Below are positions 1-53,462 of a DNA stretch of 53,462 nucleotides, piece after piece. The DNA is from a virus, in the IMG/VR virus record IMGVR_UViG_3300021088_000015, positions 1-53,462 of that record. One strand, written 5' to 3'. A model generated the notes under the pieces. That model saw nothing but the letters and a program-made list of their open reading frames with translations. It searched no databases and was not told where the DNA came from. Numbering within the stretch: position 1 is the first letter of the stretch; each line of letters opens with the position of its first letter. The translations under genes were made by a program, and so were the position numbers.

Positions 1-137
1 GAATGGACACTGGCGGGGAGTCCATTCCGCCGTTACCGCCCGCGAAATTGCCGATCCAGACCGGGCCACCGCCCGTACCGACGGACAGGGCCATGGTCGC
101 GAGCTGCGGGAACGTGTCGATGGACGCGATCCAGCAC
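1..137. repeat. terminal overlap, left copy
   Basis: This 137-bp stretch is repeated at 53326-53462. The copies differ only at base 11 (T) versus 53336 (G), which changes a proline codon CCA to CCC on the minus strand. The offset of 53,325 is a multiple of three, so the capsid frame stays open across the join. This is expected of a circular assembly whose ends overlap, not of a biological terminal repeat, because it lies inside a gene. The exact match after the mismatch is 126 nt, close to a common assembler k-mer length (inference). Confidence 0.93.
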
Positions 138-1126
138 GCCCGGCCGAGGCTGGTGGGGAGCATGCGGGAGTACATCTTGACGAGGTTCTCCCAGACGATT
201 GTCTGGGTCGGCTGGCCGGTTTCGATGGGGACCTGGACGGCGACCGGGGAATTGATATATCCCAACGGTTCGCCGACGCCGGTTCCCGTCAAAAATGCGA
301 CATCTTCAAACCAGGAGATGGCCCGGGGGAAAGTGCTGCCGAAAAAGCCCGCAAAGGCCGGGGCGTCCTGCAGCAGCTCGTTCGGGACTTCCGCGTAGGC
401 GGTCAATTTCCGGGCGTCCAGAACAACGCGGCCGAATGACGCCTGCGATTCGGTCAAACCCGCAGCTTCCTCGGTCCAATACCCGACGACGCCACCGAGG
501 ATGGAGCCCTGGTGGGAGGTGTCGTCGATCATCGGGATCGGCACACGCAGTGACGACATGGGGATGACGGTGGCGCGGGGGCGCACGATCGCGGTCTCCA
601 GGGCGACCTGCAGGATCTCCGAGCGGAGGATCTCCGGGATGAGGAACCCGCCGTCGCCGGGGATCTCCGACCCGTAGGAGTTCATGACCTCGGTGAGCTT
701 GGCGAGCTTCGGCGCGAGCGCACCGAAATCCTTGAGGCGGTCGGCCTTGTGCCAGGTCGCCCTGAAGAATTCGGTCGCGTCCTCGAAGATGCCGTCAGCG
801 GCGGCGCCGGGGGCGTGCCGGTTGTACAGCGACCCGGACGGCAGCCCCTTGATCTCCGGGCGCTGGTTGTGCGCGGGCCCGTTGGACAGGTCCACCGGCG
901 GCTTCGCATTGGACCCGTTGTCCCGCAGGTACTCCGCCAGGACGAGCTGCATCTGCTCGCGGGCCTGGGCGTTCATCTCGCCGCGGTCGGCCACCCTGAG
1001 CGCGTCGGCGTAGCCCTGGATGAAGTCGCCGAAGTTGGCCTTGTCGGCCCACAGCTCCTTGAGCTTGTCTCCGTCGTTCAGGACCTCGGCCAGTCCCGCC
1101 GGGGAGTCGGGGATGGTGATCGTCAT
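1..1126 (-). CDS. HK97-fold major capsid protein (N-terminal part, cut by window edge)
   Basis: The gene starts with ATG at 1126 after a strong AAGGAG site and runs open to base 1. It continues in frame at 53462 to a stop at 53063, giving a protein of 462 residues. The N-terminal 120 residues are helical and charged (delta/scaffold-like segment). They are followed by the HK97 hallmark GGFLIPEILRSEIL and by a segment with TEEAAGLTESQASFG, as in actinophage capsid proteins of PF05065. It lies directly after the prohead protease, which probably removes the delta segment. The protein forms the icosahedral shell. No frameshift is seen; the gene is split only because the circle was opened here. Confidence 0.93.
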   Translation of the reverse strand, partial: MTITIPDSPAGLAEVLNDGDKLKELWADKANFGDFIQGYADALRVADRGEMNAQAREQMQLVLAEYLRDNGSNAKPPVDLSNGPAHNQRPEIKGLPSGSLYNRHAPGAAADGIFEDATEFFRATWHKADRLKDFGALAPKLAKLTEVMNSYGSEIPGDGGFLIPEILRSEILQVALETAIVRPRATVIPMSSLRVPIPMIDDTSHQGSILGGVVGYWTEEAAGLTESQASFGRVVLDARKLTAYAEVPNELLQDAPAFAGFFGSTFPRAISWFEDVAFLTGTGVGEPLGYINSPVAVQVPIETGQPTQTIVWENLVKMYSRMLPTSLGRACWIASIDTFPQLATMALSVGTGGGPVWIGNFAGGNGGMDSPPVSI

Positions 1127-1142
1127 GTCGCCTCCTTGGCGG

Positions 1143-2435
1143 TCACTGGAGCCACGCCGGGAACGGCGCGGGTTCGTCGTTGAGCCAGGCCGGGAACGGC
1201 GCGGCATGATCGTGGGCGCCGCCGTCGTGGCCGGCGTCATGCCCGCCGTCGTGGGCGCCGTCGTTCAGGTGGGCCTGCAGGTGGGAGCGGACCCCGGCGC
1301 GGTCGGCGTCGGGGATGTTCGCCCCGTCCAACCTGGCGAGACCGTTACGGCAGGCGTTCAGGTTCGCCGCGCCGCCCTCGGTGGCGTGGTGCGGGAACTT
1401 GTAGTCGCGCTTGAGGCCGTCGCCGTCCCCGTGCGGCGCCGCGGCCGAGTCGGCCGACTGCCACGCATGGCAGTACTTCAGCACCGCGGCGTCCTGCGGC
1501 ATGGCGGCCACCGCCGCGGGCCCGTCCCACTTGGTGTGGACGACCGCGGTGTGATGCACCGGCAGCGCCTTGGCCTCCAACGGCATCGTCTCGACGCCGA
1601 GCACCGGCCCCCCTGTGTGGCCGGTCGGGTGGTCGTGGTCGTGGTCGGCATCGCCGTCGTGGGTGTGCTCGTGCTCGTGGGTGGCGTCGTCGCCCTGATC
1701 GTCGCCCGTGGCGTGCCGGTGGGTGTGGGTGCCCGTGAACGGGCCATGGCCCGCCGCTGGTGTCGCCGCAGCGGCCAGGCGGGGCGCGTGCTCGTACGCG
1801 GACAAGTCGAAGCGGGCCATCGCCGCCAGCGCATCGTCGGCCGGGCGCTCAGCGACACGGTCCACCAGCCCCGCGGCCAGAGCCTCGTCGGCGGTGTACC
1901 ACGTTTCGGTCCGCATGGCGTCCCGCCACCCGTCGGCCTGCCCGCTGTGCCGTGCGTAGATGCTGGCCAGGTTGTCGGAGACCTTGTCGAGCAGGCCGGC
2001 GAGTTCACGCATGTCGTTGGCGTTGCCCATGCAGACGCCTGCCGCGTCGTGGATCATGAGCATCGCCCCGGGCGCCACGACCCGGGTCTTGCCGGCCTGG
2101 GCGATGAACGACGCGGCTGAGGCGGCGAGGCCGTCGATGACCGTGGTGACGTTCCCGGGGCGCTGCGCCAGCGAGTTGTAGATCGCCAACCCATCGAAGA
2201 CGTCGCCGCCCGGCGAGTTGATGTGGACCTCGAGGTCACCGACGATGCCGGCGAGCTCGGCGACGAAGTCGACGGCGGAGACGCCGCCGAACAGCCAGCT
2301 GCCGCCGATCTCGTCGTAGATGTCGACACGGGTCGGGCCGCCGGCGTCGTTGCGGATCACCCGGTACCAGCTGCTCTTGGGCTGCTGTACCAGGTTGGTC
2401 AGGCGGCGCATCGACCTTTGCATCGCATCCATCAC
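1143..2435 (-). CDS. ClpP-like prohead maturation protease with His-rich C-terminal extension
   Basis: A serine protease of the ClpP/S14 fold that should cleave capsid and portal precursors in the prohead. Residues 1-210 carry the fold: INSPGGDVFDG (72-82), the nucleophile in GLAASAASF (Ser106) and the catalytic His129 in MIHD. The third (acid) residue is not obvious; E177 lies near the expected place. A His/Asp-rich linker (about 230-275) follows. A C-terminal domain (about 295-395) contains KWDGPAAVAAMP and IPDADRAGVRSHLQAHL, a module I recall in other actinophage proteases. The GTG start overlaps the portal stop (GTGA). At 430 residues it is about twice the length of a plain ClpP. Confidence 0.85.
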   Translation of the reverse strand: MMDAMQRSMRRLTNLVQQPKSSWYRVIRNDAGGPTRVDIYDEIGGSWLFGGVSAVDFVAELAGIVGDLEVHINSPGGDVFDGLAIYNSLAQRPGNVTTVIDGLAASAASFIAQAGKTRVVAPGAMLMIHDAAGVCMGNANDMRELAGLLDKVSDNLASIYARHSGQADGWRDAMRTETWYTADEALAAGLVDRVAERPADDALAAMARFDLSAYEHAPRLAAAATPAAGHGPFTGTHTHRHATGDDQGDDATHEHEHTHDGDADHDHDHPTGHTGGPVLGVETMPLEAKALPVHHTAVVHTKWDGPAAVAAMPQDAAVLKYCHAWQSADSAAAPHGDGDGLKRDYKFPHHATEGGAANLNACRNGLARLDGANIPDADRAGVRSHLQAHLNDGAHDGGHDAGHDGGAHDHAAPFPAWLNDEPAPFPAWLQ

Positions 2436-3796
2436 GCGCTCACCAGGTTCCAGGCGGCCAACCGCTGGGCCATCAACGCCTCCAGGGCTTCAGGGACGGG
2501 TGCCGGGGCCGGGCCTTCCTCGGGCGGGGGCGGTACCGGCACCCACCCGGGCGGCAGCGCGGGTTCCTGTGTCGCCTTCTCCGCCACGCCCATGTCGGGC
2601 AGGCCCACGGTCTCGAGCACGTCGGCCGGGTCGTATCCGGCGGCCACGAGCGCCGCCGCCGCCTCGCTCTTGTTCTTGAGCTCCAGGGCATCGGCCTCCC
2701 TGTTTCCGGTGACGGGGTCGTCGAAGTCGAGCTCGACGCCCTCGCCCGTTGACCCGAAGAGCGGCAGATAAGAGCAGGCGAGGGTGTCTTTCCACCGGTC
2801 CAGCCGGTCCATGATCAGGAACGATTCGAAGTGTTCCTGGGCGGTCTGGGCGTTGGCGCGGTTGACGTCCTCGACGCTGCCGAGGATCGCCTTGTGCATC
2901 GCGAACGCCTCACGGATCACGTCCCTGGACAGGCCACGCAGGTTCGCGAAGTCCATGTCGCGGACGGTGTGAGCGTTCGGCACCCAAGTCGCGCCCTGCT
3001 CCAGGACGGCGACGCGGTGCGCGGCGGCGACCCCCCGGTGTGTCTCCCGCCACCGGTTCGTGAGCTCGTTCCACTCGTCGTCCTGCAACCTTTTGTCGAC
3101 CTGGATGACGCCGCCGGGGGTGGCGCTGTTGAGGAAGTAGTTCCTGTTCCAGGACGCGCTGTACTTGGCGGCGTCGATGTCGATCAGGACGCTCTGGATG
3201 GGGCCGAGCCCGTGGTAGGGGTCGAACGGGTTCGGGTACTTGATCATGATCACGTCGTTGGGCAGGAGCGGCACCAGCTCACCGTTGGGGCCCCTGTAGA
3301 CGTAACCGGCCAGGTACTTCTCGCGGTCCGGGACCGGCTCCATCCGGTCCGGGCGGACCGGCCACAACCCGATCGGGAAGCTGGCGCGCGGGTCGCGCTG
3401 GATGACCAGGTAGGCCTCGCCGGTGAGGTCGAGGTAGGTCTGGGACAGCTCCCGCAGCGCGAACCCGGACATGAACGGGTTCGGCTTGTTCCACACGGCC
3501 AGCGCGAGGTGCTTGATGACCTCGGTGCGCTGGTCGGAGCCCTTGTCGCCGGTGGTGTAGCGGCGGCGCCCGTCCTGGGGTTGCTCCCGGTACATGCGCC
3601 ATTGCTTCTTGGCGGTCTGGCGGGCGAGCATCGACACGATCGAGAAGACGGTGCCTGAGGCGCCGTAGGCGCGCATGTACCCTTCGGGGTCGCTGTTGCC
3701 GCCGCCGGACAGGCTGGTGAGGGAGTGGTTGCCGCCGCTGTAGGGGACGGGCGAGGCGGGGGCCTTGGCGAGGATCTTCCCGATCAAACTTGGCAT
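2432..3796 (-). CDS. phage portal protein (HK97 family, PF04860-like)
   Basis: The 454-residue product has the size and sequence character of HK97-type portals. It has a glycine-rich N terminus, SGTVFSIVSMLARQTAKKQWRMY near 48-70, and a long middle domain with KYPNPFDPYHGLGPIQ. The Pro/Glu-rich C-terminal tail is disordered and probably not in the ring. Twelve copies form the vertex channel through which terminase pumps DNA. It stands between small head genes and the protease, the usual HK97 order. The start ATG at 3796 overlaps the stop of the preceding gene (TGATG). Confidence 0.9.
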   Translation of the reverse strand: MPSLIGKILAKAPASPVPYSGGNHSLTSLSGGGNSDPEGYMRAYGASGTVFSIVSMLARQTAKKQWRMYREQPQDGRRRYTTGDKGSDQRTEVIKHLALAVWNKPNPFMSGFALRELSQTYLDLTGEAYLVIQRDPRASFPIGLWPVRPDRMEPVPDREKYLAGYVYRGPNGELVPLLPNDVIMIKYPNPFDPYHGLGPIQSVLIDIDAAKYSASWNRNYFLNSATPGGVIQVDKRLQDDEWNELTNRWRETHRGVAAAHRVAVLEQGATWVPNAHTVRDMDFANLRGLSRDVIREAFAMHKAILGSVEDVNRANAQTAQEHFESFLIMDRLDRWKDTLACSYLPLFGSTGEGVELDFDDPVTGNREADALELKNKSEAAAALVAAGYDPADVLETVGLPDMGVAEKATQEPALPPGWVPVPPPPEEGPAPAPVPEALEALMAQRLAAWNLVSA

Positions 3797-4002
3797 CAGA
3801 CGGCCCGCAGCACGGAGATGTCGGTACCGCCCTCGAATACCAGGATCTTCGTCGGCTCCGGTATCGCCGCGCGGATCCGGTTGCCGAGCTCCTCGAATTC
3901 CTCATCGTTCAAGCGGGTGGGCACTTTCACGATCAGCATGTCGCCGGGCCCGAGCGCCAGGCGCTCCACCTCGGTGACCGCGAGCAGCTCCGCGCCGGTC
4001 AT
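3796..4002 (-). CDS. small conserved actinophage protein next to portal (68 aa)
   Basis: A 68-residue acidic protein beginning MTGAELLAVTEVERL and ending KILVFEGGTDISVLRAV. The pattern is a helix, then a strand (MLIVKVP), a helix (DEEFEELGNRIRAAIP) and a final strand, so a small alpha/beta fold is likely. Similar short proteins sit before portals in actinophages, but I know no assigned function. The frame is open further upstream, but ATG 4002 overlaps the stop of the preceding gene (ATGA), which decides the start. Translation is probably coupled. Confidence 0.72.
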   Translation of the reverse strand: MTGAELLAVTEVERLALGPGDMLIVKVPTRLNDEEFEELGNRIRAAIPEPTKILVFEGGTDISVLRAV

Positions 4003-4238
4003 TCGAGCTTCCAGTCCAGCAACAGCACCGTCAGGCCCGTGACGACCCACCCAGCGATGGTGTGCGCGTGGAACGCGCCGACATCCACGCAGCCCAAGCC
4101 CGCGATGGTCAGGGCGCTGCCGGACAGGCGGGCGGCGACGGCCTTGGCATGCTCGGCGGTCTGGCGTGCGGCCAGGGCGACGATGCCGGGGACGCGGAGG
4201 CGCCTGCCTGGGATCGCACCGGTACCGATGGCCGCCAT
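3999..4238 (-). CDS. small membrane protein, first gene of the head operon (79 aa)
   Basis: The 79-residue product has a hydrophilic N terminus and a hydrophobic C-terminal half (LTIAGLGCVDVGAFHA, then TIAGWVVTGLTVLLLDW), so one or two membrane segments are likely. Function unknown. The ATG at 4238 has no Shine-Dalgarno sequence, but a -10 box TACGAT ends seven bases upstream, so the mRNA is probably leaderless. It appears to be the first gene of the portal-protease-capsid transcript. Confidence 0.65.
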   Translation of the reverse strand: MAAIGTGAIPGRRLRVPGIVALAARQTAEHAKAVAARLSGSALTIAGLGCVDVGAFHAHTIAGWVVTGLTVLLLDWKLE

Positions 4239-4245
4239 GCCGCAA

Positions 4246-4273
4246 ATCGTACGCCCTAAAAGGGCAGATTCAA
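4246..4273 (-). promoter_or_regulatory. leftward promoter with palindromic spacer, head operon
   Basis: On the minus strand, -35 TTGAAT (4273-4268), a 16-bp spacer and -10 TACGAT (4251-4246) are followed seven bases later by ATG 4238, so transcription should start at or next to the start codon. The spacer holds a perfect inverted repeat GCCCT-AAA-AGGGC (4253-4265), placed where a repressor would block polymerase. Assigned by reading only. Confidence 0.55.
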
Positions 4274-4292
4274 CAGATCTTCCCGTTTACAC

Positions 4293-4589
4293 GTGGTGAA
4301 ACAGGAGAATCTTCGGCCCCGGCCTTCCGCCGGTAGGATTCGATCACCGCCGACCACCACCCCGAAAGGGCCACCGCCGATCGCCGCCCCGACCCTGCTC
4401 GACCGGTTCGCGGGCCTGATCGACGAACCCGAGCCCGCCCGCACCCTGCGCGGCATGCTCCTCGTCATCGCCGAACACGTGGAACGGCACGGGCGGGACT
4501 GCCCGCAACGCACGGCGGCCGTGGACTTGCTCGCCGAAGCGGCCGACCTTGGGTGCGAGGCGGTTCAGCAACTCTCAACTCTGAGTTGA
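4293..4589 (+). CDS. small hypothetical protein on the opposite strand (up to 98 aa)
   Basis: A rightward frame inside an otherwise leftward head region. The C-terminal 65 residues look protein-like: an amphipathic helical run with LLDRFAGLIDEPEPARTLRG, MLLVIAEHVERHG and AAVDLLAEAADLGCEAVQQL. The N terminus is basic and proline-rich and may not be translated. GTG 4293 has no good ribosome site. A GAAAGGG lies near 4365, but no ordinary start codon follows it, so the start is uncertain. A TAGGAT -10-like box lies near 4335. No family recognised. Its stop sits inside the palindrome at 4575-4589. Confidence 0.4.
   Translation: MVKQENLRPRPSAGRIRSPPTTTPKGPPPIAAPTLLDRFAGLIDEPEPARTLRGMLLVIAEHVERHGRDCPQRTAAVDLLAEAADLGCEAVQQLSTLS
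4575..4589. repeat. 15-bp palindrome TCAACTC-T-GAGTTGA
   Basis: A perfect 7-1-7 inverted repeat between converging genes. A near copy (two differences) lies at 35179-35193. It could be a minimal terminator hairpin or a repressor-binding site; two dispersed copies of a short operator-like palindrome recall stoperators of temperate actinophages (inference). Confidence 0.4.
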
Positions 4590-4614
4590 TAGTTCGCCGA
4601 CGGGACTCAACCGC

Positions 4615-4941
4615 TCAGTAGTCGTCGCGCTCCGACAGGTCCACCCCGGCGACCCAGGACCCCACCCGCAACCGCGCACCGTCCACCCTCGCCCGCCACC
4701 ACCACCGGAACCGCAAGCGCCGCGACAAGGGCACGGGCGGGCGGGTGTCGGGAATCAGGCCCTCGTTCATGAGGATCTCTTCGCTGACCGGCATCACGTG
4801 GCCGAACTTGGTGACCGTCAGCGCGGGCATGTTCATGCCGGACAACGGGGGCGGGAGTACCGTCGCGCGCCCGACCACCGGCGCGGGCTCGCCGAGCTTG
4901 GCGGCGAGATCTTCGCTGATCTTGCGCCAGAACTCGTCCAT
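4615..4941 (-). CDS. conserved hypothetical phage protein beside terminase (108 aa)
   Basis: The N terminus (MDEFWRKISEDLAAKLGEP) is helical, the middle contains LTVTKFGHVMPVSEEILMNEGLIPD, and the C terminus is rich in Arg/Trp (RRLRFRWWWRARVDG) and ends acidic. No domain recognised. It starts four bases after the terminase stop and shares its transcript, so a role in packaging or head morphogenesis is plausible but unproven. The gene after it is the opposite-strand frame at 4293. Confidence 0.6.
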   Translation of the reverse strand: MDEFWRKISEDLAAKLGEPAPVVGRATVLPPPLSGMNMPALTVTKFGHVMPVSEEILMNEGLIPDTRPPVPLSRRLRFRWWWRARVDGARLRVGSWVAGVDLSERDDY

Positions 4942-4945
4942 CCGG

Positions 4946-6334
4946 TCAGCCTAGCCAGCGCATGCGCGGGGTGCGGCCCAGATCCTTGTGGGCCACCAGA
5001 TACCGGCCACCATCACACCCGTGATCATCGACCTTCAGCGGCTCCTCCTTCAGATCACCGCCCGGCTTCACCGCCCAGACGTATCCCGGGATCTCCTCCG
5101 ACGTGCACGCCGGCTTCTTGGCGTCCACGAGCGCCTGGTCCCGCTCGACCACCGAATCCCGCATGATCACCAGCCGGGGCCTGCCGTCACCGGCGACCTT
5201 CAGGCGGGCGTCGAACGCCTGGATGCCCTCCGTCACCGCCTTGTGCGCCGGCGTCGTCGACAGGCCCGTATGCCGCTCCAGAGTTGCGCGGCCTTCGGCG
5301 TCGTGGTCGCACACCACCGCGCGCGGCCGCGGCTCGGTCCACCGGCGGCGGCCGGCCTGGACCGCGAGAAGGATGTCCTTGCCTTCGACCTGGGCGACGC
5401 CCGGCGTGGGTTCGGTGACCAGCTGCAGGATCTGCGCGGCGTGGTCCTCCACCAGGCGCCGCGTCATGTAGATCTCGCGGTACATGATGAGCCGGCCATC
5501 AGGGTCTTCCGCCCAGAACTGGCAGACGAAGGGGTTGGTGTAGCCAAAGTCAATCGCCCAGAACCGCGGGTAATGGTCGGGGATCGGGTGCCGGTCGATC
5601 AGGTGTACGGCCGGGTCCCACTGCTCGTAGATGACGCCGTCGGCACTTGCCCACCGGCCGTCTCGGTATCGCATGCGGCGGATGCCGCTGAGCGCATCGA
5701 GCTTCGCCATGTAGTCGACACCGCGCGGCGTCAGCGTGCCGTCCGACCGCACGTAGGCGGGGTTGTCTTCATGGCGAGACAGCAGCCTGACCACACGGCC
5801 TGAGTTGGCTCGCTGATTAAGCCAATGTTGCGGGTGCGCCGGGTTGCAGGCTGCTATTTGCTGTTGCCAAGGCAGCTTTCCGTGGCGCAAGCGGGTTCCG
5901 AGAATCTCCCAGTCCGTCTCGGTGAGCTCAGTTGCTTCGTCGCAAAAAATGAGGTCCCACTCGGAGCTCAAAACTTTCTCGGGTTTGTCCATTCCTCCGA
6001 CGACAATGCGGGACCCGTTGCTGTACCTATATCCCGGCGCTTCGCGGGGTGACCCACCGAACCAGCGCACGATCCTGCTGGCCAGGGAGGCGGCGATCAC
6101 CTGCTGTTCGAACGTCACCAAGGTGGTTGATCCGAGGCTGACCGCGGTCTTCCGTACGATCAGGCAGCGGATGCCGGGGTGTTGCAGGGCGGCCAAGTGC
6201 AAACGGTACAAAGCGGCCAGGGATTTCCCCGTACCAGCTGGGCCATCGAGAAGAACCTCAGATGATCTTGTTTGAAATAGCTGCTGGGCCGCCCCTCTGG
6301 GTTCGTACCGTACGACCGTTTCGGTGGCGGTCAT
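4946..6334 (-). CDS. terminase large subunit
   Basis: Packaging motor ATPase and nuclease. In the 462-residue product the Walker A GPAGTGKS lies at 31-38, Walker B WDLIFCDEA near 127-134, and the C-terminal RNase H-like nuclease starts at WAIDFGYTNPF (D262), with VVCDHDAEG (D343, D345) as further acidic sites. The length is normal. The frame is open 45 bases further upstream, but ATG 6334 overlaps the stop of the preceding gene (ATGA) and precedes MTATETVVRYEPRG, so this start is chosen. It cuts concatemers and pumps DNA through the portal at 2432-3796. Confidence 0.93.
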   Translation of the reverse strand: MTATETVVRYEPRGAAQQLFQTRSSEVLLDGPAGTGKSLAALYRLHLAALQHPGIRCLIVRKTAVSLGSTTLVTFEQQVIAASLASRIVRWFGGSPREAPGYRYSNGSRIVVGGMDKPEKVLSSEWDLIFCDEATELTETDWEILGTRLRHGKLPWQQQIAACNPAHPQHWLNQRANSGRVVRLLSRHEDNPAYVRSDGTLTPRGVDYMAKLDALSGIRRMRYRDGRWASADGVIYEQWDPAVHLIDRHPIPDHYPRFWAIDFGYTNPFVCQFWAEDPDGRLIMYREIYMTRRLVEDHAAQILQLVTEPTPGVAQVEGKDILLAVQAGRRRWTEPRPRAVVCDHDAEGRATLERHTGLSTTPAHKAVTEGIQAFDARLKVAGDGRPRLVIMRDSVVERDQALVDAKKPACTSEEIPGYVWAVKPGGDLKEEPLKVDDHGCDGGRYLVAHKDLGRTPRMRWLG

Positions 6335-6663
6335 CGGCCGTGCGGGTCGTCGTAGATCTGCCCGTCGCGGCGCAGCCATTCCTGCGACTCGTGCCGCTCA
6401 ACGTCGAACAGCGCGCTCTGTAGCCATTTGGCGAACAGGTCCTCGTCGCGCTGCTCGGCGATGTACGGCGGGACCGTGGTGTTGAACCGCAATCGGTCGG
6501 TGCGGGTGGGGTCGCGGCTGTCGGCCGCCGGGTAGACGACGGTGAGGTGGAAGAGATCGCCCACGAACGGGGCCGACGGCTGGATCGTCAACGACCAGCC
6601 GGGCCGGTAGGTGTAGCGGTCGAGCTGCTGGCGGAGCCACGGCAGGGATGTCCGGTCGATCAC
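6331..6663 (-). CDS. conserved hypothetical protein (110 aa)
   Basis: A soluble protein beginning MIDRTSLPWLRQQLDRYTYRPGW, followed by beta-strand-like stretches (WSLTIQPS, LFHLTVVYPAADS, DRLRFNTTVPP) and a helical C terminus with DEDLFAKWLQSALFDVERHE. Similar proteins occur in actinophages; function unknown. The start is GTG 6663, overlapping the upstream stop (GTGA). It sits in a chain of tightly coupled small genes just upstream of the terminase. Confidence 0.65.
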   Translation of the reverse strand: MIDRTSLPWLRQQLDRYTYRPGWSLTIQPSAPFVGDLFHLTVVYPAADSRDPTRTDRLRFNTTVPPYIAEQRDEDLFAKWLQSALFDVERHESQEWLRRDGQIYDDPHGR

Positions 6664-6899
6664 GGCGCCAGCTCCGTGACACTGACGGGCTCCATCAGCG
6701 GGTCGTCCCATGCGACCCGGTCGGCCTTCCATTGGGCGACGCAAGCGGCGGACATGGGGAGCACGTTCCCGTTCTGGAGTTCCACGAGGTGGGTTGCTTC
6801 CTCGTGCACGTCGGGGTTGTGCATCACGCAGCGGCGCTCCGTGGCCATGCGGGCGTTGACGTCGGCGACATTGCGGGCGTGAAGTGCTTCGATGCTCAC
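6660..6899 (-). CDS. small hypothetical protein (79 aa)
   Basis: Starts at GTG 6899 (GTGA overlap) with MSIEALHARNVADVNARMATERRCVMH. The region CVMHNPDVHEEATHLVELQNGNVLPMSAACVAQWKADR has two cysteines and several histidines, so a small metal-binding fold is possible. No family recognised. Confidence 0.55.
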   Translation of the reverse strand: MSIEALHARNVADVNARMATERRCVMHNPDVHEEATHLVELQNGNVLPMSAACVAQWKADRVAWDDPLMEPVSVTELAP

Positions 6900-7087
6900 G
6901 GCGCCGGCTCCCGCCAGAACGGGAACCGGCCCGCGATCCGCGTCTCTTTCCACAGGTACCCCCGGAACCATTCCGGGTCGTGGCGGATCGCGCGGTGCAG
7001 GAAGTCACGGAACGCCTGGGGGTGGCCGTCGAGGTAGGCGCGGATCTGCTCGTCGGCCGGGACCTGGGCGGCCTGCAGGTCGCTCAT
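6896..7087 (-). CDS. small hypothetical protein (63 aa)
   Basis: A 63-residue helical protein, MSDLQAAQVPADEQIRAY through AFRDFLHRAIRHDPEWFRGYLWKETRI. The start ATG 7087 overlaps the upstream stop (ATGA). The frame is open far upstream, but that part is Arg/Ser/Pro-rich noise. Function unknown. Confidence 0.55.
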   Translation of the reverse strand: MSDLQAAQVPADEQIRAYLDGHPQAFRDFLHRAIRHDPEWFRGYLWKETRIAGRFPFWREPAP

Positions 7088-7275
7088 ACGCACGAACCCA
7101 GGATCGTGTGCGGGATGGCCGATGCGCCGTAGCGGTGATACGTCCGGAACGCCTGGAAGCCGAGGTCGGGCGCCACGAAGCCGAACTGGGTCGGCAGCTC
7201 CCAGCCGGTGCGGACGGCCCCGTCCGGGCCGATGATCGCGGTCGGCTCGATGGTCTCGCTCATGGGGTCCATCAT
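7084..7275 (-). CDS. small hypothetical protein (63 aa)
   Basis: Begins MMDPMSETIEPTAIIGPDGA and contains WELPTQFGFVAPDLGFQAFRTYHRYGASAIPH. ATG 7275 overlaps the upstream stop (ATGA), so it is preferred over the internal ATG 7263. The second half looks like a compact alpha/beta fragment. No family recognised. Confidence 0.55.
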   Translation of the reverse strand: MMDPMSETIEPTAIIGPDGAVRTGWELPTQFGFVAPDLGFQAFRTYHRYGASAIPHTILGSCV

Positions 7276-7844
7276 CCCCGCCCCTCGATGATCGCCACGA
7301 TCTTCTCCGCCAGCCCATTGGGCTCCAGGTCCGACCGGTAGGCCAGGACCGCGATCGCGTCGAGCTTGCCGGCCAGCCGCTTGACCACCGCCCCGTCGCG
7401 CAGCTCCTTGATGTGCTGCTCGGCTTCCTTGAGCCGTTCGGCGTGCAGCTGCATGAGGCAGGCGTGCGCGGCATCGCCTTGCGCCTGGATGCGGGCGGCG
7501 ACCTCAAGGCGCTTCTGCGCGGTCGCGGTGTTCCACCGGTAGATCCACTGCCCGGGTGTGCTGCACACGGTCCGCGGGTCGACGTCGTGGGGTTCCTCGC
7601 CCACGCGGAGCCGTTCGATCTCGGCGGCCTGTTCGGCGAGCTGCAAGCTCATGGATTCGTTCACAACCGGCCCTTCGCATGGCTGAAGTTCGTGCGGCAT
7701 CCCCTCCGGTGACCCGGACCCGTCGGCGTACCGGTCGTGCGGGGCGAGCGAGCCGTCTGCCCGCTGTTCCACGAACCGCAGGCACTTGGGGTTGGGGCAC
7801 TGCACCCCTGCCGGGGCCCAGTGCGGTGTCTCAGAGCTGGTCAA
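7272..7844 (-). CDS. hypothetical protein with short zinc knuckle and coiled coil (190 aa)
   Basis: The N-terminal 60 residues hold VQCPNPKCLRFVEQ and a later Cys/His pair, so one metal site is possible. Residues about 65-80 and 105-150 are heptad-like (LAEQAAEIERLR; LHAERLKEAEQHIKELRD), suggesting a coiled-coil dimer. Start is TTG 7844 with GGAG about 8 bases upstream, overlapping the previous gene by 14 bases. Function unknown; position beside the small terminase candidate suggests an early or packaging accessory role. Confidence 0.55.
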   Translation of the reverse strand: MTSSETPHWAPAGVQCPNPKCLRFVEQRADGSLAPHDRYADGSGSPEGMPHELQPCEGPVVNESMSLQLAEQAAEIERLRVGEEPHDVDPRTVCSTPGQWIYRWNTATAQKRLEVAARIQAQGDAAHACLMQLHAERLKEAEQHIKELRDGAVVKRLAGKLDAIAVLAYRSDLEPNGLAEKIVAIIEGRG

Positions 7845-8334
7845 CGGCTACTCCGATGATCTCGTAGGTCACGCCACCGGACACGCTGACCTTCTGCTCG
7901 GCGTCCAGGCCCAAGAGCTTTGCCCGCCGTTCGGCGATCTTCAGCAGGGTCCCGAGCGCCTTCAACCGGACCTCCGGCGCGGCAGGGACCTCCGCCTCCG
8001 TATCCGGGTCGGTGGTCGTGGCCTCCAGGATGCCGAGCGACACCTCCCACATCGAATCCAGCCGCTCGAGCTCCAGCGCCTTGACGTCCGGGCCGGCTTC
8101 GGCGCGGATGGCGTCCAGGGCGCGGTGTACGGCTTCGTAGGCGGTGGACACGCTGATGTCCAGGCGGGTGGCGATGGCCCGGTAGGACATGCCTCGGCTG
8201 CGCAGGCGTGCGGCTTCGGCGTCGCGCTGGGCGGTTTCGATGGTGGCGACGAATCCGCCGTCGGGGCCGCGGGTTCGCGTCGCTTGCCGTTCGGGTGGGT
8301 CGTCGGAACGTATGGCGGGTAGCTGGTCGCTCAT
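7831..8334 (-). CDS. HTH protein, candidate terminase small subunit
   Basis: A 167-residue protein with a clear helix-turn-helix near 50-75 (RSRGMSYRAIATRLDISVSTAYEAVHRAL), an acidic linker, and a C-terminal helical oligomerisation region (RLKALGTLLKIAERRAKLLGL). This layout (N-terminal HTH, helical core, short C-terminal tail) matches small terminase subunits that recognise the packaging site. It lies upstream of the large terminase with six small genes between, which is looser than usual, so a plain DNA-binding regulator remains possible. ATG 8334 overlaps the upstream stop (ATGA). Confidence 0.62.
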   Translation of the reverse strand: MSDQLPAIRSDDPPERQATRTRGPDGGFVATIETAQRDAEAARLRSRGMSYRAIATRLDISVSTAYEAVHRALDAIRAEAGPDVKALELERLDSMWEVSLGILEATTTDPDTEAEVPAAPEVRLKALGTLLKIAERRAKLLGLDAEQKVSVSGGVTYEIIGVAVDQL

Positions 8335-8423
8335 CCCATCCACCTCAGGAGCAGCACGAACCCGGCGACGATGCCGATGACGGCGATGAACGCGGCGAGC
8401 TGTTCCCGGTCCTGCTGGCTCAT
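8331..8423 (-). CDS. 30-aa single-pass membrane peptide
   Basis: Reads MSQQDREQLAAF then a hydrophobic segment IAVIGIVAGFVLLL and RWMG. One transmembrane helix with a polar N terminus. Both ends are ATGA-coupled to neighbours, which supports translation despite the size. Function unknown. Confidence 0.55.
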   Translation of the reverse strand: MSQQDREQLAAFIAVIGIVAGFVLLLRWMG

Positions 8424-8863
8424 CCGGTCCCACCTCGGGCGACCTTGGCGGCGAAGGCCATCGGCTCCCCTGTGATCCACAAGCACCCCTCGTCGTCGGG
8501 GTGGCTGCCGCGCTCGTGGACAGCCCATGTGCGGGCCGTCGCGGTGCCGAGCGCGCTGCGTTCGGCCTCGGTGGCCACGAGGTCGCCGCCGAAGATGTGG
8601 TGCTCGCGCAGGGCGTCGAGTGCGCCGTCCAGGGTGGCGCACACCGCGACCCGGGTGCGCCCGTCGACGGGGTTCTCCTCGAACCAGATCGCCTCGGCGA
8701 CGTAGACCTCAGCCGTCACCTGCTCCCGCACCATGGCCTCATGGGTGGGCAGCACTGCGGCGAGGATCTGGCGGAAGGCGCCCTCGGGGTCATAGTCAGC
8801 GGCGATCTCCGCCGCACGCCGGAACGCGTCCACCAGCTCGCCGGGGACCTCGCTGGGCTTCAT
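8420..8863 (-). CDS. hypothetical protein (147 aa)
   Basis: Starts at ATG 8863 (ATGA overlap) with MKPSEVPGELVDAFRRAAEIAADYDPEGAF; residues 80-147 are mixed alpha/beta with RVAVCATLDGALDALREHHIFGG and WAVHERGSHPDDEGCLWITGEPMAF. It resembles short actinomycete proteins of unknown role. No catalytic motif seen. Confidence 0.55.
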   Translation of the reverse strand: MKPSEVPGELVDAFRRAAEIAADYDPEGAFRQILAAVLPTHEAMVREQVTAEVYVAEAIWFEENPVDGRTRVAVCATLDGALDALREHHIFGGDLVATEAERSALGTATARTWAVHERGSHPDDEGCLWITGEPMAFAAKVARGGTG

Positions 8864-9012
8864 CGGCCTTCCTTCCGTGCTCGGTCGTGGATGTCCTGGC
8901 ATTCCTTCGCGTACGCCTTGCGGTCGGCCCGCTTGTACTGCCGGTACCACCACCACTGGGCGATCGGCCACTCCCACCAGTCGAGGAGGCTGGCCAGCGT
9001 GCGGCGCATCAT
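8860..9012 (-). CDS. 50-aa Trp-rich basic protein
   Basis: Reads MMRRTLASLLDWWEWPIAQ, then WWWYRQYKRADRKAYAKECQ and a basic end. The aromatic run may lie at the membrane surface; the C-terminal half is a charged helix. ATG 9012 overlaps the previous stop (ATGA). No family recognised. Confidence 0.5.
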   Translation of the reverse strand: MMRRTLASLLDWWEWPIAQWWWYRQYKRADRKAYAKECQDIHDRARKEGR

Positions 9013-9359
9013 CCGAGCCGCCCAGCGATGACGCCGATGCCCCACACCAGCCAGGTGATGACGCCCATGCCGATCGCCCAGTAGACGGCCCGGGCGAGTG
9101 CCCTCCAGAGCGGGTCTGCTCCGCGCTGCCGTACGGGCCGGGGCTTGGGTGCTTCACGCGTGGTCATGTGCTGGTCGCCTCGCAGCGGTGGGATGTAGGG
9201 CACTTCGCGCCGGATCCGGCGCTCCTTGGGCTTGGGCTCGGGGTTCGAGCATGCGGTGAGGTCGCCGTCGCCGTGCTCCCAGGGGCGGCCCTTGAACAGC
9301 CAGATCTCGTGGTTGCAGTTCTTGCAGCATCCGCCCTTGAGGAATTCCGCCTTGATCAT
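9009..9359 (-). CDS. zinc-knuckle protein with C-terminal membrane helix (116 aa)
   Basis: The first 40 residues contain GGCCKNCNHEIWLFKG and LTACSNPEP, a plausible four-Cys metal site. A basic linker leads to a C-terminal hydrophobic helix (YWAIGMGVITWLVWGIGVIAG). ATG 9359 has AAGGAG upstream at good spacing. An internal ATG at 9167 with a weak ribosome site could give a separate 52-aa membrane protein. Function unknown. Confidence 0.55.
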   Translation of the reverse strand: MIKAEFLKGGCCKNCNHEIWLFKGRPWEHGDGDLTACSNPEPKPKERRIRREVPYIPPLRGDQHMTTREAPKPRPVRQRGADPLWRALARAVYWAIGMGVITWLVWGIGVIAGRLG

Positions 9360-9871
9360 CAGGTGCTCCTTGGGTCGGGCTGTTCGAGGGTTGCGAGGGC
9401 TCGCGGGATGGCAGCGCGGACCCAGTCGGCCATTTCGAGGCGGCCGAGGCTGTAGAGGTATTCCGGGGCGTCCTTGTCGGCGGCCTTGAACGAGTCGCAG
9501 ATCTCGGTGACCTCGCGGATGACCGCGTCGAGCTTCGCCTCGGCAGAGTCGGCGCGCTGCCGCTGGCGGGTGATGTGACGCTTGTACACGCCGATCATGG
9601 CCTTGGCTGCGTTGAGGCATGTGGTCGTGCGCCACGCCTGGTCGGTGAGCCGTGCGATCTCGGCGTCTCGTGCATCGAGCATGGGCTGTACGACGGTCAT
9701 CACGGCGTCGGCGATGTCCGCGCCATAGCGCGCCGCGAGTCTCCGAGCAATCCCGTCGAGCTGTCCTCGGTCAGCGGCGGCGGCCACGCCCATGCCGGGC
9801 CAGTTGGCGAGGGGGTACATCAGCGCCCAGTCGGTGGCGCGCTCGGCGATCTGTTCGCGCAGGCTTTTCAC
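9359..9871 (-). CDS. helical hypothetical protein (170 aa)
   Basis: Starts at GTG 9871 after a strong AAGGAG. The product begins MKSLREQIAERATDWALMYPLANWPG and continues with helices QPMLDARDAEIARLTDQAW and RQRADSAEAKLDAVIREVTEICDSF, giving a coiled-coil character. The C terminus contains YLYSLGRLEMADWVRAAIPRAL. Common in actinophage early operons; role unknown. Confidence 0.6.
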   Translation of the reverse strand: MKSLREQIAERATDWALMYPLANWPGMGVAAAADRGQLDGIARRLAARYGADIADAVMTVVQPMLDARDAEIARLTDQAWRTTTCLNAAKAMIGVYKRHITRQRQRADSAEAKLDAVIREVTEICDSFKAADKDAPEYLYSLGRLEMADWVRAAIPRALATLEQPDPRST

Positions 9872-10020
9872 CGCTCGCTCCTTGGGTCGGGCTGGTCGTA
9901 TCCGTGCTGGCATGTGCAGCCCGGGCGGTTGCGGTCGCGGCAGACAGAGGGCTCGTGAATGGCGACGGTGCGGAGGTACTTGAGCTTGTCGGCGACGACC
10001 GCGCACGGCGGGCAGATCAC
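9868..10020 (-). CDS. 50-aa zinc-finger-like protein
   Basis: GTG 10020 overlaps the previous stop (GTGA). The product begins MICPPCAVVADKLKYL and has a second Cys pair in VCRDRNRPGCTCQHGYDQ, so a CxxC...CxC/H zinc site is likely. Probably a small nucleic-acid- or protein-binding adaptor; no family recognised. Confidence 0.55.
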   Translation of the reverse strand: MICPPCAVVADKLKYLRTVAIHEPSVCRDRNRPGCTCQHGYDQPDPRSER

Positions 10021-10556
10021 CGTTCGCCCCCGAACATGATTCGGCTTGCCTCGTACGCGCCGCGCTCGGCGGTGAGGTCGATGAGCCGTGCGGCTTGTGC
10101 GATCTGGGCGGTGAGCGGGTCGTGGTCGGCCTGCCCGGTGTCGTCGGGCTCGCCCCACATGAGCCGTGCGGCTTCGGTCGCGTCACCGCACCATGCGGTG
10201 AGGTCGGCGAGCTGGCGGAGCAGGTCGTCCTCCTCGGTGCGCGCCCACTGGGCGGCGGCGGGTTCGTGGTTCGTCTTGAGAGGCCCGCGCGTCGGGGCGA
10301 ATCGGGTGGTGTAGGTGCAGTCCAGGTGGCGGTCCGGGCAGGCGTTGAGGAAGAACTCGGTGCGGGGGACGAACGGGCTTGTTGGCGGGGTGCCAGTAGT
10401 GCCCGCTGGGGCCTGCGTGATCGTTGGTGCTGCCTCGGGTGTGGGGGGAGCGGTGCGCGGCCGTGTGAGGGCTGGTGCGGGCTGTGCGGGCGGGTACGGG
10501 TCGCGCCACCACCCCCACGCGCCGACGTAGTGGGCGACGCGGTCACGGAGGCTCAT
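10017..10556 (-). CDS. hypothetical protein with Pro-rich linker (179 aa)
   Basis: N-terminal MSLRDRVAHYVGAWGWWRDPYPP, a proline/threonine-rich stretch to about residue 65, then a helical C-terminal domain (EEDDLLRQLADLTAWCGDATEAARLMWG and AQIAQAARLIDLTAERGAYEASRIMFG) in which a helix motif ending in A-x-[RS]-[LI]-M-[WF]-G occurs twice, so an internal duplication is likely. ATG 10556 overlaps the upstream stop (ATGA). Function unknown. Confidence 0.55.
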   Translation of the reverse strand: MSLRDRVAHYVGAWGWWRDPYPPAQPAPALTRPRTAPPTPEAAPTITQAPAGTTGTPPTSPFVPRTEFFLNACPDRHLDCTYTTRFAPTRGPLKTNHEPAAAQWARTEEDDLLRQLADLTAWCGDATEAARLMWGEPDDTGQADHDPLTAQIAQAARLIDLTAERGAYEASRIMFGGER

Positions 10557-10972
10557 GAGGTCGCCTCGCGGTGGCAGTCGTGCTCACACGGGCCACCGAC
10601 GCAGCTGCCGCACTTACCGTCACGGCAGTCGGGATCGATCAGCCCACCGTCGGCAGGGAGCGGATCGGCGGCCAGGGCCTTGGCTCCACGCTGCGTGAGC
10701 GGGATCATCCTGGCCAGCCGCTCGCACTTCTCTTCGGTGGTGTGCCCGTCCCACTGGGCGCGTGGGTGGTCCCAGGGGACGCGCGGGACATGCAGGAACA
10801 GGTCGTGGTCGGCGGGGCTGATGTGCCACGACAGCTGACCCATCGGGCTGCTGATGTAGACCACGAGCCAGTCGGGCTCGGCCGGGTCGCTGTAGGCCGC
10901 GACGGACGGGAACAGGGTGGCGAGGAACGCCACGAGGTGGGCGCGCTCGCGGTACAGGTCGATCTCGGTCAT
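10553..10972 (-). CDS. conserved actinophage protein, WDGHTTEEK type (139 aa)
   Basis: Contains WLVVYISSPMGQLSWHISPADHDLFLHVPRVP and WDGHTTEEKCERLARM, a signature I recall from many Streptomyces phage early regions. The last 30 residues are Cys-rich (CRDGKCGSCVGGPCEHDC), suggesting a zinc ribbon not always present in relatives. Role unknown. Start ATG 10972 overlaps the previous stop (TGATG). Confidence 0.62.
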   Translation of the reverse strand: MTEIDLYRERAHLVAFLATLFPSVAAYSDPAEPDWLVVYISSPMGQLSWHISPADHDLFLHVPRVPWDHPRAQWDGHTTEEKCERLARMIPLTQRGAKALAADPLPADGGLIDPDCRDGKCGSCVGGPCEHDCHREATS

Positions 10973-11253
10973 CAGTGGTATCTCCGTTCGAAGATCTCGG
11001 CATCGGACGCGGGCCGGTGGCGTGTCCCGCGAGCCTTGAGCGGGTCAGCGGACGCGGCCAGCAGGTCCCTCGGCTCGTCACCGTGGGCGAGCATCATGGC
11101 GACCGCGACGAGGGTCCGGGTCCATGTCCACCCGGCGGTGTGGCAGGCGATGATCGCGCCGTGGAGCTGGTCGCGGCGGATGTCGGGGCGGGTCTCGGCG
11201 GCGAGGTCCAGGAGCTGCTCGTGGGCCGGTCGGCATTCGGGCAGGGCGGTCAC
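10972..11253 (-). CDS. small helical hypothetical protein (93 aa)
   Basis: GTG 11253 overlaps the upstream stop (GTGA) and gives MTALPECRPAHEQLLDLAAETRPDIRRDQLHGAI. The rest is helical with ACHTAGWTWTRTLVAVAMMLAHGDEPRDLLAA. The upstream extension to 11283 is not preferred. A replication or recombination accessory role is only a guess. Confidence 0.55.
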   Translation of the reverse strand: MTALPECRPAHEQLLDLAAETRPDIRRDQLHGAIIACHTAGWTWTRTLVAVAMMLAHGDEPRDLLAASADPLKARGTRHRPASDAEIFERRYH

Positions 11254-11465
11254 GGGCGTCCCTTCCCGATCAGCGTCCGGCATTCCCGCAGGAACTCCAG
11301 GCCGCCCACACCGATCGCGGAGGCCAGGACGGCGGCGATAAGCCAGTGGTGATGGGCGATCGCGGGGATGGCCATGCTCGTTGCGGCGATGATGCCGACT
11401 GCGTATAGGCCGATCAGGACCATCGTGGCGACGATGATCGGCATCTGTCGCCGGGGGGCGGTCAT
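11250..11465 (-). CDS. two-pass small membrane protein (71 aa)
   Basis: Residues 9-37 (IIVATMVLIGLYAVGIIAAT) and 42-58 (WLIAAVLASAIGVGGLEFL) form two hydrophobic segments, followed by a charged tail. ATG 11465 is ATGA-coupled. Function unknown. Confidence 0.55.
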   Translation of the reverse strand: MTAPRRQMPIIVATMVLIGLYAVGIIAATSMAIPAIAHHHWLIAAVLASAIGVGGLEFLRECRTLIGKGRP

Positions 11466-11761
11466 GGGGTGGCCTCGGCTTCCTCGCGGTGGCGGACGTA
11501 GACGATCGCGCCCTGGAAGCCGCCCCGGGTCTTCCCTGGGGTCGGCGTCCAGTGCCCGGTGTGGCCGCCGCCGTCCTCGCAGAAGTACGGAGTGCACGGG
11601 TTGACGCGGTACCAGCCGACGCGGATGTCGCCGGGGACGATCTCTTCGTCGGTGTCGAGTTCGCCTTGGGCGTCTTCGAGGATCTGGGTGGGGTCGGTGC
11701 CGGGGACGAACAGCGCCGGGCCGTCGTCGTAGGAGTCCAGGCGGGTGATCTTGGCGGTCAT
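11462..11761 (-). CDS. hypothetical protein (99 aa)
   Basis: Reads MTAKITRLDSYDDGPALFVPGTDPTQILEDAQGELDTDEEIVP, then VGWYRVNPCTPYFCEDGGGHTGHWTPTPG and AIVYVRHREE. The pattern VGWYR-NPCTPYFCEDGGGHTGH is a short Cys/His-rich core that may bind metal. It resembles small actinophage proteins of unknown role. ATG 11761 overlaps the upstream stop by four bases. Confidence 0.55.
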   Translation of the reverse strand: MTAKITRLDSYDDGPALFVPGTDPTQILEDAQGELDTDEEIVPGDIRVGWYRVNPCTPYFCEDGGGHTGHWTPTPGKTRGGFQGAIVYVRHREEAEATP

Positions 11762-11934
11762 GCGGGGATGCCTCGCTTGGTCTGGATGTCCTCGACGGTG
11801 TCGGCAAGCTCCTCGACGTAGTGCTCTTCGAGGCCGCGCGGTTCGGCGGGGACGGTGCCGGTGATGATCTCCCAGGCGGCGAGCACGGCGTCTTCGAGGA
11901 CCGTGACGCGGGCGAGGAGTTCGGGCTTGGTCAC
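11758..11934 (-). CDS. 58-aa helical protein
   Basis: Starts at GTG 11934 (GTGA overlap) and reads MTKPELLARVTVLEDAVLAA, then WEIITGTVPAEPRGLEEHYVE and ELADTVEDIQTKRGIPA. It is short, but it is bracketed by four-base overlaps on both sides and has high-GC codon use, so translation is likely. Function unknown. Confidence 0.5.
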   Translation of the reverse strand: MTKPELLARVTVLEDAVLAAWEIITGTVPAEPRGLEEHYVEELADTVEDIQTKRGIPA

Positions 11935-12341
11935 GGGGTGCCTTCCTGGTCGGCCAGGTACGGGAGGGCTTCCACGTACGGGGCGCGCAGCACGCCGACC
12001 TCAGCAACGGCGAGGATCAGCGCCGACGGGCAGCAGATGCCCTCACCATCGCCGGGCAGGTGGTCCGGGTCGAGCTCGACGGCGCCTTCGGGCTGGACCC
12101 GGTAGACGCTGCCGCCGCGCCGCTGGTCGCCGTCGGGATGCAGGCCGGCCCAGAGGCGGGCCGCATCGTAGTTCGTGGTGAGGTACACCCGGTCGCGGCG
12201 GTGCACCCGCTCGATCTGGGCTTGCATGTCGGCGGGTGTGCCGGCGAGGTCGGCGACGGTCAGGGCGCCGGTCTGGTCGGGCGGCAGGATGCGGCCACCG
12301 GGCTTGAGTCGCCGCGGGCCGCCGTGGAAGTAGATGCTCAT
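11931..12341 (-). CDS. ADP-ribosyltransferase-like protein (136 aa)
   Basis: The product starts MSIYFHGGPRRLKPGGRILPP and then has RVYLTTNYDAARLWAG and a strand GGSVYRVQPEGAVELDPDH. An early HG (His6), a middle YLTT (Tyr53) followed by an Ala-rich helix, and a later acidic residue after a beta strand match the H-Y-[D/E] layout of the Arr/diphtheria-toxin-like ADP-ribosyltransferase class. If right, it would move ADP-ribose from NAD to a host or phage target. It is the gene just after the replication initiator and is ATGA-coupled to it. The assignment is by motif only. Confidence 0.45.
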   Translation of the reverse strand: MSIYFHGGPRRLKPGGRILPPDQTGALTVADLAGTPADMQAQIERVHRRDRVYLTTNYDAARLWAGLHPDGDQRRGGSVYRVQPEGAVELDPDHLPGDGEGICCPSALILAVAEVGVLRAPYVEALPYLADQEGTP

Positions 12342-13228
12342 GCCGGGATTCCTTTCCTGGCCAATGTCGCGGCGTGAATGACGAGCTGCTCCCGCTCGAC
12401 GGTGCCGAGCTCGGCGGTGGCCTGTGCGACCGCTGCGTCCCGTACGGCGTCGCCAATGGTGAGCAGATATGCGCTGGCGCTTTGGTAGGTGAATTGGCCG
12501 ATGCGCCGTTCGCCGCCGCCGCGCTGATGATCGTTTTGCCCGGGGTCGCCGGAGCTCGCGGGCGCACCTTCCACCTCAGCCACGTGATCAGCTCGACCCG
12601 ATGGTTTGTTGGTAGGTGTTAGTTGGTTAGGTGCTTGGTTAGGTGGGCGGTCACCATGACCGGTGTTCCGGGAACTGGTGACCGGTGTTCCGGCGTCAGT
12701 GACCGGTGTTCCTGGGTTATCCACAGGGCCCGGGGGCTCCGGATCACCGGTACTGGTGACCGGTGATCCGGGGTTATCCACAGGGTTCGGAGCGGTATCA
12801 CCGGTCAGGAGTACCGGCGATCCTGGCAGCTCATCCGGCGGCAGAAGCTCCGCCGAAACGGTCAGATCCAGCGGGTACGTGAGCCGGTATTCATCCGCCA
12901 GGCCACGACGGCCCATTTTCGACCCGGCGAATACGCGCTCTATCAAACCCATTTCCCGGAGCATTACCAGCGACCGGCGAACGGTCTTGTCGGACAGTTC
13001 CGACACGGCCGCCAGGCGGTCGTTGCCCGGCCGTACGCTCGTGCCGTCCGGGTTGGCGTAGTCGGCGAGCATGCACGCCACGAGCTTCGCTGACGGGCCG
13101 AGCCGTACCCGGCGGATGAGCCGCCGCCAGGTGTACGGGTCGGTCCCTTGCAGCTCCACGCGGCGTCTCCTGAGAGTGTTTCGGATCTTGTGCAGTACGG
13201 CCCTGAGGCGTGCGCAGAAGTCACCCAT
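12338..13228 (-). CDS. replication initiator (winged-helix, lambda O-like role)
   Basis: A 296-residue DNA-binding protein. Residues about 35-105 form a winged helix: GPSAKLVACMLADYANPDGTSVRPGNDRLAAVSELSDKTVRRSLVMLREMGLIER. A repetitive Pro/Thr/Gly linker (about 130-210), then a basic C-terminal domain (GQFTYQSASAYLLTIGDAVRDAAVAQA). Phage initiators of the HTH_36/replisome organiser type have this plan. The linker is encoded by the iteron and DnaA-box cluster at 12657-12782, as in lambda O. ATG 13228 has GGAGG upstream and overlaps the WhiB stop by eight bases. No helicase or polymerase gene is seen, so host replisome recruitment is implied. Confidence 0.72.
   Translation of the reverse strand: MGDFCARLRAVLHKIRNTLRRRRVELQGTDPYTWRRLIRRVRLGPSAKLVACMLADYANPDGTSVRPGNDRLAAVSELSDKTVRRSLVMLREMGLIERVFAGSKMGRRGLADEYRLTYPLDLTVSAELLPPDELPGSPVLLTGDTAPNPVDNPGSPVTSTGDPEPPGPVDNPGTPVTDAGTPVTSSRNTGHGDRPPNQAPNQLTPTNKPSGRADHVAEVEGAPASSGDPGQNDHQRGGGERRIGQFTYQSASAYLLTIGDAVRDAAVAQATAELGTVEREQLVIHAATLARKGIPA
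12657..12782. other. candidate replication origin inside the initiator gene
   Basis: Within the linker-coding part of the initiator are three exact TGACCGGTGTTCC repeats (12657, 12679, 12700) and a fourth TGACCGGTGATCC (12757). Two TTATCCACA boxes (12717-12725, 12774-12782) match the E. coli DnaA-box consensus. Between the boxes lies a perfect 11-bp inverted repeat GGATCACCGGT / ACCGGTGATCC (12741-12751, 12759-12769). The adjoining 12607-12645 strand is GT-rich and relatively AT-rich and could unwind. Confidence 0.68.
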
Positions 13229-13910
13229 CGGGACCTCCGGGGACCGCGGCCGGCGCACCGCGTTTGCGGTTCCGGTAGTCCCTGCAGTGGGCGTTCCAGC
13301 ACGTCTTGCAGATCTGCCGGACGGTGCCCGAGTTCACGGGGAACTCGGCTGTGCGGCCGGTCCACCCGCATTGCGCGCAGGTCCGCGGCGCGTCCGGCGC
13401 GATGCTTGGGTGGCGCTTGGGCCGGATCTTCATTCGCTGCCGCTCGTTGAGCCCTGCGCAGATGCCGCCGGGGTCGAGGGTGTCGGGCAGGCTCAGCACC
13501 CATGCCTTGCAGTCGTCCAGGACGGGGCAGTTGCGGCAGAGGGCGAGGGCTTCCCCGTTGGGGCGGTCGCGTTGCTTGCGGTCCATGATCTGGGCCTTGC
13601 CGAGGCATGCGGCGCGGGTTCGCCATGGTGCGCGGGGGTTGGCGACTTGGGCGGTGCGGTTGTGGTCGGTGAGGATCTCCCGCTTGGAGGTGGGCGGCGT
13701 CGCACCTCCCAGAACCCCGCCGCCCACCTCCCCTCGTGGCCCTGGTGTCGCGGGTGTCCACGCGTTGCCAGGGCCGGTGACCGGGCCCGCTCCCACCCCT
13801 GAGGCGGGCCCGGCGCTGGTTGCCCCCGAACCGGCGAGGCCTGCCGGTCCGGGGGCGCGCGTCTGCCGGGCGGGGGCCTGCCCTGGCATTCGCGGGTCTG
13901 TGGTGGTCAT
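13221..13910 (-). CDS. WhiB-family regulator fused to a C-terminal zinc ribbon (229 aa)
   Basis: WhiB proteins are actinobacterial iron-sulfur transcription regulators; phage versions can interfere with host WhiB2. The four ligands are Cys102 (RAACLG) and Cys125, Cys128, Cys134 (CRNCPVLDDC). The usual G[VI]WGG turn is altered to GGICAGL (148-154). The first 90 residues are a Gly/Pro-rich extension, and residues 178-204 form a second Cys4 site (CAQC...CKTC) followed by a basic tail. Both additions are unusual. Start ATG 13910 is ATGA-coupled. It sits directly before the replication initiator. The symbol whiB is not assigned because the subclass is unclear. Confidence 0.82.
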   Translation of the reverse strand: MTTTDPRMPGQAPARQTRAPGPAGLAGSGATSAGPASGVGAGPVTGPGNAWTPATPGPRGEVGGGVLGGATPPTSKREILTDHNRTAQVANPRAPWRTRAACLGKAQIMDRKQRDRPNGEALALCRNCPVLDDCKAWVLSLPDTLDPGGICAGLNERQRMKIRPKRHPSIAPDAPRTCAQCGWTGRTAEFPVNSGTVRQICKTCWNAHCRDYRNRKRGAPAAVPGGPDG

Positions 13911-14137
13911 GACGCCTCGCCGAGGATGGCTTGGGCGACCGCCATGGGGCCTGTGCGGCGTGACGCTCGGCCCTCGGCGGCGACCGATTCCAGCCACGCG
14001 GCGAGGGGTTCGCGTGCGGCCAGGAGGTCGCGCAGTAGCAGCAGGGTCTCCTTGCTATCTGAGTCGACCTTGATCCCGTCGTAGCGGTGCGAGTCCCGCA
14101 GCTTGGCGGCCGCCCGCCGGAGAAGCTCACTCGACAT
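13907..14137 (-). CDS. small protein, LRRAAAKLRD family, copy 3 (76 aa)
   Basis: Begins MSSELLRRAAAKLRDSHRYDG and ends AVAQAILGEAS. The N-terminal MS-x-x-LLRRAAA-LRD motif and the C-terminal A-x-x-ILGE motif recur in the next two genes upstream, so the three are paralogues. This copy is shortest. The middle is helical (ETLLLLRDLLAAREPLAAWLES). Similar Streptomyces proteins have no known role. Confidence 0.62.
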   Translation of the reverse strand: MSSELLRRAAAKLRDSHRYDGIKVDSDSKETLLLLRDLLAAREPLAAWLESVAAEGRASRRTGPMAVAQAILGEAS

Positions 14138-14567
14138 CGGTCACCTCGCTCAGGATGACCTCGGCCAGGGTGACGGCCCGGTCCCATTCGATGCGGGGGA
14201 TGCCCATGCCGTCGGCTAGGAAGTCCCCGTCGTCGGTCTCCAGGACGATCGGCGGCCCGAGCCACCCCATGACGTCGGCGGTGATCTCCAGCAGATCGGC
14301 CATGGCCAGGGCGACGTCGGGGTGCAGCTTGGCGATGTAGGCGATGTTCTGCCGGTGCCCGCGCCGGACCGGGGAGATCGCGACCTGCGTGGTCGCCCGC
14401 TTGAGGATCTTGCCCGACCGGCTGGAGACCCGTTCTGATGGGGCCGTGCTGATGACGGCGAGCGCGGACCCGCCGGGCGACTCGTGGACCTCCCAGGGGC
14501 TGGGTGGTACGTGGGTGGCGGCGTCGCGGAGTTCGGCCGCAGCGCGCCGGAGCTGGTCAGCCGACAT
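14127..14567 (-). CDS. LRRAAAELRD family, copy 2 (146 aa)
   Basis: Begins MSADQLRRAAAELRDAATHVPPSPWEVHES, has a beta-rich middle, and ends with LAMADLLEITADVMGWLG and VTLAEVILSEVTDVE. It shares the N- and C-terminal motifs with its neighbours and overlaps both by 11 bases, consistent with tandem duplication. Function unknown. Confidence 0.65.
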   Translation of the reverse strand: MSADQLRRAAAELRDAATHVPPSPWEVHESPGGSALAVISTAPSERVSSRSGKILKRATTQVAISPVRRGHRQNIAYIAKLHPDVALAMADLLEITADVMGWLGPPIVLETDDGDFLADGMGIPRIEWDRAVTLAEVILSEVTDVE

Positions 14568-14907
14568 CAGGCACCTCCCCGAGGATCACCCGGGCGAGGT
14601 CGGCGGTGATCCGTTGGAGAATCCCCCTGATCGGGTAGTGCTTGATCTCCGCGTCGATCCGCCAGTGTTCGGCGGCGAAGTCCAGCCACTCGGCGAGGGG
14701 TCCGGCCATCGCCGGGTCCATGAGGGCGATCCACTCGGCATCGCTCTCGCTGAGGTCCTGGGCGACGAACACCCTCTGGCTCGGGAAGGCGGCCACGTCG
14801 TAGCCCCGGTCACCGGGCAGGGGGATGACGGTCCAGGGCGCGGGGAGCGTCATGTCTACCGTGTCCCGGAGCTTGGCGGCTGCACGCCGGAGCAGGTCAG
14901 CGGACAT
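14557..14907 (-). CDS. LRRAAAKLRD family, copy 1 (116 aa)
   Basis: Begins MSADLLRRAAAKLRDTVDMTLPAPWTVIP and ends ITADLARVILGEVPDVG. The W-[ET]-V after APW/SPW, an acidic middle and an AEWLDFAAEHW helix match copy 2. ATG 14907 overlaps the preceding gene by 11 bases. Function unknown. Confidence 0.65.
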   Translation of the reverse strand: MSADLLRRAAAKLRDTVDMTLPAPWTVIPLPGDRGYDVAAFPSQRVFVAQDLSESDAEWIALMDPAMAGPLAEWLDFAAEHWRIDAEIKHYPIRGILQRITADLARVILGEVPDVG

Positions 14908-15091
14908 CGCCCACCTCGCCCCGGCTGGCGCGGATGGTGGCCGCGTCGATCAGGTCCTGGTCCATGAGCCGCTGGTTCTCCCGCCACGCGTCGATCAGCG
15001 CCGCGATGGCTCCGACGATCGTGCTGCCGATGAGCCAGGACACGAAGCCGGTCACGACGACGATGGCCACGAGGTGGAGCAGGTCGCGCAT
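14897..15091 (-). CDS. single-pass small membrane protein (64 aa)
   Basis: ATG 15091 gives MRDLLHLVAIVVVTGFVSWL and IGSTIVGAIAALIDAWRENQR, i.e. a long hydrophobic region followed by a charged helix. TGATG overlap with the preceding gene. Unknown role. Confidence 0.55.
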   Translation of the reverse strand: MRDLLHLVAIVVVTGFVSWLIGSTIVGAIAALIDAWRENQRLMDQDLIDAATIRASRGEVGDVR

Positions 15092-15462
15092 CACGTCGGC
15101 TCCCCGTGCTTGGCGTCGGTGTCGCCTTCGCGCCACACCACGCGGAGCGGCGCGAAGTGGTCGGCGGCGTACGCCAGGGATTCCTTGCCGGGGCCGCCGA
15201 CGAGTTCGATCCCGCCGTCACCATCGGGCACTGCGATCCACAGGTCGCCGTCCTTGTCCACCACGAGGTCACGGGCCCGGATGTCGGGTACGCCGTGTTC
15301 GATGGTGACGGCGGGGCTGTCCGTGGCCACGCTGGTCTCGAAGGTGCCGAGGTCGGTGGGGTACTCCACGGTCACGACACCGCCGAAGTTGCTGTCGACG
15401 TGTGTGACCTTGACGCCGGTGAAGGTGATGTCGACGGTGTCGCCGACCTTGATGTCGCTCAC
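15091..15462 (-). CDS. beta-rich hypothetical protein, VGDTVDITFTGVKV type (123 aa)
   Basis: Starts at GTG 15462 (GTGA). MSDIKVGDTVDITFTGVKVT is followed by GGVVTVEYPTDLGTF and RDLVVDKDGDLWIAVPDGDGGIELV. It is a paralogue of the next gene upstream, sharing MSD[IF]K-G-VD-GV-V at the N terminus and an aspartate-rich middle. An SH3-like or OB-like small barrel is likely. Function unknown. Confidence 0.6.
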   Translation of the reverse strand: MSDIKVGDTVDITFTGVKVTHVDSNFGGVVTVEYPTDLGTFETSVATDSPAVTIEHGVPDIRARDLVVDKDGDLWIAVPDGDGGIELVGGPGKESLAYAADHFAPLRVVWREGDTDAKHGEPT

Positions 15463-15851
15463 GTCGGCTGCCCTCCGTACGTGCTGTCGAACGGCTCCGG
15501 GGTGGTCTCCTCGCGGTGCACGAGGGTGAGCGGGCCGAAGATCTCCCAGGCGCGGGCGGGAGTCTCCTCGTCGAGAGTTCCGGCGGCTGGCGCCATGCTG
15601 ACGTCGCCCTCGAACAGGTCCCGTGTGAACAGCAGGCATCCGGACGCGTCCCGCCACAGGTCTCCGGGCTGCGGCGGCCACTCAGCCGGGGCCACGCGGG
15701 TGATCGCGGCCTGGGGCGGCATGAGCCAGTGACCGCAGAGGCCGTTGGGGGCCTCTGCGACGATCGACACACAGCCGTTGGGGCCCTGCTCGTCGACGCG
15801 CACGCCCTTGATGACGACGTCAACGATCTCGCCGGGCTTGAAGTCGCTCAT
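15459..15851 (-). CDS. beta-rich hypothetical protein, paralogue (130 aa)
   Basis: Starts ATG 15851 with MSDFKPGEIVDVVIKGVRVDEQGPNGCVSIVAE. It shares the N-terminal plan and the PLTLVHREE / PLRVVWREG motif near the C terminus with the 15091-15462 product. Soluble, acidic, no catalytic motif. ATGA/GTGA-coupled on both sides. Confidence 0.6.
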   Translation of the reverse strand: MSDFKPGEIVDVVIKGVRVDEQGPNGCVSIVAEAPNGLCGHWLMPPQAAITRVAPAEWPPQPGDLWRDASGCLLFTRDLFEGDVSMAPAAGTLDEETPARAWEIFGPLTLVHREETTPEPFDSTYGGQPT

Positions 15852-16069
15852 GCCGGGACTCCCGTCCGCTTGGGCTTGCGTGGGGCACGGCGCGGCAGGT
15901 GACGGCCCGTGTGCGGGGCGATCAGCGGCAGGTGGATGACAGTGGCCAGCCACGCGCACACCACGGTCAGCGCGGCCGTCAGGCCCGTGCGGTGATGGGC
16001 GACGTAGTGCAGCACCTCGGTCAGGGCGGCACCGGTCAGGGTGGCCAGAGCGATCAGCAGGGCGATCAC
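15848..16069 (-). CDS. small two-pass membrane protein (73 aa)
   Basis: GTG 16069 (GTGA) gives MIALLIALATLTGAALTEVL, then LTAALTVVCAWLATVIHLPL and a basic tail with RHLPRRAPRKPKR. Two hydrophobic helices with positive C terminus on the cytoplasmic side. Unknown role. Confidence 0.55.
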   Translation of the reverse strand: MIALLIALATLTGAALTEVLHYVAHHRTGLTAALTVVCAWLATVIHLPLIAPHTGRHLPRRAPRKPKRTGVPA

Positions 16070-16500
16070 GGTGCGGCCACCTCCTCGGGCACGTAGCTGC
16101 CGAGCAGGGGCAGCTTGCGGAGGTCGTCGGCGGAGATGTACCAGTGGCCGTCGATCAGGTAGGTGGTCGCCTTGGTGACCCTGGCCAGCGTCGCCTCGGC
16201 GAGGGCGAGGCGATCGGCCGCCTGGTCGATGACCTCCCGCAGCTGCCGGATCTCGGCCTCGGCTGCCGGTTTGGCCGTGAAGTCCGCACCGCCGTGATCG
16301 CGGAGCAGCTTCAGCGCGGAACGGCCGCCGTTGTGGCGGCGCACCTGCCGCTGGATCATCTCGCTCGCCACCAACTGCTCGACGACCGCCGGGCCACCGG
16401 CCATGACGTGCACCAGGCGGCTCACGTCGTGGGTGCCGGTGACGACCAGGACGACGACCGGGTCACCGTGCTCGTTGTCGTACGCGCGGGACTCATACAT
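16066..16500 (-). CDS. hypothetical protein (144 aa)
   Basis: ATG 16500 gives MYESRAYDNEHGDPVVVLVVTGTHDVSRLV. The second half is a coiled coil (EAEIRQLREVIDQAADRLALAEATLARV) ending in DGHWYISADDLRKLPLLGSYVPEEV. No family recognised. It overlaps the preceding gene by eight bases. Confidence 0.58.
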   Translation of the reverse strand: MYESRAYDNEHGDPVVVLVVTGTHDVSRLVHVMAGGPAVVEQLVASEMIQRQVRRHNGGRSALKLLRDHGGADFTAKPAAEAEIRQLREVIDQAADRLALAEATLARVTKATTYLIDGHWYISADDLRKLPLLGSYVPEEVAAP

Positions 16501-17029
16501 GAGCGGCCACCTCCGCGCCCTGCTCACCCTGCGCGGCGGGCACCTCGGACCACGGCTCAGCCCACGGGGACGCATCGGCATCCGGGCGGCACGCGTACTG
16601 CCCCGACTCCGAGTGCTTCCACTTCGTCGCCAAGTCCGGCCGGTGGATCGGAGACCCGCAGTGCGCGCACTGCACCGGGCCCGCCTGGGCGGGCGGCACG
16701 TGGACCGGCGGGCGGGTCAGCGTGTACCCGTACTTCCCGGCCAGGAACTCCGCAGCCTCCCGATGCTGCGCGGCACTGGTCGTCGCGTCCAGGTGCTGAC
16801 CCTCCAGCTCGGCCAGGGCGATCCGGGCGGTCTCCCGCGCCGCCCGCGCGCGGAGCAGCTGCTCCTCCAGGCGGCGGATCGCCAGCTCGTGCTGATCGAA
16901 GTCGGCCCGCGCGGTCCGGAGCGGGTCACGCAGCTTCGCCGCGACCTCCGCGTACCGGCTCTCCAGTACGAGGTTCTCGGTGACCGGCGCCGAGGGCGCC
17001 TTGGGCGGGGCCTCGATAGTCTGGGTCAT
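16493..17029 (-). CDS. coiled-coil protein with C-terminal zinc knuckle (178 aa)
   Basis: Residues 25-80 are a strong coiled coil (RYAEVAAKLRDPLRTARADFDQHELAIRRLEEQLLRARAARETARIALAELEG). A C-terminal CAHCGSPIHRPDLATKW with a later Cys gives a zinc site. It begins after AAGGAG, 16 bases downstream of the exonuclease stop, so it belongs to the recombination cluster; a DNA- or protein-bridging role is possible. Confidence 0.58.
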   Translation of the reverse strand: MTQTIEAPPKAPSAPVTENLVLESRYAEVAAKLRDPLRTARADFDQHELAIRRLEEQLLRARAARETARIALAELEGQHLDATTSAAQHREAAEFLAGKYGYTLTRPPVHVPPAQAGPVQCAHCGSPIHRPDLATKWKHSESGQYACRPDADASPWAEPWSEVPAAQGEQGAEVAAHV

Positions 17030-17045
17030 GTCCTTGTTCTCCTTC

Positions 17046-17849
17046 TCAGAACGGGGTCGTGGTCGTGTCGGCCGTCGCTGTCTCCGCAGCGGCGGCCTTC
17101 GTGTACGGGGAGACCGGCCAGTAGCCGGCCGCCGCGTCGATCTGGTCGGCGCGGGTCCACAGTTCGATCTGCTCGTCGGCGGTGCGGGCCTTGTTGCCGA
17201 GGCCGCGCAGGTAGATCGCGTAGTCCTGGTCCTGGTGCTTGGCGGCCCGCTTCTGCAGCTCGTGCAGCTCCGGCAGGCTCAATGCGGCCAGGCGCGGGTT
17301 GCGGGCGCCCATCTTCCAGGCGATCCGGGCGGACGCCAGCGCGTCGTATGTGGCGTCGTGGGCGCCGTCCAGCCGCACCCCGTACGTCTCGCACAGGGTC
17401 GTGAGCCGCCGCGCCCCGGTGCCCTTGCGGTACTTCACCAGGTGCTTGTCGAGCACGAGGGTGTCGATCACCGGGCTGGCCTCAGGCAGCGGTTCGATGC
17501 CGTGCCGTCGGCATTCCCGGTCCAGCAGGTTCAGGTCGTACGACCCGACGTTGTGACCGACGATCGGCACGGACGGCATCGCGGACCGCAGCTCCGCCAC
17601 GATCTCCGGGAGAGCATCGAAGTGGGCGCGCCCGTGCTTCTGGGCGTGCTCGGTGGTGATCCCGTGGATCTTGGCGGCTTCCTCTGGGATCGGGATGCCC
17701 GGGTCGATGAGCCACTGCCGGATGACCGGCTCCTTCTTCCCGGACCCGTCGATCCACGCGACGCACGCGGTCACGATCCGGGCGGTCTCGACATCAACGC
17801 CGGTGCTCTCGAAGTCCAGGGCGCAGAGCATCCCCAGGTGCCAGGTCAT
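17046..17849 (-). CDS. DnaQ-like 3'-5' exonuclease (DEDDh)
   Basis: The 267-residue product has all DEDDh residues: Asp12 and Glu14 in ALDFEST, Asp105 in HNVGSYDLNLLD, and His164 and Asp169 in GAHDATYD. The final 80 residues include helical SLPELHELQKRAAKHQDQDYAIYLR and resemble those of Streptomyces exonucleases in this family. It degrades single strands or 3' ends, probably with the annealing protein and RecE-like nuclease next to it. ATG 17849 overlaps the upstream stop (ATGA). Confidence 0.88.
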   Translation of the reverse strand: MTWHLGMLCALDFESTGVDVETARIVTACVAWIDGSGKKEPVIRQWLIDPGIPIPEEAAKIHGITTEHAQKHGRAHFDALPEIVAELRSAMPSVPIVGHNVGSYDLNLLDRECRRHGIEPLPEASPVIDTLVLDKHLVKYRKGTGARRLTTLCETYGVRLDGAHDATYDALASARIAWKMGARNPRLAALSLPELHELQKRAAKHQDQDYAIYLRGLGNKARTADEQIELWTRADQIDAAAGYWPVSPYTKAAAAETATADTTTTPF

Positions 17850-18754
17850 CGGTCGGCCCCGTCCGGGATCGGCGCGACCTCAGGCCAGCCCCCGTCGTCG
17901 GGCTCAGGGGTCGGCTCGGACTGCGACGCGGGCCGGTGCGGAGCGGGAACGGCCCCGGTGATCTCCTCGACCGTGACGCGCTCCACCGGGAACTCGTCCT
18001 CGATCCGGACCTCACGCCGCTCGATCGACCGGAACACGATGCCGAGCTGCACGACGTCGTACTCATCCCACCGATCGGCCGGCTGCCCGAGCTTCTGCTC
18101 GATCTGCCCGAGCGTGACCCCCATCCCCTTGAAGCCCTGGACGGCGTCGGTGATGCGGTGCGCCAGCGGACGGCCGCCGCCGTTCTTGAGGGTCTCCCGG
18201 CAGATCTGCTTGGCCTCTTCAGTGAAGAACGGCGGCAGGATCGCGTAGATGGCCTCCCGGACGCGGCGGGCCCCGTTGTTGGCGTTGTTCTCGTAGATGT
18301 CGCGGACGTCGGTGAGCCGCTCGGGGCCGCCGTTCTCCTTCTTGCGGTCCCGCAGGTGGGGGACGATGAAGGTGTTGCTGTTGCGGGTGTTGGTCTGGAC
18401 GTCCCACGCGAACGCGATCATCTCGGACTGCCCGTACTCGTCATCCCTGCGCAACTCCGCGATGCCGTACTGGACGTTGCCGAAGCAGCGGGCGAGCTCG
18501 CGGGCGAGGTGCACGGTGGGTCCGGTGACGGTCTGCCCGCCGCGCGGGAACCGGTAGAACGCGCGCTCGGCGAGGTACAGCTGCTTGCAGGAGTCCTGCA
18601 TGGTGGCGCGGGCCAGCTGCAGGCTGCGCGGGCACTGCTGGGCGACCTGGACGGCGGCGAGGACTTCGGCCGCGGCGCGGGTCTGCTCCACGGCGGTGCC
18701 CTGCCCGACGCGGCCGGGGGCGGGCAGGTTCAGGGTGGTTGGCTCGGGGTTCAC
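17846..18754 (-). CDS. RecT-like single-strand annealing protein candidate
   Basis: A 302-residue protein between two nucleases. Residues about 20-190 (AAAEVLAAVQVAQQCPRSLQLA, QDSCKQLYLAERAFYRFPRGGQTVTGPTVHLARELARCFGNVQYG, EMIAFAWDVQTNTRNSNTFIVP) match the actinophage family usually annotated as RecT-like or Rad52-like. The C-terminal tail is acidic and proline-rich, as in single-strand binding partners. With the RecE-like gene it would carry out recombination of replicating DNA. Start GTG 18754 overlaps the upstream stop (GTGA). Confidence 0.68.
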   Translation of the reverse strand: MNPEPTTLNLPAPGRVGQGTAVEQTRAAAEVLAAVQVAQQCPRSLQLARATMQDSCKQLYLAERAFYRFPRGGQTVTGPTVHLARELARCFGNVQYGIAELRRDDEYGQSEMIAFAWDVQTNTRNSNTFIVPHLRDRKKENGGPERLTDVRDIYENNANNGARRVREAIYAILPPFFTEEAKQICRETLKNGGGRPLAHRITDAVQGFKGMGVTLGQIEQKLGQPADRWDEYDVVQLGIVFRSIERREVRIEDEFPVERVTVEEITGAVPAPHRPASQSEPTPEPDDGGWPEVAPIPDGADR

Positions 18755-19629
18755 GCTGACTCCTTCATGCGCTCGTGCTGCTTCTCGGCCCAAGCGGGCA
18801 GCTGGATGAGTTCGATCTCGTCACTGAAGGCCGGCCAGCGCCCGGACCGCTTGCACTCGCGGTAGAGGGAGATCGCGTCGCGGTTCAGCTCCCGCCCGAT
18901 CTCCATGGCGACCTGGTCGAGCTGGATGACGGTCACGATGTACGGCGGCGTTTTCTGCTGGAACACGAACACGAACGCCGGGTCTTCGGCGAGGCCCAAG
19001 GCCTTCACGCCGTCCAGGTACCAAGGGGCTTGCTGGTGGTACCCGTGCTGGTGAACGGCCTTCTGGATGCCCTCAGGGCTCACGTCGTGCGCGGTCTTGT
19101 AGTCCGGCACGATGAACCGACCGGGGCCCTGCGCGGGCAGCCAGTCGAGGCGGGCCCGCAGGTTGACGCCGGTCGCCTTGTCCTTCCAGAACAGGGACTG
19201 CTCCGGCCGGCCGCCGCGCTTGGGGTCGAACAGGGCGGACGCGACGGGGTGTCTGCGCAGTACGGCGGCCATGGCGAGCACCTGCTCGTACTCGGCGCGC
19301 TTGAGCGGCACCGCCCCGTCGTCGTAGGCGGCGGCCTTGAAGTCGCGGGCTTCCTTGGTCCGCCACTCCTCGACGTCGGCGACGCGTAGTTCCGGGCCGG
19401 TGCCGAGGACCATGTGGTGCGCGGCGTGCCCGTAGTCCCACACCTTTTTGTGCCCCTGCCCGTGGTCCTGCTCGTACCGGAACAGGGCGGGGCAGCTGGG
19501 CGGGAGCAGTCGGCGCGCCCCGGAGGACGACAGGGATCCGCCGGGGACGGGGTCGCGGTGGTAGCCGTCGGCGGGCATGTCGTAAATACCCGGCTTGTCG
19601 ATGACGATCTGGTCCGTGGTGATGGTCAT
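18751..19629 (-). CDS. RecE-like PD-(D/E)XK exonuclease (PDDEXK_1/DUF3799-like)
   Basis: The 292-residue product begins MTITTDQIVIDKPGIYDMPADGYHRDPVPGG and has SLSSSGARRLLPPSCPALFRYEQ and WDYGHAAHHMVLGTG, as in exodeoxyribonuclease VIII C-terminal domains. Catalytic residues are probably Asp162 (RARLDWL), Asp176 and Lys178 (VPDYKTA). It makes 3' single strands for the annealing protein. ATG 19629 is ATGA-coupled to the HNH gene upstream. Its N-terminal motif recurs in that HNH protein. Confidence 0.82.
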   Translation of the reverse strand: MTITTDQIVIDKPGIYDMPADGYHRDPVPGGSLSSSGARRLLPPSCPALFRYEQDHGQGHKKVWDYGHAAHHMVLGTGPELRVADVEEWRTKEARDFKAAAYDDGAVPLKRAEYEQVLAMAAVLRRHPVASALFDPKRGGRPEQSLFWKDKATGVNLRARLDWLPAQGPGRFIVPDYKTAHDVSPEGIQKAVHQHGYHQQAPWYLDGVKALGLAEDPAFVFVFQQKTPPYIVTVIQLDQVAMEIGRELNRDAISLYRECKRSGRWPAFSDEIELIQLPAWAEKQHERMKESA

Positions 19630-20099
19630 GCCGACCTCCCCGGGGAGTTCCAGCAAGCCCTGCACCGACGTCGGCCATCTCGGGTTCTGTACGTGTTGGC
19701 CTCGGTGAACTCATGGCCGCGCTTGCAGTGCGTACGGAGGCGATTTGCGTCGGCGATCGGATTTCTCAGCCGCCCACGGCTCACGCAGTCCTGCATGTTC
19801 TGCGCCTGGTCACCGATGTACAGGTGCTCAGGGTTGACGCAGCTGGGGTTGTCGCACTTGTGCAGGGCGTACTCGTTCCGCAGCAGGGGCGTCCCGCGCA
19901 GGTGTCCGAGAATCCAGCGGTGCGCGTAGGTGCGGGTGGCAGCGTTAACGACGAAGTGGCCGTAGCCGTGAGGGGTCTTGCTCGCAGTCCAGATATGGCA
20001 TGCCCCCGGGCCGCCGGATGCATCGACTTTGGCGATGAAGCGTCGATAGGCGCCCGGTTCGGTGATGACGATCTGCTCGTCGAGGGTCACGGCGGTCAT
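19626..20099 (-). CDS. HNH endonuclease with C-terminal zinc ribbon (157 aa)
   Basis: The HNH_3 core is CHIWTASKTPHGYGHFVV, YAHRWILGHLRG and ALHKCDNPSCVNPEHLYIGD. A zinc ribbon CKRGHEFTEANTY...CRAC closes the protein. The first 20 residues (MTAVTLDEQIVITEPGAYRRF) echo the start of the RecE-like nuclease next to it. Free-standing HNH proteins of this type are usually homing nucleases. ATGA-coupled on both sides, so it is transcribed with the recombination operon. Confidence 0.82.
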   Translation of the reverse strand: MTAVTLDEQIVITEPGAYRRFIAKVDASGGPGACHIWTASKTPHGYGHFVVNAATRTYAHRWILGHLRGTPLLRNEYALHKCDNPSCVNPEHLYIGDQAQNMQDCVSRGRLRNPIADANRLRTHCKRGHEFTEANTYRTRDGRRRCRACWNSPGRSA

Positions 20100-20401
20100 C
20101 GCCGACCCCCCACAGCGCCCGAGATGATCGCGGCGGCCTCGCGGACCGCTGCGGCGATCTCGGGATGCCCGAGTCCGCTGAGCACCGTGGCGAAGGTGGA
20201 AGCCAGCTCCGGCGCGATCTCGACGGTGTCCGCGTGACCGATGACCACCGACACGTTGGAAGCCTGGTCGTCGTACTGGTAGGCGTACACGACGATGCCG
20301 TCCACGTCGTGCACGATCTGCCCGTGGTTGCGGAACCGGTCGTGGTTGGTCCGGCACCACGGCGGGCAGGGCGTGGTCGCCATGCTCGCGGCGGCGATCA
20401 C
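20096..20401 (-). CDS. CPPWC-type small actinomycete protein (101 aa)
   Basis: Contains CPPWCRTNHDRFRNHGQIVHD, then VVYAYQYDDQASNVSVVIGHADTVEIAPELAS. The short CPxWC...H motif followed by a beta-rich segment is the pattern of the DUF6907-like proteins common in Streptomyces; their role is unknown. ATG 20401 is ATGA-coupled. Confidence 0.6.
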   Translation of the reverse strand: MIAAASMATTPCPPWCRTNHDRFRNHGQIVHDVDGIVVYAYQYDDQASNVSVVIGHADTVEIAPELASTFATVLSGLGHPEIAAAVREAAAIISGAVGGRR

Positions 20402-20691
20402 TTCGCACCGCCGGAGTCGATGCGGTCCAGGACGAGCTCGAGGTGCCGGGCGCGCTGCTGCCTCTGCAGGTCGGCGATCACGTCGTGCTCGGCGGCCACG
20501 TTCTTGGTGCGGTAGCGGAGGGCGTGGTCGACGGACGCCGAAAGCGCCTTCAGGACCTGGTCGTTGACTTCGGCCCAGCCGAGGAGGAAGTCGAGGGCGC
20601 TCCGGTAGTCGCCGCTGGTCAGGTAGGTGGGTGAGGTCTCGTCGCGGAGCGCGGTACGGATCTCTTCCAGGTCCGGCTTCGGGGCGTTCAC
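20398..20691 (-). CDS. helical hypothetical protein (97 aa)
   Basis: GTG 20691 (GTGA) gives MNAPKPDLEEIRTALRDETSPTYLTSGDYRSALDFLLGWAEVNDQVLKALSASVDHAL and a basic C-terminal helix. No family recognised. Confidence 0.55.
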   Translation of the reverse strand: MNAPKPDLEEIRTALRDETSPTYLTSGDYRSALDFLLGWAEVNDQVLKALSASVDHALRYRTKNVAAEHDVIADLQRQQRARHLELVLDRIDSGGAK

Positions 20692-20948
20692 CGTGCCTCC
20701 TCGGGGGTCTCGGCGCGGTGGTCGTCGGGCGTGTGGGTGAGGCACCCGCAGCGGGCGACGACCTTCGGCATCTCGCTGGGCGCAGGCCAGTTCCCCGGCC
20801 ACCACAGCGGGTCGCCGAGGTTGTTGAGGTCGATCGGCTCGGGCTCCGGGAGCGACTGGTAGTCGGTGCGGATGACCGGCTGGACGCAGACGTGGCCTTC
20901 GTGCCGGTGACCGCACCCGCAGGTCTCGGTGTCGTCGAGGAGGTTCAT
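20688..20948 (-). CDS. Cys/His-rich small protein (86 aa)
   Basis: ATG 20948 gives MNLLDDTETCGCGHRHEGHVCVQP and near the end VVARCGCLTHTPDDHRAE. Two CGC pairs with adjacent His residues suggest one or two zinc sites. Unknown role. Confidence 0.55.
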   Translation of the reverse strand: MNLLDDTETCGCGHRHEGHVCVQPVIRTDYQSLPEPEPIDLNNLGDPLWWPGNWPAPSEMPKVVARCGCLTHTPDDHRAETPEEAR

Positions 20949-21283
20949 CGGCCCGTCACCAGGTGCTCGAGCGCCTCGTCCAGGCAGGCGCGCATCTGCT
21001 CCGCGTACACGGTGCTGTCGCCGAGCTCGGCCTCGAGCGCCTGGACGTCGACCTCGCCGAGCTCCGCGCGCTGCCACGCCGTGTAGGCCTCCCGGGCGTC
21101 GGTGAACGCGTCCTCGAACTGCTGTCCGCGCAGGTCGGAGAGGCGCTCGAACAGGTAGGGCAGGCTCGTGCTGGGGATGCGCCCGTTGACGTACTTGTCG
21201 ACGAGGTCCTCGACGCGGCCGAGGACGGCCTTGCGGGCGGTCTGCTCGATACCGTCCATTCGGTCTCTGAGGGCGATGGTCAT
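20945..21283 (-). CDS. helical hypothetical protein (112 aa)
   Basis: ATG 21283 has a strong ribosome site (GGGAGGACAACC). Product MTIALRDRMDGIEQTARKAVLGRVEDLVDKYVNGRIPS continues as an acidic helix bundle to EALEHLVTGR. It starts a new run of coupled genes after an 83-bp gap, so its own promoter is possible. No family recognised. Confidence 0.6.
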   Translation of the reverse strand: MTIALRDRMDGIEQTARKAVLGRVEDLVDKYVNGRIPSTSLPYLFERLSDLRGQQFEDAFTDAREAYTAWQRAELGEVDVQALEAELGDSTVYAEQMRACLDEALEHLVTGR

Positions 21284-21366
21284 GGTTGTCCTCCCGTAGG
21301 GTCGGGGGCGTGGGAGTCCTCCCACACCCGCCTCGGCCTGGTGACTCAGGCCGGGGCACTTGCATG
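21284..21366. terminator. gap with two hairpins between early genes
   Basis: Contains GTGGGA-GTCC-TCCCAC and further along GGCCT...AGGCC within CCTCGGCCTGG...CAGGCCGGGG. Either could attenuate the leftward transcript or shape a leader of the 112-aa gene. No U-run follows. Confidence 0.35.
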
Positions 21367-21567
21367 TCAGGCGGCGGTACGTGCGGCCTCTGCGCGGTAC
21401 TGGCGGATCCGTGCGGCGATCTCCTCGCGGGACAGCCCACCCGGCCGGTAAGCGGCCTCGGCCGCCTGCTCGGGGGTCTGGAGGGCGAGGGCCGCCCACG
21501 CGTCCGACGCGACCCGCGCGGCGGCGTCGAAGGCCTCCTCCTTGGTGCACAGCGGCGGGGCCATCAC
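21367..21567 (-). CDS. small hypothetical protein (66 aa)
   Basis: MMAPPLCTKEEAFDAAARVASDAWAALALQ followed by AAYRPGGLSREEIAARIRQYRAEAARTAA. All helical; the second half resembles a small dimerisation or DNA-binding helix pair. ATGA-coupled to the HTH gene upstream, so co-transcribed with it. Confidence 0.55.
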   Translation of the reverse strand: MMAPPLCTKEEAFDAAARVASDAWAALALQTPEQAAEAAYRPGGLSREEIAARIRQYRAEAARTAA

Positions 21568-21764
21568 CGGGCCGCCGGCTCGGGCTCGGCGGGGACGATC
21601 TCCTGCCGCTTCAGGTACTCGGCGATCGCGGCGTCGGAGATCATCACGTTGCCGTTGCGTCCCGGCCCCTTGGTCGCCTTCAGCAGTCCGTCGCGGATGT
21701 AGCGGTCGACGGTGCGCTGCGACTTTCTGAGCTGCTCGGCGGTCTCGGCCTTCGTGTAGAGCAC
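21564..21764 (-). CDS. excisionase/MerR-like HTH DNA-binding protein (66 aa)
   Basis: MLYTKAETAEQLRKSQRTVDRYIRDGLLKATKGPGRNGNVMISDAAIAEYLKRQE is the standard small winged-HTH fold (PF12728 type). GTG 21764 has GGAGGG upstream. As the first gene of the leftward early operon, divergent from the XRE repressor, it could be Cro-like or an excisionase (recombination directionality factor) for the serine integrase. Confidence 0.75.
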   Translation of the reverse strand: MLYTKAETAEQLRKSQRTVDRYIRDGLLKATKGPGRNGNVMISDAAIAEYLKRQEIVPAEPEPAAR

Positions 21765-21911
21765 CAGCGCCCTCCGTTTCTTCGATCGTGTAGCGCGTTG
21801 ATTCGTACGCTACATCTAATCGTCATCACGAGACAAGGCGCGACAGCAAGAGGAAAGAAATTACGGAGCGGGGGTCCCTACAGAAAGAGACAACATGCGA
21901 CACTGCTGGAC
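21765..21911. promoter_or_regulatory. divergent control region (candidate immunity switch)
   Basis: Lies between the leftward HTH gene and the rightward XRE repressor. The inverted repeat TGTAGCG-12 nt-CGCTACA (21789-21795, 21808-21814) overlaps a leftward promoter: -35 TTGTCT (21836-21831), 18-bp spacer, -10 TAGCGT (21812-21807). A 6-codon frame ATG 21895 to TGA 21915 overlaps the repressor start (ATGA) and could couple its translation. No clear rightward -35/-10 pair was found. Confidence 0.55.
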
Positions 21912-22376
21912 ATGACCGAGCACGGCGAGGCCGCGAGCGCGCCCGCCCGGCCCCTCTACGACCGGGTCGAGCAGATCCGGCTCAAACGCGGCCTCAGCAA
22001 GATCGAGATCGCCGACCTGATCGGCGTCGCCCGCAGCACCATCGACAAGTGGCAGCGCAACCGCCGCCCGCCAGGCGCCCGCACCGTCAAGGACGTCGCC
22101 GAGCGCCTCGGCATCGACCACGACGAAGCCCTCCGGCTGGCCGGCATCACCTCGGCCGCGGGCGGCGGCTTGCAGACCGTGCCGGATCTCTCTGCCGAGG
22201 AGCAAGGCGTGTACCCCGATTTCGTCGGCGACGATCTCCTGTCGCGCCACATCTGGGATGGGCCCGGCACGGAGGTGGAGCGGCATGCGGCGATCAGCGG
22301 CCTGCAGCTGCACCGGGAGATGTACCCGGAGAATCCGGGGACCGCGGGCGAGCGGGCCGGACGTCGCCACGCCTGA
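21912..22376 (+). CDS. XRE-family repressor candidate (154 aa)
   Basis: Residues 18-75 are a typical lambda-repressor-like HTH: VEQIRLKRGLSKIEIADLIGVARSTIDKWQRNRRPPGARTVKDVAERLGI. The remainder (EEQGVYPDFVGDDLLSRHIWDG, ISGLQLHREMYPENPG) is a short effector or dimerisation segment, with no catalytic Ser/Lys pair of self-cleaving repressors. Start ATG 21912, not the far upstream open frame. Its position at the divergent junction makes it the best lysogeny repressor candidate. Confidence 0.78.
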   Translation: MTEHGEAASAPARPLYDRVEQIRLKRGLSKIEIADLIGVARSTIDKWQRNRRPPGARTVKDVAERLGIDHDEALRLAGITSAAGGGLQTVPDLSAEEQGVYPDFVGDDLLSRHIWDGPGTEVERHAAISGLQLHREMYPENPGTAGERAGRRHA

Positions 22377-22457
22377 TCGCGAATGCAACGATCAGGTAAC
22401 GGCATGTTGAAGACGTAAACGGCGGCGTTCACAGATGCGTCACTAGAAGTGCCAGGG

Positions 22458-23063
22458 ATGGATCTCGCCCAACCACAGGTGGACGGGTTGCAGGATCCAG
22501 AGCAAGAGAATGATGTGCTGCGCGCTTTGCGGCGGCAGGCCGAGGCGCTCAGTGCGCAGATCGAAGATAGTCAGCGCCTTCTCCAGGCCACCCGCCAGCG
22601 GATCGTCATGGCCGAGGCCCACGAACGGCAGCGGCGCGCCCGCTACTACGACACCATCGCCGAGCACGGCAACCCGCCGCCCGACCTGACCGACGCGATC
22701 CGCACCCCCACCAGCTCCGGAGACGACTGGGCGATCTGGGTGCCCCTCGACAAAGGCCGCGGTGAGGTCCTGACGGTCATCGACGGCGGTGGCCGGCCAG
22801 ATGACCCGTACGGGGAGGCCGAGGTGCACCGGCATCTACGCGAGGCCGCGAGCACGACCGCTGGCGTGGGTGAGGAGTTCCGGTTGCGGCTGGCGGACGC
22901 ACCGCCCCCGCTGAAGGCCTACATGCTGGGGCCGGTGACTGATCCGCTGCTCGTGGTCAGCTCCGATATTCCGGTGGCCGAGCGCGGAGCGGCCGCGAGG
23001 TGGCTGATACGGATCGCGAAGGACAGGCAGGCGCGTATAGACATGATTGCCCGCCAGGGGTGA
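22458..23063 (+). CDS. coiled-coil hypothetical protein preceding methyltransferase (201 aa)
   Basis: Begins MDLAQPQVDGLQDPEQENDVL, with a coiled coil at about 15-60 (RALRRQAEALSAQIEDSQRLLQATRQRIVMAEAHERQRRARYYDTIAEHG), then an alpha/beta domain DWAIWVPLDKGRGEVLTVIDGGGRP and PPLKAYMLGPVTDPLLVVSSDIPVAERGAAARWLIRIA. The GTG nine bases earlier is also possible. A weak -10 TAGAAG (22444-22449) would give a leaderless mRNA at ATG 22458. Its stop overlaps the region of the next start. No family recognised. Confidence 0.55.
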   Translation: MDLAQPQVDGLQDPEQENDVLRALRRQAEALSAQIEDSQRLLQATRQRIVMAEAHERQRRARYYDTIAEHGNPPPDLTDAIRTPTSSGDDWAIWVPLDKGRGEVLTVIDGGGRPDDPYGEAEVHRHLREAASTTAGVGEEFRLRLADAPPPLKAYMLGPVTDPLLVVSSDIPVAERGAAARWLIRIAKDRQARIDMIARQG

Positions 23064-23065
23064 CC

Positions 23066-23845
23066 ATGGGCGGCATGGACTCCCACCTCCCGCTCGGCGT
23101 CGACATCTGCCACCCCAGTCCCGCCCGCACCTATGACTACCTGCTCGGCGGTAAGGATAACTATCCGGTAGACCGGGAGGCCGCCGAGGCGGTCATCGCG
23201 GTCTGGCCCGGCATGCGCGACATGGGCCGCGCCGCCCGCGCGTGGGCGATGCGCGTGGTCACCTACCTGGCAGAGCAGGGCGTCGATCAGTACCTGGACA
23301 TCGGGTCCGGTCTCCCGACCGCCGAGAACGTTCACCAGGTCGCGCAGCGCATCAACCCGGCCGCGCGCGTCATGTACGCCGACAACGACCCCATCGTCTT
23401 GGCGCACGGCCGCGCCCTGCTGGCCGAGAACGACCGCACCGAGTACGTCGAGGCCGATGTGCGCGACCCGAAGGTGATCCTGGCCGGCGCGGCGAAACTG
23501 CTCGATTTCAGCCGGCCGGTCGCCCTGATCCTGTCGGTGGTCCTGCACTATGTGCCGGAGGATCCCGCCGAGCTGCTCGCCGCCTACGTCCAGGCGCTCG
23601 CTCCGGGCAGTTTCGTGGCGATCAGCCACAACACCACGCAGGGCATGGCGCCCGAACTACGCGAGTGGGTGGCGGGGGTTTTCCCGTCCGGCTGGTATCC
23701 GAGGACGCCCGACGACATTCTGCGGATCTTCCAGGGGCTCGAGCTGGTGGAGCCGGGCCTGGTCACCATTGAGCAGTGGCGTCCCACGGCGGAGCCTGTG
23801 CCGCTTCAGATGCCGCTGCTGGGCGGTATTGCCCGCGTCGGCTAG
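23066..23845 (+). CDS. SAM-dependent methyltransferase, PF04672 type (259 aa)
   Basis: The actinobacterial PF04672 (DUF574/Methyltransf_19) family: PSPARTYDYLLGGKDNYPVDREAAE (18-41), motif I YLDIGSGLPT (76-85), YADNDPIVLAHGRALL, EYVEADVRDP, and a long C-terminal half with LHYVPEDPAELLAAY. The substrate of this family is unknown. AGGGG precedes ATG 23066; an in-frame GTG six bases earlier overlaps the previous stop. It faces a DUF397/XRE pair and shares a CTAG at its stop with the DUF397 gene. Homologues are usually chromosomal in Streptomyces, so host capture is likely. Confidence 0.85.
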   Translation: MGGMDSHLPLGVDICHPSPARTYDYLLGGKDNYPVDREAAEAVIAVWPGMRDMGRAARAWAMRVVTYLAEQGVDQYLDIGSGLPTAENVHQVAQRINPAARVMYADNDPIVLAHGRALLAENDRTEYVEADVRDPKVILAGAAKLLDFSRPVALILSVVLHYVPEDPAELLAAYVQALAPGSFVAISHNTTQGMAPELREWVAGVFPSGWYPRTPDDILRIFQGLELVEPGLVTIEQWRPTAEPVPLQMPLLGGIARVG

Positions 23846-24027
23846 AGGTCGTGCTGACCTGCTTTGATCTGGGTTAGGAGGCCGCGCCAGGCCTGGGGTG
23901 TCAGGTGCAGGTGCGGGTCGCCGGGGCGTTTGGAGTCGCGCAGGCCTACAGCGCCGCGAAGGGCGCGCGCCTCCGCGCAGTTGCCCTGGTGTTCACTGCG
24001 GGTGCTCTTGCGCCATTGTGGCTGCAT
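23842..24027 (-). CDS. DUF397-domain protein (61 aa)
   Basis: MQPQWRKSTRSEHQGNCAEARALRGAVGLRDSKRPGDPHLHLTPQAWRGLLTQI has the DUF397 signature (W-KS-S-GNC-E-A...V-LRDSK-P....L..... W..L). In Streptomyces such proteins pair with Scr1/WhiJ-type regulators and may sequester them. The stop TAG overlaps the methyltransferase stop through a shared CTAG. The start overlaps the upstream regulator by 35 bases, so the two are co-translated. Confidence 0.86.
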   Translation of the reverse strand: MQPQWRKSTRSEHQGNCAEARALRGAVGLRDSKRPGDPHLHLTPQAWRGLLTQIKAGQHDL

Positions 24028-24901
24028 ATGCTCTGTCTCTCGCGGAGCGGAGGTCCGCCATCACGGCGGATATCAGTCTGATCGTATCCAGGCCCTTCGC
24101 GCCTGCGACGACCAATGTCTCAAACGTGAACCGGAAACGGTTCAGCGCGGCGTCCTCTTCAACCCAGATGGGGCCGCCGGTCGTCTCCAGGTAGCCTGCC
24201 TGCGGGCCCAGGAACTCCGGAAACGTCATCAGCACGAACGGCCCCGTTCCGGGCAGGGCGCCTGCCGAGAACGGCACGATGATGAGTTTCACCCGGCCGA
24301 GGCGGGCCATTTTGTCGAGGTGCCCGAGCTGCTGAAGCATCACGTCGTACCCGCCGACGAGGTTGCGCAGTGCGGCCTCGCCGAGCACGACCCACAGGTC
24401 AACCGGGTCGGTGGTGTCGGTGATCAGCTGCGACTGCCGTTCCTGGCGGACCGCGGCGAGCAGCTCGATCTCCTCGTCCGGCACATCTGGGCGTCGGCCG
24501 CGCATGAGGGCGCGGGCGTAGGCGGGGGTCTGGAGCAGCCCGGGGACGACGCTGGGCTCATAGTTCTGGATCTTGGATGCGGCGGCTTCCAGGCCGATGT
24601 AGGTGGAGTACTGGTCGCTCACGCCCCGGTAGGCGAACCACCAGCCGCGTTGGCGTGCTTCGCGGGCGATGCCGAGCAGCTCTTCGCGGCGCGGGTCGGT
24701 GACGCCGTAGAGGTCTAGGAGTGTGGCGACGTCGCTGATCTCGGGTAGCCGCCATTCGTTGCGTTCGGCTCTCGTCAGTTTCGAGGGGTGCCAGTTGAGG
24801 CGTTTGGCGACCTGTGTGACGGTCTGGCCGCTGTCCTCGCGCAGGGTGCGGAGTTCGATGGAGAGCAGGCGGCGGCGCACGGTGGGGCTGCGTCTGTGCA
24901 T
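23993..24901 (-). CDS. Scr1-family XRE regulator with DUF5753 (302 aa)
   Basis: N-terminal HTH (LRTLREDSGQTVTQVAKRLNWHPSKLTRAERNEWRLPEISDVATLLDLYGV) followed by a DUF5753 effector domain with YIGLEAAASKIQNYEPSVVPGLLQTPAYARAL, ERQSQLI and a long C-terminal helix-sheet segment. These regulators pair with DUF397 proteins. ATG 24901 has GGAGG upstream. Together with DUF397 it forms a two-gene unit like WhiJ-type developmental switches; here it probably senses or alters host differentiation or prophage state. Confidence 0.87.
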   Translation of the reverse strand: MHRRSPTVRRRLLSIELRTLREDSGQTVTQVAKRLNWHPSKLTRAERNEWRLPEISDVATLLDLYGVTDPRREELLGIAREARQRGWWFAYRGVSDQYSTYIGLEAAASKIQNYEPSVVPGLLQTPAYARALMRGRRPDVPDEEIELLAAVRQERQSQLITDTTDPVDLWVVLGEAALRNLVGGYDVMLQQLGHLDKMARLGRVKLIIVPFSAGALPGTGPFVLMTFPEFLGPQAGYLETTGGPIWVEEDAALNRFRFTFETLVVAGAKGLDTIRLISAVMADLRSARDRAYAATMAQEHPQ

Positions 24902-25232
24902 CTGGGCCTCCGTGCGCAATTTCGTAACTCCGGGCTTGTGTAGGTATTGCAGATTCTGTAGGCAAGCGGCAGTCTGGTCAAGCGCCAAGCACGGGGTTGG
25001 TGCGCCGAGCCAACGGGGGGTCGGCTAGCAAGAGGAGGGGCGCGGCGGGTGGACTCTCGCGAGATCCATCCCTGGCCGGAAACCCGCCGCGCCCTCTCCA
25101 ATCTAGCTGGCCACCTGATCGTGTTCCCGGGGAGGTAGGAAAGTACCGTCCCGCAAGCGGCTGCCCGGTATCGGCCGGGCATGCGACCCTGGACACCACC
25201 CCCTACCTCCCACGCTCCGCCAGGAGGCCGCC
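24902..25232. other. intergenic 331 bp between regulator and integrase
   Basis: No coding frame seen. It holds the perfect 13-bp inverted repeat at 25038-25050 and 25082-25094 and an inner TCTCGCGAGA (25055-25064), described separately. Both flanking genes read away from it, so their promoters should lie here, and the phage attachment site could lie here too, as is common next to serine integrases. Confidence 0.5.
25038..25094. repeat. 13-bp inverted repeat with inner palindrome, attP or regulatory candidate
   Basis: GGGCGCGGCGGGT (25038-25050) and its complement (25082-25094) enclose TCTCGCGAGA (25055-25064). A terminator is not expected because both neighbouring genes diverge from here. 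Large serine integrases use a roughly 50-bp attP with imperfect inverted arms, so it is a candidate attP; a regulator operator is the alternative. Confidence 0.45.
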
Positions 25233-26828
25233 GTGCCCCCCCAGCTCACCGCCGACCCCATCCCCACCATCGGCTACATCCGCGTCTCGATGGCCCGCGA
25301 GGAGATGATCTCGCCCGCGATTCAGCGGTCCGCGATCGAGGAATGGGCGCGGCGGACCGGCCGGCAGATCGTCCTCTGGATCGAGGACCTCGACCTAAGC
25401 GGCCGCAATTTCCGCCGCAAGGTGATGGGGGGCATCGAGCGCCTGGAGGCGGGGGAGGCGCGTGAGATCGCCTGCTACCGGTACGACCGGTGGGGCCGAA
25501 ACGCGTTCGAGAGCCTGGCCAACATCGCCCGGGTGGAGCAGGCCGGCGGACACGTCCAGTCCGCCACCGAGCCGATGGACGCCGAAACGGCCATCGGCAA
25601 GTACAACCGTTTGAACGCGTTGGGTTTGGCGGAAATGCAGTCCGACATCATCTCGGACAACTGGAAGGCAGCCCTCGCCAACCGGATCGGCCGCCAGATT
25701 CACCCGTCCGGCGCTGCGCAGTTCGGGTATCTACGACTCGGCAGGGTCCGCTCCGAGGACGATCCGACCCGGTTTCGCAGGGATCGCGACGACGCAGCGG
25801 GGGAGCGGTACGAAGCCGATTACGCCGGCGGGGCCGCCGATGTGCTGATCGGCATGTACGACCGGTACATCACCGAGCAGAAGGGGTTTAGGAAGATCGC
25901 GGTCTGGCTCAACGCCCGCGGTATCCTCAACACCCGCGGCGCCCCCTGGTCCGACGTCACCGTCCGGAACGTGCTCGACTCCGGGTTCGGGGCCGGGTAT
26001 CTGCGGATCCACGACAAGGATTGCAAGTGCGGGAAGCCCTCGAGCTGCCGGAAGCGGGAGTACGTTCCCGGCGCGCACGAGCCGATCCTGGACGAGCCGA
26101 CCTGGCAGGCCTACCTCGCGCTCCGGGCCCGCCGCCGGAACCTCCCGCCCCGCTCCCGTTACGCCGCCTACCCGCTTACCTCCCTGATCCTGTGCGGGCA
26201 CTGCTGCTCCGGCATGTCCGCGCAGAACGCGTCGTACGTGCCCGGCCACACCTACCGGTGTACGAGATGGAAGCAGTACGGCGGCGACACCCCGGGCGGC
26301 TGCCGAGGGGTGTTCCCGCAGCGCCTCCGGGTTGAGGCCGCCGTGCGGGCCCGGCTGGCGGAGTGGGCCGATGAGATCGACGGGCGCACTGCCGTGCGGG
26401 AGGCGAAGGCCGCGGTGCGGGTCCCCGCCGCCATCGACCGGGACCGGATCGCCCGCGCCCTCGTGGCCACTGACGCGGCGCTGACCCGGCTGGCCGTCAC
26501 CAACGCCGTCGACCCGATGCCGGAGGGCGTGTATAAGGCGGCCCGCGCCGAGCTGCTCGCCAAACGCACCCAGGCCGAGGCCGAGCTCGAGGCCGCGCCG
26601 GCCGAAGACGCCCCCGCCGTCGACTACCTGCCGATCGTCCGCAGCATCCTGGAAGGCTGGGATTTGTGGCCTGCAGGTCAGGTCCGGGACATGCTGGCGA
26701 AGGTGATCCGCCACGTGAAGGTGTCCCGCCAGCCGGGCGTGCCGACCAAGAGCCGTCACCCTCCGCTCGTGGATGTCACCCCGGTGTGGGAGCCGTGCGA
26801 TTGCGTGGCCTGCGAGCGGGTGCGCTGA
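25233..26828 (+). CDS. large serine integrase (531 aa)
   Basis: Catalyses site-specific integration and, with a directionality factor, excision. Resolvase domain 12-150 with nucleophile Ser19 (GYIRVSMAREEMISPAIQ) and CYRYDRWGRN (81-90). Recombinase domain follows with FGYLRLG and VWLNARGILNTRGAPWSDVTVRNVL. Zinc ribbon at C321, C324, C343, C357 (LILCGHCCSG). An additional Cys cluster (C264, C266, C272) lies just before it. GTG 25233 has AGGAGG six bases upstream. No tyrosine integrase is present. Confidence 0.95.
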   Translation: MPPQLTADPIPTIGYIRVSMAREEMISPAIQRSAIEEWARRTGRQIVLWIEDLDLSGRNFRRKVMGGIERLEAGEAREIACYRYDRWGRNAFESLANIARVEQAGGHVQSATEPMDAETAIGKYNRLNALGLAEMQSDIISDNWKAALANRIGRQIHPSGAAQFGYLRLGRVRSEDDPTRFRRDRDDAAGERYEADYAGGAADVLIGMYDRYITEQKGFRKIAVWLNARGILNTRGAPWSDVTVRNVLDSGFGAGYLRIHDKDCKCGKPSSCRKREYVPGAHEPILDEPTWQAYLALRARRRNLPPRSRYAAYPLTSLILCGHCCSGMSAQNASYVPGHTYRCTRWKQYGGDTPGGCRGVFPQRLRVEAAVRARLAEWADEIDGRTAVREAKAAVRVPAAIDRDRIARALVATDAALTRLAVTNAVDPMPEGVYKAARAELLAKRTQAEAELEAAPAEDAPAVDYLPIVRSILEGWDLWPAGQVRDMLAKVIRHVKVSRQPGVPTKSRHPPLVDVTPVWEPCDCVACERVR

Positions 26829-27100
26829 TCCGGATCGTTCCGTATCGTTCCGTCTTGTTCAGTTCCGTTCACCTTTGGCGAAACCGCAGGTCACAGCGAG
26901 TGTCCTTTACAGAAGACGCGAGTCGGGAAGTTTCGTAAAACAAGTCTGCGCGAGTCCTACGCCAAGGGCGAGCTGGACGTGACGACCCTGGACGGCTAGG
27001 GCCCGATCCGCCCGGAAGATGTGAGATTCGCCGGGGATGCGTCCGGGAAGTAGGGCACCCTGCAATCGGGACTCTTTACGTCCCGGAGAGCCGGCGCACC
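26829..27100. other. post-integrase gap with tandem repeats and an orphan coding tail
   Basis: Tandem 10-mers ATCGTTCCGT (26834-26843, 26844-26853) and two further partial copies lie in an AT-richer stretch. From 26946 to the TAG at 26999, one frame reads LRESYAKGELDVTTLDG with G or C at all 17 third positions, as in high-GC genes, but has no start. It may be the 3' end of a host gene carried at the attachment site (see finding). Rest is unassigned. Confidence 0.4.
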
Positions 27101-27274
27101 GTGCTGATCGCACTGTACGAGCTCAACGCGTTCCAGGTGTCCGCGGTGGTGTGGATCAGCTGGAGCCTGGCCAGGGCGGCGTATGACGTCCTGGCCTTGG
27201 TGCGCGCCTGGTGTAGGTGGCGGCGTCGGCCGCGGGTGGTCCGGCGTGTCGGGTCGCCGCCGCCCGGCTGCTAG
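27101..27274 (+). CDS. 57-aa small membrane-like protein
   Basis: GTG 27101 opens MLIALYELNAFQVSAVVWISWSLARAAYDVLALVRAW and a basic tail. One hydrophobic helix is likely. GGAG 13 bases upstream is rather far. It is followed at once by a terminator (27262-27280), whose left arm overlaps the gene's last codons. Function unknown. Confidence 0.42.
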   Translation: MLIALYELNAFQVSAVVWISWSLARAAYDVLALVRAWCRWRRRPRVVRRVGSPPPGC

Positions 27275-27280
27275 CCGGGC
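27262..27280. terminator. 8-bp stem terminator between converging genes
   Basis: GCCCGGCT-GCT-AGCCGGGC (27262-27269, 27273-27280) stands between the 57-aa gene and the leftward 27287 gene. No T-run; typical for high-GC actinomycete hairpin terminators. Confidence 0.55.
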
Positions 27281-27286
27281 TGCTCG

Positions 27287-27472
27287 TCAGCGGCCATCGT
27301 CGCCCCCCAACCGCCGAGCCTGATCGTGCATGCGCCGGGCAACCGATGCCTCGGTCCGGTCGATGAGCCCGTGAAGTGCGAGCGTGTTCGACAGGTAGAG
27401 AACGGTGTCCTCTAGCTCCTTCACGCGCAGGCGCAGGGCTTCGTTCGGGTCGTCGGCTTCGTCAGCGGCCAT
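27287..27472 (-). CDS. small coiled-coil protein (61 aa)
   Basis: MAADEADDPNEALRLRVKELEDTVLYLSNTLALHGLIDRTEASVARRMHDQARRL: heptad pattern in residues 10-40. Last gene of a leftward set of four short coupled genes. Function unknown. Confidence 0.55.
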   Translation of the reverse strand: MAADEADDPNEALRLRVKELEDTVLYLSNTLALHGLIDRTEASVARRMHDQARRLGGDDGR

Positions 27473-27707
27473 CGTTGCTCATCGGTTCATCCCACGTCAG
27501 GTCCAGCCTGAGCGTCCGCTGCACCCGTTGGGCGTGTGGCGCGTGCGGGTCTGTGGGGTCGTAGACCAGCACGGGCGGGCTGCTGTTGATGTTCCACGAA
27601 TAGCCGGTGGGGTCCTCGGCAACCAGATCGCTGCTGGTGCCGTCGACGAACTCGACGCTCACCTTGACGCGCTTCGCAGCCAGGCTGCGCTGCTCCTGCT
27701 CAGGCAT
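27462..27707 (-). CDS. small hypothetical protein (81 aa)
   Basis: ATG 27707 has AAGGAGG seven bases upstream. MPEQEQRSLAAKRVKVSVEFVDGTSSDLVAEDPTGYSWNINSSPPVLVYDPTDPHAPHAQRV. A beta-rich small domain. Overlaps the next gene by 11 bases. No family recognised. Confidence 0.6.
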   Translation of the reverse strand: MPEQEQRSLAAKRVKVSVEFVDGTSSDLVAEDPTGYSWNINSSPPVLVYDPTDPHAPHAQRVQRTLRLDLTWDEPMSNDGR

Positions 27708-28017
27708 CGTCGCCCTCCTTGGGACTTCCCGTCGCGCTCTCCAGCTCCGCAACGCGCGCGGCCAGCAGATCCCGTTCTGCCGTCATCTCACCGAGCTCCT
27801 TGCTCCAGCCTCGGAGCGTGGGGCGGATCTCCTCGTCCACAACCGCCGTCGCCACGCCGATCCACCTGGCCCGATCCTCGTCCGTGATTGCTGGCGGATA
27901 GGTGAGACCGGAGTCGAAGTCGCGCCTATCGCGGCCGGACCATTTCGACCACATCACCGCAGCCATGCCGTTACGCAGGCCGGTCAAGGGAAGTTCGACG
28001 CCGTCGCGGTCAGGCAT
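27700..28017 (-). CDS. hypothetical protein with C-terminal coiled coil (105 aa)
   Basis: ATG 28017 follows GGAGAG. MPDRDGVELPLTGLRNGMAAVMWSKWSGRDRRDFDSGLTYPP is followed by DRARWIGVATAVVDEEIRP and a coiled coil (LGEMTAERDLLAARVAELESA). Its ends overlap both neighbours, so translation is coupled in this four-gene unit. Confidence 0.6.
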   Translation of the reverse strand: MPDRDGVELPLTGLRNGMAAVMWSKWSGRDRRDFDSGLTYPPAITDEDRARWIGVATAVVDEEIRPTLRGWSKELGEMTAERDLLAARVAELESATGSPKEGDDA

Positions 28018-28243
28018 CGTCGCTCTCCTTCTCGTCGCGGAGCTGCGCGACGTGTTCCCGGCTGTATGCCGAGCGTCTGCTGACCTCTGCGAGCACGCCG
28101 CGCTGCGGTGGCTGGCCGTGGGTCTCGGGGAACGCGTCGCGGATCGCGGCGTGCAGCTGGTCACGGATCTTGGCGGCCTGCTGGTTGACCTGGTCGAGCT
28201 CGTCGCGGAGTCGTTCGATCCGGATGTAGCGGGCTTCGTCCAT
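28010..28243 (-). CDS. small coiled-coil protein, first gene of leftward unit (77 aa)
   Basis: ATG 28243, MDEARYIRIERLRDELDQVNQQAAKIRDQLHAAIRDAFPE, then ETHGQPPQRGVLAEVSRRSAYSREHVAQLRDE. The C-terminal half has an HTH-like look (VSRRSAYSREHVAQLRD). It is divergent from the MerR-like gene at 28358 and shares the operator region with it. Function unknown. Confidence 0.6.
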   Translation of the reverse strand: MDEARYIRIERLRDELDQVNQQAAKIRDQLHAAIRDAFPETHGQPPQRGVLAEVSRRSAYSREHVAQLRDEKESDDA

Positions 28244-28277
28244 GAGGCAAGCGTACACCGGGTTTACGGATTTACTT

Positions 28278-28318
28278 TGCCAACCTACTTGTCATTGCCA
28301 ACCGGGTTGGCATATGCT
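28278..28318 (+). promoter_or_regulatory. promoter with two tandem palindromic operators
   Basis: -35 TTGTCA (28289-28294), 18-bp spacer, -10 TATGCT (28313-28318). The spacer is a perfect 17-bp palindrome TGCCAACCGGGTTGGCA (28296-28312). A second, imperfect copy begins with TGCCAACC at 28278, 18 bp away. Transcription would start about 28325 and give a 33-nt leader with GAGGGAG before ATG 28358. The leftward unit at 28243 must be driven from the same region. Confidence 0.62.
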
Positions 28319-28357
28319 CATGACATGAGCACGGCAGCCACCACCGAGGGAGCCACG

Positions 28358-28867
28358 ATGAACGCCAGCACCGCAGCCGCCAAGGCCGGAGTCACCGTCG
28401 CGACGATCCGCCTCTGGTGCCGCGCCGGCGTCGTCTCCGCCCGCAAGACCACCGGGCAGTGGGTCATCGACAGCCGCTCCCTCGCCCACCGCATCGCCCT
28501 CGGCCGCAAGCCCGTCCCCGCCCCGCTGGTCACCACGGCCGCCGCCCCCGCGATCGCCGACATCGAGACGGCCGCCCGCGCCTACGACCAGGCCCGCCTC
28601 GACACCAACGCCGCCGCCCGGGTGAAGCGCAACGCCGAGAAGGTCCTCAAGCGCACCCCGGACGGGGTGTACGGCTCGGTGACGGTGGAGCGGTTCGAGA
28701 GCAGCCGCCAGGTCGCCGACCTGGACGCCATCCAGGCCCTGCTCGACTTGCACGGTCTCGGTGAGATGCCGATGAAGACCTGCGCCCCGTCGCTCACCCT
28801 CACCTTCGCCGCTGAGGCGACCGGTACCCCGGCCGCTCCCGCCATGGAACTCGCCCACGCCGCCTGA
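28358..28867 (+). CDS. MerR/AlpA-like HTH protein (169 aa)
   Basis: Begins MNASTAAAKAGVTVATIRLWCRAGVVSARKTTGQWVIDSRSLAHRIALGRKP: a small winged HTH, followed by helical ETAARAYDQARLDTNAAARVKRNAEKVLKRTPDGVYGSVTVERFE and a hydrophobic end. ATG 28358 has GAGGGAG at correct spacing; the in-frame ATG at 28325 would be leaderless. It is likely to bind its own operators (28278-28312), inferred from position. Similar genes occur in Streptomyces integrative elements. Confidence 0.68.
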   Translation: MNASTAAAKAGVTVATIRLWCRAGVVSARKTTGQWVIDSRSLAHRIALGRKPVPAPLVTTAAAPAIADIETAARAYDQARLDTNAAARVKRNAEKVLKRTPDGVYGSVTVERFESSRQVADLDAIQALLDLHGLGEMPMKTCAPSLTLTFAAEATGTPAAPAMELAHAA

Positions 28868-28911
28868 CCGACCGACTACCGTTTCCCCCGCCCACTCCCG
28901 AAGGAGTCGCT

Positions 28912-29340
28912 GTGATCTTCCATGACCCCATCTACGAACACGCCCTGAAAGACCGCGACTGGGCCCCCGCCGGTGGCACGTCCATGAACCGGGCGCGCGA
29001 CCTCAACGACGATCTGACCCGCCGGTTCACGGTCGCGCTCCGCGAGGCAGTCGACGCCGAGCCGGGCATGCACGGCAGCTGGGACGGCAGCCTCCCGTGG
29101 GTGTGGGTCGACGGCGACGAGCTCGGAGGCTGGTGGATCGGCCACGGGATATCCCACGAAATAGAGGCAGCCGAGGACGACCTGAAGACGTTCTTGTGGG
29201 CGGATTACGTCACCGACGCCGAGCCCCCCGTCGAACGGCCAAGGGCAATCAACGTGACCTTGGCTGGGCCTGGGGCGCGGGACGAGACCCGGCTGGCCCG
29301 GATGGTCGTGGAAGCGCTGCGCCCGTACGTACCGAAGTGA
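28912..29340 (+). CDS. hypothetical protein (142 aa)
   Basis: GTG 28912 has AAGGAG upstream. MIFHDPIYEHALKDRDWAPAGGTSMNRARDLNDDLTRRFTVALREAVDAEPG, then LPWVWVDGDELGGWWIGHGISHEIEAAEDDLKTFLWADYVTDAEPP and a C-terminal helix. The central DGDELGGWW is acidic and aromatic. No family recognised. It ends at the terminator 29364-29409. Confidence 0.6.
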   Translation: MIFHDPIYEHALKDRDWAPAGGTSMNRARDLNDDLTRRFTVALREAVDAEPGMHGSWDGSLPWVWVDGDELGGWWIGHGISHEIEAAEDDLKTFLWADYVTDAEPPVERPRAINVTLAGPGARDETRLARMVVEALRPYVPK

Positions 29341-29363
29341 CCGCCGCCTGACCCCTTCGCACA

Positions 29364-29409
29364 GCGAAGCGCCCCGTACCTCCCGAAGCGGAGATGCGGG
29401 GCGCTTCGC
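29364..29409. terminator. 12-bp stem bidirectional terminator
   Basis: GCGAAGCGCCCC (29364-29375) pairs with GGGGCGCTTCGC (29398-29409). It separates the rightward 28912 gene from the leftward GntR gene, so it can serve both strands. Confidence 0.65.
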
Positions 29410-29410
29410 G

Positions 29411-29653
29411 TCAGCCGTCGGCGGGCGGCTGCCGTACGTACACGCCCATCCCGCGCACCGTCTCGACGAGGCCCTCTTCTTTGAGGATCTGCACGGCCTT
29501 GCGGAGCGTGTCCCTGGCCACCTCGAACTCCGCCTCCATTTGGACAATGGACGGGATTGCGCGGCCGGGCGGGATCTGCCCTGAGGTGATGCGCTGCCGG
29601 AGGATAGCCGCCACCTGCCGGTACGGCGGAACCGGCCCCTCCCTGTCGATCAT
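29411..29653 (-). CDS. GntR-family regulator, copy A (80 aa)
   Basis: MIDREGPVPPYRQVAAILRQRITSGQIPPGRAIPSIVQMEAEFEVARDTLRKAVQILKEEGLVETVRGMGVYVR is a complete GntR winged helix, without a ligand-binding domain. Short GntR proteins of this kind (KorSA type) repress replication/transfer genes in pSAM2-like elements. Start ATG 29653; upstream open frame ignored. A paralogue follows at 29809. Candidate sites are GGGGTAGTA at 29701 and 29721. Confidence 0.85.
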   Translation of the reverse strand: MIDREGPVPPYRQVAAILRQRITSGQIPPGRAIPSIVQMEAEFEVARDTLRKAVQILKEEGLVETVRGMGVYVRQPPADG

Positions 29654-29700
29654 GGCACAGACCCTAGGCGGGTATGGACGGGCAACCATAGCTAGCCCTG

Positions 29701-29729
29701 GGGGTAGTAGAGGGTGGACGGGGGTAGTA
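29701..29729. repeat. GGGGTAGTA direct repeats, 20 bp apart
   Basis: GGGGTAGTA occurs at 29701-29709 and 29721-29729, upstream of GntR copy A. Two-turn spacing suits a dimeric repressor pair; inferred operator. Confidence 0.45.
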
Positions 29730-29752
29730 CACCGGCCCTACGCTGCGGCCTG

Positions 29753-29802
29753 GGCGGGTGCGCTGCTGGCGACATCTGGCCGGGAAGCCCGGCGCACCCG
29801 CC
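29753..29802. terminator. 11-bp stem terminator behind GntR copy B
   Basis: GGCGGGTGCGC (29753-29763) pairs perfectly with GCGCACCCGCC (29792-29802), with an inner CCGGG-AAG-CCCGG. It lies just after the leftward gene stop at 29809. Confidence 0.6.
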
Positions 29803-29808
29803 GTGCGG

Positions 29809-30054
29809 CTACTCGGTCGGCGGCGACACGTACGTCCCGCGCTGGGGGACGGTGTACACCAGGCCCTGCTCGCGTAGGTGGCCGACGGCCCGCCGTACGG
29901 TCGTCCGCGCGACCCCCTCGAACTCCTCCATTAGCGTCTTCTCGCTCGGGATGGGCCGGTCCGGTTGGAGCTGGCCGGACGCGATGCGCGCGGCGACCCA
30001 CGCGGCGATCTGCTGGTACACCGGGGTCGGCGACTCGTGGTCGATCTCAGCCAT
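29809..30054 (-). CDS. GntR-family regulator, copy B (81 aa)
   Basis: MAEIDHESPTPVYQQIAAWVAARIASGQLQPDRPIPSEKTLMEEFEGVARTTVRRAVGHLREQGLVYTVPQRGTYV. GntR winged helix only, paralogous to copy A. Divergent from the gene at 30142; three GCTACGT repeats spaced 20 bp lie in the 87-bp gap between them and probably form its operator. Confidence 0.86.
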   Translation of the reverse strand: MAEIDHESPTPVYQQIAAWVAARIASGQLQPDRPIPSEKTLMEEFEGVARTTVRRAVGHLREQGLVYTVPQRGTYVSPPTE

Positions 30055-30075
30055 GATCCAAACGCTATCTGACCT

Positions 30076-30122
30076 GCTACGTTGCCCCTTATTTGGCTAC
30101 GTGCCTATACGTGTCGCTACGT
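30076..30122. promoter_or_regulatory. three GCTACGT repeats at exact 20-bp spacing
   Basis: GCTACGT occurs at 30076-30082, 30096-30102 and 30116-30122, between divergent genes. The exact two-turn period would place three binding sites on one DNA face. The following gene (ATG 30142) lacks a Shine-Dalgarno; a -10-like TACCGT (30130-30135) ends six bases before its ATG, suggesting a leaderless mRNA. Confidence 0.6.
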
Positions 30123-30141
30123 ATCGGCGTACCGTACTGCT

Positions 30142-30456
30142 ATGACTGCCCTCCGGACTGTGCGCAACGTCCCGGTACTCCCGGGCTTCATCACGAGCCT
30201 CGAAGACGGCATCCTCACCGCCGAACGCATCCACCCACTGACGCCCTACCAGCTCGCCTACGGGTGCAAGACCCGCGTCACCGCCCCGACCGCCGAAGAG
30301 CTGGACTGGCTGTGCGTCGCCGAGCGGGTGCACGCCGAGCTGGTCGCCAACGCCGAGCGGCAGGCCGCAACCCCGTGCCTGCCGCCCTACGACCAGGTCC
30401 CCGTCTCCAAGACCCTGCTCGGGCTGGACGAGCTCGGCACGCCCGACGGCGGCTGA
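30142..30456 (+). CDS. hypothetical protein of the transfer module (104 aa)
   Basis: MTALRTVRNVPVLPGFITSLEDGILTAERIHPLTPYQLAYGCKTRVTAPTAEELDWLCVAERVHAELVANAERQ. Helical, acidic, no recognised domain. First gene of the rightward unit leading to the FtsK-like gene, controlled by the GCTACGT repeats. Confidence 0.6.
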   Translation: MTALRTVRNVPVLPGFITSLEDGILTAERIHPLTPYQLAYGCKTRVTAPTAEELDWLCVAERVHAELVANAERQAATPCLPPYDQVPVSKTLLGLDELGTPDGG

Positions 30457-30458
30457 CC

Positions 30459-30731
30459 ATGGTGGCGGCGGTGAACTGCGTCAGCCCTCACCTACTGTCC
30501 GCGCGCGATGACGCCGAGGAAATCGCCTGGTTCGCGGTGACCGTGGACAGCGCCCGCGTGATCGAGCATTCGTGCTCGTTCTGCCCCGGGCCGGGGTACG
30601 AGCTGTGCGTTCTGGGCGCCCGCTGGTTCATCCGCCGGACCAGCCGCAAAGGGACCCACGAGACGATGCGGTGGCGAGAGCGAACGACCAGGCGGTTGTG
30701 GGCCGAGCTGTTCGCCGGAGTAGCGCGGTAA
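30459..30731 (+). CDS. small Cys-containing protein (90 aa)
   Basis: ATG 30459 lies two bases after the previous stop. MVAAVNCVSPHLLSARDDAEEIAWFAVTVDSARVIEHSCSFCPGPGYELCVLGARWFIRRTSRKGTHETMRWRERTTRRLW. CSFCPG...ELC can form a zinc knuckle; the end is basic. No family recognised. Confidence 0.58.
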   Translation: MVAAVNCVSPHLLSARDDAEEIAWFAVTVDSARVIEHSCSFCPGPGYELCVLGARWFIRRTSRKGTHETMRWRERTTRRLWAELFAGVAR

Positions 30732-30810
30732 GACCCCGAACAATCAGGCGGGCCCGGACGCGGTGATGAAAGCACCGGCCGGGCCCTTGATCAGGAAGAG
30801 ACCCTGACCC

Positions 30811-30870
30811 ATGCAGAACCCTAGACACACCACCCCCGCGCCGACAATGACCCGGCGGGTGCGGTCATGA
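30811..30870 (+). CDS. 19-aa peptide coupled to membrane gene
   Basis: ATG 30811 reads MQNPRHTTPAPTMTRRVRS and stops at TGA 30868-30870 overlapping ATG 30867 (ATGA). GGAAGAG lies about 10 bases upstream. Tiny coupled frames before transfer genes are known in actinomycete elements, but this one is unproven. Confidence 0.3.
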   Translation: MQNPRHTTPAPTMTRRVRS

Positions 30871-31058
30871 CCACCGCCGAACTCCTCATCCGGCTCCTAC
30901 TCGCCGCATGCTGCTTCCTGGCCGGTACGGGACTGGTCCTGTCCGTGGTCGCCGAACGCCACGGGCCGGTCGCCGCCGCGCTGCTGCTGGTGGCCGGGAC
31001 GACCGCGGTAGCGGTCTACGTCGCCTGGCCGCACCGGGGCGGTGGGGACCGTGGCTGA
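30867..31058 (+). CDS. small two-pass membrane protein, Spd-like (63 aa)
   Basis: MTTAELLIRLLLAACCFLAGTGLVLSVVAERHGPVAAALLLVAGTTAVAVYVAWPHR: two hydrophobic segments with a short loop. Position just before a DUF2637 protein and an FtsK-like pump is that of spread (Spd) genes in Streptomyces plasmids, which aid intramycelial spread. Family membership not certain. Confidence 0.6.
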   Translation: MTTAELLIRLLLAACCFLAGTGLVLSVVAERHGPVAAALLLVAGTTAVAVYVAWPHRGGGDRG

Positions 31059-31812
31059 CCCCATCCGCCCGCCGGCGTCCCGCTGGGCCGTCGTCCCCCT
31101 CGTGGTCGTCGTGATCGGCATCATCCTGGTCGCGTTCCGGGGGTCGTGGGGGGCGATGCGGGACGCCGCGCTCGCCTGCCATTTCGATCAGTCCAGCGCG
31201 ACCCTCTACCCGTTCGCTGTGGACGGCCTCCTGGTCGTCGCGATCCTCGCCGCGGTGCTGCTGCGTCACGATGCCGGGGCGTCCCGGTACACGCTGGGGA
31301 TCATCGCGGGGTACACCGGGGCGTCGTGGCTCGTGAACTTCCTGCACGGCCTTGGTTGGTTCAGTGCCGACCCGGTGACGCACCTGCGTCCCGTTCCGCC
31401 GTGGTACGTGGTGTGCGTGATCGCCTCACTGGTGATCGGCAGTATTTTCCTGGGGTCTCACCTGCTGGTTTACGTGTGGCGTCACCTGTTCCCCGACGCC
31501 GCCCCTGAGCAGGGGCCCGGCGATGTGTACCAAGGCGGTACGGACACCGACCGTGCCGTCCCGCCCGTTCCAGAGCCTCCCGCGAACAAGTACGAGGCGG
31601 CGAAGCGGGCCTACCGGCACAGCCTCACTCCCGGCATGGCGCGCCTGTCCCAGAAGGCGCTCACGGACCAGTTCGGGGTGTCCAAGCGCGAGGCCGGGAC
31701 GGTGCAGTCCGAGGTGTCCCAGGAGATCGCCGACGAAGCCGCCGCGGCGGATGCTCCGGAGCCCGATGACGTACCGGCGCAGCACACCCCGAACGGGCAT
31801 GTGACGGCATGA
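31051..31812 (+). CDS. DUF2637/SpdB-like membrane protein (253 aa)
   Basis: Four hydrophobic segments in residues 10-150: WAVVPLVVVVIGIILVAF, TLYPFAVDGLLVVAILAAVLL, YTLGIIAGYTGASWLVNFLHG and WYVVCVIASLVIGSIFLGSHLLVYVW. The soluble C-terminal tail has a DNA-binding-like helix pair (RLSQKALTDQFGVSKREAGTVQSEV). This is the DUF2637 plan found next to tra/ftsK genes in AICEs, where it is thought to aid DNA spread between hyphal compartments. GTG 31051 overlaps the preceding gene; GTG 31042 is an alternative. Confidence 0.8.
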   Translation: MADPIRPPASRWAVVPLVVVVIGIILVAFRGSWGAMRDAALACHFDQSSATLYPFAVDGLLVVAILAAVLLRHDAGASRYTLGIIAGYTGASWLVNFLHGLGWFSADPVTHLRPVPPWYVVCVIASLVIGSIFLGSHLLVYVWRHLFPDAAPEQGPGDVYQGGTDTDRAVPPVPEPPANKYEAAKRAYRHSLTPGMARLSQKALTDQFGVSKREAGTVQSEVSQEIADEAAAADAPEPDDVPAQHTPNGHVTA

Positions 31813-33647
31813 CCGAAGAATTGGCGCGCCGCCCCCTGTTCGCCGTCCCCGACCCGGTCGAGGACGACAGTGAGGTGATCGTCGGGGAGATCGTCGGCCA
31901 CCCTCCGCTCCCGGTGCGGAGGGTGGCCGTCCGCATGCCGTCGGCCCGGCCGGCCGGGCCCGTCCTGCGCGGGGTCGCCGTCCACGCCGGGTACGGGGTG
32001 GCGGGGCTGTGGCGGGCGGGCACCATGCTCTGGCGGTGGGTGGCGGCCGCCGAGCTGGCGCCGCAGCTCGCCGCGAAACCCGAGCTGGTCATCCGGGAGC
32101 GGGAACGGCGCCGGAAGATCGCAGCCTGGTCGGGTGGCGCATGCCTGGTCGCGGTGGTCTACAGCGCGACCATCTCGTGGGCGTGGCCGACCCTGACCCT
32201 GCTCGCACTCCTGGGCGCCGCGTCCGTAGCCGAGCGGCGCATCCGCCAGTCCGGCCAGCTCGACACCGGCCGGGCCAGCGCAGGCCGCCACCCCGGTACG
32301 AAGGTCGTACGGCAGGCGGTCGCCGCGGCGAAGCTCGGGAAGTTCGACGACATCCGTGTCGTGGGCCCGGTGACGCGGGACCAGGGCATTGCGTGGACTG
32401 CCGTTGTGGAGCTGCCGCCTGGCGGCACGTACACCGCGTCGGCCAAACGCCACGGCGAGCTGGCGGGCGCGCTCGGCGTGGGTGTGTCCCAGCTCGCCAT
32501 CGATCCCGTGCGGGGCCACAACGGGCGGGTGACGCTGTGGTGCGCGGACTCCGACCCTCTCGGTGGGGCGTCGTTGCCGTCCTCGCTGGTCGGGCGCACC
32601 GACGCGTTCGACGTGTACGGGGAGAAAGTGCTGGTCGGGTACGACATCCGGGCCCGGCCCATCGGGTTCAGCCTGCTTGAGCGGTCCCTGCTGATCGGCG
32701 GCGAGCCGGGGGCGGGGAAGTCGGTCGGCTCGAACAACGTCCTGTGCTCCGTGGCCCTCGACCCCCGCATGCCCATGTGGTTGATCGACGGGAAGGGCGG
32801 CGCTGACCTGTCCGATTACGAGGACATCGCCGCCCGGTTCCTGGCCGAACCGGACCCGAAGGCGCTACTGGGCATCATCGGTGACGCCCAGGACGACATG
32901 TCGGACCGGTACCGGGCGCTGAAGGGGGCGGGGGAGAAGAAGCTGACCGGTGACCTCGCCGAGGAGCTCGGCTTCCACCAGGCGCTCTTTCACATCGATG
33001 AGCTCCAGTTCTTCGTGGCGTCGAGTCTCGGTGATGAGATCACGGACGGCCTGTGGGACCTGGCGTCGCGGGGCCGTGCGGCCGGCTGGTCGGTGTCGGC
33101 TGCGACGCAGCGCCCCGGTGGTGAGGTCGTGAAGACGAAGTTGCGCGACATCCTGTCGATTCGGTGGGCGTTGTCGTGTACGACCCCGCAGGCCAGTGAC
33201 ACGATCCTCGGCCAGGGGTACGCGTCGCAGGGCTTCAACGCGCAGAGCATCGACATCGAAACGCAGCGGGGCGGCGGCTATCTGAAGGTCGGTGCGACGC
33301 CGGTTCTGATGCGTACGGGGATGCTGACCGATAACCAGATCAAGGGGATCACCCGGCGGGCGTACAAGCTGCGGGAGCAGGCCGGGACGTTGCCGAAGTC
33401 CGACGGCCGGCCCGCTGTGCGTCTGCTCCGTGCGGTGCTGGCGGCGATGGGTGCACGGGACAAGGTCGCGACCGTCGAGATCCTCACCGCGCTGGCCGGG
33501 GTGGCGGAGTATGCGGAGTGGTCGGCGGAGCAGTTGGCGGACGCGTTGCGTCCGCTCGGGGTGCGGCCGGGCGATCAGTGGATCAGTGGATCGAACCTGC
33601 GCGGTTACCGCCGTGCGGACGTGGCCCGGGCCCTCGAACGGGCCTAG
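31809..33647 (+). CDS. FtsK/SpoIIIE-family DNA translocase, TraB-like (612 aa)
   Basis: Membrane-anchored hexameric DNA pump. Hydrophobic segments at about 109-140 (GGACLVAVVYSATISWAWPTLTLLALLGAASV), Walker A GEPGAGKS (298-305), Walker B LFHIDELQF (393-401), then a sensor/Arg segment AATQRPGGEVVKTKLRDILSIRWAL. The C-terminal 80 residues form a winged helix (AEQLADALRPLGVRPGDQWISGSNLRGYRRADVARAL), the part that reads clt repeats in TraB. ATGA-coupled to DUF2637. In Streptomyces plasmids and AICEs this protein moves double-stranded DNA between mycelia. A packaging or segregation role in the phage is the alternative. Confidence 0.87.
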   Translation: MTEELARRPLFAVPDPVEDDSEVIVGEIVGHPPLPVRRVAVRMPSARPAGPVLRGVAVHAGYGVAGLWRAGTMLWRWVAAAELAPQLAAKPELVIRERERRRKIAAWSGGACLVAVVYSATISWAWPTLTLLALLGAASVAERRIRQSGQLDTGRASAGRHPGTKVVRQAVAAAKLGKFDDIRVVGPVTRDQGIAWTAVVELPPGGTYTASAKRHGELAGALGVGVSQLAIDPVRGHNGRVTLWCADSDPLGGASLPSSLVGRTDAFDVYGEKVLVGYDIRARPIGFSLLERSLLIGGEPGAGKSVGSNNVLCSVALDPRMPMWLIDGKGGADLSDYEDIAARFLAEPDPKALLGIIGDAQDDMSDRYRALKGAGEKKLTGDLAEELGFHQALFHIDELQFFVASSLGDEITDGLWDLASRGRAAGWSVSAATQRPGGEVVKTKLRDILSIRWALSCTTPQASDTILGQGYASQGFNAQSIDIETQRGGGYLKVGATPVLMRTGMLTDNQIKGITRRAYKLREQAGTLPKSDGRPAVRLLRAVLAAMGARDKVATVEILTALAGVAEYAEWSAEQLADALRPLGVRPGDQWISGSNLRGYRRADVARALERA

Positions 33648-33661
33648 ATCGGGTGCGCGGA

Positions 33662-33748
33662 GGGTCCTAGATCTAGGGTGTCAGCCCCTAGATTCTAGGA
33701 CCCCGTGCGCGACTCCTAGGGGGCCACTGACCTGGGAACTAGGGTGTC
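33662..33748. repeat. nested CTAG-rich inverted repeats behind the translocase gene
   Basis: GGGTCCTAGA (33662-33671) pairs with TCTAGGACCC (33694-33703), and inside it TCTAGGG (33672-33678) pairs with CCCTAGA (33686-33692). CTAGGGTGTC is repeated at 33673-33682 and 33739-33748. CTAG occurs seven times between 33644 and 33742, far above the window average. The place, directly behind the TraB-like gene, fits a clt/TRS locus; terminator or operator are alternatives. Confidence 0.55.
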
Positions 33749-33826
33749 TCGGACCCTCTCGGGTGGGCGGCAGGTCAACTCAGTTTCGTGCTCACCGAGG
33801 GCGCACAGAAGGAAGAGGTATCGGCG

Positions 33827-34009
33827 ATGGGTTGGATCAGTAAGAGCCAGCAGGACCGCGACCACCGGGGTCTGCGGAACGTGTGCGGCGCGTGCGGCCA
33901 CGAGGGGACCGGCCACGACCCGCTGTGCAAGACCGACACCGGGTCGCGTGTCCACACCAGCCATGTGGACGACCCCAAGTCCGGTCTGTTCGGCAAGCGC
34001 CAGAAGTAA
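33827..34009 (+). CDS. small zinc-knuckle protein (60 aa)
   Basis: ATG 33827 with GGAAGAGG upstream. MGWISKSQQDRDHRGLRNVCGACGHEGTGHDPLCKTDTGSRVHTSHVDDPKSGLFGKRQ. CGACGHEG...C/H residues suggest one zinc site. Unknown role. Confidence 0.6.
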   Translation: MGWISKSQQDRDHRGLRNVCGACGHEGTGHDPLCKTDTGSRVHTSHVDDPKSGLFGKRQK

Positions 34010-34039
34010 CCCCCCGCCCGGCGACAAGGAGACGAGCAC

Positions 34040-34516
34040 GTGATCAACGCAAGACAGGCGGCCCGTACCGCTACCGGGATGGCCCTCCTCGGGCTGCTCC
34101 TCATGGGCGCCCAGAAGTGCGACACGACCACCAGCGGCGGAGGAGGTGGCGGCGGCGGCGCGGGCTCGCAGGGCGACTGCACGTTCCAGGAGGTGCGCCC
34201 GCCGTCCACGTTCCCGGCGCCGGACGGCAGCACGCTATGGATCACCTCGGCGGTGATCGTGGCATGCGACCCGCCGCCGACCTCGCACCGCCTGGTGATG
34301 CAGCTCCAGAAGTACTCGGGTGGCGCCTGGGTGACGATCTGGATTGAGCACCCGGACACGACCATCCCGGGTGCGGGCGGATACAGGTCCGTGATCGTCT
34401 ACAACGCCTGCGACCCGGGGCGGTGGCGCCTGAAGGTGCGGATCACCGGCAGCACCAAAGCTGGCACCCCGTACCAGGTGGACCAAGTCACCACCACGTC
34501 ACGGATTACGTGCTGA
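34040..34516 (+). CDS. secreted or anchored protein with Gly linker (158 aa)
   Basis: GTG 34040 with AAGGAG. The N terminus (RQAARTATGMALLGLLLMGAQKC) is a signal-peptide-like segment; Cys27 follows MGAQK, which is not a standard lipobox. A poly-Gly linker (33-43) leads to a beta-rich domain with four Cys, likely an extracellular disulfide-bonded fold. No family recognised. Possible surface exclusion or phage-receptor masking role in the lysogen (speculative). Confidence 0.65.
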   Translation: MINARQAARTATGMALLGLLLMGAQKCDTTTSGGGGGGGGAGSQGDCTFQEVRPPSTFPAPDGSTLWITSAVIVACDPPPTSHRLVMQLQKYSGGAWVTIWIEHPDTTIPGAGGYRSVIVYNACDPGRWRLKVRITGSTKAGTPYQVDQVTTTSRITC

Positions 34517-34525
34517 GATGGTGTC

Positions 34526-34843
34526 ATGACAGAGCGAGATGAGCCGGGCCTGCTCACGGCGGGACTCCGGTACGGCGGCCCGTCGCGTCGCCGCTGGTGG
34601 CGCAGGCTACGCCGCCGCCCCCGTACGGAACCCCAGGCGTCCTGGATCCTCCAGTACTTCGACACCACGGGCTGGACGCTGAGGCTCCGCAGCTCAACAC
34701 CGGGCGACCTTGAGTTGCCGCTGGCGTTCGCCAACCGGGACGTGCCCGCCAGCGACCGTGAGGCCGCTCACGAGTGGGCGTTGAGCGTGCTGCCGGCCGG
34801 TGTTGAGCACACGGTCAGCATGGTGTCCGAGCGCCAGAAGTAA
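34526..34843 (+). CDS. hypothetical protein (105 aa)
   Basis: MTERDEPGLLTAGLRYGGPSRRRWWRRLRRRPRTEPQ: basic N terminus, then SWILQYFDTTGWTLRLRSSTPGDLELPLAFANRDVPASDREAAHEWALSVLPAGVEHTVSMV, an alpha/beta domain. No family recognised. Confidence 0.58.
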   Translation: MTERDEPGLLTAGLRYGGPSRRRWWRRLRRRPRTEPQASWILQYFDTTGWTLRLRSSTPGDLELPLAFANRDVPASDREAAHEWALSVLPAGVEHTVSMVSERQK

Positions 34844-34861
34844 CCGGGGGATGATGAGCGC

Positions 34862-35158
34862 ATGAGGAAGATCTACCGCTACGAACTGCCGGTGGACGGC
34901 AAGACCCACGCGCTCAAGATGCCCCTCTTCTACATGAAGCAGGGATTCCGTCGAGTCGAAGCAGTCCGTGACGACCTGATCGAATTCTGGATCCAAACAG
35001 ATCATCTAGAGAACGTGACAGAGGGACCCTATGTGCACCTCTTCACGGCGCTCGGCACCGGCCATGACGTACCGGACGGTGCGTGGATACTCGGCACGAC
35101 GGGGCGCACCCCGAGCGGTCTCGTCTGGCATCTCTGCGAGATCGACGCAATCGTGTGA
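34862..35158 (+). CDS. DUF7352-like small protein (98 aa)
   Basis: MRKIYRYELPVDGKTHALKMPLFYMKQGFRRVEAVRDDLIEFWIQTDHLENVTEGPYVHLFTALGTGHDVPDGAWILGTTGRTP SGLVWHLCEID: the starting IYRYE-PVDG and the later FTALGTGHDVP and LVWHL match a family common in actinophages (DUF7352-like). Its role is unknown. Confidence 0.68.
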   Translation: MRKIYRYELPVDGKTHALKMPLFYMKQGFRRVEAVRDDLIEFWIQTDHLENVTEGPYVHLFTALGTGHDVPDGAWILGTTGRTPSGLVWHLCEIDAIV

Positions 35159-35178
35159 CCAACCGCGCGGGCCAACCA

Positions 35179-35193
35179 TCAACTCAGGGTTGA
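35179..35193. repeat. 15-bp palindrome, second copy
   Basis: TCAACTC-A-GGGTTGA, two bases different from the copy at 4575-4589. Possible dispersed repressor site. Confidence 0.4.
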
Positions 35194-35247
35194 GACTTCG
35201 CCAGGAATCGGCCCTCCCGGGGTAGATAGCTTGCGGGAATGTGCATT

Positions 35248-35262
35248 CCCGATGGGTATCCG
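35248..35262. repeat. cassette-flanking direct repeat, left
   Basis: CCCGATGGGTATCCG, identical to 36287-36301, 1,039 bp apart. It brackets the operon 35335-36206. A hairpin GGGAATG-TG-CATTCCC (35235-35250) touches it. Confidence 0.6.
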
Positions 35263-35282
35263 GGGAGCCAGTGGTTCGGGAA

Positions 35283-35334
35283 GACCTTAAGGTTCCTCTT
35301 GCGGAGTGACCTTAAGGTCTGTAAGGTTTCACTC
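35283..35334 (+). promoter_or_regulatory. leaderless promoter with two CCTTAAGG operators
   Basis: -35 TTGCGG (35299-35304), 17-bp spacer, -10 TAAGGT (35322-35327), then seven bases to ATG 35335. A perfect palindrome GACCTTAAGGTC (35308-35319) fills the spacer and a near copy GACCTTAAGGTT (35283-35294) lies 25 bp upstream. Typical autoregulated toxin-antitoxin layout. Confidence 0.68.
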
Positions 35335-35577
35335 ATGAGCCTACAGCGCATGCCGATCACCCCCGCCACGTTCCGGCGTCTCAAGGCGGCCTCCCTGCGT
35401 GGCGGCCTCGTACTCGACCTCCTCCCCGAGCAAGTCGAGCAGGCGCTCCGCTATCGACTGATCGAGCAGGACGGGAACGAACTCCGGATCACGCCCGCAG
35501 GACGCACGGCATGGGCAGAGCGCGAGGCGCTCGGCGAATACGACCTCGCCAGCATCATCTCTGCCGAGGACGCGTGA
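35335..35577 (+). CDS. winged-helix-like small protein of the Phd cassette (80 aa)
   Basis: MSLQRMPITPATFRRLKAASLRGGLVLDLLPEQVEQALRYRLIEQDGNELRITPAGRTAWAEREALGEYDLASIISAEDA. The middle (LLPEQVEQALRYRLIEQDGNELRITPAGRTAW) looks like a winged helix with a short hairpin wing. Leaderless start from the promoter at 35299-35327; its stop overlaps the next ATG (TGATG). Likely autoregulator or partner of the Phd fusion. Confidence 0.68.
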   Translation: MSLQRMPITPATFRRLKAASLRGGLVLDLLPEQVEQALRYRLIEQDGNELRITPAGRTAWAEREALGEYDLASIISAEDA

Positions 35578-36206
35578 TGGCCGAGCAGATCGGCATCGAG
35601 GACGCCCGAAAGAACCTCGGCCCGCTCGTCCACCGGGTTCAGCACGGTGGAGCTGAGATCATCCTGACCCGCAACGGCAAGCCCGCAGCCCGCATCGTCC
35701 CGATCCCCCAGGAGCCCGCCGTGACCGACACCTACACCGACGCGATCCGCGACGCCTACCTTGGCGCCCGTAAGCGGCAGTGGGCCACCATCCACGACCA
35801 CGTCGCCGCCTACCTGACCGGAACACCCGCCGACCTGTTCGAGGTGCCGTGGTGGCGGGCGTGGTTCGGTAACACCCAGACCTCCCAGACGGCCCTGACC
35901 GTACGCCGGGACGAGTTCGCCGCCGCGCTCGGCGAGGTGGTCGACCTGGAGATGCTGCGGATCGCGGTCGCCACCGGCAGGCAGTACGACGAACCGGCGG
36001 TGCTGGCCGAGGTCGACATGGACGCCGCCTACCTGCGGGTAGCCGCATCCGTACTGCGCGCCATCGTCACCGAGGAACTGGACCTGGCGCGCAGGAGTGC
36101 CCTGTTCCAGGCCGAGGACGAAGACGGCGAGGTCAACGAGGAACTCGCACTGCGAGGTGTGGGAGAGCTCGAACAGCGCGTCCTGGCCATGCTGCCCCCG
36201 GAGTAA
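35577..36206 (+). CDS. Phd/YefM antitoxin domain fused to unknown 150-aa domain (209 aa)
   Basis: Residues 3-48 are a Phd/YefM DNA-binding antitoxin fold: IGIEDARKNLGPLVHRVQHGGAEIILTRNGKPAARIVPI. Residues about 50-209 form a helical domain (YTDAIRDAYLGARKRQWATIHDHVAAYL, FEVPWWRAWFGNTQTSQTALTVRRDEFAAAL, DLEMLRIAVATGRQYDEPAVLAEVDMDAAYLRVAASVLRAIVTEELDLARRS) with no match I recognise. No Doc, RelE or other toxin gene is next to it. It could be a stand-alone repressor, an antitoxin against a chromosomal toxin, or a self-contained toxin-antitoxin fusion. Confidence 0.72.
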   Translation: MAEQIGIEDARKNLGPLVHRVQHGGAEIILTRNGKPAARIVPIPQEPAVTDTYTDAIRDAYLGARKRQWATIHDHVAAYLTGTPADLFEVPWWRAWFGNTQTSQTALTVRRDEFAAALGEVVDLEMLRIAVATGRQYDEPAVLAEVDMDAAYLRVAASVLRAIVTEELDLARRSALFQAEDEDGEVNEELALRGVGELEQRVLAMLPPE

Positions 36207-36222
36207 TGACCCCGCACAACGA

Positions 36223-36254
36223 AACGCCCCGCCCTCCGAAGAGAGCGGGGCGTT
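36223..36254. terminator. 10-bp stem terminator, AACGCCCCGC family
   Basis: AACGCCCCGC (36223-36232) pairs with GCGGGGCGTT (36245-36254), right after the Phd-fusion gene. It shares its arm sequence with the terminators at 36605 and 36890. Confidence 0.68.
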
Positions 36255-36286
36255 CGTGCTGCCGCCCGTCCATGGCGCGGCAACTG

Positions 36287-36301
36287 CCCGATGGGTATCC
36301 G
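36287..36301. repeat. cassette-flanking direct repeat, right
   Basis: CCCGATGGGTATCCG, exact copy of 35248-35262. The two copies enclose the Phd cassette and its terminator. Confidence 0.6.
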
Positions 36302-36357
36302 ATGGGCCCGGTAGCCGCTCGAAGATCCGTTCGATTCGGGGCGTATCGTGGCACGTG

Positions 36358-36597
36358 ATGAACGACCGCCCGAACCCTGACCCGCAGTACGGGCCCCGGA
36401 TCTGCCCGTACGGGCACCCAATGCTGCCGGGCCGGAAACTGGTCGGCTGGTTGGCGTGTTTCTGTTTCTCCCCAGGACCGCAGCACGCTCGCGGGCACCG
36501 CACGTACCAGTGCCGGGCGTGCGAGGAGGCGGGGTGGACGACGGTGGCGTACTACCCGGCGCATCTCGGCGGCGGGCGGCCGGAGACGCGGTGGTGA
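36358..36597 (+). CDS. zinc-ribbon small protein (79 aa)
   Basis: ATG 36358 (GTG three bases earlier also possible, with a -10-like TATCGT at 36344-36349 that would make it leaderless). MNDRPNPDPQYGPRICPYGHPMLPGRKLVGWLACFCFSPGPQHARGHRTYQCRACEEAGWTTVAYYP. CPYGH, CFC, CRAC give one or two zinc sites. Similar Streptomyces proteins exist; role unknown. Confidence 0.62.
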   Translation: MNDRPNPDPQYGPRICPYGHPMLPGRKLVGWLACFCFSPGPQHARGHRTYQCRACEEAGWTTVAYYPAHLGGGRPETRW

Positions 36598-36604
36598 ACA
36601 ACGA

Positions 36605-36643
36605 AACGCCCCGCTCCCATCGTTGAGTGGGGAGCGGGGCGTT
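36605..36643. terminator. 14-bp stem terminator, AACGCCCCGC family
   Basis: AACGCCCCGCTCCC (36605-36618) pairs with GGGAGCGGGGCGTT (36630-36643). Confidence 0.72.
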
Positions 36644-36889
36644 CGGTGCTTCCGCCCGCTTACGTCCGCGCGAGGGAAGCAACCACGCGGTCAGCAGGAT
36701 CGGGCGCCCAGACGACGCTATTTCCCTAATGACCTGTCCGGCGTCAACCACGGTACGTCGGCCCGTAGATACAGCGCTGGTCAGGAGGTTCGGTACGCCC
36801 CGGCAAAGCCTGGGAAGTTCCCCGGGGTGCGGCATGTCGCTTGTCGATCCGTTGCCGACGATAGCGGATCAGGCCGACAGACCGCAGCG
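36644..36889. other. gap between terminators, no convincing gene
   Basis: No frame has a good start, ribosome site and end within the gap. On the minus strand one stretch reads QVIREIASSGRPILLTAW, faintly like a Phd core, but it runs into the terminator. No repeat or RNA gene recognised. Confidence 0.5.
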
Positions 36890-36932
36890 AAACGCCCCGC
36901 ACGTCAACGGGGAGAAGACATGCGGGGCGTTT
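36890..36932. terminator. 12-bp stem terminator, AACGCCCCGC family
   Basis: AAACGCCCCGCA (36890-36901) pairs with TGCGGGGCGTTT (36921-36932), followed on the plus strand by CTGG and preceded on the minus strand by AAACG; it can end the leftward 37207 transcript. Confidence 0.68.
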
Positions 36933-36991
36933 CTGGAACTAGCCCGTTCCGGGATCAGACGGTACGCCCGCGATAGGCGGAGCGCCAGAGG

Positions 36992-37207
36992 TCAGCGGTC
37001 GAGCGCGGCCCGCACGAAGCAGTCCTTCGCCTCCAACAGCTTGCGAAGACCGGTCGTCAGCTCCGGCCCGTCCGGCAGCGCCGCGATCATCTCCGCCGCG
37101 AGGTCGTGGCACGGCTTGCTGATCGCCTGGAGGTGCTCGGGCAGGTGGGCATGAGCGAAGTGCTTGGCGATCCCGGCCGTACCGGGGTGTCGTCCTTCGA
37201 GGTCCAT
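36992..37207 (-). CDS. Acb2/Tad1 hairpin-like small protein (71 aa)
   Basis: MDLEGRHPGTAGIAKHFAHAHLPEHLQAISKPCHDLAAEMIAALPDGPELTTGLRKLLEAKDCFVRAALDR. The layout, an aromatic start, helix, L-A-x-x-[IM] helix, P-x-G-x-E turn, then L-x-K-L-x-E-A helix ending in an Ala-rich FVRAAL, fits the two-helix hairpin of the Acb2/Tad1 (DUF7681-like) family. Such phage proteins bind cyclic nucleotides and blunt CBASS or Thoeris. It is last in the lysis operon, ATG 37207 preceded by GAGGGG. Family by pattern only. Confidence 0.52.
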   Translation of the reverse strand: MDLEGRHPGTAGIAKHFAHAHLPEHLQAISKPCHDLAAEMIAALPDGPELTTGLRKLLEAKDCFVRAALDR

Positions 37208-37316
37208 CGGTCCCCTCATCTGAGGTCGGATTTATGAAACCGGCGCGGGATCGCGCAGGTCAGAGAGGGTGTGAAACCGGCGGCGATATTATCGCCCCGA
37301 TTCCCACACCCCCCGA
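37208..37316. other. 109-bp gap with hairpins below the endolysin
   Basis: Contains GGCGATA-T-TATCGCC (37282-37296) inside GGGTGTG (37268-37274) and CACACCC downstream. Could be a partial terminator for the lysis genes with read-through into the Acb2-like gene. Confidence 0.4.
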
Positions 37317-38201
37317 TCAGGTGACAGGTGCCGTCCAGCTGGCCGCCCAGGTGGCCTTGTCGACGTGGCCCGTGACCGGCAGGTGCTTCTCCGCCTGGAA
37401 CGCATGGCACACCGCCTGCGACGCCGGGCCGTACTGCCCGTCCGCGACGATCCGCCACCCGCGCGCAGCCATCTGCCGCTGCCACACCAGCACGTCGGTG
37501 CCCTGCGTCGGGTCGACCAGCACCCGGCCCGGCCACGGCGGGGCAACGGGAGGCTTGCCCGGCGGGACGACCGGCGGCTTCACTGGCGGCTTGGTCGGAG
37601 GCTTCACCGGCGCCCCGCCCACCACCCACTGCCCGTAGTCCGCCTTGACGGCCCGGTCGAAGTCCAGGCCGACACCGCCGATCACGTGGTCGTTGCTGTA
37701 CTGCTGCAGCTGCGCCTTCGGCTCCCACTTCCCCCCGGACCAGGCATATGTCTGCCAGCCCCAGGTGATCTTGCTCGCGCTGAACGCACGGGAGACCGCG
37801 TCGTACCCGCCGTACAGCCCGACCCTGCCGCGCCCGATGACGGACGCCGCACCGTCCAGGTAGGCGTTGATCGCGGCCTGCTGCCCGGGCGTGGCCGGGA
37901 AGTCCGCAGCGAAGTAGATCGGGCGCCCGGTAGGCATCCCGCACGCCTTACCCTGCGCGTCGGCGTCGCGAGCATCCTGGGCTCCGGCTGCGTGCCCGCC
38001 GAGCGCCCGGCTGGCGGTGGACTCCCAGACGACGACGATCGCGAGACCCGCGTCCGAGAGGGCCTTCGCCTCGGCCTTCGTGAGGTTCTTGCCGCTGCTG
38101 TCGTGGCTGAGGTACCGGCAGGCGAAGTGCTCGCCCGCGCGGGTCAGTGCGGTGACGCCCGGACGGCCCCACGCGTAGTCAACGCCCTGGATGGTGGTCA
38201 T
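37317..38201 (-). CDS. endolysin: DUF1906 glycoside-hydrolase-like domain plus peptidoglycan binding (294 aa)
   Basis: Residues 1-195: GH25-like DUF1906 fold with QGVDYAWGRPG (Asp8), VVVWES (Glu60), PIYFAADFPAT (Asp100) and GVGLDFDRAV (Asp180, Asp182). A KPP-rich linker (200-225), then a PG_binding_1 domain (WQRQMAARGWRIVADGQYGPASQAVCHAFQAEKHLPVTGHV). Typical actinophage lysin for digesting the cell wall at release. ATG 38201 immediately follows the preceding gene's stop. Confidence 0.87.
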   Translation of the reverse strand: MTTIQGVDYAWGRPGVTALTRAGEHFACRYLSHDSSGKNLTKAEAKALSDAGLAIVVVWESTASRALGGHAAGAQDARDADAQGKACGMPTGRPIYFAADFPATPGQQAAINAYLDGAASVIGRGRVGLYGGYDAVSRAFSASKITWGWQTYAWSGGKWEPKAQLQQYSNDHVIGGVGLDFDRAVKADYGQWVVGGAPVKPPTKPPVKPPVVPPGKPPVAPPWPGRVLVDPTQGTDVLVWQRQMAARGWRIVADGQYGPASQAVCHAFQAEKHLPVTGHVDKATWAASWTAPVT

Positions 38202-38202
38202 C

Positions 38203-38454
38203 TCAGGCACCCCCCGCCGCGGCGTGCTCCACGTCGGCCGCCACCTGGGCGACGACCGGCGCATCGTGGACGACGTCCGCCGCGACCTTCTCAACGGCCG
38301 GGGTGTCCTTCACCGCCACGTGCTCCACTGCCCGCAGCCGGTCCATCACCTCCGTCACGAGCCCCTGCAGGTGCTCGGGGATGTCGTGCACGGCGGCCTC
38401 GAGCCGCTGGACCAGCGACGGCTTAGCAGGGGTTGCGGGGGTTGGTGTGGTCAT
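38203..38454 (-). CDS. helical hypothetical protein, lysis region (83 aa)
   Basis: MTTPTPATPAKPSLVQRLEAAVHDIPEHLQGLVTEVMDRLRAVEHVAVKDTPAVEKVAADVVHDAPVVAQVAADVEHAAAGG. Long amphipathic helix with VAADV repeats, no membrane segment. Between HNH gene and endolysin; role unknown. Confidence 0.58.
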   Translation of the reverse strand: MTTPTPATPAKPSLVQRLEAAVHDIPEHLQGLVTEVMDRLRAVEHVAVKDTPAVEKVAADVVHDAPVVAQVAADVEHAAAGGA

Positions 38455-38906
38455 GATGTTCCCTTCTTGGCCTTGCCGGCCGGTACGAACTCAACAGCGG
38501 GCAGCGAGCCCCGCTTGCGGAACCGCAGCGCCTCCCACAGCGGCGCCGGGGTGACGTGGATGCCGTAGTGCGTGCGGTGGTGGTTGCTGCACAAAACCTC
38601 GAGGTTGCCGGGCGACTCCACCCAGGCCTGGAAGTCCTCGTCGGTGTCGAAGTGCAGCCCGAACGCTTCCTCGACGCGCTTGGGGTCGGTGGCGTTGATC
38701 TGGGAAAACTCGATATGGGAGTGGTGCAACTCGGGCTGCCCGCCGCACAGGTCGTCGTCGATGACGCACTTCCACAGCCCTTGCCGTTTGATCCGGGCCT
38801 TGGCCTGCTCGAACAGGTGATAGTGCGGATCGTCCTCGCGGGCCTCGTGCTCGGGGATGGAGGTGAGCAGGTGGATGGTCAGGGGCTGCTGGTGGGCGGG
38901 CGTCAT
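38451..38906 (-). CDS. HNH nuclease-like protein (151 aa)
   Basis: Core: CVIDDDLCGGQPELHHSHIEFSQINATDPKRVEEAF and NLEVLCSNHHRTHYGIHV, with the second part matching the HNH C-terminal N-x-x-x-LC-x-x-H-H. ELHHSHIEF is the DH-like first histidine pair. HNH proteins beside terminase can cleave DNA in packaging, but this one lies in the lysis region. ATG 38906 overlaps the preceding gene (ATGA). Confidence 0.75.
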   Translation of the reverse strand: MTPAHQQPLTIHLLTSIPEHEAREDDPHYHLFEQAKARIKRQGLWKCVIDDDLCGGQPELHHSHIEFSQINATDPKRVEEAFGLHFDTDEDFQAWVESPGNLEVLCSNHHRTHYGIHVTPAPLWEALRFRKRGSLPAVEFVPAGKAKKGTS

Positions 38907-39340
38907 CGGGTGCCTCCGATCTGGGCGATGTGGGCGACTTGGACGGTGCCGCAGGGCAGCACACCGACGGGCAGGCGGACGGTGACGACCTGCGCCACCG
39001 GGCACGCGGCCGAGGGCGGCGAAGGGGAAGGTCTCGGGCTCGGGCTGGGATGCGGCGACGGAGCGGGCTGCGGCCGGGTGACGCGGATGACCCGCTGGAC
39101 CACCACCACATCCGGAGGGGCGCCCGGCCGGCTTGTCGGCGCAGGGCTTGCAGACGCCGGCGCGGCCGAAGGCGAGGCGCCCGGCTGGGCCGTACGACGA
39201 GACAGGGCGCCCACCTGGTGGCGGAGACTGTCACGCTCGTGGATCAGGCCGACAATCGAGGAGGTCGCCAGCAGGGCCCCGCCAGTCAGCGCGATCACGC
39301 CGCTGAACACGGCCGCGTTCCGGGCAACGTCACGCATCAC
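38903..39340 (-). CDS. membrane protein with Pro/Ser-rich tail (145 aa)
   Basis: N-terminal helix AVFSGVIALTGGALLATSSIVGLI, then a coiled-coil bit (HERDSLRHQVGALSRRT), a Pro/Ser/Ala-rich 50-residue segment and a C-terminal small domain with two Cys (SAACPVAQ, VLPCGTV). A spanin-like or second-holin role is possible given the position. GTG 39340 overlaps the previous stop. Confidence 0.6.
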   Translation of the reverse strand: MMRDVARNAAVFSGVIALTGGALLATSSIVGLIHERDSLRHQVGALSRRTAQPGASPSAAPASASPAPTSRPGAPPDVVVVQRVIRVTRPQPAPSPHPSPSPRPSPSPPSAACPVAQVVTVRLPVGVLPCGTVQVAHIAQIGGTR

Positions 39341-39738
39341 TTCCCGCCTCTCGCGAGCAGGTACGCCCCCGCCGCGCCAGCCATGGCTGCGACGATGGCC
39401 CCGACCGCAGCCCAGAACGCCGTCCGGTTCCCGTGCCGTGTCGTTGTGAGCTCCTCCACGACACGGTCGATGCGGTCGTTCGTCGTCTGATCGACGCGTT
39501 CGATGCGATCGGTCATCGCCTGCTGGCTGATCGCGGCGGAGCGTTTGTCGGCCTCGTACACGGCCTGGAGGACGTACCTTTCGAGCCGTTCCACGATGGT
39601 TTGCAGGTCACGCGCGTTCTGGGCTTTCAGGTCGGCGTTCTGGGCTTTCAGGTCAGCGATGCGCCCGCTGGTCTCCTGGTGGTTGCGTTCCAGGGTCCGG
39701 CCGAGCTCCGCCATCGAAGGTGGCTGCTCCTCACCCAT
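39337..39738 (-). CDS. holin-like coiled-coil membrane protein (133 aa)
   Basis: Long coiled coil (residues 8-100) including a tandem DLKAQNA repeat, and a C-terminal membrane segment AFWAAVGAIVAAMAGAAGAYLLA. One-helix holin/anchor proteins in actinophage lysis cassettes have this form. ATG 39738 with GGGAGG upstream. Confidence 0.66.
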   Translation of the reverse strand: MGEEQPPSMAELGRTLERNHQETSGRIADLKAQNADLKAQNARDLQTIVERLERYVLQAVYEADKRSAAISQQAMTDRIERVDQTTNDRIDRVVEELTTTRHGNRTAFWAAVGAIVAAMAGAAGAYLLARGGK

Positions 39739-39760
39739 CACGTCACCCTCCCGGCGGCCG

Positions 39761-40375
39761 TCATGACAGGAACATGTAGAGGTAGGGGGACGCGCCCGCC
39801 GACGGGGTCGCCGCGGTGTGCGGGAAAGCGGGCGGTGCCGCCTGCGCGGTGTCGGACCCGCCGAACTGCGGGGGGAAACCGTTGACCGGTGAGGAGATCG
39901 CACCCCCCGCCGCGACCGGTGTCGGCATCGTCGTCGCCGAGATCATCAGCCCCGCGTAGTACAACCCCGAGTACGTCGCGGTGTACGACGTCGCCGCCCC
40001 GCTGGCGATCGTCGCGACACCCCAGTTGAAGGCGGAGTTGGCGGGGACCGCCGTGCTGGTCTTGTCTGCGGAGATCGCCACCTGGGCGTACGCGCTGTTG
40101 TACAGCGCGGCCCATTGGTGGGTGGGGGTGACGGCCGCGGTTCCGCCGTTCCCCCAGCTGAAAGTGCCGACGACCTGCCCGGCGACCAGGTAGACGGGCA
40201 TCAGGTTGAGCTTTCCGCTCACGATCGACGCGGTGTTCTGACACGCCCACCTGGGGCACGTTTCGGCGATCCCGGGGCAGTTCAGTTCGTCCCGGTACTC
40301 GCCCATCAGGTCCAGGGTGAGCAGGCCCGCGGTCACCCGCTGCCCGGCAGTGAACACCTGCGGCTGTACAGCCAT
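39761..40375 (-). CDS. tail or baseplate protein (204 aa)
   Basis: MAVQPQVFTAGQRVTAGLLTLDLMGEYRDELNCPGIAETCPRWACQNTASIVSGKL. The remaining beta-rich sequence (TPTHQWAALYNSAYAQVAISADKTSTAVPANSAFNWGVATIASG, YTATYSGLYYAGLMIS) resembles receptor-binding or fibre tip proteins of actinophages. GGAGGTGA precedes ATG 40375. Confidence 0.62.
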   Translation of the reverse strand: MAVQPQVFTAGQRVTAGLLTLDLMGEYRDELNCPGIAETCPRWACQNTASIVSGKLNLMPVYLVAGQVVGTFSWGNGGTAAVTPTHQWAALYNSAYAQVAISADKTSTAVPANSAFNWGVATIASGAATSYTATYSGLYYAGLMISATTMPTPVAAGGAISSPVNGFPPQFGGSDTAQAAPPAFPHTAATPSAGASPYLYMFLS

Positions 40376-40386
40376 GGGTCACCTCC

Positions 40387-43167
40387 TCATATCGACACGT
40401 AGACGGGGCGGGCGAGACGGATGTCCTCGCCCGCGAGATGGGACTTGCTGATCCCGTTGGCGGACCGGGTGACGGTGAACGTCTGCGGTGAGGTGGTCCC
40501 GGCCACGGCGGTGACGGTGACCGTCTCGCCGCCGATGCGCACCACGAACGGCCAGTCGCCCGCGTTCGTGGTCCACAGCGGGTTGCCGAGCGCCGTCGCC
40601 ACGGACCAGGACGTGGCCGTGGTGTTCACGCCGACGCCCAGACTGCTGCCGTCGGTGTCGAGCCGGTTGAAGGGCGGGGTGTCGAGGACCAGCACGTCGT
40701 ACGGGGCGGCCGGGGAGCAGTTGAGCGAGATCGTGAACTCGAAGTTGCTCATCGTCTCGGTGACGCCCTGGGCCAGCAGGTTGACGTCGTCGGGTGGCAG
40801 CCATGACGGCATCCCGGTCAAGGTCAGGACGCTGCCGATGTCGAGGCGTTGCACGTTCTGTGCCAGCGTCGGGTTCGCGACCATCTCGTTCGACGCCATG
40901 GCCACCTGCACCACCGGGAACCGCGCGGCGTCCACCGTGCCGAGGTTCACTCTCCAGGCCGCTTCGTTGATCAGCAGTGTGTCGGACTGGAGATTCAGGG
41001 TCGGGGTGTCGGGGTATCTGCCGACGCCGTTCGGGGGGTCCAGCGTCGACAGGGTCCCCGAATCGAGGGTCGCCCGCGCCGACGCGCCGCCCAGCCGGGT
41101 GACCGTGACGTCGTTACGGATCAGCTGATCGTCATCGATGGGTTCCAGGGTGCCCGCGAGCTGCCCGCCATTGTGGCTCAGGACCGCCAGGGGGGTCTGT
41201 GCCATCAGCGACGACCGCATGCGCAGGCCCAAACCGAACACGTCCCTGGGCTCATACAAGACGCCCCCGTCGGCGTCCGCGCAGCTTTGCAGCAGGTTGA
41301 TGATGGTGTCGGCGCCTTGCGGGCCCATCGGATTGGTCGTGAGCGGGTCTCCGACGGTGCGGGGGGTGATGCCCTCCTCCTGGCACAACCGCATGAACCT
41401 CGCCCCGGCCGCCTCGCCCGCGTTGCCGCTCAAGCTGGACTGCTGCGGCGGAAACCCCGCGCTGCTCACCGGGGCGGCGACACCCGGCGAGAACACCGCG
41501 AGATGCCCGAACGCGGTGTCGGTGATGTTCGCCGTTGTGTCGACCTGGATCTGGGTGACCTTGCCGAGGGTGCGCGTCCCCGACGTCCCCTGGGTGGTAC
41601 TGAACCCGGTGGCCGGCGTCCCGACCCCAAAGCCGGTCTTGATGACAGCCCCGCTCTGCTGCAACGTCACCGACACGCAGCACACCTCGCCGTTGGTGAC
41701 AGAGAGGGTGTTGAGCGTCGGATCCATGAGCTGCGTGCCGGTCTGTACGTCCCACGCGCCCAGCTCCAGCGCCGGCCCCGTGGTGTTCCAGATGACGTCC
41801 CACCGGGTGCCGCTCGACCCTGATGTGAAGAACCGCGCCACGACGGCGCCGTTCGGCATGCCACCAGGGCCGACGGCCATCACCCAGGCGACCGTCAGCG
41901 ACGTCCCGGTGTAGGCGGGAAGCTGCGCGTACCAGCTGCTGCTATTGAGCTGCGGCAGCGGCGCCGACCCGCCCACCCGGGAATCGGACGAAAGTGACGG
42001 CGCCCCGGTGAACAGCATCGCCTGCCCGCCGGTCGCCGACACCAGCGACGTGGACCCGGCCACGTCCTCGCACGGCCAATACGCGACCGCGCCCGGCTTG
42101 AACCGTGACGTGGCCCGGTAGATCGGCGACGGCGCCAGTGCGGTGCCCTGCCCGAGTCGGCGCAGGATCCCCGCACCCTCGATCGGCGTCCACACATCGG
42201 TCCCGCTGACGTCCCATTTCGGGGGGAACGACGACACCTCGCCGTGCATCCGATACCGGCGGTCGGTGATCTCCGTGCTGCCGTTCAGTGTCCAGGTGTT
42301 CCCCGCCGCGTCCGCGAAACTGGTAGCGCCGAGCGTCTGGGCGGTGAAGTCCGGGTTCGCGACCGCCGCCCCGCCGATGCCGTTCAGCAGCTGGAACGCG
42401 TTGATACGCCCGGCCATGATCGACGCGCCGGGCACCCTGCCCTGCCCGGTCTCGCCGAGCACGATCGGGTTCGTCCCGGCGAAGACCGAGGTGGCCCCGG
42501 CGACGATCGGCGCCCCGAGCTGCGTCCACGCCCCGCTGATCGTCGGCGCCGTCCAGAACGTCAGGGTTCCGGTCGCGACTGCCAGGGTGACGCGCAAGGC
42601 GAGCCGGGTGCCCGGCTGCGCAGAGACCGGCACGGTGGCGGAGACGGCGGTTTCGGCGGACCCGTTCGCCGACCACACGAACCGGGGCACATTGGACCCG
42701 ACCAGGTACAGGATCCAGGAGTTGGCGGTGCCGTTGAGGGTGTACCGCTGCGCCAACGTTTGGTATTGCGCCCAGTTGTCCAAGGTGACGTCGATCCTGA
42801 CGTCCAAGTCGCCGACGATATGGAAACCGGCCACGTCCGGGGCGGACACGTTGTCGAGCCCGTACCGGCCGGGAACCCTGAGGGCCTTGGTGCCATCGCC
42901 GGGCACACTGACCCTCAGCGGGGTGTTGCGGCCGATCTGCCCGTAGTACGGCGAGTTGGGGTTGCGGGGGGAGTAGCGGCCGTCCCTGTTGTTGAGGGCC
43001 ATGGTGGCGGTGCTCGCCTCGACGGACGACTGCTCGTCGGCGCGCCCCCGGTGAATGGCGATCTTGTCGTTGCCGCGCACACCGGTCGGCGAGGCCTGCA
43101 CCTGCGTCCACGTCCCGCCGAGCTGCAGCTCGACGCGGGCGTCCAGGGGGGTCGCGGGGAAGACCAT
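40387..43167 (-). CDS. minor tail protein (926 aa)
   Basis: Begins MVFPATPLDARVELQLGGTWTQV, with SVEASTATMALNNRDGRYSPRNPNSPYYGQIGRNTPLRVSV, the signature of actinophage minor tail proteins. LamG-like jelly-roll pieces follow, and near the C terminus SLGVGVNTTATSWSVATALGNPLW and TVTRSANGISKSHLAGEDIRLARP form the final fibronectin-like part. ATG 43167 overlaps the tape measure stop (TGATG); the open frame upstream is noise. Probably part of the tail tip that contacts the cell wall. Confidence 0.8.
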   Translation of the reverse strand: MVFPATPLDARVELQLGGTWTQVQASPTGVRGNDKIAIHRGRADEQSSVEASTATMALNNRDGRYSPRNPNSPYYGQIGRNTPLRVSVPGDGTKALRVPGRYGLDNVSAPDVAGFHIVGDLDVRIDVTLDNWAQYQTLAQRYTLNGTANSWILYLVGSNVPRFVWSANGSAETAVSATVPVSAQPGTRLALRVTLAVATGTLTFWTAPTISGAWTQLGAPIVAGATSVFAGTNPIVLGETGQGRVPGASIMAGRINAFQLLNGIGGAAVANPDFTAQTLGATSFADAAGNTWTLNGSTEITDRRYRMHGEVSSFPPKWDVSGTDVWTPIEGAGILRRLGQGTALAPSPIYRATSRFKPGAVAYWPCEDVAGSTSLVSATGGQAMLFTGAPSLSSDSRVGGSAPLPQLNSSSWYAQLPAYTGTSLTVAWVMAVGPGGMPNGAVVARFFTSGSSGTRWDVIWNTTGPALELGAWDVQTGTQLMDPTLNTLSVTNGEVCCVSVTLQQSGAVIKTGFGVGTPATGFSTTQGTSGTRTLGKVTQIQVDTTANITDTAFGHLAVFSPGVAAPVSSAGFPPQQSSLSGNAGEAAGARFMRLCQEEGITPRTVGDPLTTNPMGPQGADTIINLLQSCADADGGVLYEPRDVFGLGLRMRSSLMAQTPLAVLSHNGGQLAGTLEPIDDDQLIRNDVTVTRLGGASARATLDSGTLSTLDPPNGVGRYPDTPTLNLQSDTLLINEAAWRVNLGTVDAARFPVVQVAMASNEMVANPTLAQNVQRLDIGSVLTLTGMPSWLPPDDVNLLAQGVTETMSNFEFTISLNCSPAAPYDVLVLDTPPFNRLDTDGSSLGVGVNTTATSWSVATALGNPLWTTNAGDWPFVVRIGGETVTVTAVAGTTSPQTFTVTRSANGISKSHLAGEDIRLARPVYVSI

Positions 43168-46007
43168 CAGTGCTTCCCGAGGACGGCCTGGACGTTCCCG
43201 CCGCGCACCCGGATGCCGTGGCGGAGCATCAGGATCAGCGCCTGTTCCAGGGGGGTGCCGCCGGACTTGAAGTCGAACTCCACGATGATCTTCGAGGTGC
43301 CGTAGTAGTGGCGACTGCGCCGGTGATGGTGCGTGGTGCGGTGATGCGTCGTGCGGTGGTGGGTGGTGCGGGCACCTGACGCGGTCGTGCTCAGCGCGGT
43401 ACCGGCGGCCCCGGCCACCGACGACCCCAGCGCCGCGAGGGTCTCCGACACGTGCACCAGGCCGCCCCTGCCCTGGAACGCCCTGCCGATCGCGTTCTCG
43501 GGGTTGGCGTGCAGACGCACCGGGCCGGGCAAGCCCGCGTGGACCTCCTTCGCGACCTTCCCGATCGCGGCCCCGGCGATCCAGCTGCTGGCGGAGATGC
43601 CGTCGGCCAGCCGGGCCACGATCGTCTTCCCGGAAACCGCGGGGTCCCCGTCCCCCGACAGCGGCCCCTCCTTGGCCGGGGAATGCGGCAGGAAACCCAT
43701 GATCTTCGACGCGATGCCGGACATGCTGTTGCCGACCGAGCCGATCATGCTGCCGATCCCGTCGATCAGCCCCTGGACGATCTTGGCCCCGGATTTGTAG
43801 AGCCACTGTCCGACGTCACCGAGCGCGTGCACGATCCTGCCCGACAGGCCCCGAAACCAGCCGACCGCGTCCGCGAGCTTCGATGAAATGGCCGAGACGC
43901 AGTCGCCCAGCCATTTGCGGAACATGCCCGACAAACCCTCGAACCAGTGCACTACGGCTTTCACCTTGTCGACCATCCAGTTGAACCAGTGGTGGATGCC
44001 CTTCATCATGTCCGGGATAATGGAATGGCCGACCAGTTCGTCGTACAACCATTTGAAGAAGTCGTAGACCTTTTTAACGAGCCACTCGATGCCTTGCGCG
44101 AGTTTCTTTATCACCCACGCCGTCAATTCGATGATCTTCGCCCAGGCCTCGACGTAAAAGGTGCCGAATTTCGCCACAACGGTCATGATCTTGGTGACCG
44201 CAGGCACCAAAGGAATGAACGCCTCCAGCAATTTCGCCAGCGACGGGATCAGCGGAATGAGCGCGACCGCCATATCCGCGAAAGCCTTCGCCAGCTTCGG
44301 CAGGTGCGGTGCCAGGTCGGCGAGAACTTTCCCGAGCTGCTTACCGAGCGCATTCGCGATCTTCACCGCCGCCTCACCGAGCGGCTTGAGCGCCGGGAGC
44401 AGGGTCTTCATCAGGTCGGAGCCGAGTTTGAAAATGATCGGCAGCAGCGGCGCCGCGGCGGTCAGCATCTGACCGAGGTATTTGCCGAGGTCGGAGATGC
44501 CCTTCTGGACCACGGGGTTCGCGAGCGCCTTGTTCAACGCGTCCGCGATCGGGGTGATGGCCGGGAGCAGCGCCGACCCGAACGTAATCGCCAGCGCCTG
44601 CACCGTCCCCTGCAGGCGCTTGAACGCCGCCTCACTGGTCGCCGACGCCGTGGCGCTGTCCTTCCCCAGGCTTTTAGCGCCAGCGGCCATGACCGGGTAT
44701 TTGGAGTTCACCCTGTCGATCTGGCCGACCAGGACACCGATCCCCGCACCCGCCTTCTTCCCGAACAGTTCGGTGATGATCAGACCCTGCTCCTTGGCTG
44801 TGATTCCCACCTTCTTCATGTGGCCGACCAGGTCGTTCAACGCCAGCTTCACGCCACCTTTCTGCAGGTCCTTGTTCAGCTGGTCGGAGGACATCCCCAG
44901 CTTCGTCAAAGCGGGCCCGGCCGATGACGCCTGGTGGGCTAGCGACTGAACGGCCATCCGCATCTGGGTGCCCGCTACGGCGCCCCGGATGTTGTTGTCG
45001 CCGAACGTCGCCAACATCGCTGCGACGTCCTGGATAGACGCGCCGTACCCCTTCATGTTCGCGATGGACCCGCCCCCGAACGCCTTGTTCAGGTCCTTCA
45101 TGTGCATGTCACCCGCACCGACCAGCGCCGACAGCGACCCCATCGCGGCTGACATGTTCTCGGTGCCGGGCAGGCCCGTCGCGATGGCTGCCGTCAGCGC
45201 GTTCGTGGTCTCCACCAGGTCCGCGCCGCCGATGCGGGCACCCTGCGCGGCGATCCGCACCATTTCGAGGGCTTTCGGCGCCTTGATGCCCAGCGAGGCG
45301 AACGACGACTCCACGTGGTACAGCGACTCGGCGAGGGACGTCGGTGACTGCCCGACCTGCCCGGCCAGTTGCAAAACGCCCGTGTTCAGGTCGGCGAACT
45401 GGCCTTTGGCGACATGCGCCTGTGTCAGCAGCTGCGTCATCTGCGCCTGGAACTTCATGGCCTTGTCGACCGAGTACGCGGCGGCGGCACCGAAGCCGAG
45501 CGTCCCCACCTTCATGAGCTCCATGGCCTTCGCCGCCATGCCGCCCGTCCGCGACAGCAGGGACGTCTCCTCGCTGGCCCTCTTCGTCTTCCCGGCGGCG
45601 ACCATCTGCGAGTCCCCGGCTTTACGGGCCGCGTCGGCCTGGAGGATCTGCTGGCGCTCCAGCGCCCGCGACGCCCGCACCGACATGTCGGTGGCCTTCA
45701 CCGCGTCCGCCTGCGCCTTCGCCTCGATCTTCGCGGCGTCGGCGGCGGAGATCTCACCGCGGGCGAGCTTGTCGGCCGCGTCCGCCGCGAGCTTGCTGGA
45801 CGCCGCCGCCCGCTCGGACGCGGAAGCCGCCGCCGACAGCGCACGCTTCGCGCTGTCACCCGCCATTGCGGCTGCCAGGCCGGCGCGCCGCATCGCCAGG
45901 GCCATCTCGTCGGTTTTGGCCTTCAGCACGTCGGTGTCGGCGCGGGCGGACGCGAACGCCTGCTTGGCCAAGTTCCTGCCCATGACGACGATCTCGATCT
46001 CAGCCAT
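43167..46007 (-). CDS. tape measure protein (946 aa)
   Basis: Starts MAEIEIVVMGRNLAKQAFASARADTDVLKAK. Long N-terminal coiled coil with Ala/Lys/Asp repeats (to about 150), a phage-TMP core with GLGFGAAAAYSVDKAMKF and the TMP signature around KAFGGGSIANMKGYGASIQDVAAML, hydrophobic segments in the C-terminal half (for example LGKYLGQMLTAAAPLLPIIFK), and a His-rich end (THHRTTHHRTTHHHRRSRHYYG). The length scale of about 0.15 nm per residue predicts a tail near 140 nm. Siphovirus type. Confidence 0.92.
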   Translation of the reverse strand: MAEIEIVVMGRNLAKQAFASARADTDVLKAKTDEMALAMRRAGLAAAMAGDSAKRALSAAASASERAAASSKLAADAADKLARGEISAADAAKIEAKAQADAVKATDMSVRASRALERQQILQADAARKAGDSQMVAAGKTKRASEETSLLSRTGGMAAKAMELMKVGTLGFGAAAAYSVDKAMKFQAQMTQLLTQAHVAKGQFADLNTGVLQLAGQVGQSPTSLAESLYHVESSFASLGIKAPKALEMVRIAAQGARIGGADLVETTNALTAAIATGLPGTENMSAAMGSLSALVGAGDMHMKDLNKAFGGGSIANMKGYGASIQDVAAMLATFGDNNIRGAVAGTQMRMAVQSLAHQASSAGPALTKLGMSSDQLNKDLQKGGVKLALNDLVGHMKKVGITAKEQGLIITELFGKKAGAGIGVLVGQIDRVNSKYPVMAAGAKSLGKDSATASATSEAAFKRLQGTVQALAITFGSALLPAITPIADALNKALANPVVQKGISDLGKYLGQMLTAAAPLLPIIFKLGSDLMKTLLPALKPLGEAAVKIANALGKQLGKVLADLAPHLPKLAKAFADMAVALIPLIPSLAKLLEAFIPLVPAVTKIMTVVAKFGTFYVEAWAKIIELTAWVIKKLAQGIEWLVKKVYDFFKWLYDELVGHSIIPDMMKGIHHWFNWMVDKVKAVVHWFEGLSGMFRKWLGDCVSAISSKLADAVGWFRGLSGRIVHALGDVGQWLYKSGAKIVQGLIDGIGSMIGSVGNSMSGIASKIMGFLPHSPAKEGPLSGDGDPAVSGKTIVARLADGISASSWIAGAAIGKVAKEVHAGLPGPVRLHANPENAIGRAFQGRGGLVHVSETLAALGSSVAGAAGTALSTTASGARTTHHRTTHHRTTHHHRRSRHYYGTSKIIVEFDFKSGGTPLEQALILMLRHGIRVRGGNVQAVLGKH

Positions 46008-46571
46008 ACAGGTCCGCCTCCTCTCCGTACTCGTCCGGGCCGTTCTCGTCGGGCCGGGCCCGCTCGACCATTCGCACCATGCGGATCAGCTCCGCGTCCT
46101 CCTTGTAGAGCTCGCTCGGCAGGCACCTGAACCGGTCGCACAGGCCGATGATCAGCTGGGCGCGCGCTAGCTCAGCAGGGCAGGTGACAACACCTCCATC
46201 GGCATCGACGCCTCCAGGGTTGTCTCGCCAGAGGTCGATCCGTGCTCCAAAGGGGCCGCGATGCCCTCCACGGCGAGCATCCAGGCGCCGATGATCTCCA
46301 TGACGAAATCGGCGTCCAGGTCGATCAGGGCGTCGGGGGTGATCGGGACGGGCCGGTCGGCGTCGTCTTCGAGGTTCCAGTCGGAGAGCATTCCGGCGAA
46401 GGCGACGAGCATGGTCCGCAGGTCGGCGAGGCTCTTGTTCTCCCGCGCGGCGATTTCGGTGATCTCGGCGTACTCGCCGACCGATGGCTTCCGGGCGTGG
46501 ACGATCAGCCCTTCGAATTCGGGGTCGTCGAACACGAGCTTGTACGTCTGCTTCTTGCGCTTGTAGCCCAT
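46000..46571 (-). CDS. tail assembly chaperone fusion, -1 frameshift product (gpGT-like, 190 aa)
   Basis: The short frame (46571 to 46167) has a heptamer C CCT TTG at 46254-46248 in the X XXY YYZ form. Slipping back one base there continues into an open frame that reads GARIDLWRDNPGGVDADGG and ends at 46000 with EEADLYG. The C-terminal part (CPAELARAQLIIGLCDRFRCLPSELYKEDAELIRMVRMVERARP) is well formed, supporting real translation. This is the conserved G/GT arrangement, in which the fusion helps tail assembly at the tape measure. Confidence 0.82.
46167..46571 (-). CDS. tail assembly chaperone, short form (gpG-like, 134 aa)
   Basis: MGYKRKKQTYKLVFDDPEFEGLIVHARKPSVGEYAEITEIAARENKSLADLRTMLVAFAGMLSDWNLEDDADRPVPITPDALIDLDADFVMEIIGAWMLAVEGIAAPLEHGSTSGETTLEASMPMEVLSPALLS. 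Acidic helical protein directly before the tape measure. Ends at TAG 46167 unless the frameshift occurs at codon 108. Confidence 0.85.
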   Translation of the reverse strand: MGYKRKKQTYKLVFDDPEFEGLIVHARKPSVGEYAEITEIAARENKSLADLRTMLVAFAGMLSDWNLEDDADRPVPITPDALIDLDADFVMEIIGAWMLAVEGIAAPLEHGSTSGETTLEASMPMEVLSPALLS

Positions 46572-46576
46572 GCCGG

Positions 46577-46984
46577 TCAGCTCCAGAGGGGTACAACGCC
46601 GTTGGACAGCGACCCGGGAACGGCAAAGGTGAGGTCGCCTGAGGTGGCGCGGGTGAGGGTGTAGTCGGTGAGGATCACCGTCGGCGCGAGGGTCTTGCCG
46701 TTGGTGACGATGGTGACCAGCCGGGGCACCGACGTGGACGGGATGGTTTTGAACACGTCGTGTGCCATGTTCGCCGCCGGGTCGAATACGCCGTTCATGG
46801 TGACCGTGAGGTCGGCGAGGGTGAGAAGCCGCTCGAACGCACTCTTGTCGATGCCGGTGACGTCCTGGACGCCCCTGGGGGTCGCGAATGCAACGTTGGT
46901 GAAGTCGTTCTTGATGGCCTGCTGGGCGTTCGACGCGTCGTCCACTGAGAACGTCGTCCAGCCCAATCCGGTAACTTTGGAAAT
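46577..46984 (-). CDS. second tail-tube-like protein (unusual start)
   Basis: Paralogue of the N-terminal half of the 315-aa tail protein at 48120: both have VTGI-[DN]-[KE]-SAFERL, then a run with ...ANMAHDVFKTIP / ...AHPILSSLP and a C-terminal T-[AS]-GD-[LY]-TFAV. The expected start would be MAISKVTGLGW, but the codon in place is GTA at 46990; ATT 46984 has AGGAGG nine bases upstream, and TTG 46966 is the first standard codon. Start choice is tentative. Directly beyond the HNH insertion. Confidence 0.75.
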   Translation of the reverse strand: MSKVTGLGWTTFSVDDASNAQQAIKNDFTNVAFATPRGVQDVTGIDKSAFERLLTLADLTVTMNGVFDPAANMAHDVFKTIPSTSVPRLVTIVTNGKTLAPTVILTDYTLTRATSGDLTFAVPGSLSNGVVPLWS

Positions 46985-47061
46985 GGCTACTGCCCTCCTA
47001 TACTCGTTGCGCTGACCTGCGCATTTGTTGGGTAGTCCACCCCAGCGTTATACTCTCGACC

Positions 47062-47649
47062 ATGACAGTAAAGGGTGGACATCACACCGAAGAGACCAAG
47101 AAGCAGATCTCCGAGGCGAAGCGACACGAGAAGAATCGGCAGCCTCTCCAGCCGCTTCTGTGTGCGTGCGGATGCGGCGAATACGCGGCCGTCGACGAAC
47201 GCCGCAACCGCGTCAGCAAGTACGTCTCCGGCCACAACGCGAAGGTCGCGCACCCCATGCAGGGCAAGAACCACACCGAAGAGACCAAGGCCCGGCTCGC
47301 CAGCTACACGGGCGAAGCGACGTCGGCCTACAAGCACGGCTGGTCCCGCACCTCGACCTACAAATCGTGGGCCTCGATGATCGGCCGGTGCCTGGATGTC
47401 GGTAACGCGTCGTACCCGAGTTACGGCGGCCGGGGCATTACGGTCTGCGAGCGGTGGCTGAAGTTCGAAGACTTCCTCGAAGACATGGGCGAGCGGCCGT
47501 CTCGTGACTATCAGATCGACCGCCGCGACCCGGACGGGAACTACGAAACCGCCAACTGCCGATGGATCACCAGAGCCGAGAACAACGCTCGGCGCAAGGA
47601 TCCGGGCGGCTGGGCTGCGCGGCGCGCGAAGGAGGTCAATCAACGCTGA
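47062..47649 (+). CDS. HNH homing endonuclease with NUMOD3 motifs (195 aa)
   Basis: Opposite in strand to the structural genes. N-terminal NUMOD3-like repeats HTEETKKQISEAKR and HTEETKARLASYTG (DNA-binding), a Cys cluster CACGCG, then the nuclease core SYPSYGGRGITVCERWLKFEDFLEDMG and DYQIDRRDPDGNYETANCRWITRAENNARRK. Free-standing phage homing nucleases have this plan. It sits between two tail-protein genes, as homing nucleases often do, and can spread by cutting phages lacking it. Confidence 0.9.
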   Translation: MTVKGGHHTEETKKQISEAKRHEKNRQPLQPLLCACGCGEYAAVDERRNRVSKYVSGHNAKVAHPMQGKNHTEETKARLASYTGEATSAYKHGWSRTSTYKSWASMIGRCLDVGNASYPSYGGRGITVCERWLKFEDFLEDMGERPSRDYQIDRRDPDGNYETANCRWITRAENNARRKDPGGWAARRAKEVNQR

Positions 47650-48114
47650 TCAGCCCCTTTCGATCCGGTCGGTGAGGTTCTGCTGGTTTTCGGCGAATTC
47701 CTCGGTCCAGAACTCGGGCCTGGTGTGCTGGTACGGCTGCTGCCCGGAGGTCGGCCTCCACCGCCAATCACCCGGATGGGTCAGGAACAGCTCCGGCCGT
47801 TCGACCCGCACCCGGTGGGCGTCGGAGCCGAAGCACCGCTGCCCGGCCTCGAACGTGAACACCGTCAGGCCCGTCGCGTCACGGTCCTCGGTGAAGCGGC
47901 GGCCGGACTCCTTGCGGATGTAGTACGCCTGCGCCATCCCCCGCTCGGTGCGCTCGTCGACGCGGGTCCGGAACCCGTTCAGGTAGTGCGGGCAGTCCGC
48001 TTCCACGCAGGTCGCCTTGCGGAAGTGGGTTTTCAGCGGCGCGACGATCTGGAACGTCTTGTACGCCCCGGACGGCAACGCGGGCGGCAGCCGCTGACCC
48101 TGCGGGCTCGGCAT
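47650..48114 (-). CDS. phage tail-region protein (154 aa)
   Basis: MPSPQGQRLPPALPSGAYKTFQIVAPLKTHFRKATCVEADCPHYLNGFRTRVDERTERGMAQAYYIRKESGRRFTEDRDATGLTVFTFEAGQRCFGSDAHRVRVERPELFLTHPGDWRWRPTSG. Contains Cys pairs CVEADC and a later C, and DNA/protein-binding aromatic residues. A conserved tail protein I have seen before major tail proteins in actinophages, function not known to me. Start ATG 48114 or GTG 48120. It converges with the HNH gene with no gap. Confidence 0.65.
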   Translation of the reverse strand: MPSPQGQRLPPALPSGAYKTFQIVAPLKTHFRKATCVEADCPHYLNGFRTRVDERTERGMAQAYYIRKESGRRFTEDRDATGLTVFTFEAGQRCFGSDAHRVRVERPELFLTHPGDWRWRPTSGQQPYQHTRPEFWTEEFAENQQNLTDRIERG

Positions 48115-48119
48115 GGTCA

Positions 48120-49067
48120 CTAGAACGTCACCGCAGACGTATTGCGGACCAGCACCACGCTGAACGTCGCGGACGTGAACCCGCCCGTCGTGACCGTCGA
48201 GGCGCGCACATACCGGCGCACCGTCGCGGTGCCACCCACCGCGATCCGCTGAGCCTGCGCGGTCGCCGCGATCTGCGCGAATGCGCCGCCGGCCAGATCC
48301 GCGAACGTCACGTTGTCCGCGGAGTCCTGCAACTTCACGGTCACATCCGTGCCGACGAACCCTGTCACCTGCAGGTACGCCTGAAACCCGAACGCCGGCG
48401 CGTACTGCCACGACCAGGTGGGCGCGACGGTGTACGTCATGGAGATCGTCTGACCGGGCAGCACCGGGTACGTGCCGGCCCCGGCGCCCACGGTGGCGCC
48501 GTTGACGCTGACGTTCGTCATCGTCCCGCCGGTGATCACGACCTGCACCGGGTAGCCGCTGGTGTTGGTGACCGGCGTGCCCGAGGCCGGGACGGCCGGC
48601 GTGGTCAGGCCTGGCGCGCCGTCGAGAGAGGCACCGCTGGTCGCGACCGTGTCGGTCCGCAAACCGGCGGTGAGCTGCACGCCCCATTCCAGCCCGTATG
48701 CGTTGCTCTGCATGGCCACGGCGAAGGTGTAGTCACCGGCCGTTGACCTGGTCGGGTTGTAGTCGATCTGCTTCGCGACCATGCACGCCCCGGGGTTGCC
48801 GAGGGTGGTGCCGCGCGCATAGGTGCAGATCACATCGGCGGTGGGCAGCGATGACAGGATCGGGTGGGCGCCGGTGGGGTTGTAGTAGGTGACGAAGTCG
48901 ATGCCGCCATTGCGGAGACCGCCCAGCCGCTCAAAGGCGGACTCGTTGATGCCGGTCACGTCGATCAGGGCCGGGCCGCCGCTGATCTTCCCGAGCGAAT
49001 TGGTGTCGCCGGAAAGGTCGTTGCCGCCCACATAAAAATTGTCGCCCAACCCGGTTTGTTTGGCCAT
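48120..49067 (-). CDS. major tail protein with C-terminal Ig-like domain (315 aa)
   Basis: MAKQTGLGDNFYVGGNDLSGDTNSLGKISGGPALIDVTGINESAFERL, typical of actinophage tail-tube proteins, up to about residue 135; then a Thr/Pro linker and a beta-rich domain (TNVSVNGATVGAGAGTYPVLPG, VTVKLQDSADNVTFADLAGGAFAQ), probably an Ig-like or adhesion domain exposed on the tail. A shorter paralogue lies at 46577. Confidence 0.87.
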   Translation of the reverse strand: MAKQTGLGDNFYVGGNDLSGDTNSLGKISGGPALIDVTGINESAFERLGGLRNGGIDFVTYYNPTGAHPILSSLPTADVICTYARGTTLGNPGACMVAKQIDYNPTRSTAGDYTFAVAMQSNAYGLEWGVQLTAGLRTDTVATSGASLDGAPGLTTPAVPASGTPVTNTSGYPVQVVITGGTMTNVSVNGATVGAGAGTYPVLPGQTISMTYTVAPTWSWQYAPAFGFQAYLQVTGFVGTDVTVKLQDSADNVTFADLAGGAFAQIAATAQAQRIAVGGTATVRRYVRASTVTTGGFTSATFSVVLVRNTSAVTF

Positions 49068-49525
49068 TACGCCACCTGGTTCCAGAGGTCATTGATAATC
49101 ATAGGTAGAGTGATGTCCATAATGCGGAACATTTGCTTTTCGATCGTCACGTACCCGGCGACCGCCGCCAGGGGGGTACCGGCCTGCCCGAGCAGGTCGA
49201 TCTCACGGACCTGCCCCTCCAAGGTGAAAGCGCCGCTGTAGGCCGCCATCAGGGCATCGACGGCGCCCAGGAGGTCGGTGTCGATCTGCCCGTACGGCAA
49301 CGCCAGCATCGGCTTGAGGACCCGCACCTTCAGCACGAGCCGCACCGAGGTGACCGACAGCCCCGAGGACGCCGCGACTGCCCCCATCTGGTCGGCCCAG
49401 ATCGCAACCGACAGGCCCTTGCCGGGCGCGTTCTTCGGCTCGTTGGTGTTGACCCGCTCGAACAGGCCCAGCTGCTCGGCGTGCGATTCGACCGACGCGA
49501 TGATCCCTGCGACGCTGAGGCTCAC
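49067..49525 (-). CDS. tail terminator/completion-like protein (152 aa)
   Basis: GTG 49525 (GTGA) gives MSLSVAGIIASVESHAEQLGLFERVNTNEPKNAPGKGLSVAIWADQMGAVAASSGLSVTSVRLVLKVRVLKP. Alpha/beta fold of the HK97 gp10 neighbour, standing between the head-tail protein and the tail tube, where a terminator protein is expected. Confidence 0.72.
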   Translation of the reverse strand: MSLSVAGIIASVESHAEQLGLFERVNTNEPKNAPGKGLSVAIWADQMGAVAASSGLSVTSVRLVLKVRVLKPMLALPYGQIDTDLLGAVDALMAAYSGAFTLEGQVREIDLLGQAGTPLAAVAGYVTIEKQMFRIMDITLPMIINDLWNQVA

Positions 49526-49914
49526 CGGTTCACCGCCTCGATGTAGCGGACCAGCGCGGGCTCCACCAGGGCCGCCGTTTTCGCTTCGACTTCCTGCCGG
49601 GCCCGCCTGAACGAGAAGTACCCCTTGAAGCGGGTGGTCGCGTTCCTGCTGCCGACGCCCTCCAGCCATGGCCCGTACACGACCATGGCGTCATTGACCA
49701 CCCGGTCCAGGCCGCGGTGGGCGATGTTGATCTGCGCCTGGTAGTACGGCGGCTGAGACGGGTTCTGGATGGATCCGGCCAGGTTCCGGTCGACGGCTTC
49801 GTCGGCGAACGCGGCGACCAGGTCGATGGCGTCGTCGATGAAGACCTGCACCTGGATGTTCGCGCGCCCGTCGAACAGCGGCCCGCGTGCGATGACCTGC
49901 ACTTCCTCAGCCAT
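49522..49914 (-). CDS. HK97 gp10-like head-tail protein (130 aa)
   Basis: MAEEVQVIARGPLFDGRANIQVQVFIDDAIDLVAAFADEAVDRNLAGSIQNPSQPPYYQAQINIAHRGLDRVVNDAMVVYGPWLEGVGSRNATTRFKGYFSFRRARQEV. YYQAQI and VVYGPWLEG are characteristic of this family. Joins head connector to tail. Stop overlaps the next GTG. Confidence 0.75.
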   Translation of the reverse strand: MAEEVQVIARGPLFDGRANIQVQVFIDDAIDLVAAFADEAVDRNLAGSIQNPSQPPYYQAQINIAHRGLDRVVNDAMVVYGPWLEGVGSRNATTRFKGYFSFRRARQEVEAKTAALVEPALVRYIEAVNR

Positions 49915-49915
49915 G

Positions 49916-50977
49916 TCAGATCACCCGCTTGCGGTTCTTGCGCCCGTAGGCGGTTTCGGCTTCGTCCCACAGGTCGGCCAGGGCGGAGCCGCGGCCGTGG
50001 ATGGCGCCGCCGCCCTCACCTTGCGGATCGGAGTAGCCGCCGGTCTCGGCCAGCACCCGGTTGGTGGCCTCAGCGATCGCCAGATCCCGGATCAGGGTCG
50101 GGACGCGGGAGATGCTGGCCGGGGCGGCGATCAGGTGCGTGGCGGCCGTGGTGCCGAGCTGCCCGCGCGCCACCGTCAAGGTGCGGAACGCGTAGATGTG
50201 CGTGCCGGTGGAGTGGGTGGCCAGGTTTGTGCCGTCCCACGCCCTTTTGACCGTCAGCACGTTGCCGGTGATGTCGGCGATGAGCATCCGCTCGGAGTCC
50301 ATCTGGATGACCTCGTCCAGATGGACCTGGGTGGCGTCGGGGACGGTGATGGCGACGTCGGCCTGGCTGGCGGTGGTTCCGCCGGCCGTGTTGGTCTGCC
50401 CGGTGTCGACGGTGGACCGGCCCGATACCAGCATCCGCTCCGAATCGACGATCAGCAGGTCGCCGACACCGACCAGTGACCCGTCGGAGATGGTCGCGGT
50501 GGTCGCGGTGGTGGAGCCGATCGCGGCGGCGAGCGTCCCGGCCGGGTCGGTGGCGGTCCAGTACCCGAACGTGCCGGTGATGGCGATGTCGCGCTGCGGT
50601 GTGCTGCCGACGCCGAACGCGTAGTTCATGTCCCGGCGCAGCTCCAGGTAGGTGTACGGCGGCCCGGAGTTGGCCGGCTCGAAGTTGCACGCAGACAGGG
50701 GGATGGTCGTGCCGCCGGACGTCACCAGGGTGGGGATCGCCGCGAGCTCCCAGGCATCCAGCCACAGACGCCAGGGATAGGCGTACTGGAACGACGGGAA
50801 GTCCCACTTCCGGGTGGCGTCCTCGGGGTAGAACCGGCGGTGCATGTGGCCTTCGATGTTGCGGGCCGCGCTCTGGATGGCCCGGTCGATCTGCCAGTTG
50901 TTACGCGCGGTCTCGCGCATGTCGGTCGACCGCTTCACGTCCTCGCGGGTGCAGTAGCAGGGCGTCGTCACGGCCAT
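49916..50977 (-). CDS. head-tail connector (353 aa)
   Basis: MAVTTPCYCTREDVKRSTDMRETARNNWQIDRAIQSAARNIEGHMHRRFYPEDATRKWDFP begins as in gp6-type head-tail connectors. Middle region has two Ser/Thr/Gly-rich beta blocks (SDGSLVGVGDLLIVDSERMLVSG and VHLDEVIQMDSERMLIADI), a duplicated motif [ILM]-x-DSERML. C-terminal helix. ATG 50977 overlaps the preceding gene by ten bases. Confidence 0.77.
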   Translation of the reverse strand: MAVTTPCYCTREDVKRSTDMRETARNNWQIDRAIQSAARNIEGHMHRRFYPEDATRKWDFPSFQYAYPWRLWLDAWELAAIPTLVTSGGTTIPLSACNFEPANSGPPYTYLELRRDMNYAFGVGSTPQRDIAITGTFGYWTATDPAGTLAAAIGSTTATTATISDGSLVGVGDLLIVDSERMLVSGRSTVDTGQTNTAGGTTASQADVAITVPDATQVHLDEVIQMDSERMLIADITGNVLTVKRAWDGTNLATHSTGTHIYAFRTLTVARGQLGTTAATHLIAAPASISRVPTLIRDLAIAEATNRVLAETGGYSDPQGEGGGAIHGRGSALADLWDEAETAYGRKNRKRVI

Positions 50978-51519
50978 GTGATTGCCCACGCTTCGTCAGC
51001 GGCGGCCAGGAGCCCGCACGGCACTGGCCGCCATTGCCCCCAGGTCCACACGCCGTGCCCGTCTACTGTGACGGCGTGCCGTTCGGCCAGGTCCACGCCG
51101 AGCACGACGCCGGCGGCGAAGAGCGTGGCGGGGCGGGCGTCGAGCGGGCGGACCCCGGCCAGCCCGTACATCGCGGCGGCCTCGATGGTTTCCCACAGGC
51201 CCGCCCCCGCGTCGGGGTCGTCGCTGGTGAGCCAGTACAGGTCGAGGACGTCCTGGTCGCTCACCGGTCGGCCGGACAGGCGCAGGGAGGCGGCGAGGGC
51301 TTCGGCGGCGCAGCAGGCCACGTCAGTGTTGGGTGACCATTTCGACGGGGTCGGGTGCCCGGAGTGGCGGGCGACGGCATGCACGTGAGCGGCATGCGCG
51401 CCCGCCGCCTGCCACTTCTTACGGGCAGCCTGCTGCGCCGCGCTCGGGCGGTGCTTGCCCGTGCCCGCGTGCTTTCCGCCACCCGCGTGCTTGCGGGTAT
51501 GCCCGGCTGCGCCTTTCAT
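50968..51519 (-). CDS. papain-like fold protein of the head operon (183 aa)
   Basis: Basic His/Lys/Gly-rich N terminus (MKGAAGHTRKHAGGGKHAGTGKH), then VACCAAEALAASLRLSGRPVSDQDVLDLYWLTSDDPDAGAGLWETIEAAAMYGLAGVRP and AERHAVTVDGHGVWTWGQW...AWAITWP. The early Cys, the late His followed by a WTWG strand, and the W at the end are in the order of NlpC/papain-type enzymes. Such proteins occur in actinophage head-tail regions; substrate unknown. Confidence 0.62.
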   Translation of the reverse strand: MKGAAGHTRKHAGGGKHAGTGKHRPSAAQQAARKKWQAAGAHAAHVHAVARHSGHPTPSKWSPNTDVACCAAEALAASLRLSGRPVSDQDVLDLYWLTSDDPDAGAGLWETIEAAAMYGLAGVRPLDARPATLFAAGVVLGVDLAERHAVTVDGHGVWTWGQWRPVPCGLLAAADEAWAITWP

Positions 51520-51607
51520 GTCACCCCCTCCTGGTCCCTTGCTTTCTTGGCCGACAGCCCGAGGGCTGTGGGATTGGGTCGTATGAAGTTGTCGGCCTCG
51601 CGAGGAG
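51520..51607. other. 88-bp gap in head operon
   Basis: No frame, repeat or hairpin of note. The next gene's stop region starts at 51608. Possibly a weak promoter for the rightmost structural genes; nothing definite. Confidence 0.35.
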
Positions 51608-52078
51608 CTACGTGGTCACCTCAGGGGGGTCCGCTGTAGGAGCCGGGACCTTCGGAGACGCCGTCGAAGAGGCCCGCCGGCGGCTCCGGGCGGACCCAGT
51701 CGCGGGGCCACTGCCATCCGTCGAAGGTGCACCACCAGATGCCGGGCTGGCTGGGGGGTCCTGGGGCGAGGGGCTGTCCGTCGAGAGGGCAGGCGAGGGG
51801 GGGCCCGATGACGTTGGGGTCTTGTTCCCATTCGAGTCGGGCGGTCTTTCGGATGTCGAGGAGCTGGTACCAGCTGATACGTCCTCACTCCCTTCGGGCG
51901 GGATGTAGCCGACCTCGCCGGGCAGCGCGTCGGCGTTGGACGGCCCTCCGGCGACGGTGATCCTCGGCACGTCGTGTTCCTCCCAGTCGAATCGGTGCTC
52001 GGTGCTGCCGCACTGCGGGCATGCCTCCAGGCCGACCGCGAAGGCGGTCGTGCACTGGAGACACACCTGCAGGGACAT
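51608..52078 (-). CDS. zinc-ribbon protein with Ser/Pro-rich tail (156 aa)
   Basis: MSLQVCLQCTTAFAVGLEACPQCGSTEHRFDWEEHDVPRITVAGGPSNADALPGEVGY. A CxxC...CxxC ribbon in the first 25 residues, then a 90-residue Ser/Thr/Pro/Gly-rich tail. Small Zn-ribbon proteins with this C-P-Q-C-G-S-T-x-H motif are common in actinophage head operons. Other frames in the tail region are shadows. Confidence 0.62.
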   Translation of the reverse strand: MSLQVCLQCTTAFAVGLEACPQCGSTEHRFDWEEHDVPRITVAGGPSNADALPGEVGYIPPEGSEDVSAGTSSSTSERPPDSNGNKTPTSSGPPSPALSTDSPSPQDPPASPASGGAPSTDGSGPATGSARSRRRASSTASPKVPAPTADPPEVTT

Positions 52079-52557
52079 CAGGCCGTCGCCACCACTTGCG
52101 CGCCGATGTCCAGCGGCACATAGAACAGGTCGTACTTCAGGGCCCCGGTGGACGCCGCCCCGAAGGTGACCGAGATGCTGCCCGGAGGCACCACCGCTTC
52201 CACGTTCGGCAGGTCGGTGTACCCCGCCAGCGACTTCACCAGCGCCGTCGCCGCCGCCGGAGGGTTGGCCAGGGTGATGCGGCCGCCGACCTCCAGGGCG
52301 TTGATGTCGGTGGTCGCCGCGGACAGGAGAATCGCCGACCCGACCAGCGGCGTCGACGTCATCGACACCGTGGTGGCGATCGCCTGGATGACCGTGGTCA
52401 CCTCGCCGACGATCGCGCGGAGCAGGATGCGGCCACCGGTGATGGTGAACAGGTTGCCGGAGGCGAGCGGCGTGTTGCCGGACGCGGTGGACGGGCGGCT
52501 GACCAGGATGCCCTTCTCGATCAGCCGCACCTGGGCGTTCGCGATGAGAGTCGTCAT
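52078..52557 (-). CDS. small structural protein (159 aa)
   Basis: MTTLIANAQVRLIEKGILVSRPSTASGNTPLASGNLFTITGGRILLRAIVGEVTTVIQAIATTVSMTSTPLVGSAILLSAATTDINALEVGGRITLANPPAA. Beta-rich with RILLRAIVGEVTTVIQ. Head-decoration or connector protein beside the capsid, family not certain. Overlaps the previous stop. Confidence 0.68.
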   Translation of the reverse strand: MTTLIANAQVRLIEKGILVSRPSTASGNTPLASGNLFTITGGRILLRAIVGEVTTVIQAIATTVSMTSTPLVGSAILLSAATTDINALEVGGRITLANPPAAATALVKSLAGYTDLPNVEAVVPPGSISVTFGAASTGALKYDLFYVPLDIGAQVVATA

Positions 52558-52560
52558 GGC

Positions 52561-52986
52561 TCAGGCCCCCAGGATTTCCAGGTTGGCGGGCTTACGGCCG
52601 ACGACGAGGTCGTGGGGGATGGCCATGACCAGGCCGGCCCCGGCGGCGCTGACCTTGATGTAGGCGTTCGGGTCGGCGATCATCGAGGTGAGCACCTCGA
52701 TGCCGGTGGTGTAGCCCGCGTTGGCCTGGACGACCGTGTTCGCCGCGGTCTGTGGCACCTTGGTCCAGGCGTGCGTCCCGTTGGTGTCGGCGCGCTGGTA
52801 GTAGTGGTTGATCACGGCGCCCGGGGACACGTACGCGCCGGCGAAGGTGGGGGACACGGTCACCGTGAACGTGTCCGCGCCCGTGCAGATGAACAGGACC
52901 GCGGACGCGCCCCTGAACTTGAGCGCCTGCCCGGCCGCGATGGGGATCGCGTCGAGGAAACGGCCTAGGGCCTCTGTGCCTGCCAT
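52561..52986 (-). CDS. small structural protein near capsid (141 aa)
   Basis: MAGTEALGRFLDAIPIAAGQALKFRGASAVLFICTGADTFTVTVSPTFAGAYVSPGAVINHYYQRADTNGTHAWTKVPQTAANTVVQANAGYTTGIEVLTSMI. Beta-rich; the QALKFRGASAVLFICTGADTFTV part recalls head-decoration proteins of Streptomyces phages. Follows the capsid gene after a 76-bp gap. Confidence 0.68.
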   Translation of the reverse strand: MAGTEALGRFLDAIPIAAGQALKFRGASAVLFICTGADTFTVTVSPTFAGAYVSPGAVINHYYQRADTNGTHAWTKVPQTAANTVVQANAGYTTGIEVLTSMIADPNAYIKVSAAGAGLVMAIPHDLVVGRKPANLEILGA

Positions 52987-53062
52987 GTGCTACCTCCGTG
53001 CGACTTGGGGTCCTTCGCGGGGCGTCACTGCCGCTGGCTCACCGGGTGGCGAGCTGGATGAA

Positions 53063-53462
53063 TCAGCGCGATGCGAGCTGGACGACGGGCGAGAGGGTCG
53101 GCCCGCCGTTCTTCGGCGTGATCGCGGACTGCAACCACGGCTTGCCGTCGACCCTTTCAATGACCCGGTACGCTGTCTTGTCCAGCGCGAACTTGTAGTG
53201 CTCGGAGCTGGACGTCTGCATGGCCATGCGGTCGCCGACCAAGTAGTAGCTGAGGTCGACGAACGAGATGTCGCCCGTGGTGCCCAGCGGGCCCGTCTTT
53301 TCGGTGAAGTAGAGGGGCCTTCCGAGAATGGACACGGGCGGGGAGTCCATTCCGCCGTTACCGCCCGCGAAATTGCCGATCCAGACCGGGCCACCGCCCG
53401 TACCGACGGACAGGGCCATGGTCGCGAGCTGCGGGAACGTGTCGATGGACGCGATCCAGCAC
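53063..53462 (-). CDS. HK97-fold major capsid protein (C-terminal part)
   Basis: Continuation of the gene at 1-1126. Ends with MALSVGTGGGPVWIGNFAGGNGGMDSPPVSILGRPLYFTEKTGPLGTTGDISFVDLSYYLVGDRMAMQTSSSEHYKFALDKTAYRVIERVDGKPWLQSAITPKNGGPTLSPVVQLASR. The ILGRPLYFTEKTGPLGT and the DRMAMQTSSSEHYKF segments are typical HK97 P- and A-domain parts. Stop at 53063. Confidence 0.93.
   Translation of the reverse strand, partial: CWIASIDTFPQLATMALSVGTGGGPVWIGNFAGGNGGMDSPPVSILGRPLYFTEKTGPLGTTGDISFVDLSYYLVGDRMAMQTSSSEHYKFALDKTAYRVIERVDGKPWLQSAITPKNGGPTLSPVVQLASR
53326..53462. repeat. terminal overlap, right copy
   Basis: Identical to 1-137 apart from G53336/T11. See the left copy. Confidence 0.93.

Follow-up and report, generated by a model that had tools for sequence, protein, structure and literature searches.

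A Phd-domain operon with a conserved leaderless promoter and exchangeable parts in a temperate actinophage

Antitoxins are modular proteins, in which a DNA-binding domain is joined to an independent and exchangeable neutralising element (PMC10440598). The two-gene operon described here lies in the virus record IMGVR_UViG_3300021088_000015, the whole of which (53,462 bases) was analysed and is called the window hereafter. It resembles type II toxin-antitoxin (TA) systems of the Phd/YefM kind (PF02604, TIGR01552) in its N-terminal Phd domain, in the palindromes over its promoter and in its overlapping genes, but it differs from them in lacking a recognised adjacent toxin, in having the partner gene first and in carrying a long unrecognised C-terminal domain rather than a short toxin-binding tail. 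With zeta modules (PezAT or epsilon-zeta, and the pairs of Phd and zeta in G050 and G065) the comparison is closer on one side, since the Phd domain and promoter of the window are of the same subfamily as those of G050 and G065, yet the phage has no zeta toxin and its C-terminal domain has no significant similarity to theirs. Acr-Aca fusions are known to inhibit Cas9 and to regulate their own gene (PMC13131331). Like AcrIIA11 and AcrIIA15, gene 2 of the window would be a phage gene for an autoregulatory DNA-binding domain joined to an effector domain that varies; unlike them, it uses a Phd fold, which is not a known Aca domain, and it has no known CRISPR target. Finally, genes 30-31 of mycobacteriophage Sbash form a small variable operon, a lysogenically expressed two-gene phage defence (PMC6426596). 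Sbash 30-31, CarolAnn 43-44 and the cluster N defence operons share with the window the format of a small variable two-gene accessory operon in a temperate actinophage; they are defences expressed from the prophage, whereas the window operon is likened to them by its layout. On balance, we lean to the view that a temperate actinophage carries here an accessory (“moron”) operon that regulates itself and has exchangeable effectors.

The record is that of a temperate tailed actinophage. Profile searches recognised terminase, portal, head protease, tape measure and endolysin genes and a large serine integrase at 25233-26828, and the host would be found among soil actinobacteria. An exact 126-bp direct repeat is present at both ends (12-137 and 53337-53462), suggesting a complete genome, which was probably circularly assembled or is terminally redundant. 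The operon is flanked by the integration and regulation region on one side and by convergent lysis and tail genes on the other. In the former, a SAM methyltransferase gene (PF04672) and apparent DUF397/XRE-type regulator genes adjoin the serine integrase (23000-26828), and regulator pairs of similar look were seen in two other loci, L057 and L058. At 31042-33647, a DUF2637 protein is followed by an FtsK/SpoIIIE-like ATPase, an arrangement that recalls actinobacterial conjugative elements, yet it lies inside a phage genome.

The predicted two-gene operon is real, and its genes overlap by one base at TGATG (Table 1). Residues 4-45 of the gene 2 product match Pfam PhdYeFM_antitox (E=5.8e-10) and TIGR01552 phd_fam is matched as well, both over their curated cut-offs (39.2 bits against 29.8 for PF02604 and 39.4 bits against 20.8 for TIGR01552). 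Residues 49-209, as had been predicted, are unrecognised, with no match in Pfam, PHROGs, NCBIfam or PADLOC and chance-level matches only in the PDB; T4-lysozyme-like entries among the latter were dismissed as chance (E=0.3). Single-sequence prediction makes this C-terminal domain mostly helical. The proposed winged helix of gene 1 is plausible from its H-H-E-E-H order and from weak matches to HTH-type folds, but these matches are not significant. Single-sequence structure models were weak (pLDDT 47.7 for gene 2, an unusably poor AlphaFold model, and 66.4 for gene 1), and fold searches with them returned no significant match, those with gene 2 giving noise. No known toxin lies beside the antitoxin domain, in agreement with the original prediction: gene 1 matches no family in four profile libraries, and neither a zeta toxin nor a second Phd gene was found in the whole record. 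Searches with both full-length proteins among IMG/VR and INPHARED phages gave no relative, and full-length gene 2 matched, among GTDB contigs and PLSDB plasmids, one Streptomyces plasmid only, through the Phd domain. As for the strong terminator that had been proposed, the hairpin does fold strongly (-31.1 kcal/mol for 36210-36262), but it has no U-tract. A closely similar hairpin is found 3′ of the Phd gene in L012. Within the window, three terminator-like hairpins with a common GAAACGCCCCGC...GCGGGGCGTT were noticed, at 36216-36260, 36598-36645 and 36886-36935.

Table 1. Positions of the features of the operon and its surroundings in the window.
Feature	Position	Strand	Remarks
15-bp direct repeat, left copy	35248-35262	+	exact match; absent from L058
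Upstream operator ACCTTAAGGT, perfect palindrome	35284-35293	+	extra copy, not at such a position in relatives
-35 element TTGCGG	35299-35304	+	17 nt upstream of TAAGGT; TTGACA in L096
Core operator ACCTTAAGGT in promoter spacer	35309-35318	+	same position in nine loci
-10 element TAAGGT	35322-35327	+	7 nt before start codon; spacing invariant in nine loci
Gene 1	35335-35577	+	80 aa, winged-helix-like, leaderless start; exchangeable slot
Gene 2	35577-36206	+	209 aa, Phd domain and unrecognised C-terminal domain
Phd/YefM domain, residues 1-52	35577-35732	+	conserved island, 86% DNA identity to L058
Gene 2 C-terminal domain	35733-36203	+	about 157-160 aa, no detectable relative
Terminator-like hairpin	36219-36257	+	RNAfold; no U-tract
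15-bp direct repeat, right copy	36287-36301	+	exact match; absent from L058
Variable slot exchanged between window phage and L058	34798-36600		holds two conserved islands; blastn and register scan

The paired operators and the leaderless promoter were both borne out. The motif CCTTAAGG occurs twice in the record, where 0.16 occurrences are expected, and both sites are at the operon (35285 and 35310). The promoter reads TTGCGG-17 nt-TAAGGT-7 nt-ATG, which would put the start of transcription on the ATG of gene 1 or right beside it; since the Phd gene is second in this operon, the leaderless start belongs to gene 1. The same promoter, with a 17-nt spacer containing CCTTAAG, then TAAGGT, 7 nt and a leaderless ATG or GTG, is common to nine loci (the window, L003, L058, L012, L016, L025, L026, L029 and L096), and in several of the relatives the -10 TAAGGT forms a second CCTTAAGG site. 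L012, L016, L058 and L096 were found through the promoter motif itself, and the similarity of the nine promoters is partly descent, because the loci share gene ancestry to some degree.

These genes belong to a subfamily of actinobacterial Phd proteins, “GIExARK”, with one common promoter and with members in phages, a plasmid, and chromosomes or chromosomal islands. In the Streptomyces plasmid, protein search revealed a Phd domain 55% identical to that of the window, followed by an unrelated C-terminus, and CCTTAAGGTCCTTAAGGT plus 7 nt stands directly before its ATG. Scans of virus and genome contigs with the promoter pattern gave, among loci above 65% G+C, the Phd genes L012 and L016 and an operon with Phd as the second gene (L011/L058). 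Matches from low- and mid-GC loci (L004-L010, L013-L015, L017 and L018) were set aside as unrelated, none of them preceding a Phd gene. A protein search of 347 genomes of one order, Streptosporangiales-type as judged from L016 being a Streptosporangiaceae MAG, yielded more Phd genes, of which L025, L026 and L029 have the same promoter. The association was also seen by a genome-wide motif search blind to proteins (CCTTAAGN{4,5}TAAGGTN{6,8}RTG), in which five of the six matches in the 347 genomes stand immediately in front of a Phd gene; one of the five, G094, had not been recognised earlier as a subfamily member. A class-wide sample gave two matches, both already known members, and none came from 392 genomes of a second order with Streptomyces-like members. 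Phd genes outside the subfamily have other upstream palindromes, for example of the GTACA type or the TTAGCTAAG type. The simplest reading is that CCTTAAGG is the site recognised by this Phd subfamily, whose members would use it to repress their own promoter. The original prediction of a self-contained and autoregulated unit thus holds in the sense of a probably autoregulated operon, the same promoter-operator standing before the Phd genes of the subfamily in unrelated hosts. A phage-wide CCTTAAGG regulon was rejected, with two sites in the record and one double site in that of L058.

How the operon changes between phages can be followed at high resolution in one pair, the window and L058 (IMGVR_UViG_3300050821_006235), the sole related phage found in IMG/VR, which were compared by blastn and an ungapped register scan. 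The left flank (34094-34797) is 90% identical and homology ends at about 34797; it reappears in an island covering the promoter and first codons (35298-35340; 86%, E=2.6e-7) and in another that takes in the 3′ end of gene 1 and the Phd domain as far as residue 52 (35571-35732; 86%, E=1e-48), and resumes at 36601 in a right flank that is 96% identical to 36900. Identity drops to background within 20 bases outside both islands and the right flank, and within about 50 bases past the left flank. In the slot of gene 1, L058 carries a gene whose 134-aa product shows a ParB-like GSHR motif and a weak match to phrog_498 (E=0.022), and the C-terminus of its Phd protein is an unrelated stretch of about 85 residues. 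Hence, in this phage pair, comparison at base resolution shows a fixed promoter and Phd domain beside a replaced gene 1 and a replaced Phd C-terminus. A further Phd gene, L024 (from G317), has the same linker, PIPQEPA, as the Phd proteins of the window and L058, a GTACAC-type upstream palindrome and a different C-terminus, and is perhaps another exchange at the same joint.

Replacement of both gene 1 and the C-terminal domain is also what partner swapping predicts for a complete TA module with the toxin first, where gene 1 would be an unrecognised toxin and gene 2 its antitoxin, binding DNA through Phd and neutralising through the C-terminal domain, with the ParB-like gene of L058 as the corresponding toxin. 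The overlap of the two genes, the apparently autoregulatory promoter and the presence, within this Phd subfamily, of clear TA relatives linked to zeta toxins would fit such a module. We nevertheless regard it, the role of the L058 gene included, as rather unlikely, for gene 1 resembles a DNA-binding winged helix and no known toxin, the Phd fusions of L003, L012 and L055 have no partner gene in the operon, and a domain of 160 aa is long for a neutralising tail. The joining of one conserved DNA-binding domain to unrelated variable domains in a single phage slot brings to mind a fusion of an autorepressor with an anti-defence inhibitor, after the logic of AcrIIA11 and AcrIIA15 (PMC13131331), in which Phd would regulate and the C-terminal part would inhibit a host defence protein. 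This is unlikely, given that no Aca of Phd fold is known here, that two family members are by position plainly zeta antitoxins, and that a plasmid and chromosomal islands carry the Phd module too.

Those two members, L056 and L054, have zeta toxin genes directly 3′ of the Phd gene (PF06414, E=9e-36 and 1.5e-32, respectively). Their C-terminal domains are 46% identical (E 4e-18), the only exception among the C-terminal domains of the subfamily, which are otherwise mutually unrelated by blastp. Both are good candidates for Phd-zeta TA pairs (L054 8222-9857 and L056 7597-9208). Our literature search found no published description of a Phd-domain antitoxin paired with a zeta toxin, and this pairing, which the present analysis adds, is apparently unreported. 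Because these two chromosomal members precede zeta toxins, an antitoxin origin of the phage Phd module is likely. The phage members themselves have no recognisable toxin, and five loci (the window, L058, L059, L055 and L098) have their Phd gene at the junction with endolysin, holin-like or tail genes, such neighbours in the latter four being called by reading translations. Orphan copies of this kind in phages and a plasmid, together with the zeta-linked members, might suggest that the product is an orphan antitoxin, overcoming abortive infection by neutralising zeta or other toxins of the host; it is a distinctly unlikely reading, as the C-terminal domain of the window is not significantly similar to the zeta-partnered ones (blastp, E=0.2-0.4 over 34 residues).

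For the accessory operon that we favour, a mechanism may be proposed from the observed anatomy of the operon, the conservation of its promoter, the association of this promoter with Phd genes, the modular replacement and the synteny. The Phd domain of gene 2 would dimerise and bind the CCTTAAGG palindromes over the spacer and the -10 element, and the operon would in this way repress its own leaderless promoter and keep its expression low and self-limited, most likely from the prophage. The cargo would consist of gene 1 together with the domain that follows Phd in the fusion, swapped as modules between phages, with the promoter and the Phd domain as the fixed sockets. The module probably descends from a modular type II antitoxin; on two chromosomes, its relatives precede zeta toxins. 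As to its effect, one may conjecture that the cargo is most probably directed at rival phages or at the defences of the host, either by itself or as a partner resembling an antitoxin. What the phage pair adds is that the DNA-binding domain of an antitoxin and its promoter can stay in place through a change of both the partner gene and the domain that neutralises or acts as effector.

A broader and tentative possibility, which we would not yet bet on, is that the leaderless Phd-autorepressed promoter serves as a standard socket for unrelated anti-defence or exclusion effectors at the lysis-gene junction in phages of Streptosporangiales-type hosts, the effector being either fused to Phd or encoded by the preceding gene, as a Phd-based counterpart of Acr-Aca operons. 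Historically, aca genes led to anti-CRISPRs, and the promoter could offer a parallel handle. If the promoter-Phd socket does mark accessory effectors, it would provide a 30-base handle for phage effectors in high-GC actinobacteria, and new effectors could be found by promoter search.

It was originally suggested that the operon is a discrete and mobile 1-kb cassette flanked by 15-bp direct repeats. Two exact copies of CCCGATGGGTATCCG do flank the operon, and no third site exists in the 53,462 bases, even at 3 mismatches. Such a pair is not unusual, however, as exact direct repeats of 15 bp or more form 28 pairs in the record, and that of the operon is among the shortest. With spacing up to 1.5 kb, 13 pairs were observed against 0.43 expected from composition (third-order Markov sequence), which makes closely spaced repeats a general feature of this phage genome. 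Moreover, L058 has the locus without the repeats, keeping the Phd gene and the promoter although gene 1 and the C-terminal domain differ there, and the breaks in homology do not coincide with the repeats. No recombinase was found inside the unit, nor any empty site. Movement of such a cassette between copies of the repeat is contradicted by these data and is highly improbable, and the repeats are considered incidental to the operon. On its right, the exchanged block ends inside the second of two terminator-like hairpins (36216 and 36598) that have 17 bases in common, and repeated terminator hairpins would make better recombination points than the 15-bp repeats.

The stretch at 36601-36900, with the highest identity to L058 of the shared stretches found, holds two hairpins and no clear gene. 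Small cysteine-containing, zinc-ribbon-like proteins that are mutually alike are encoded at 36358-36597 of the window and at 3094-3612 (- strand) of L012; they adjoin the Phd gene in both phages, on opposite sides of it.
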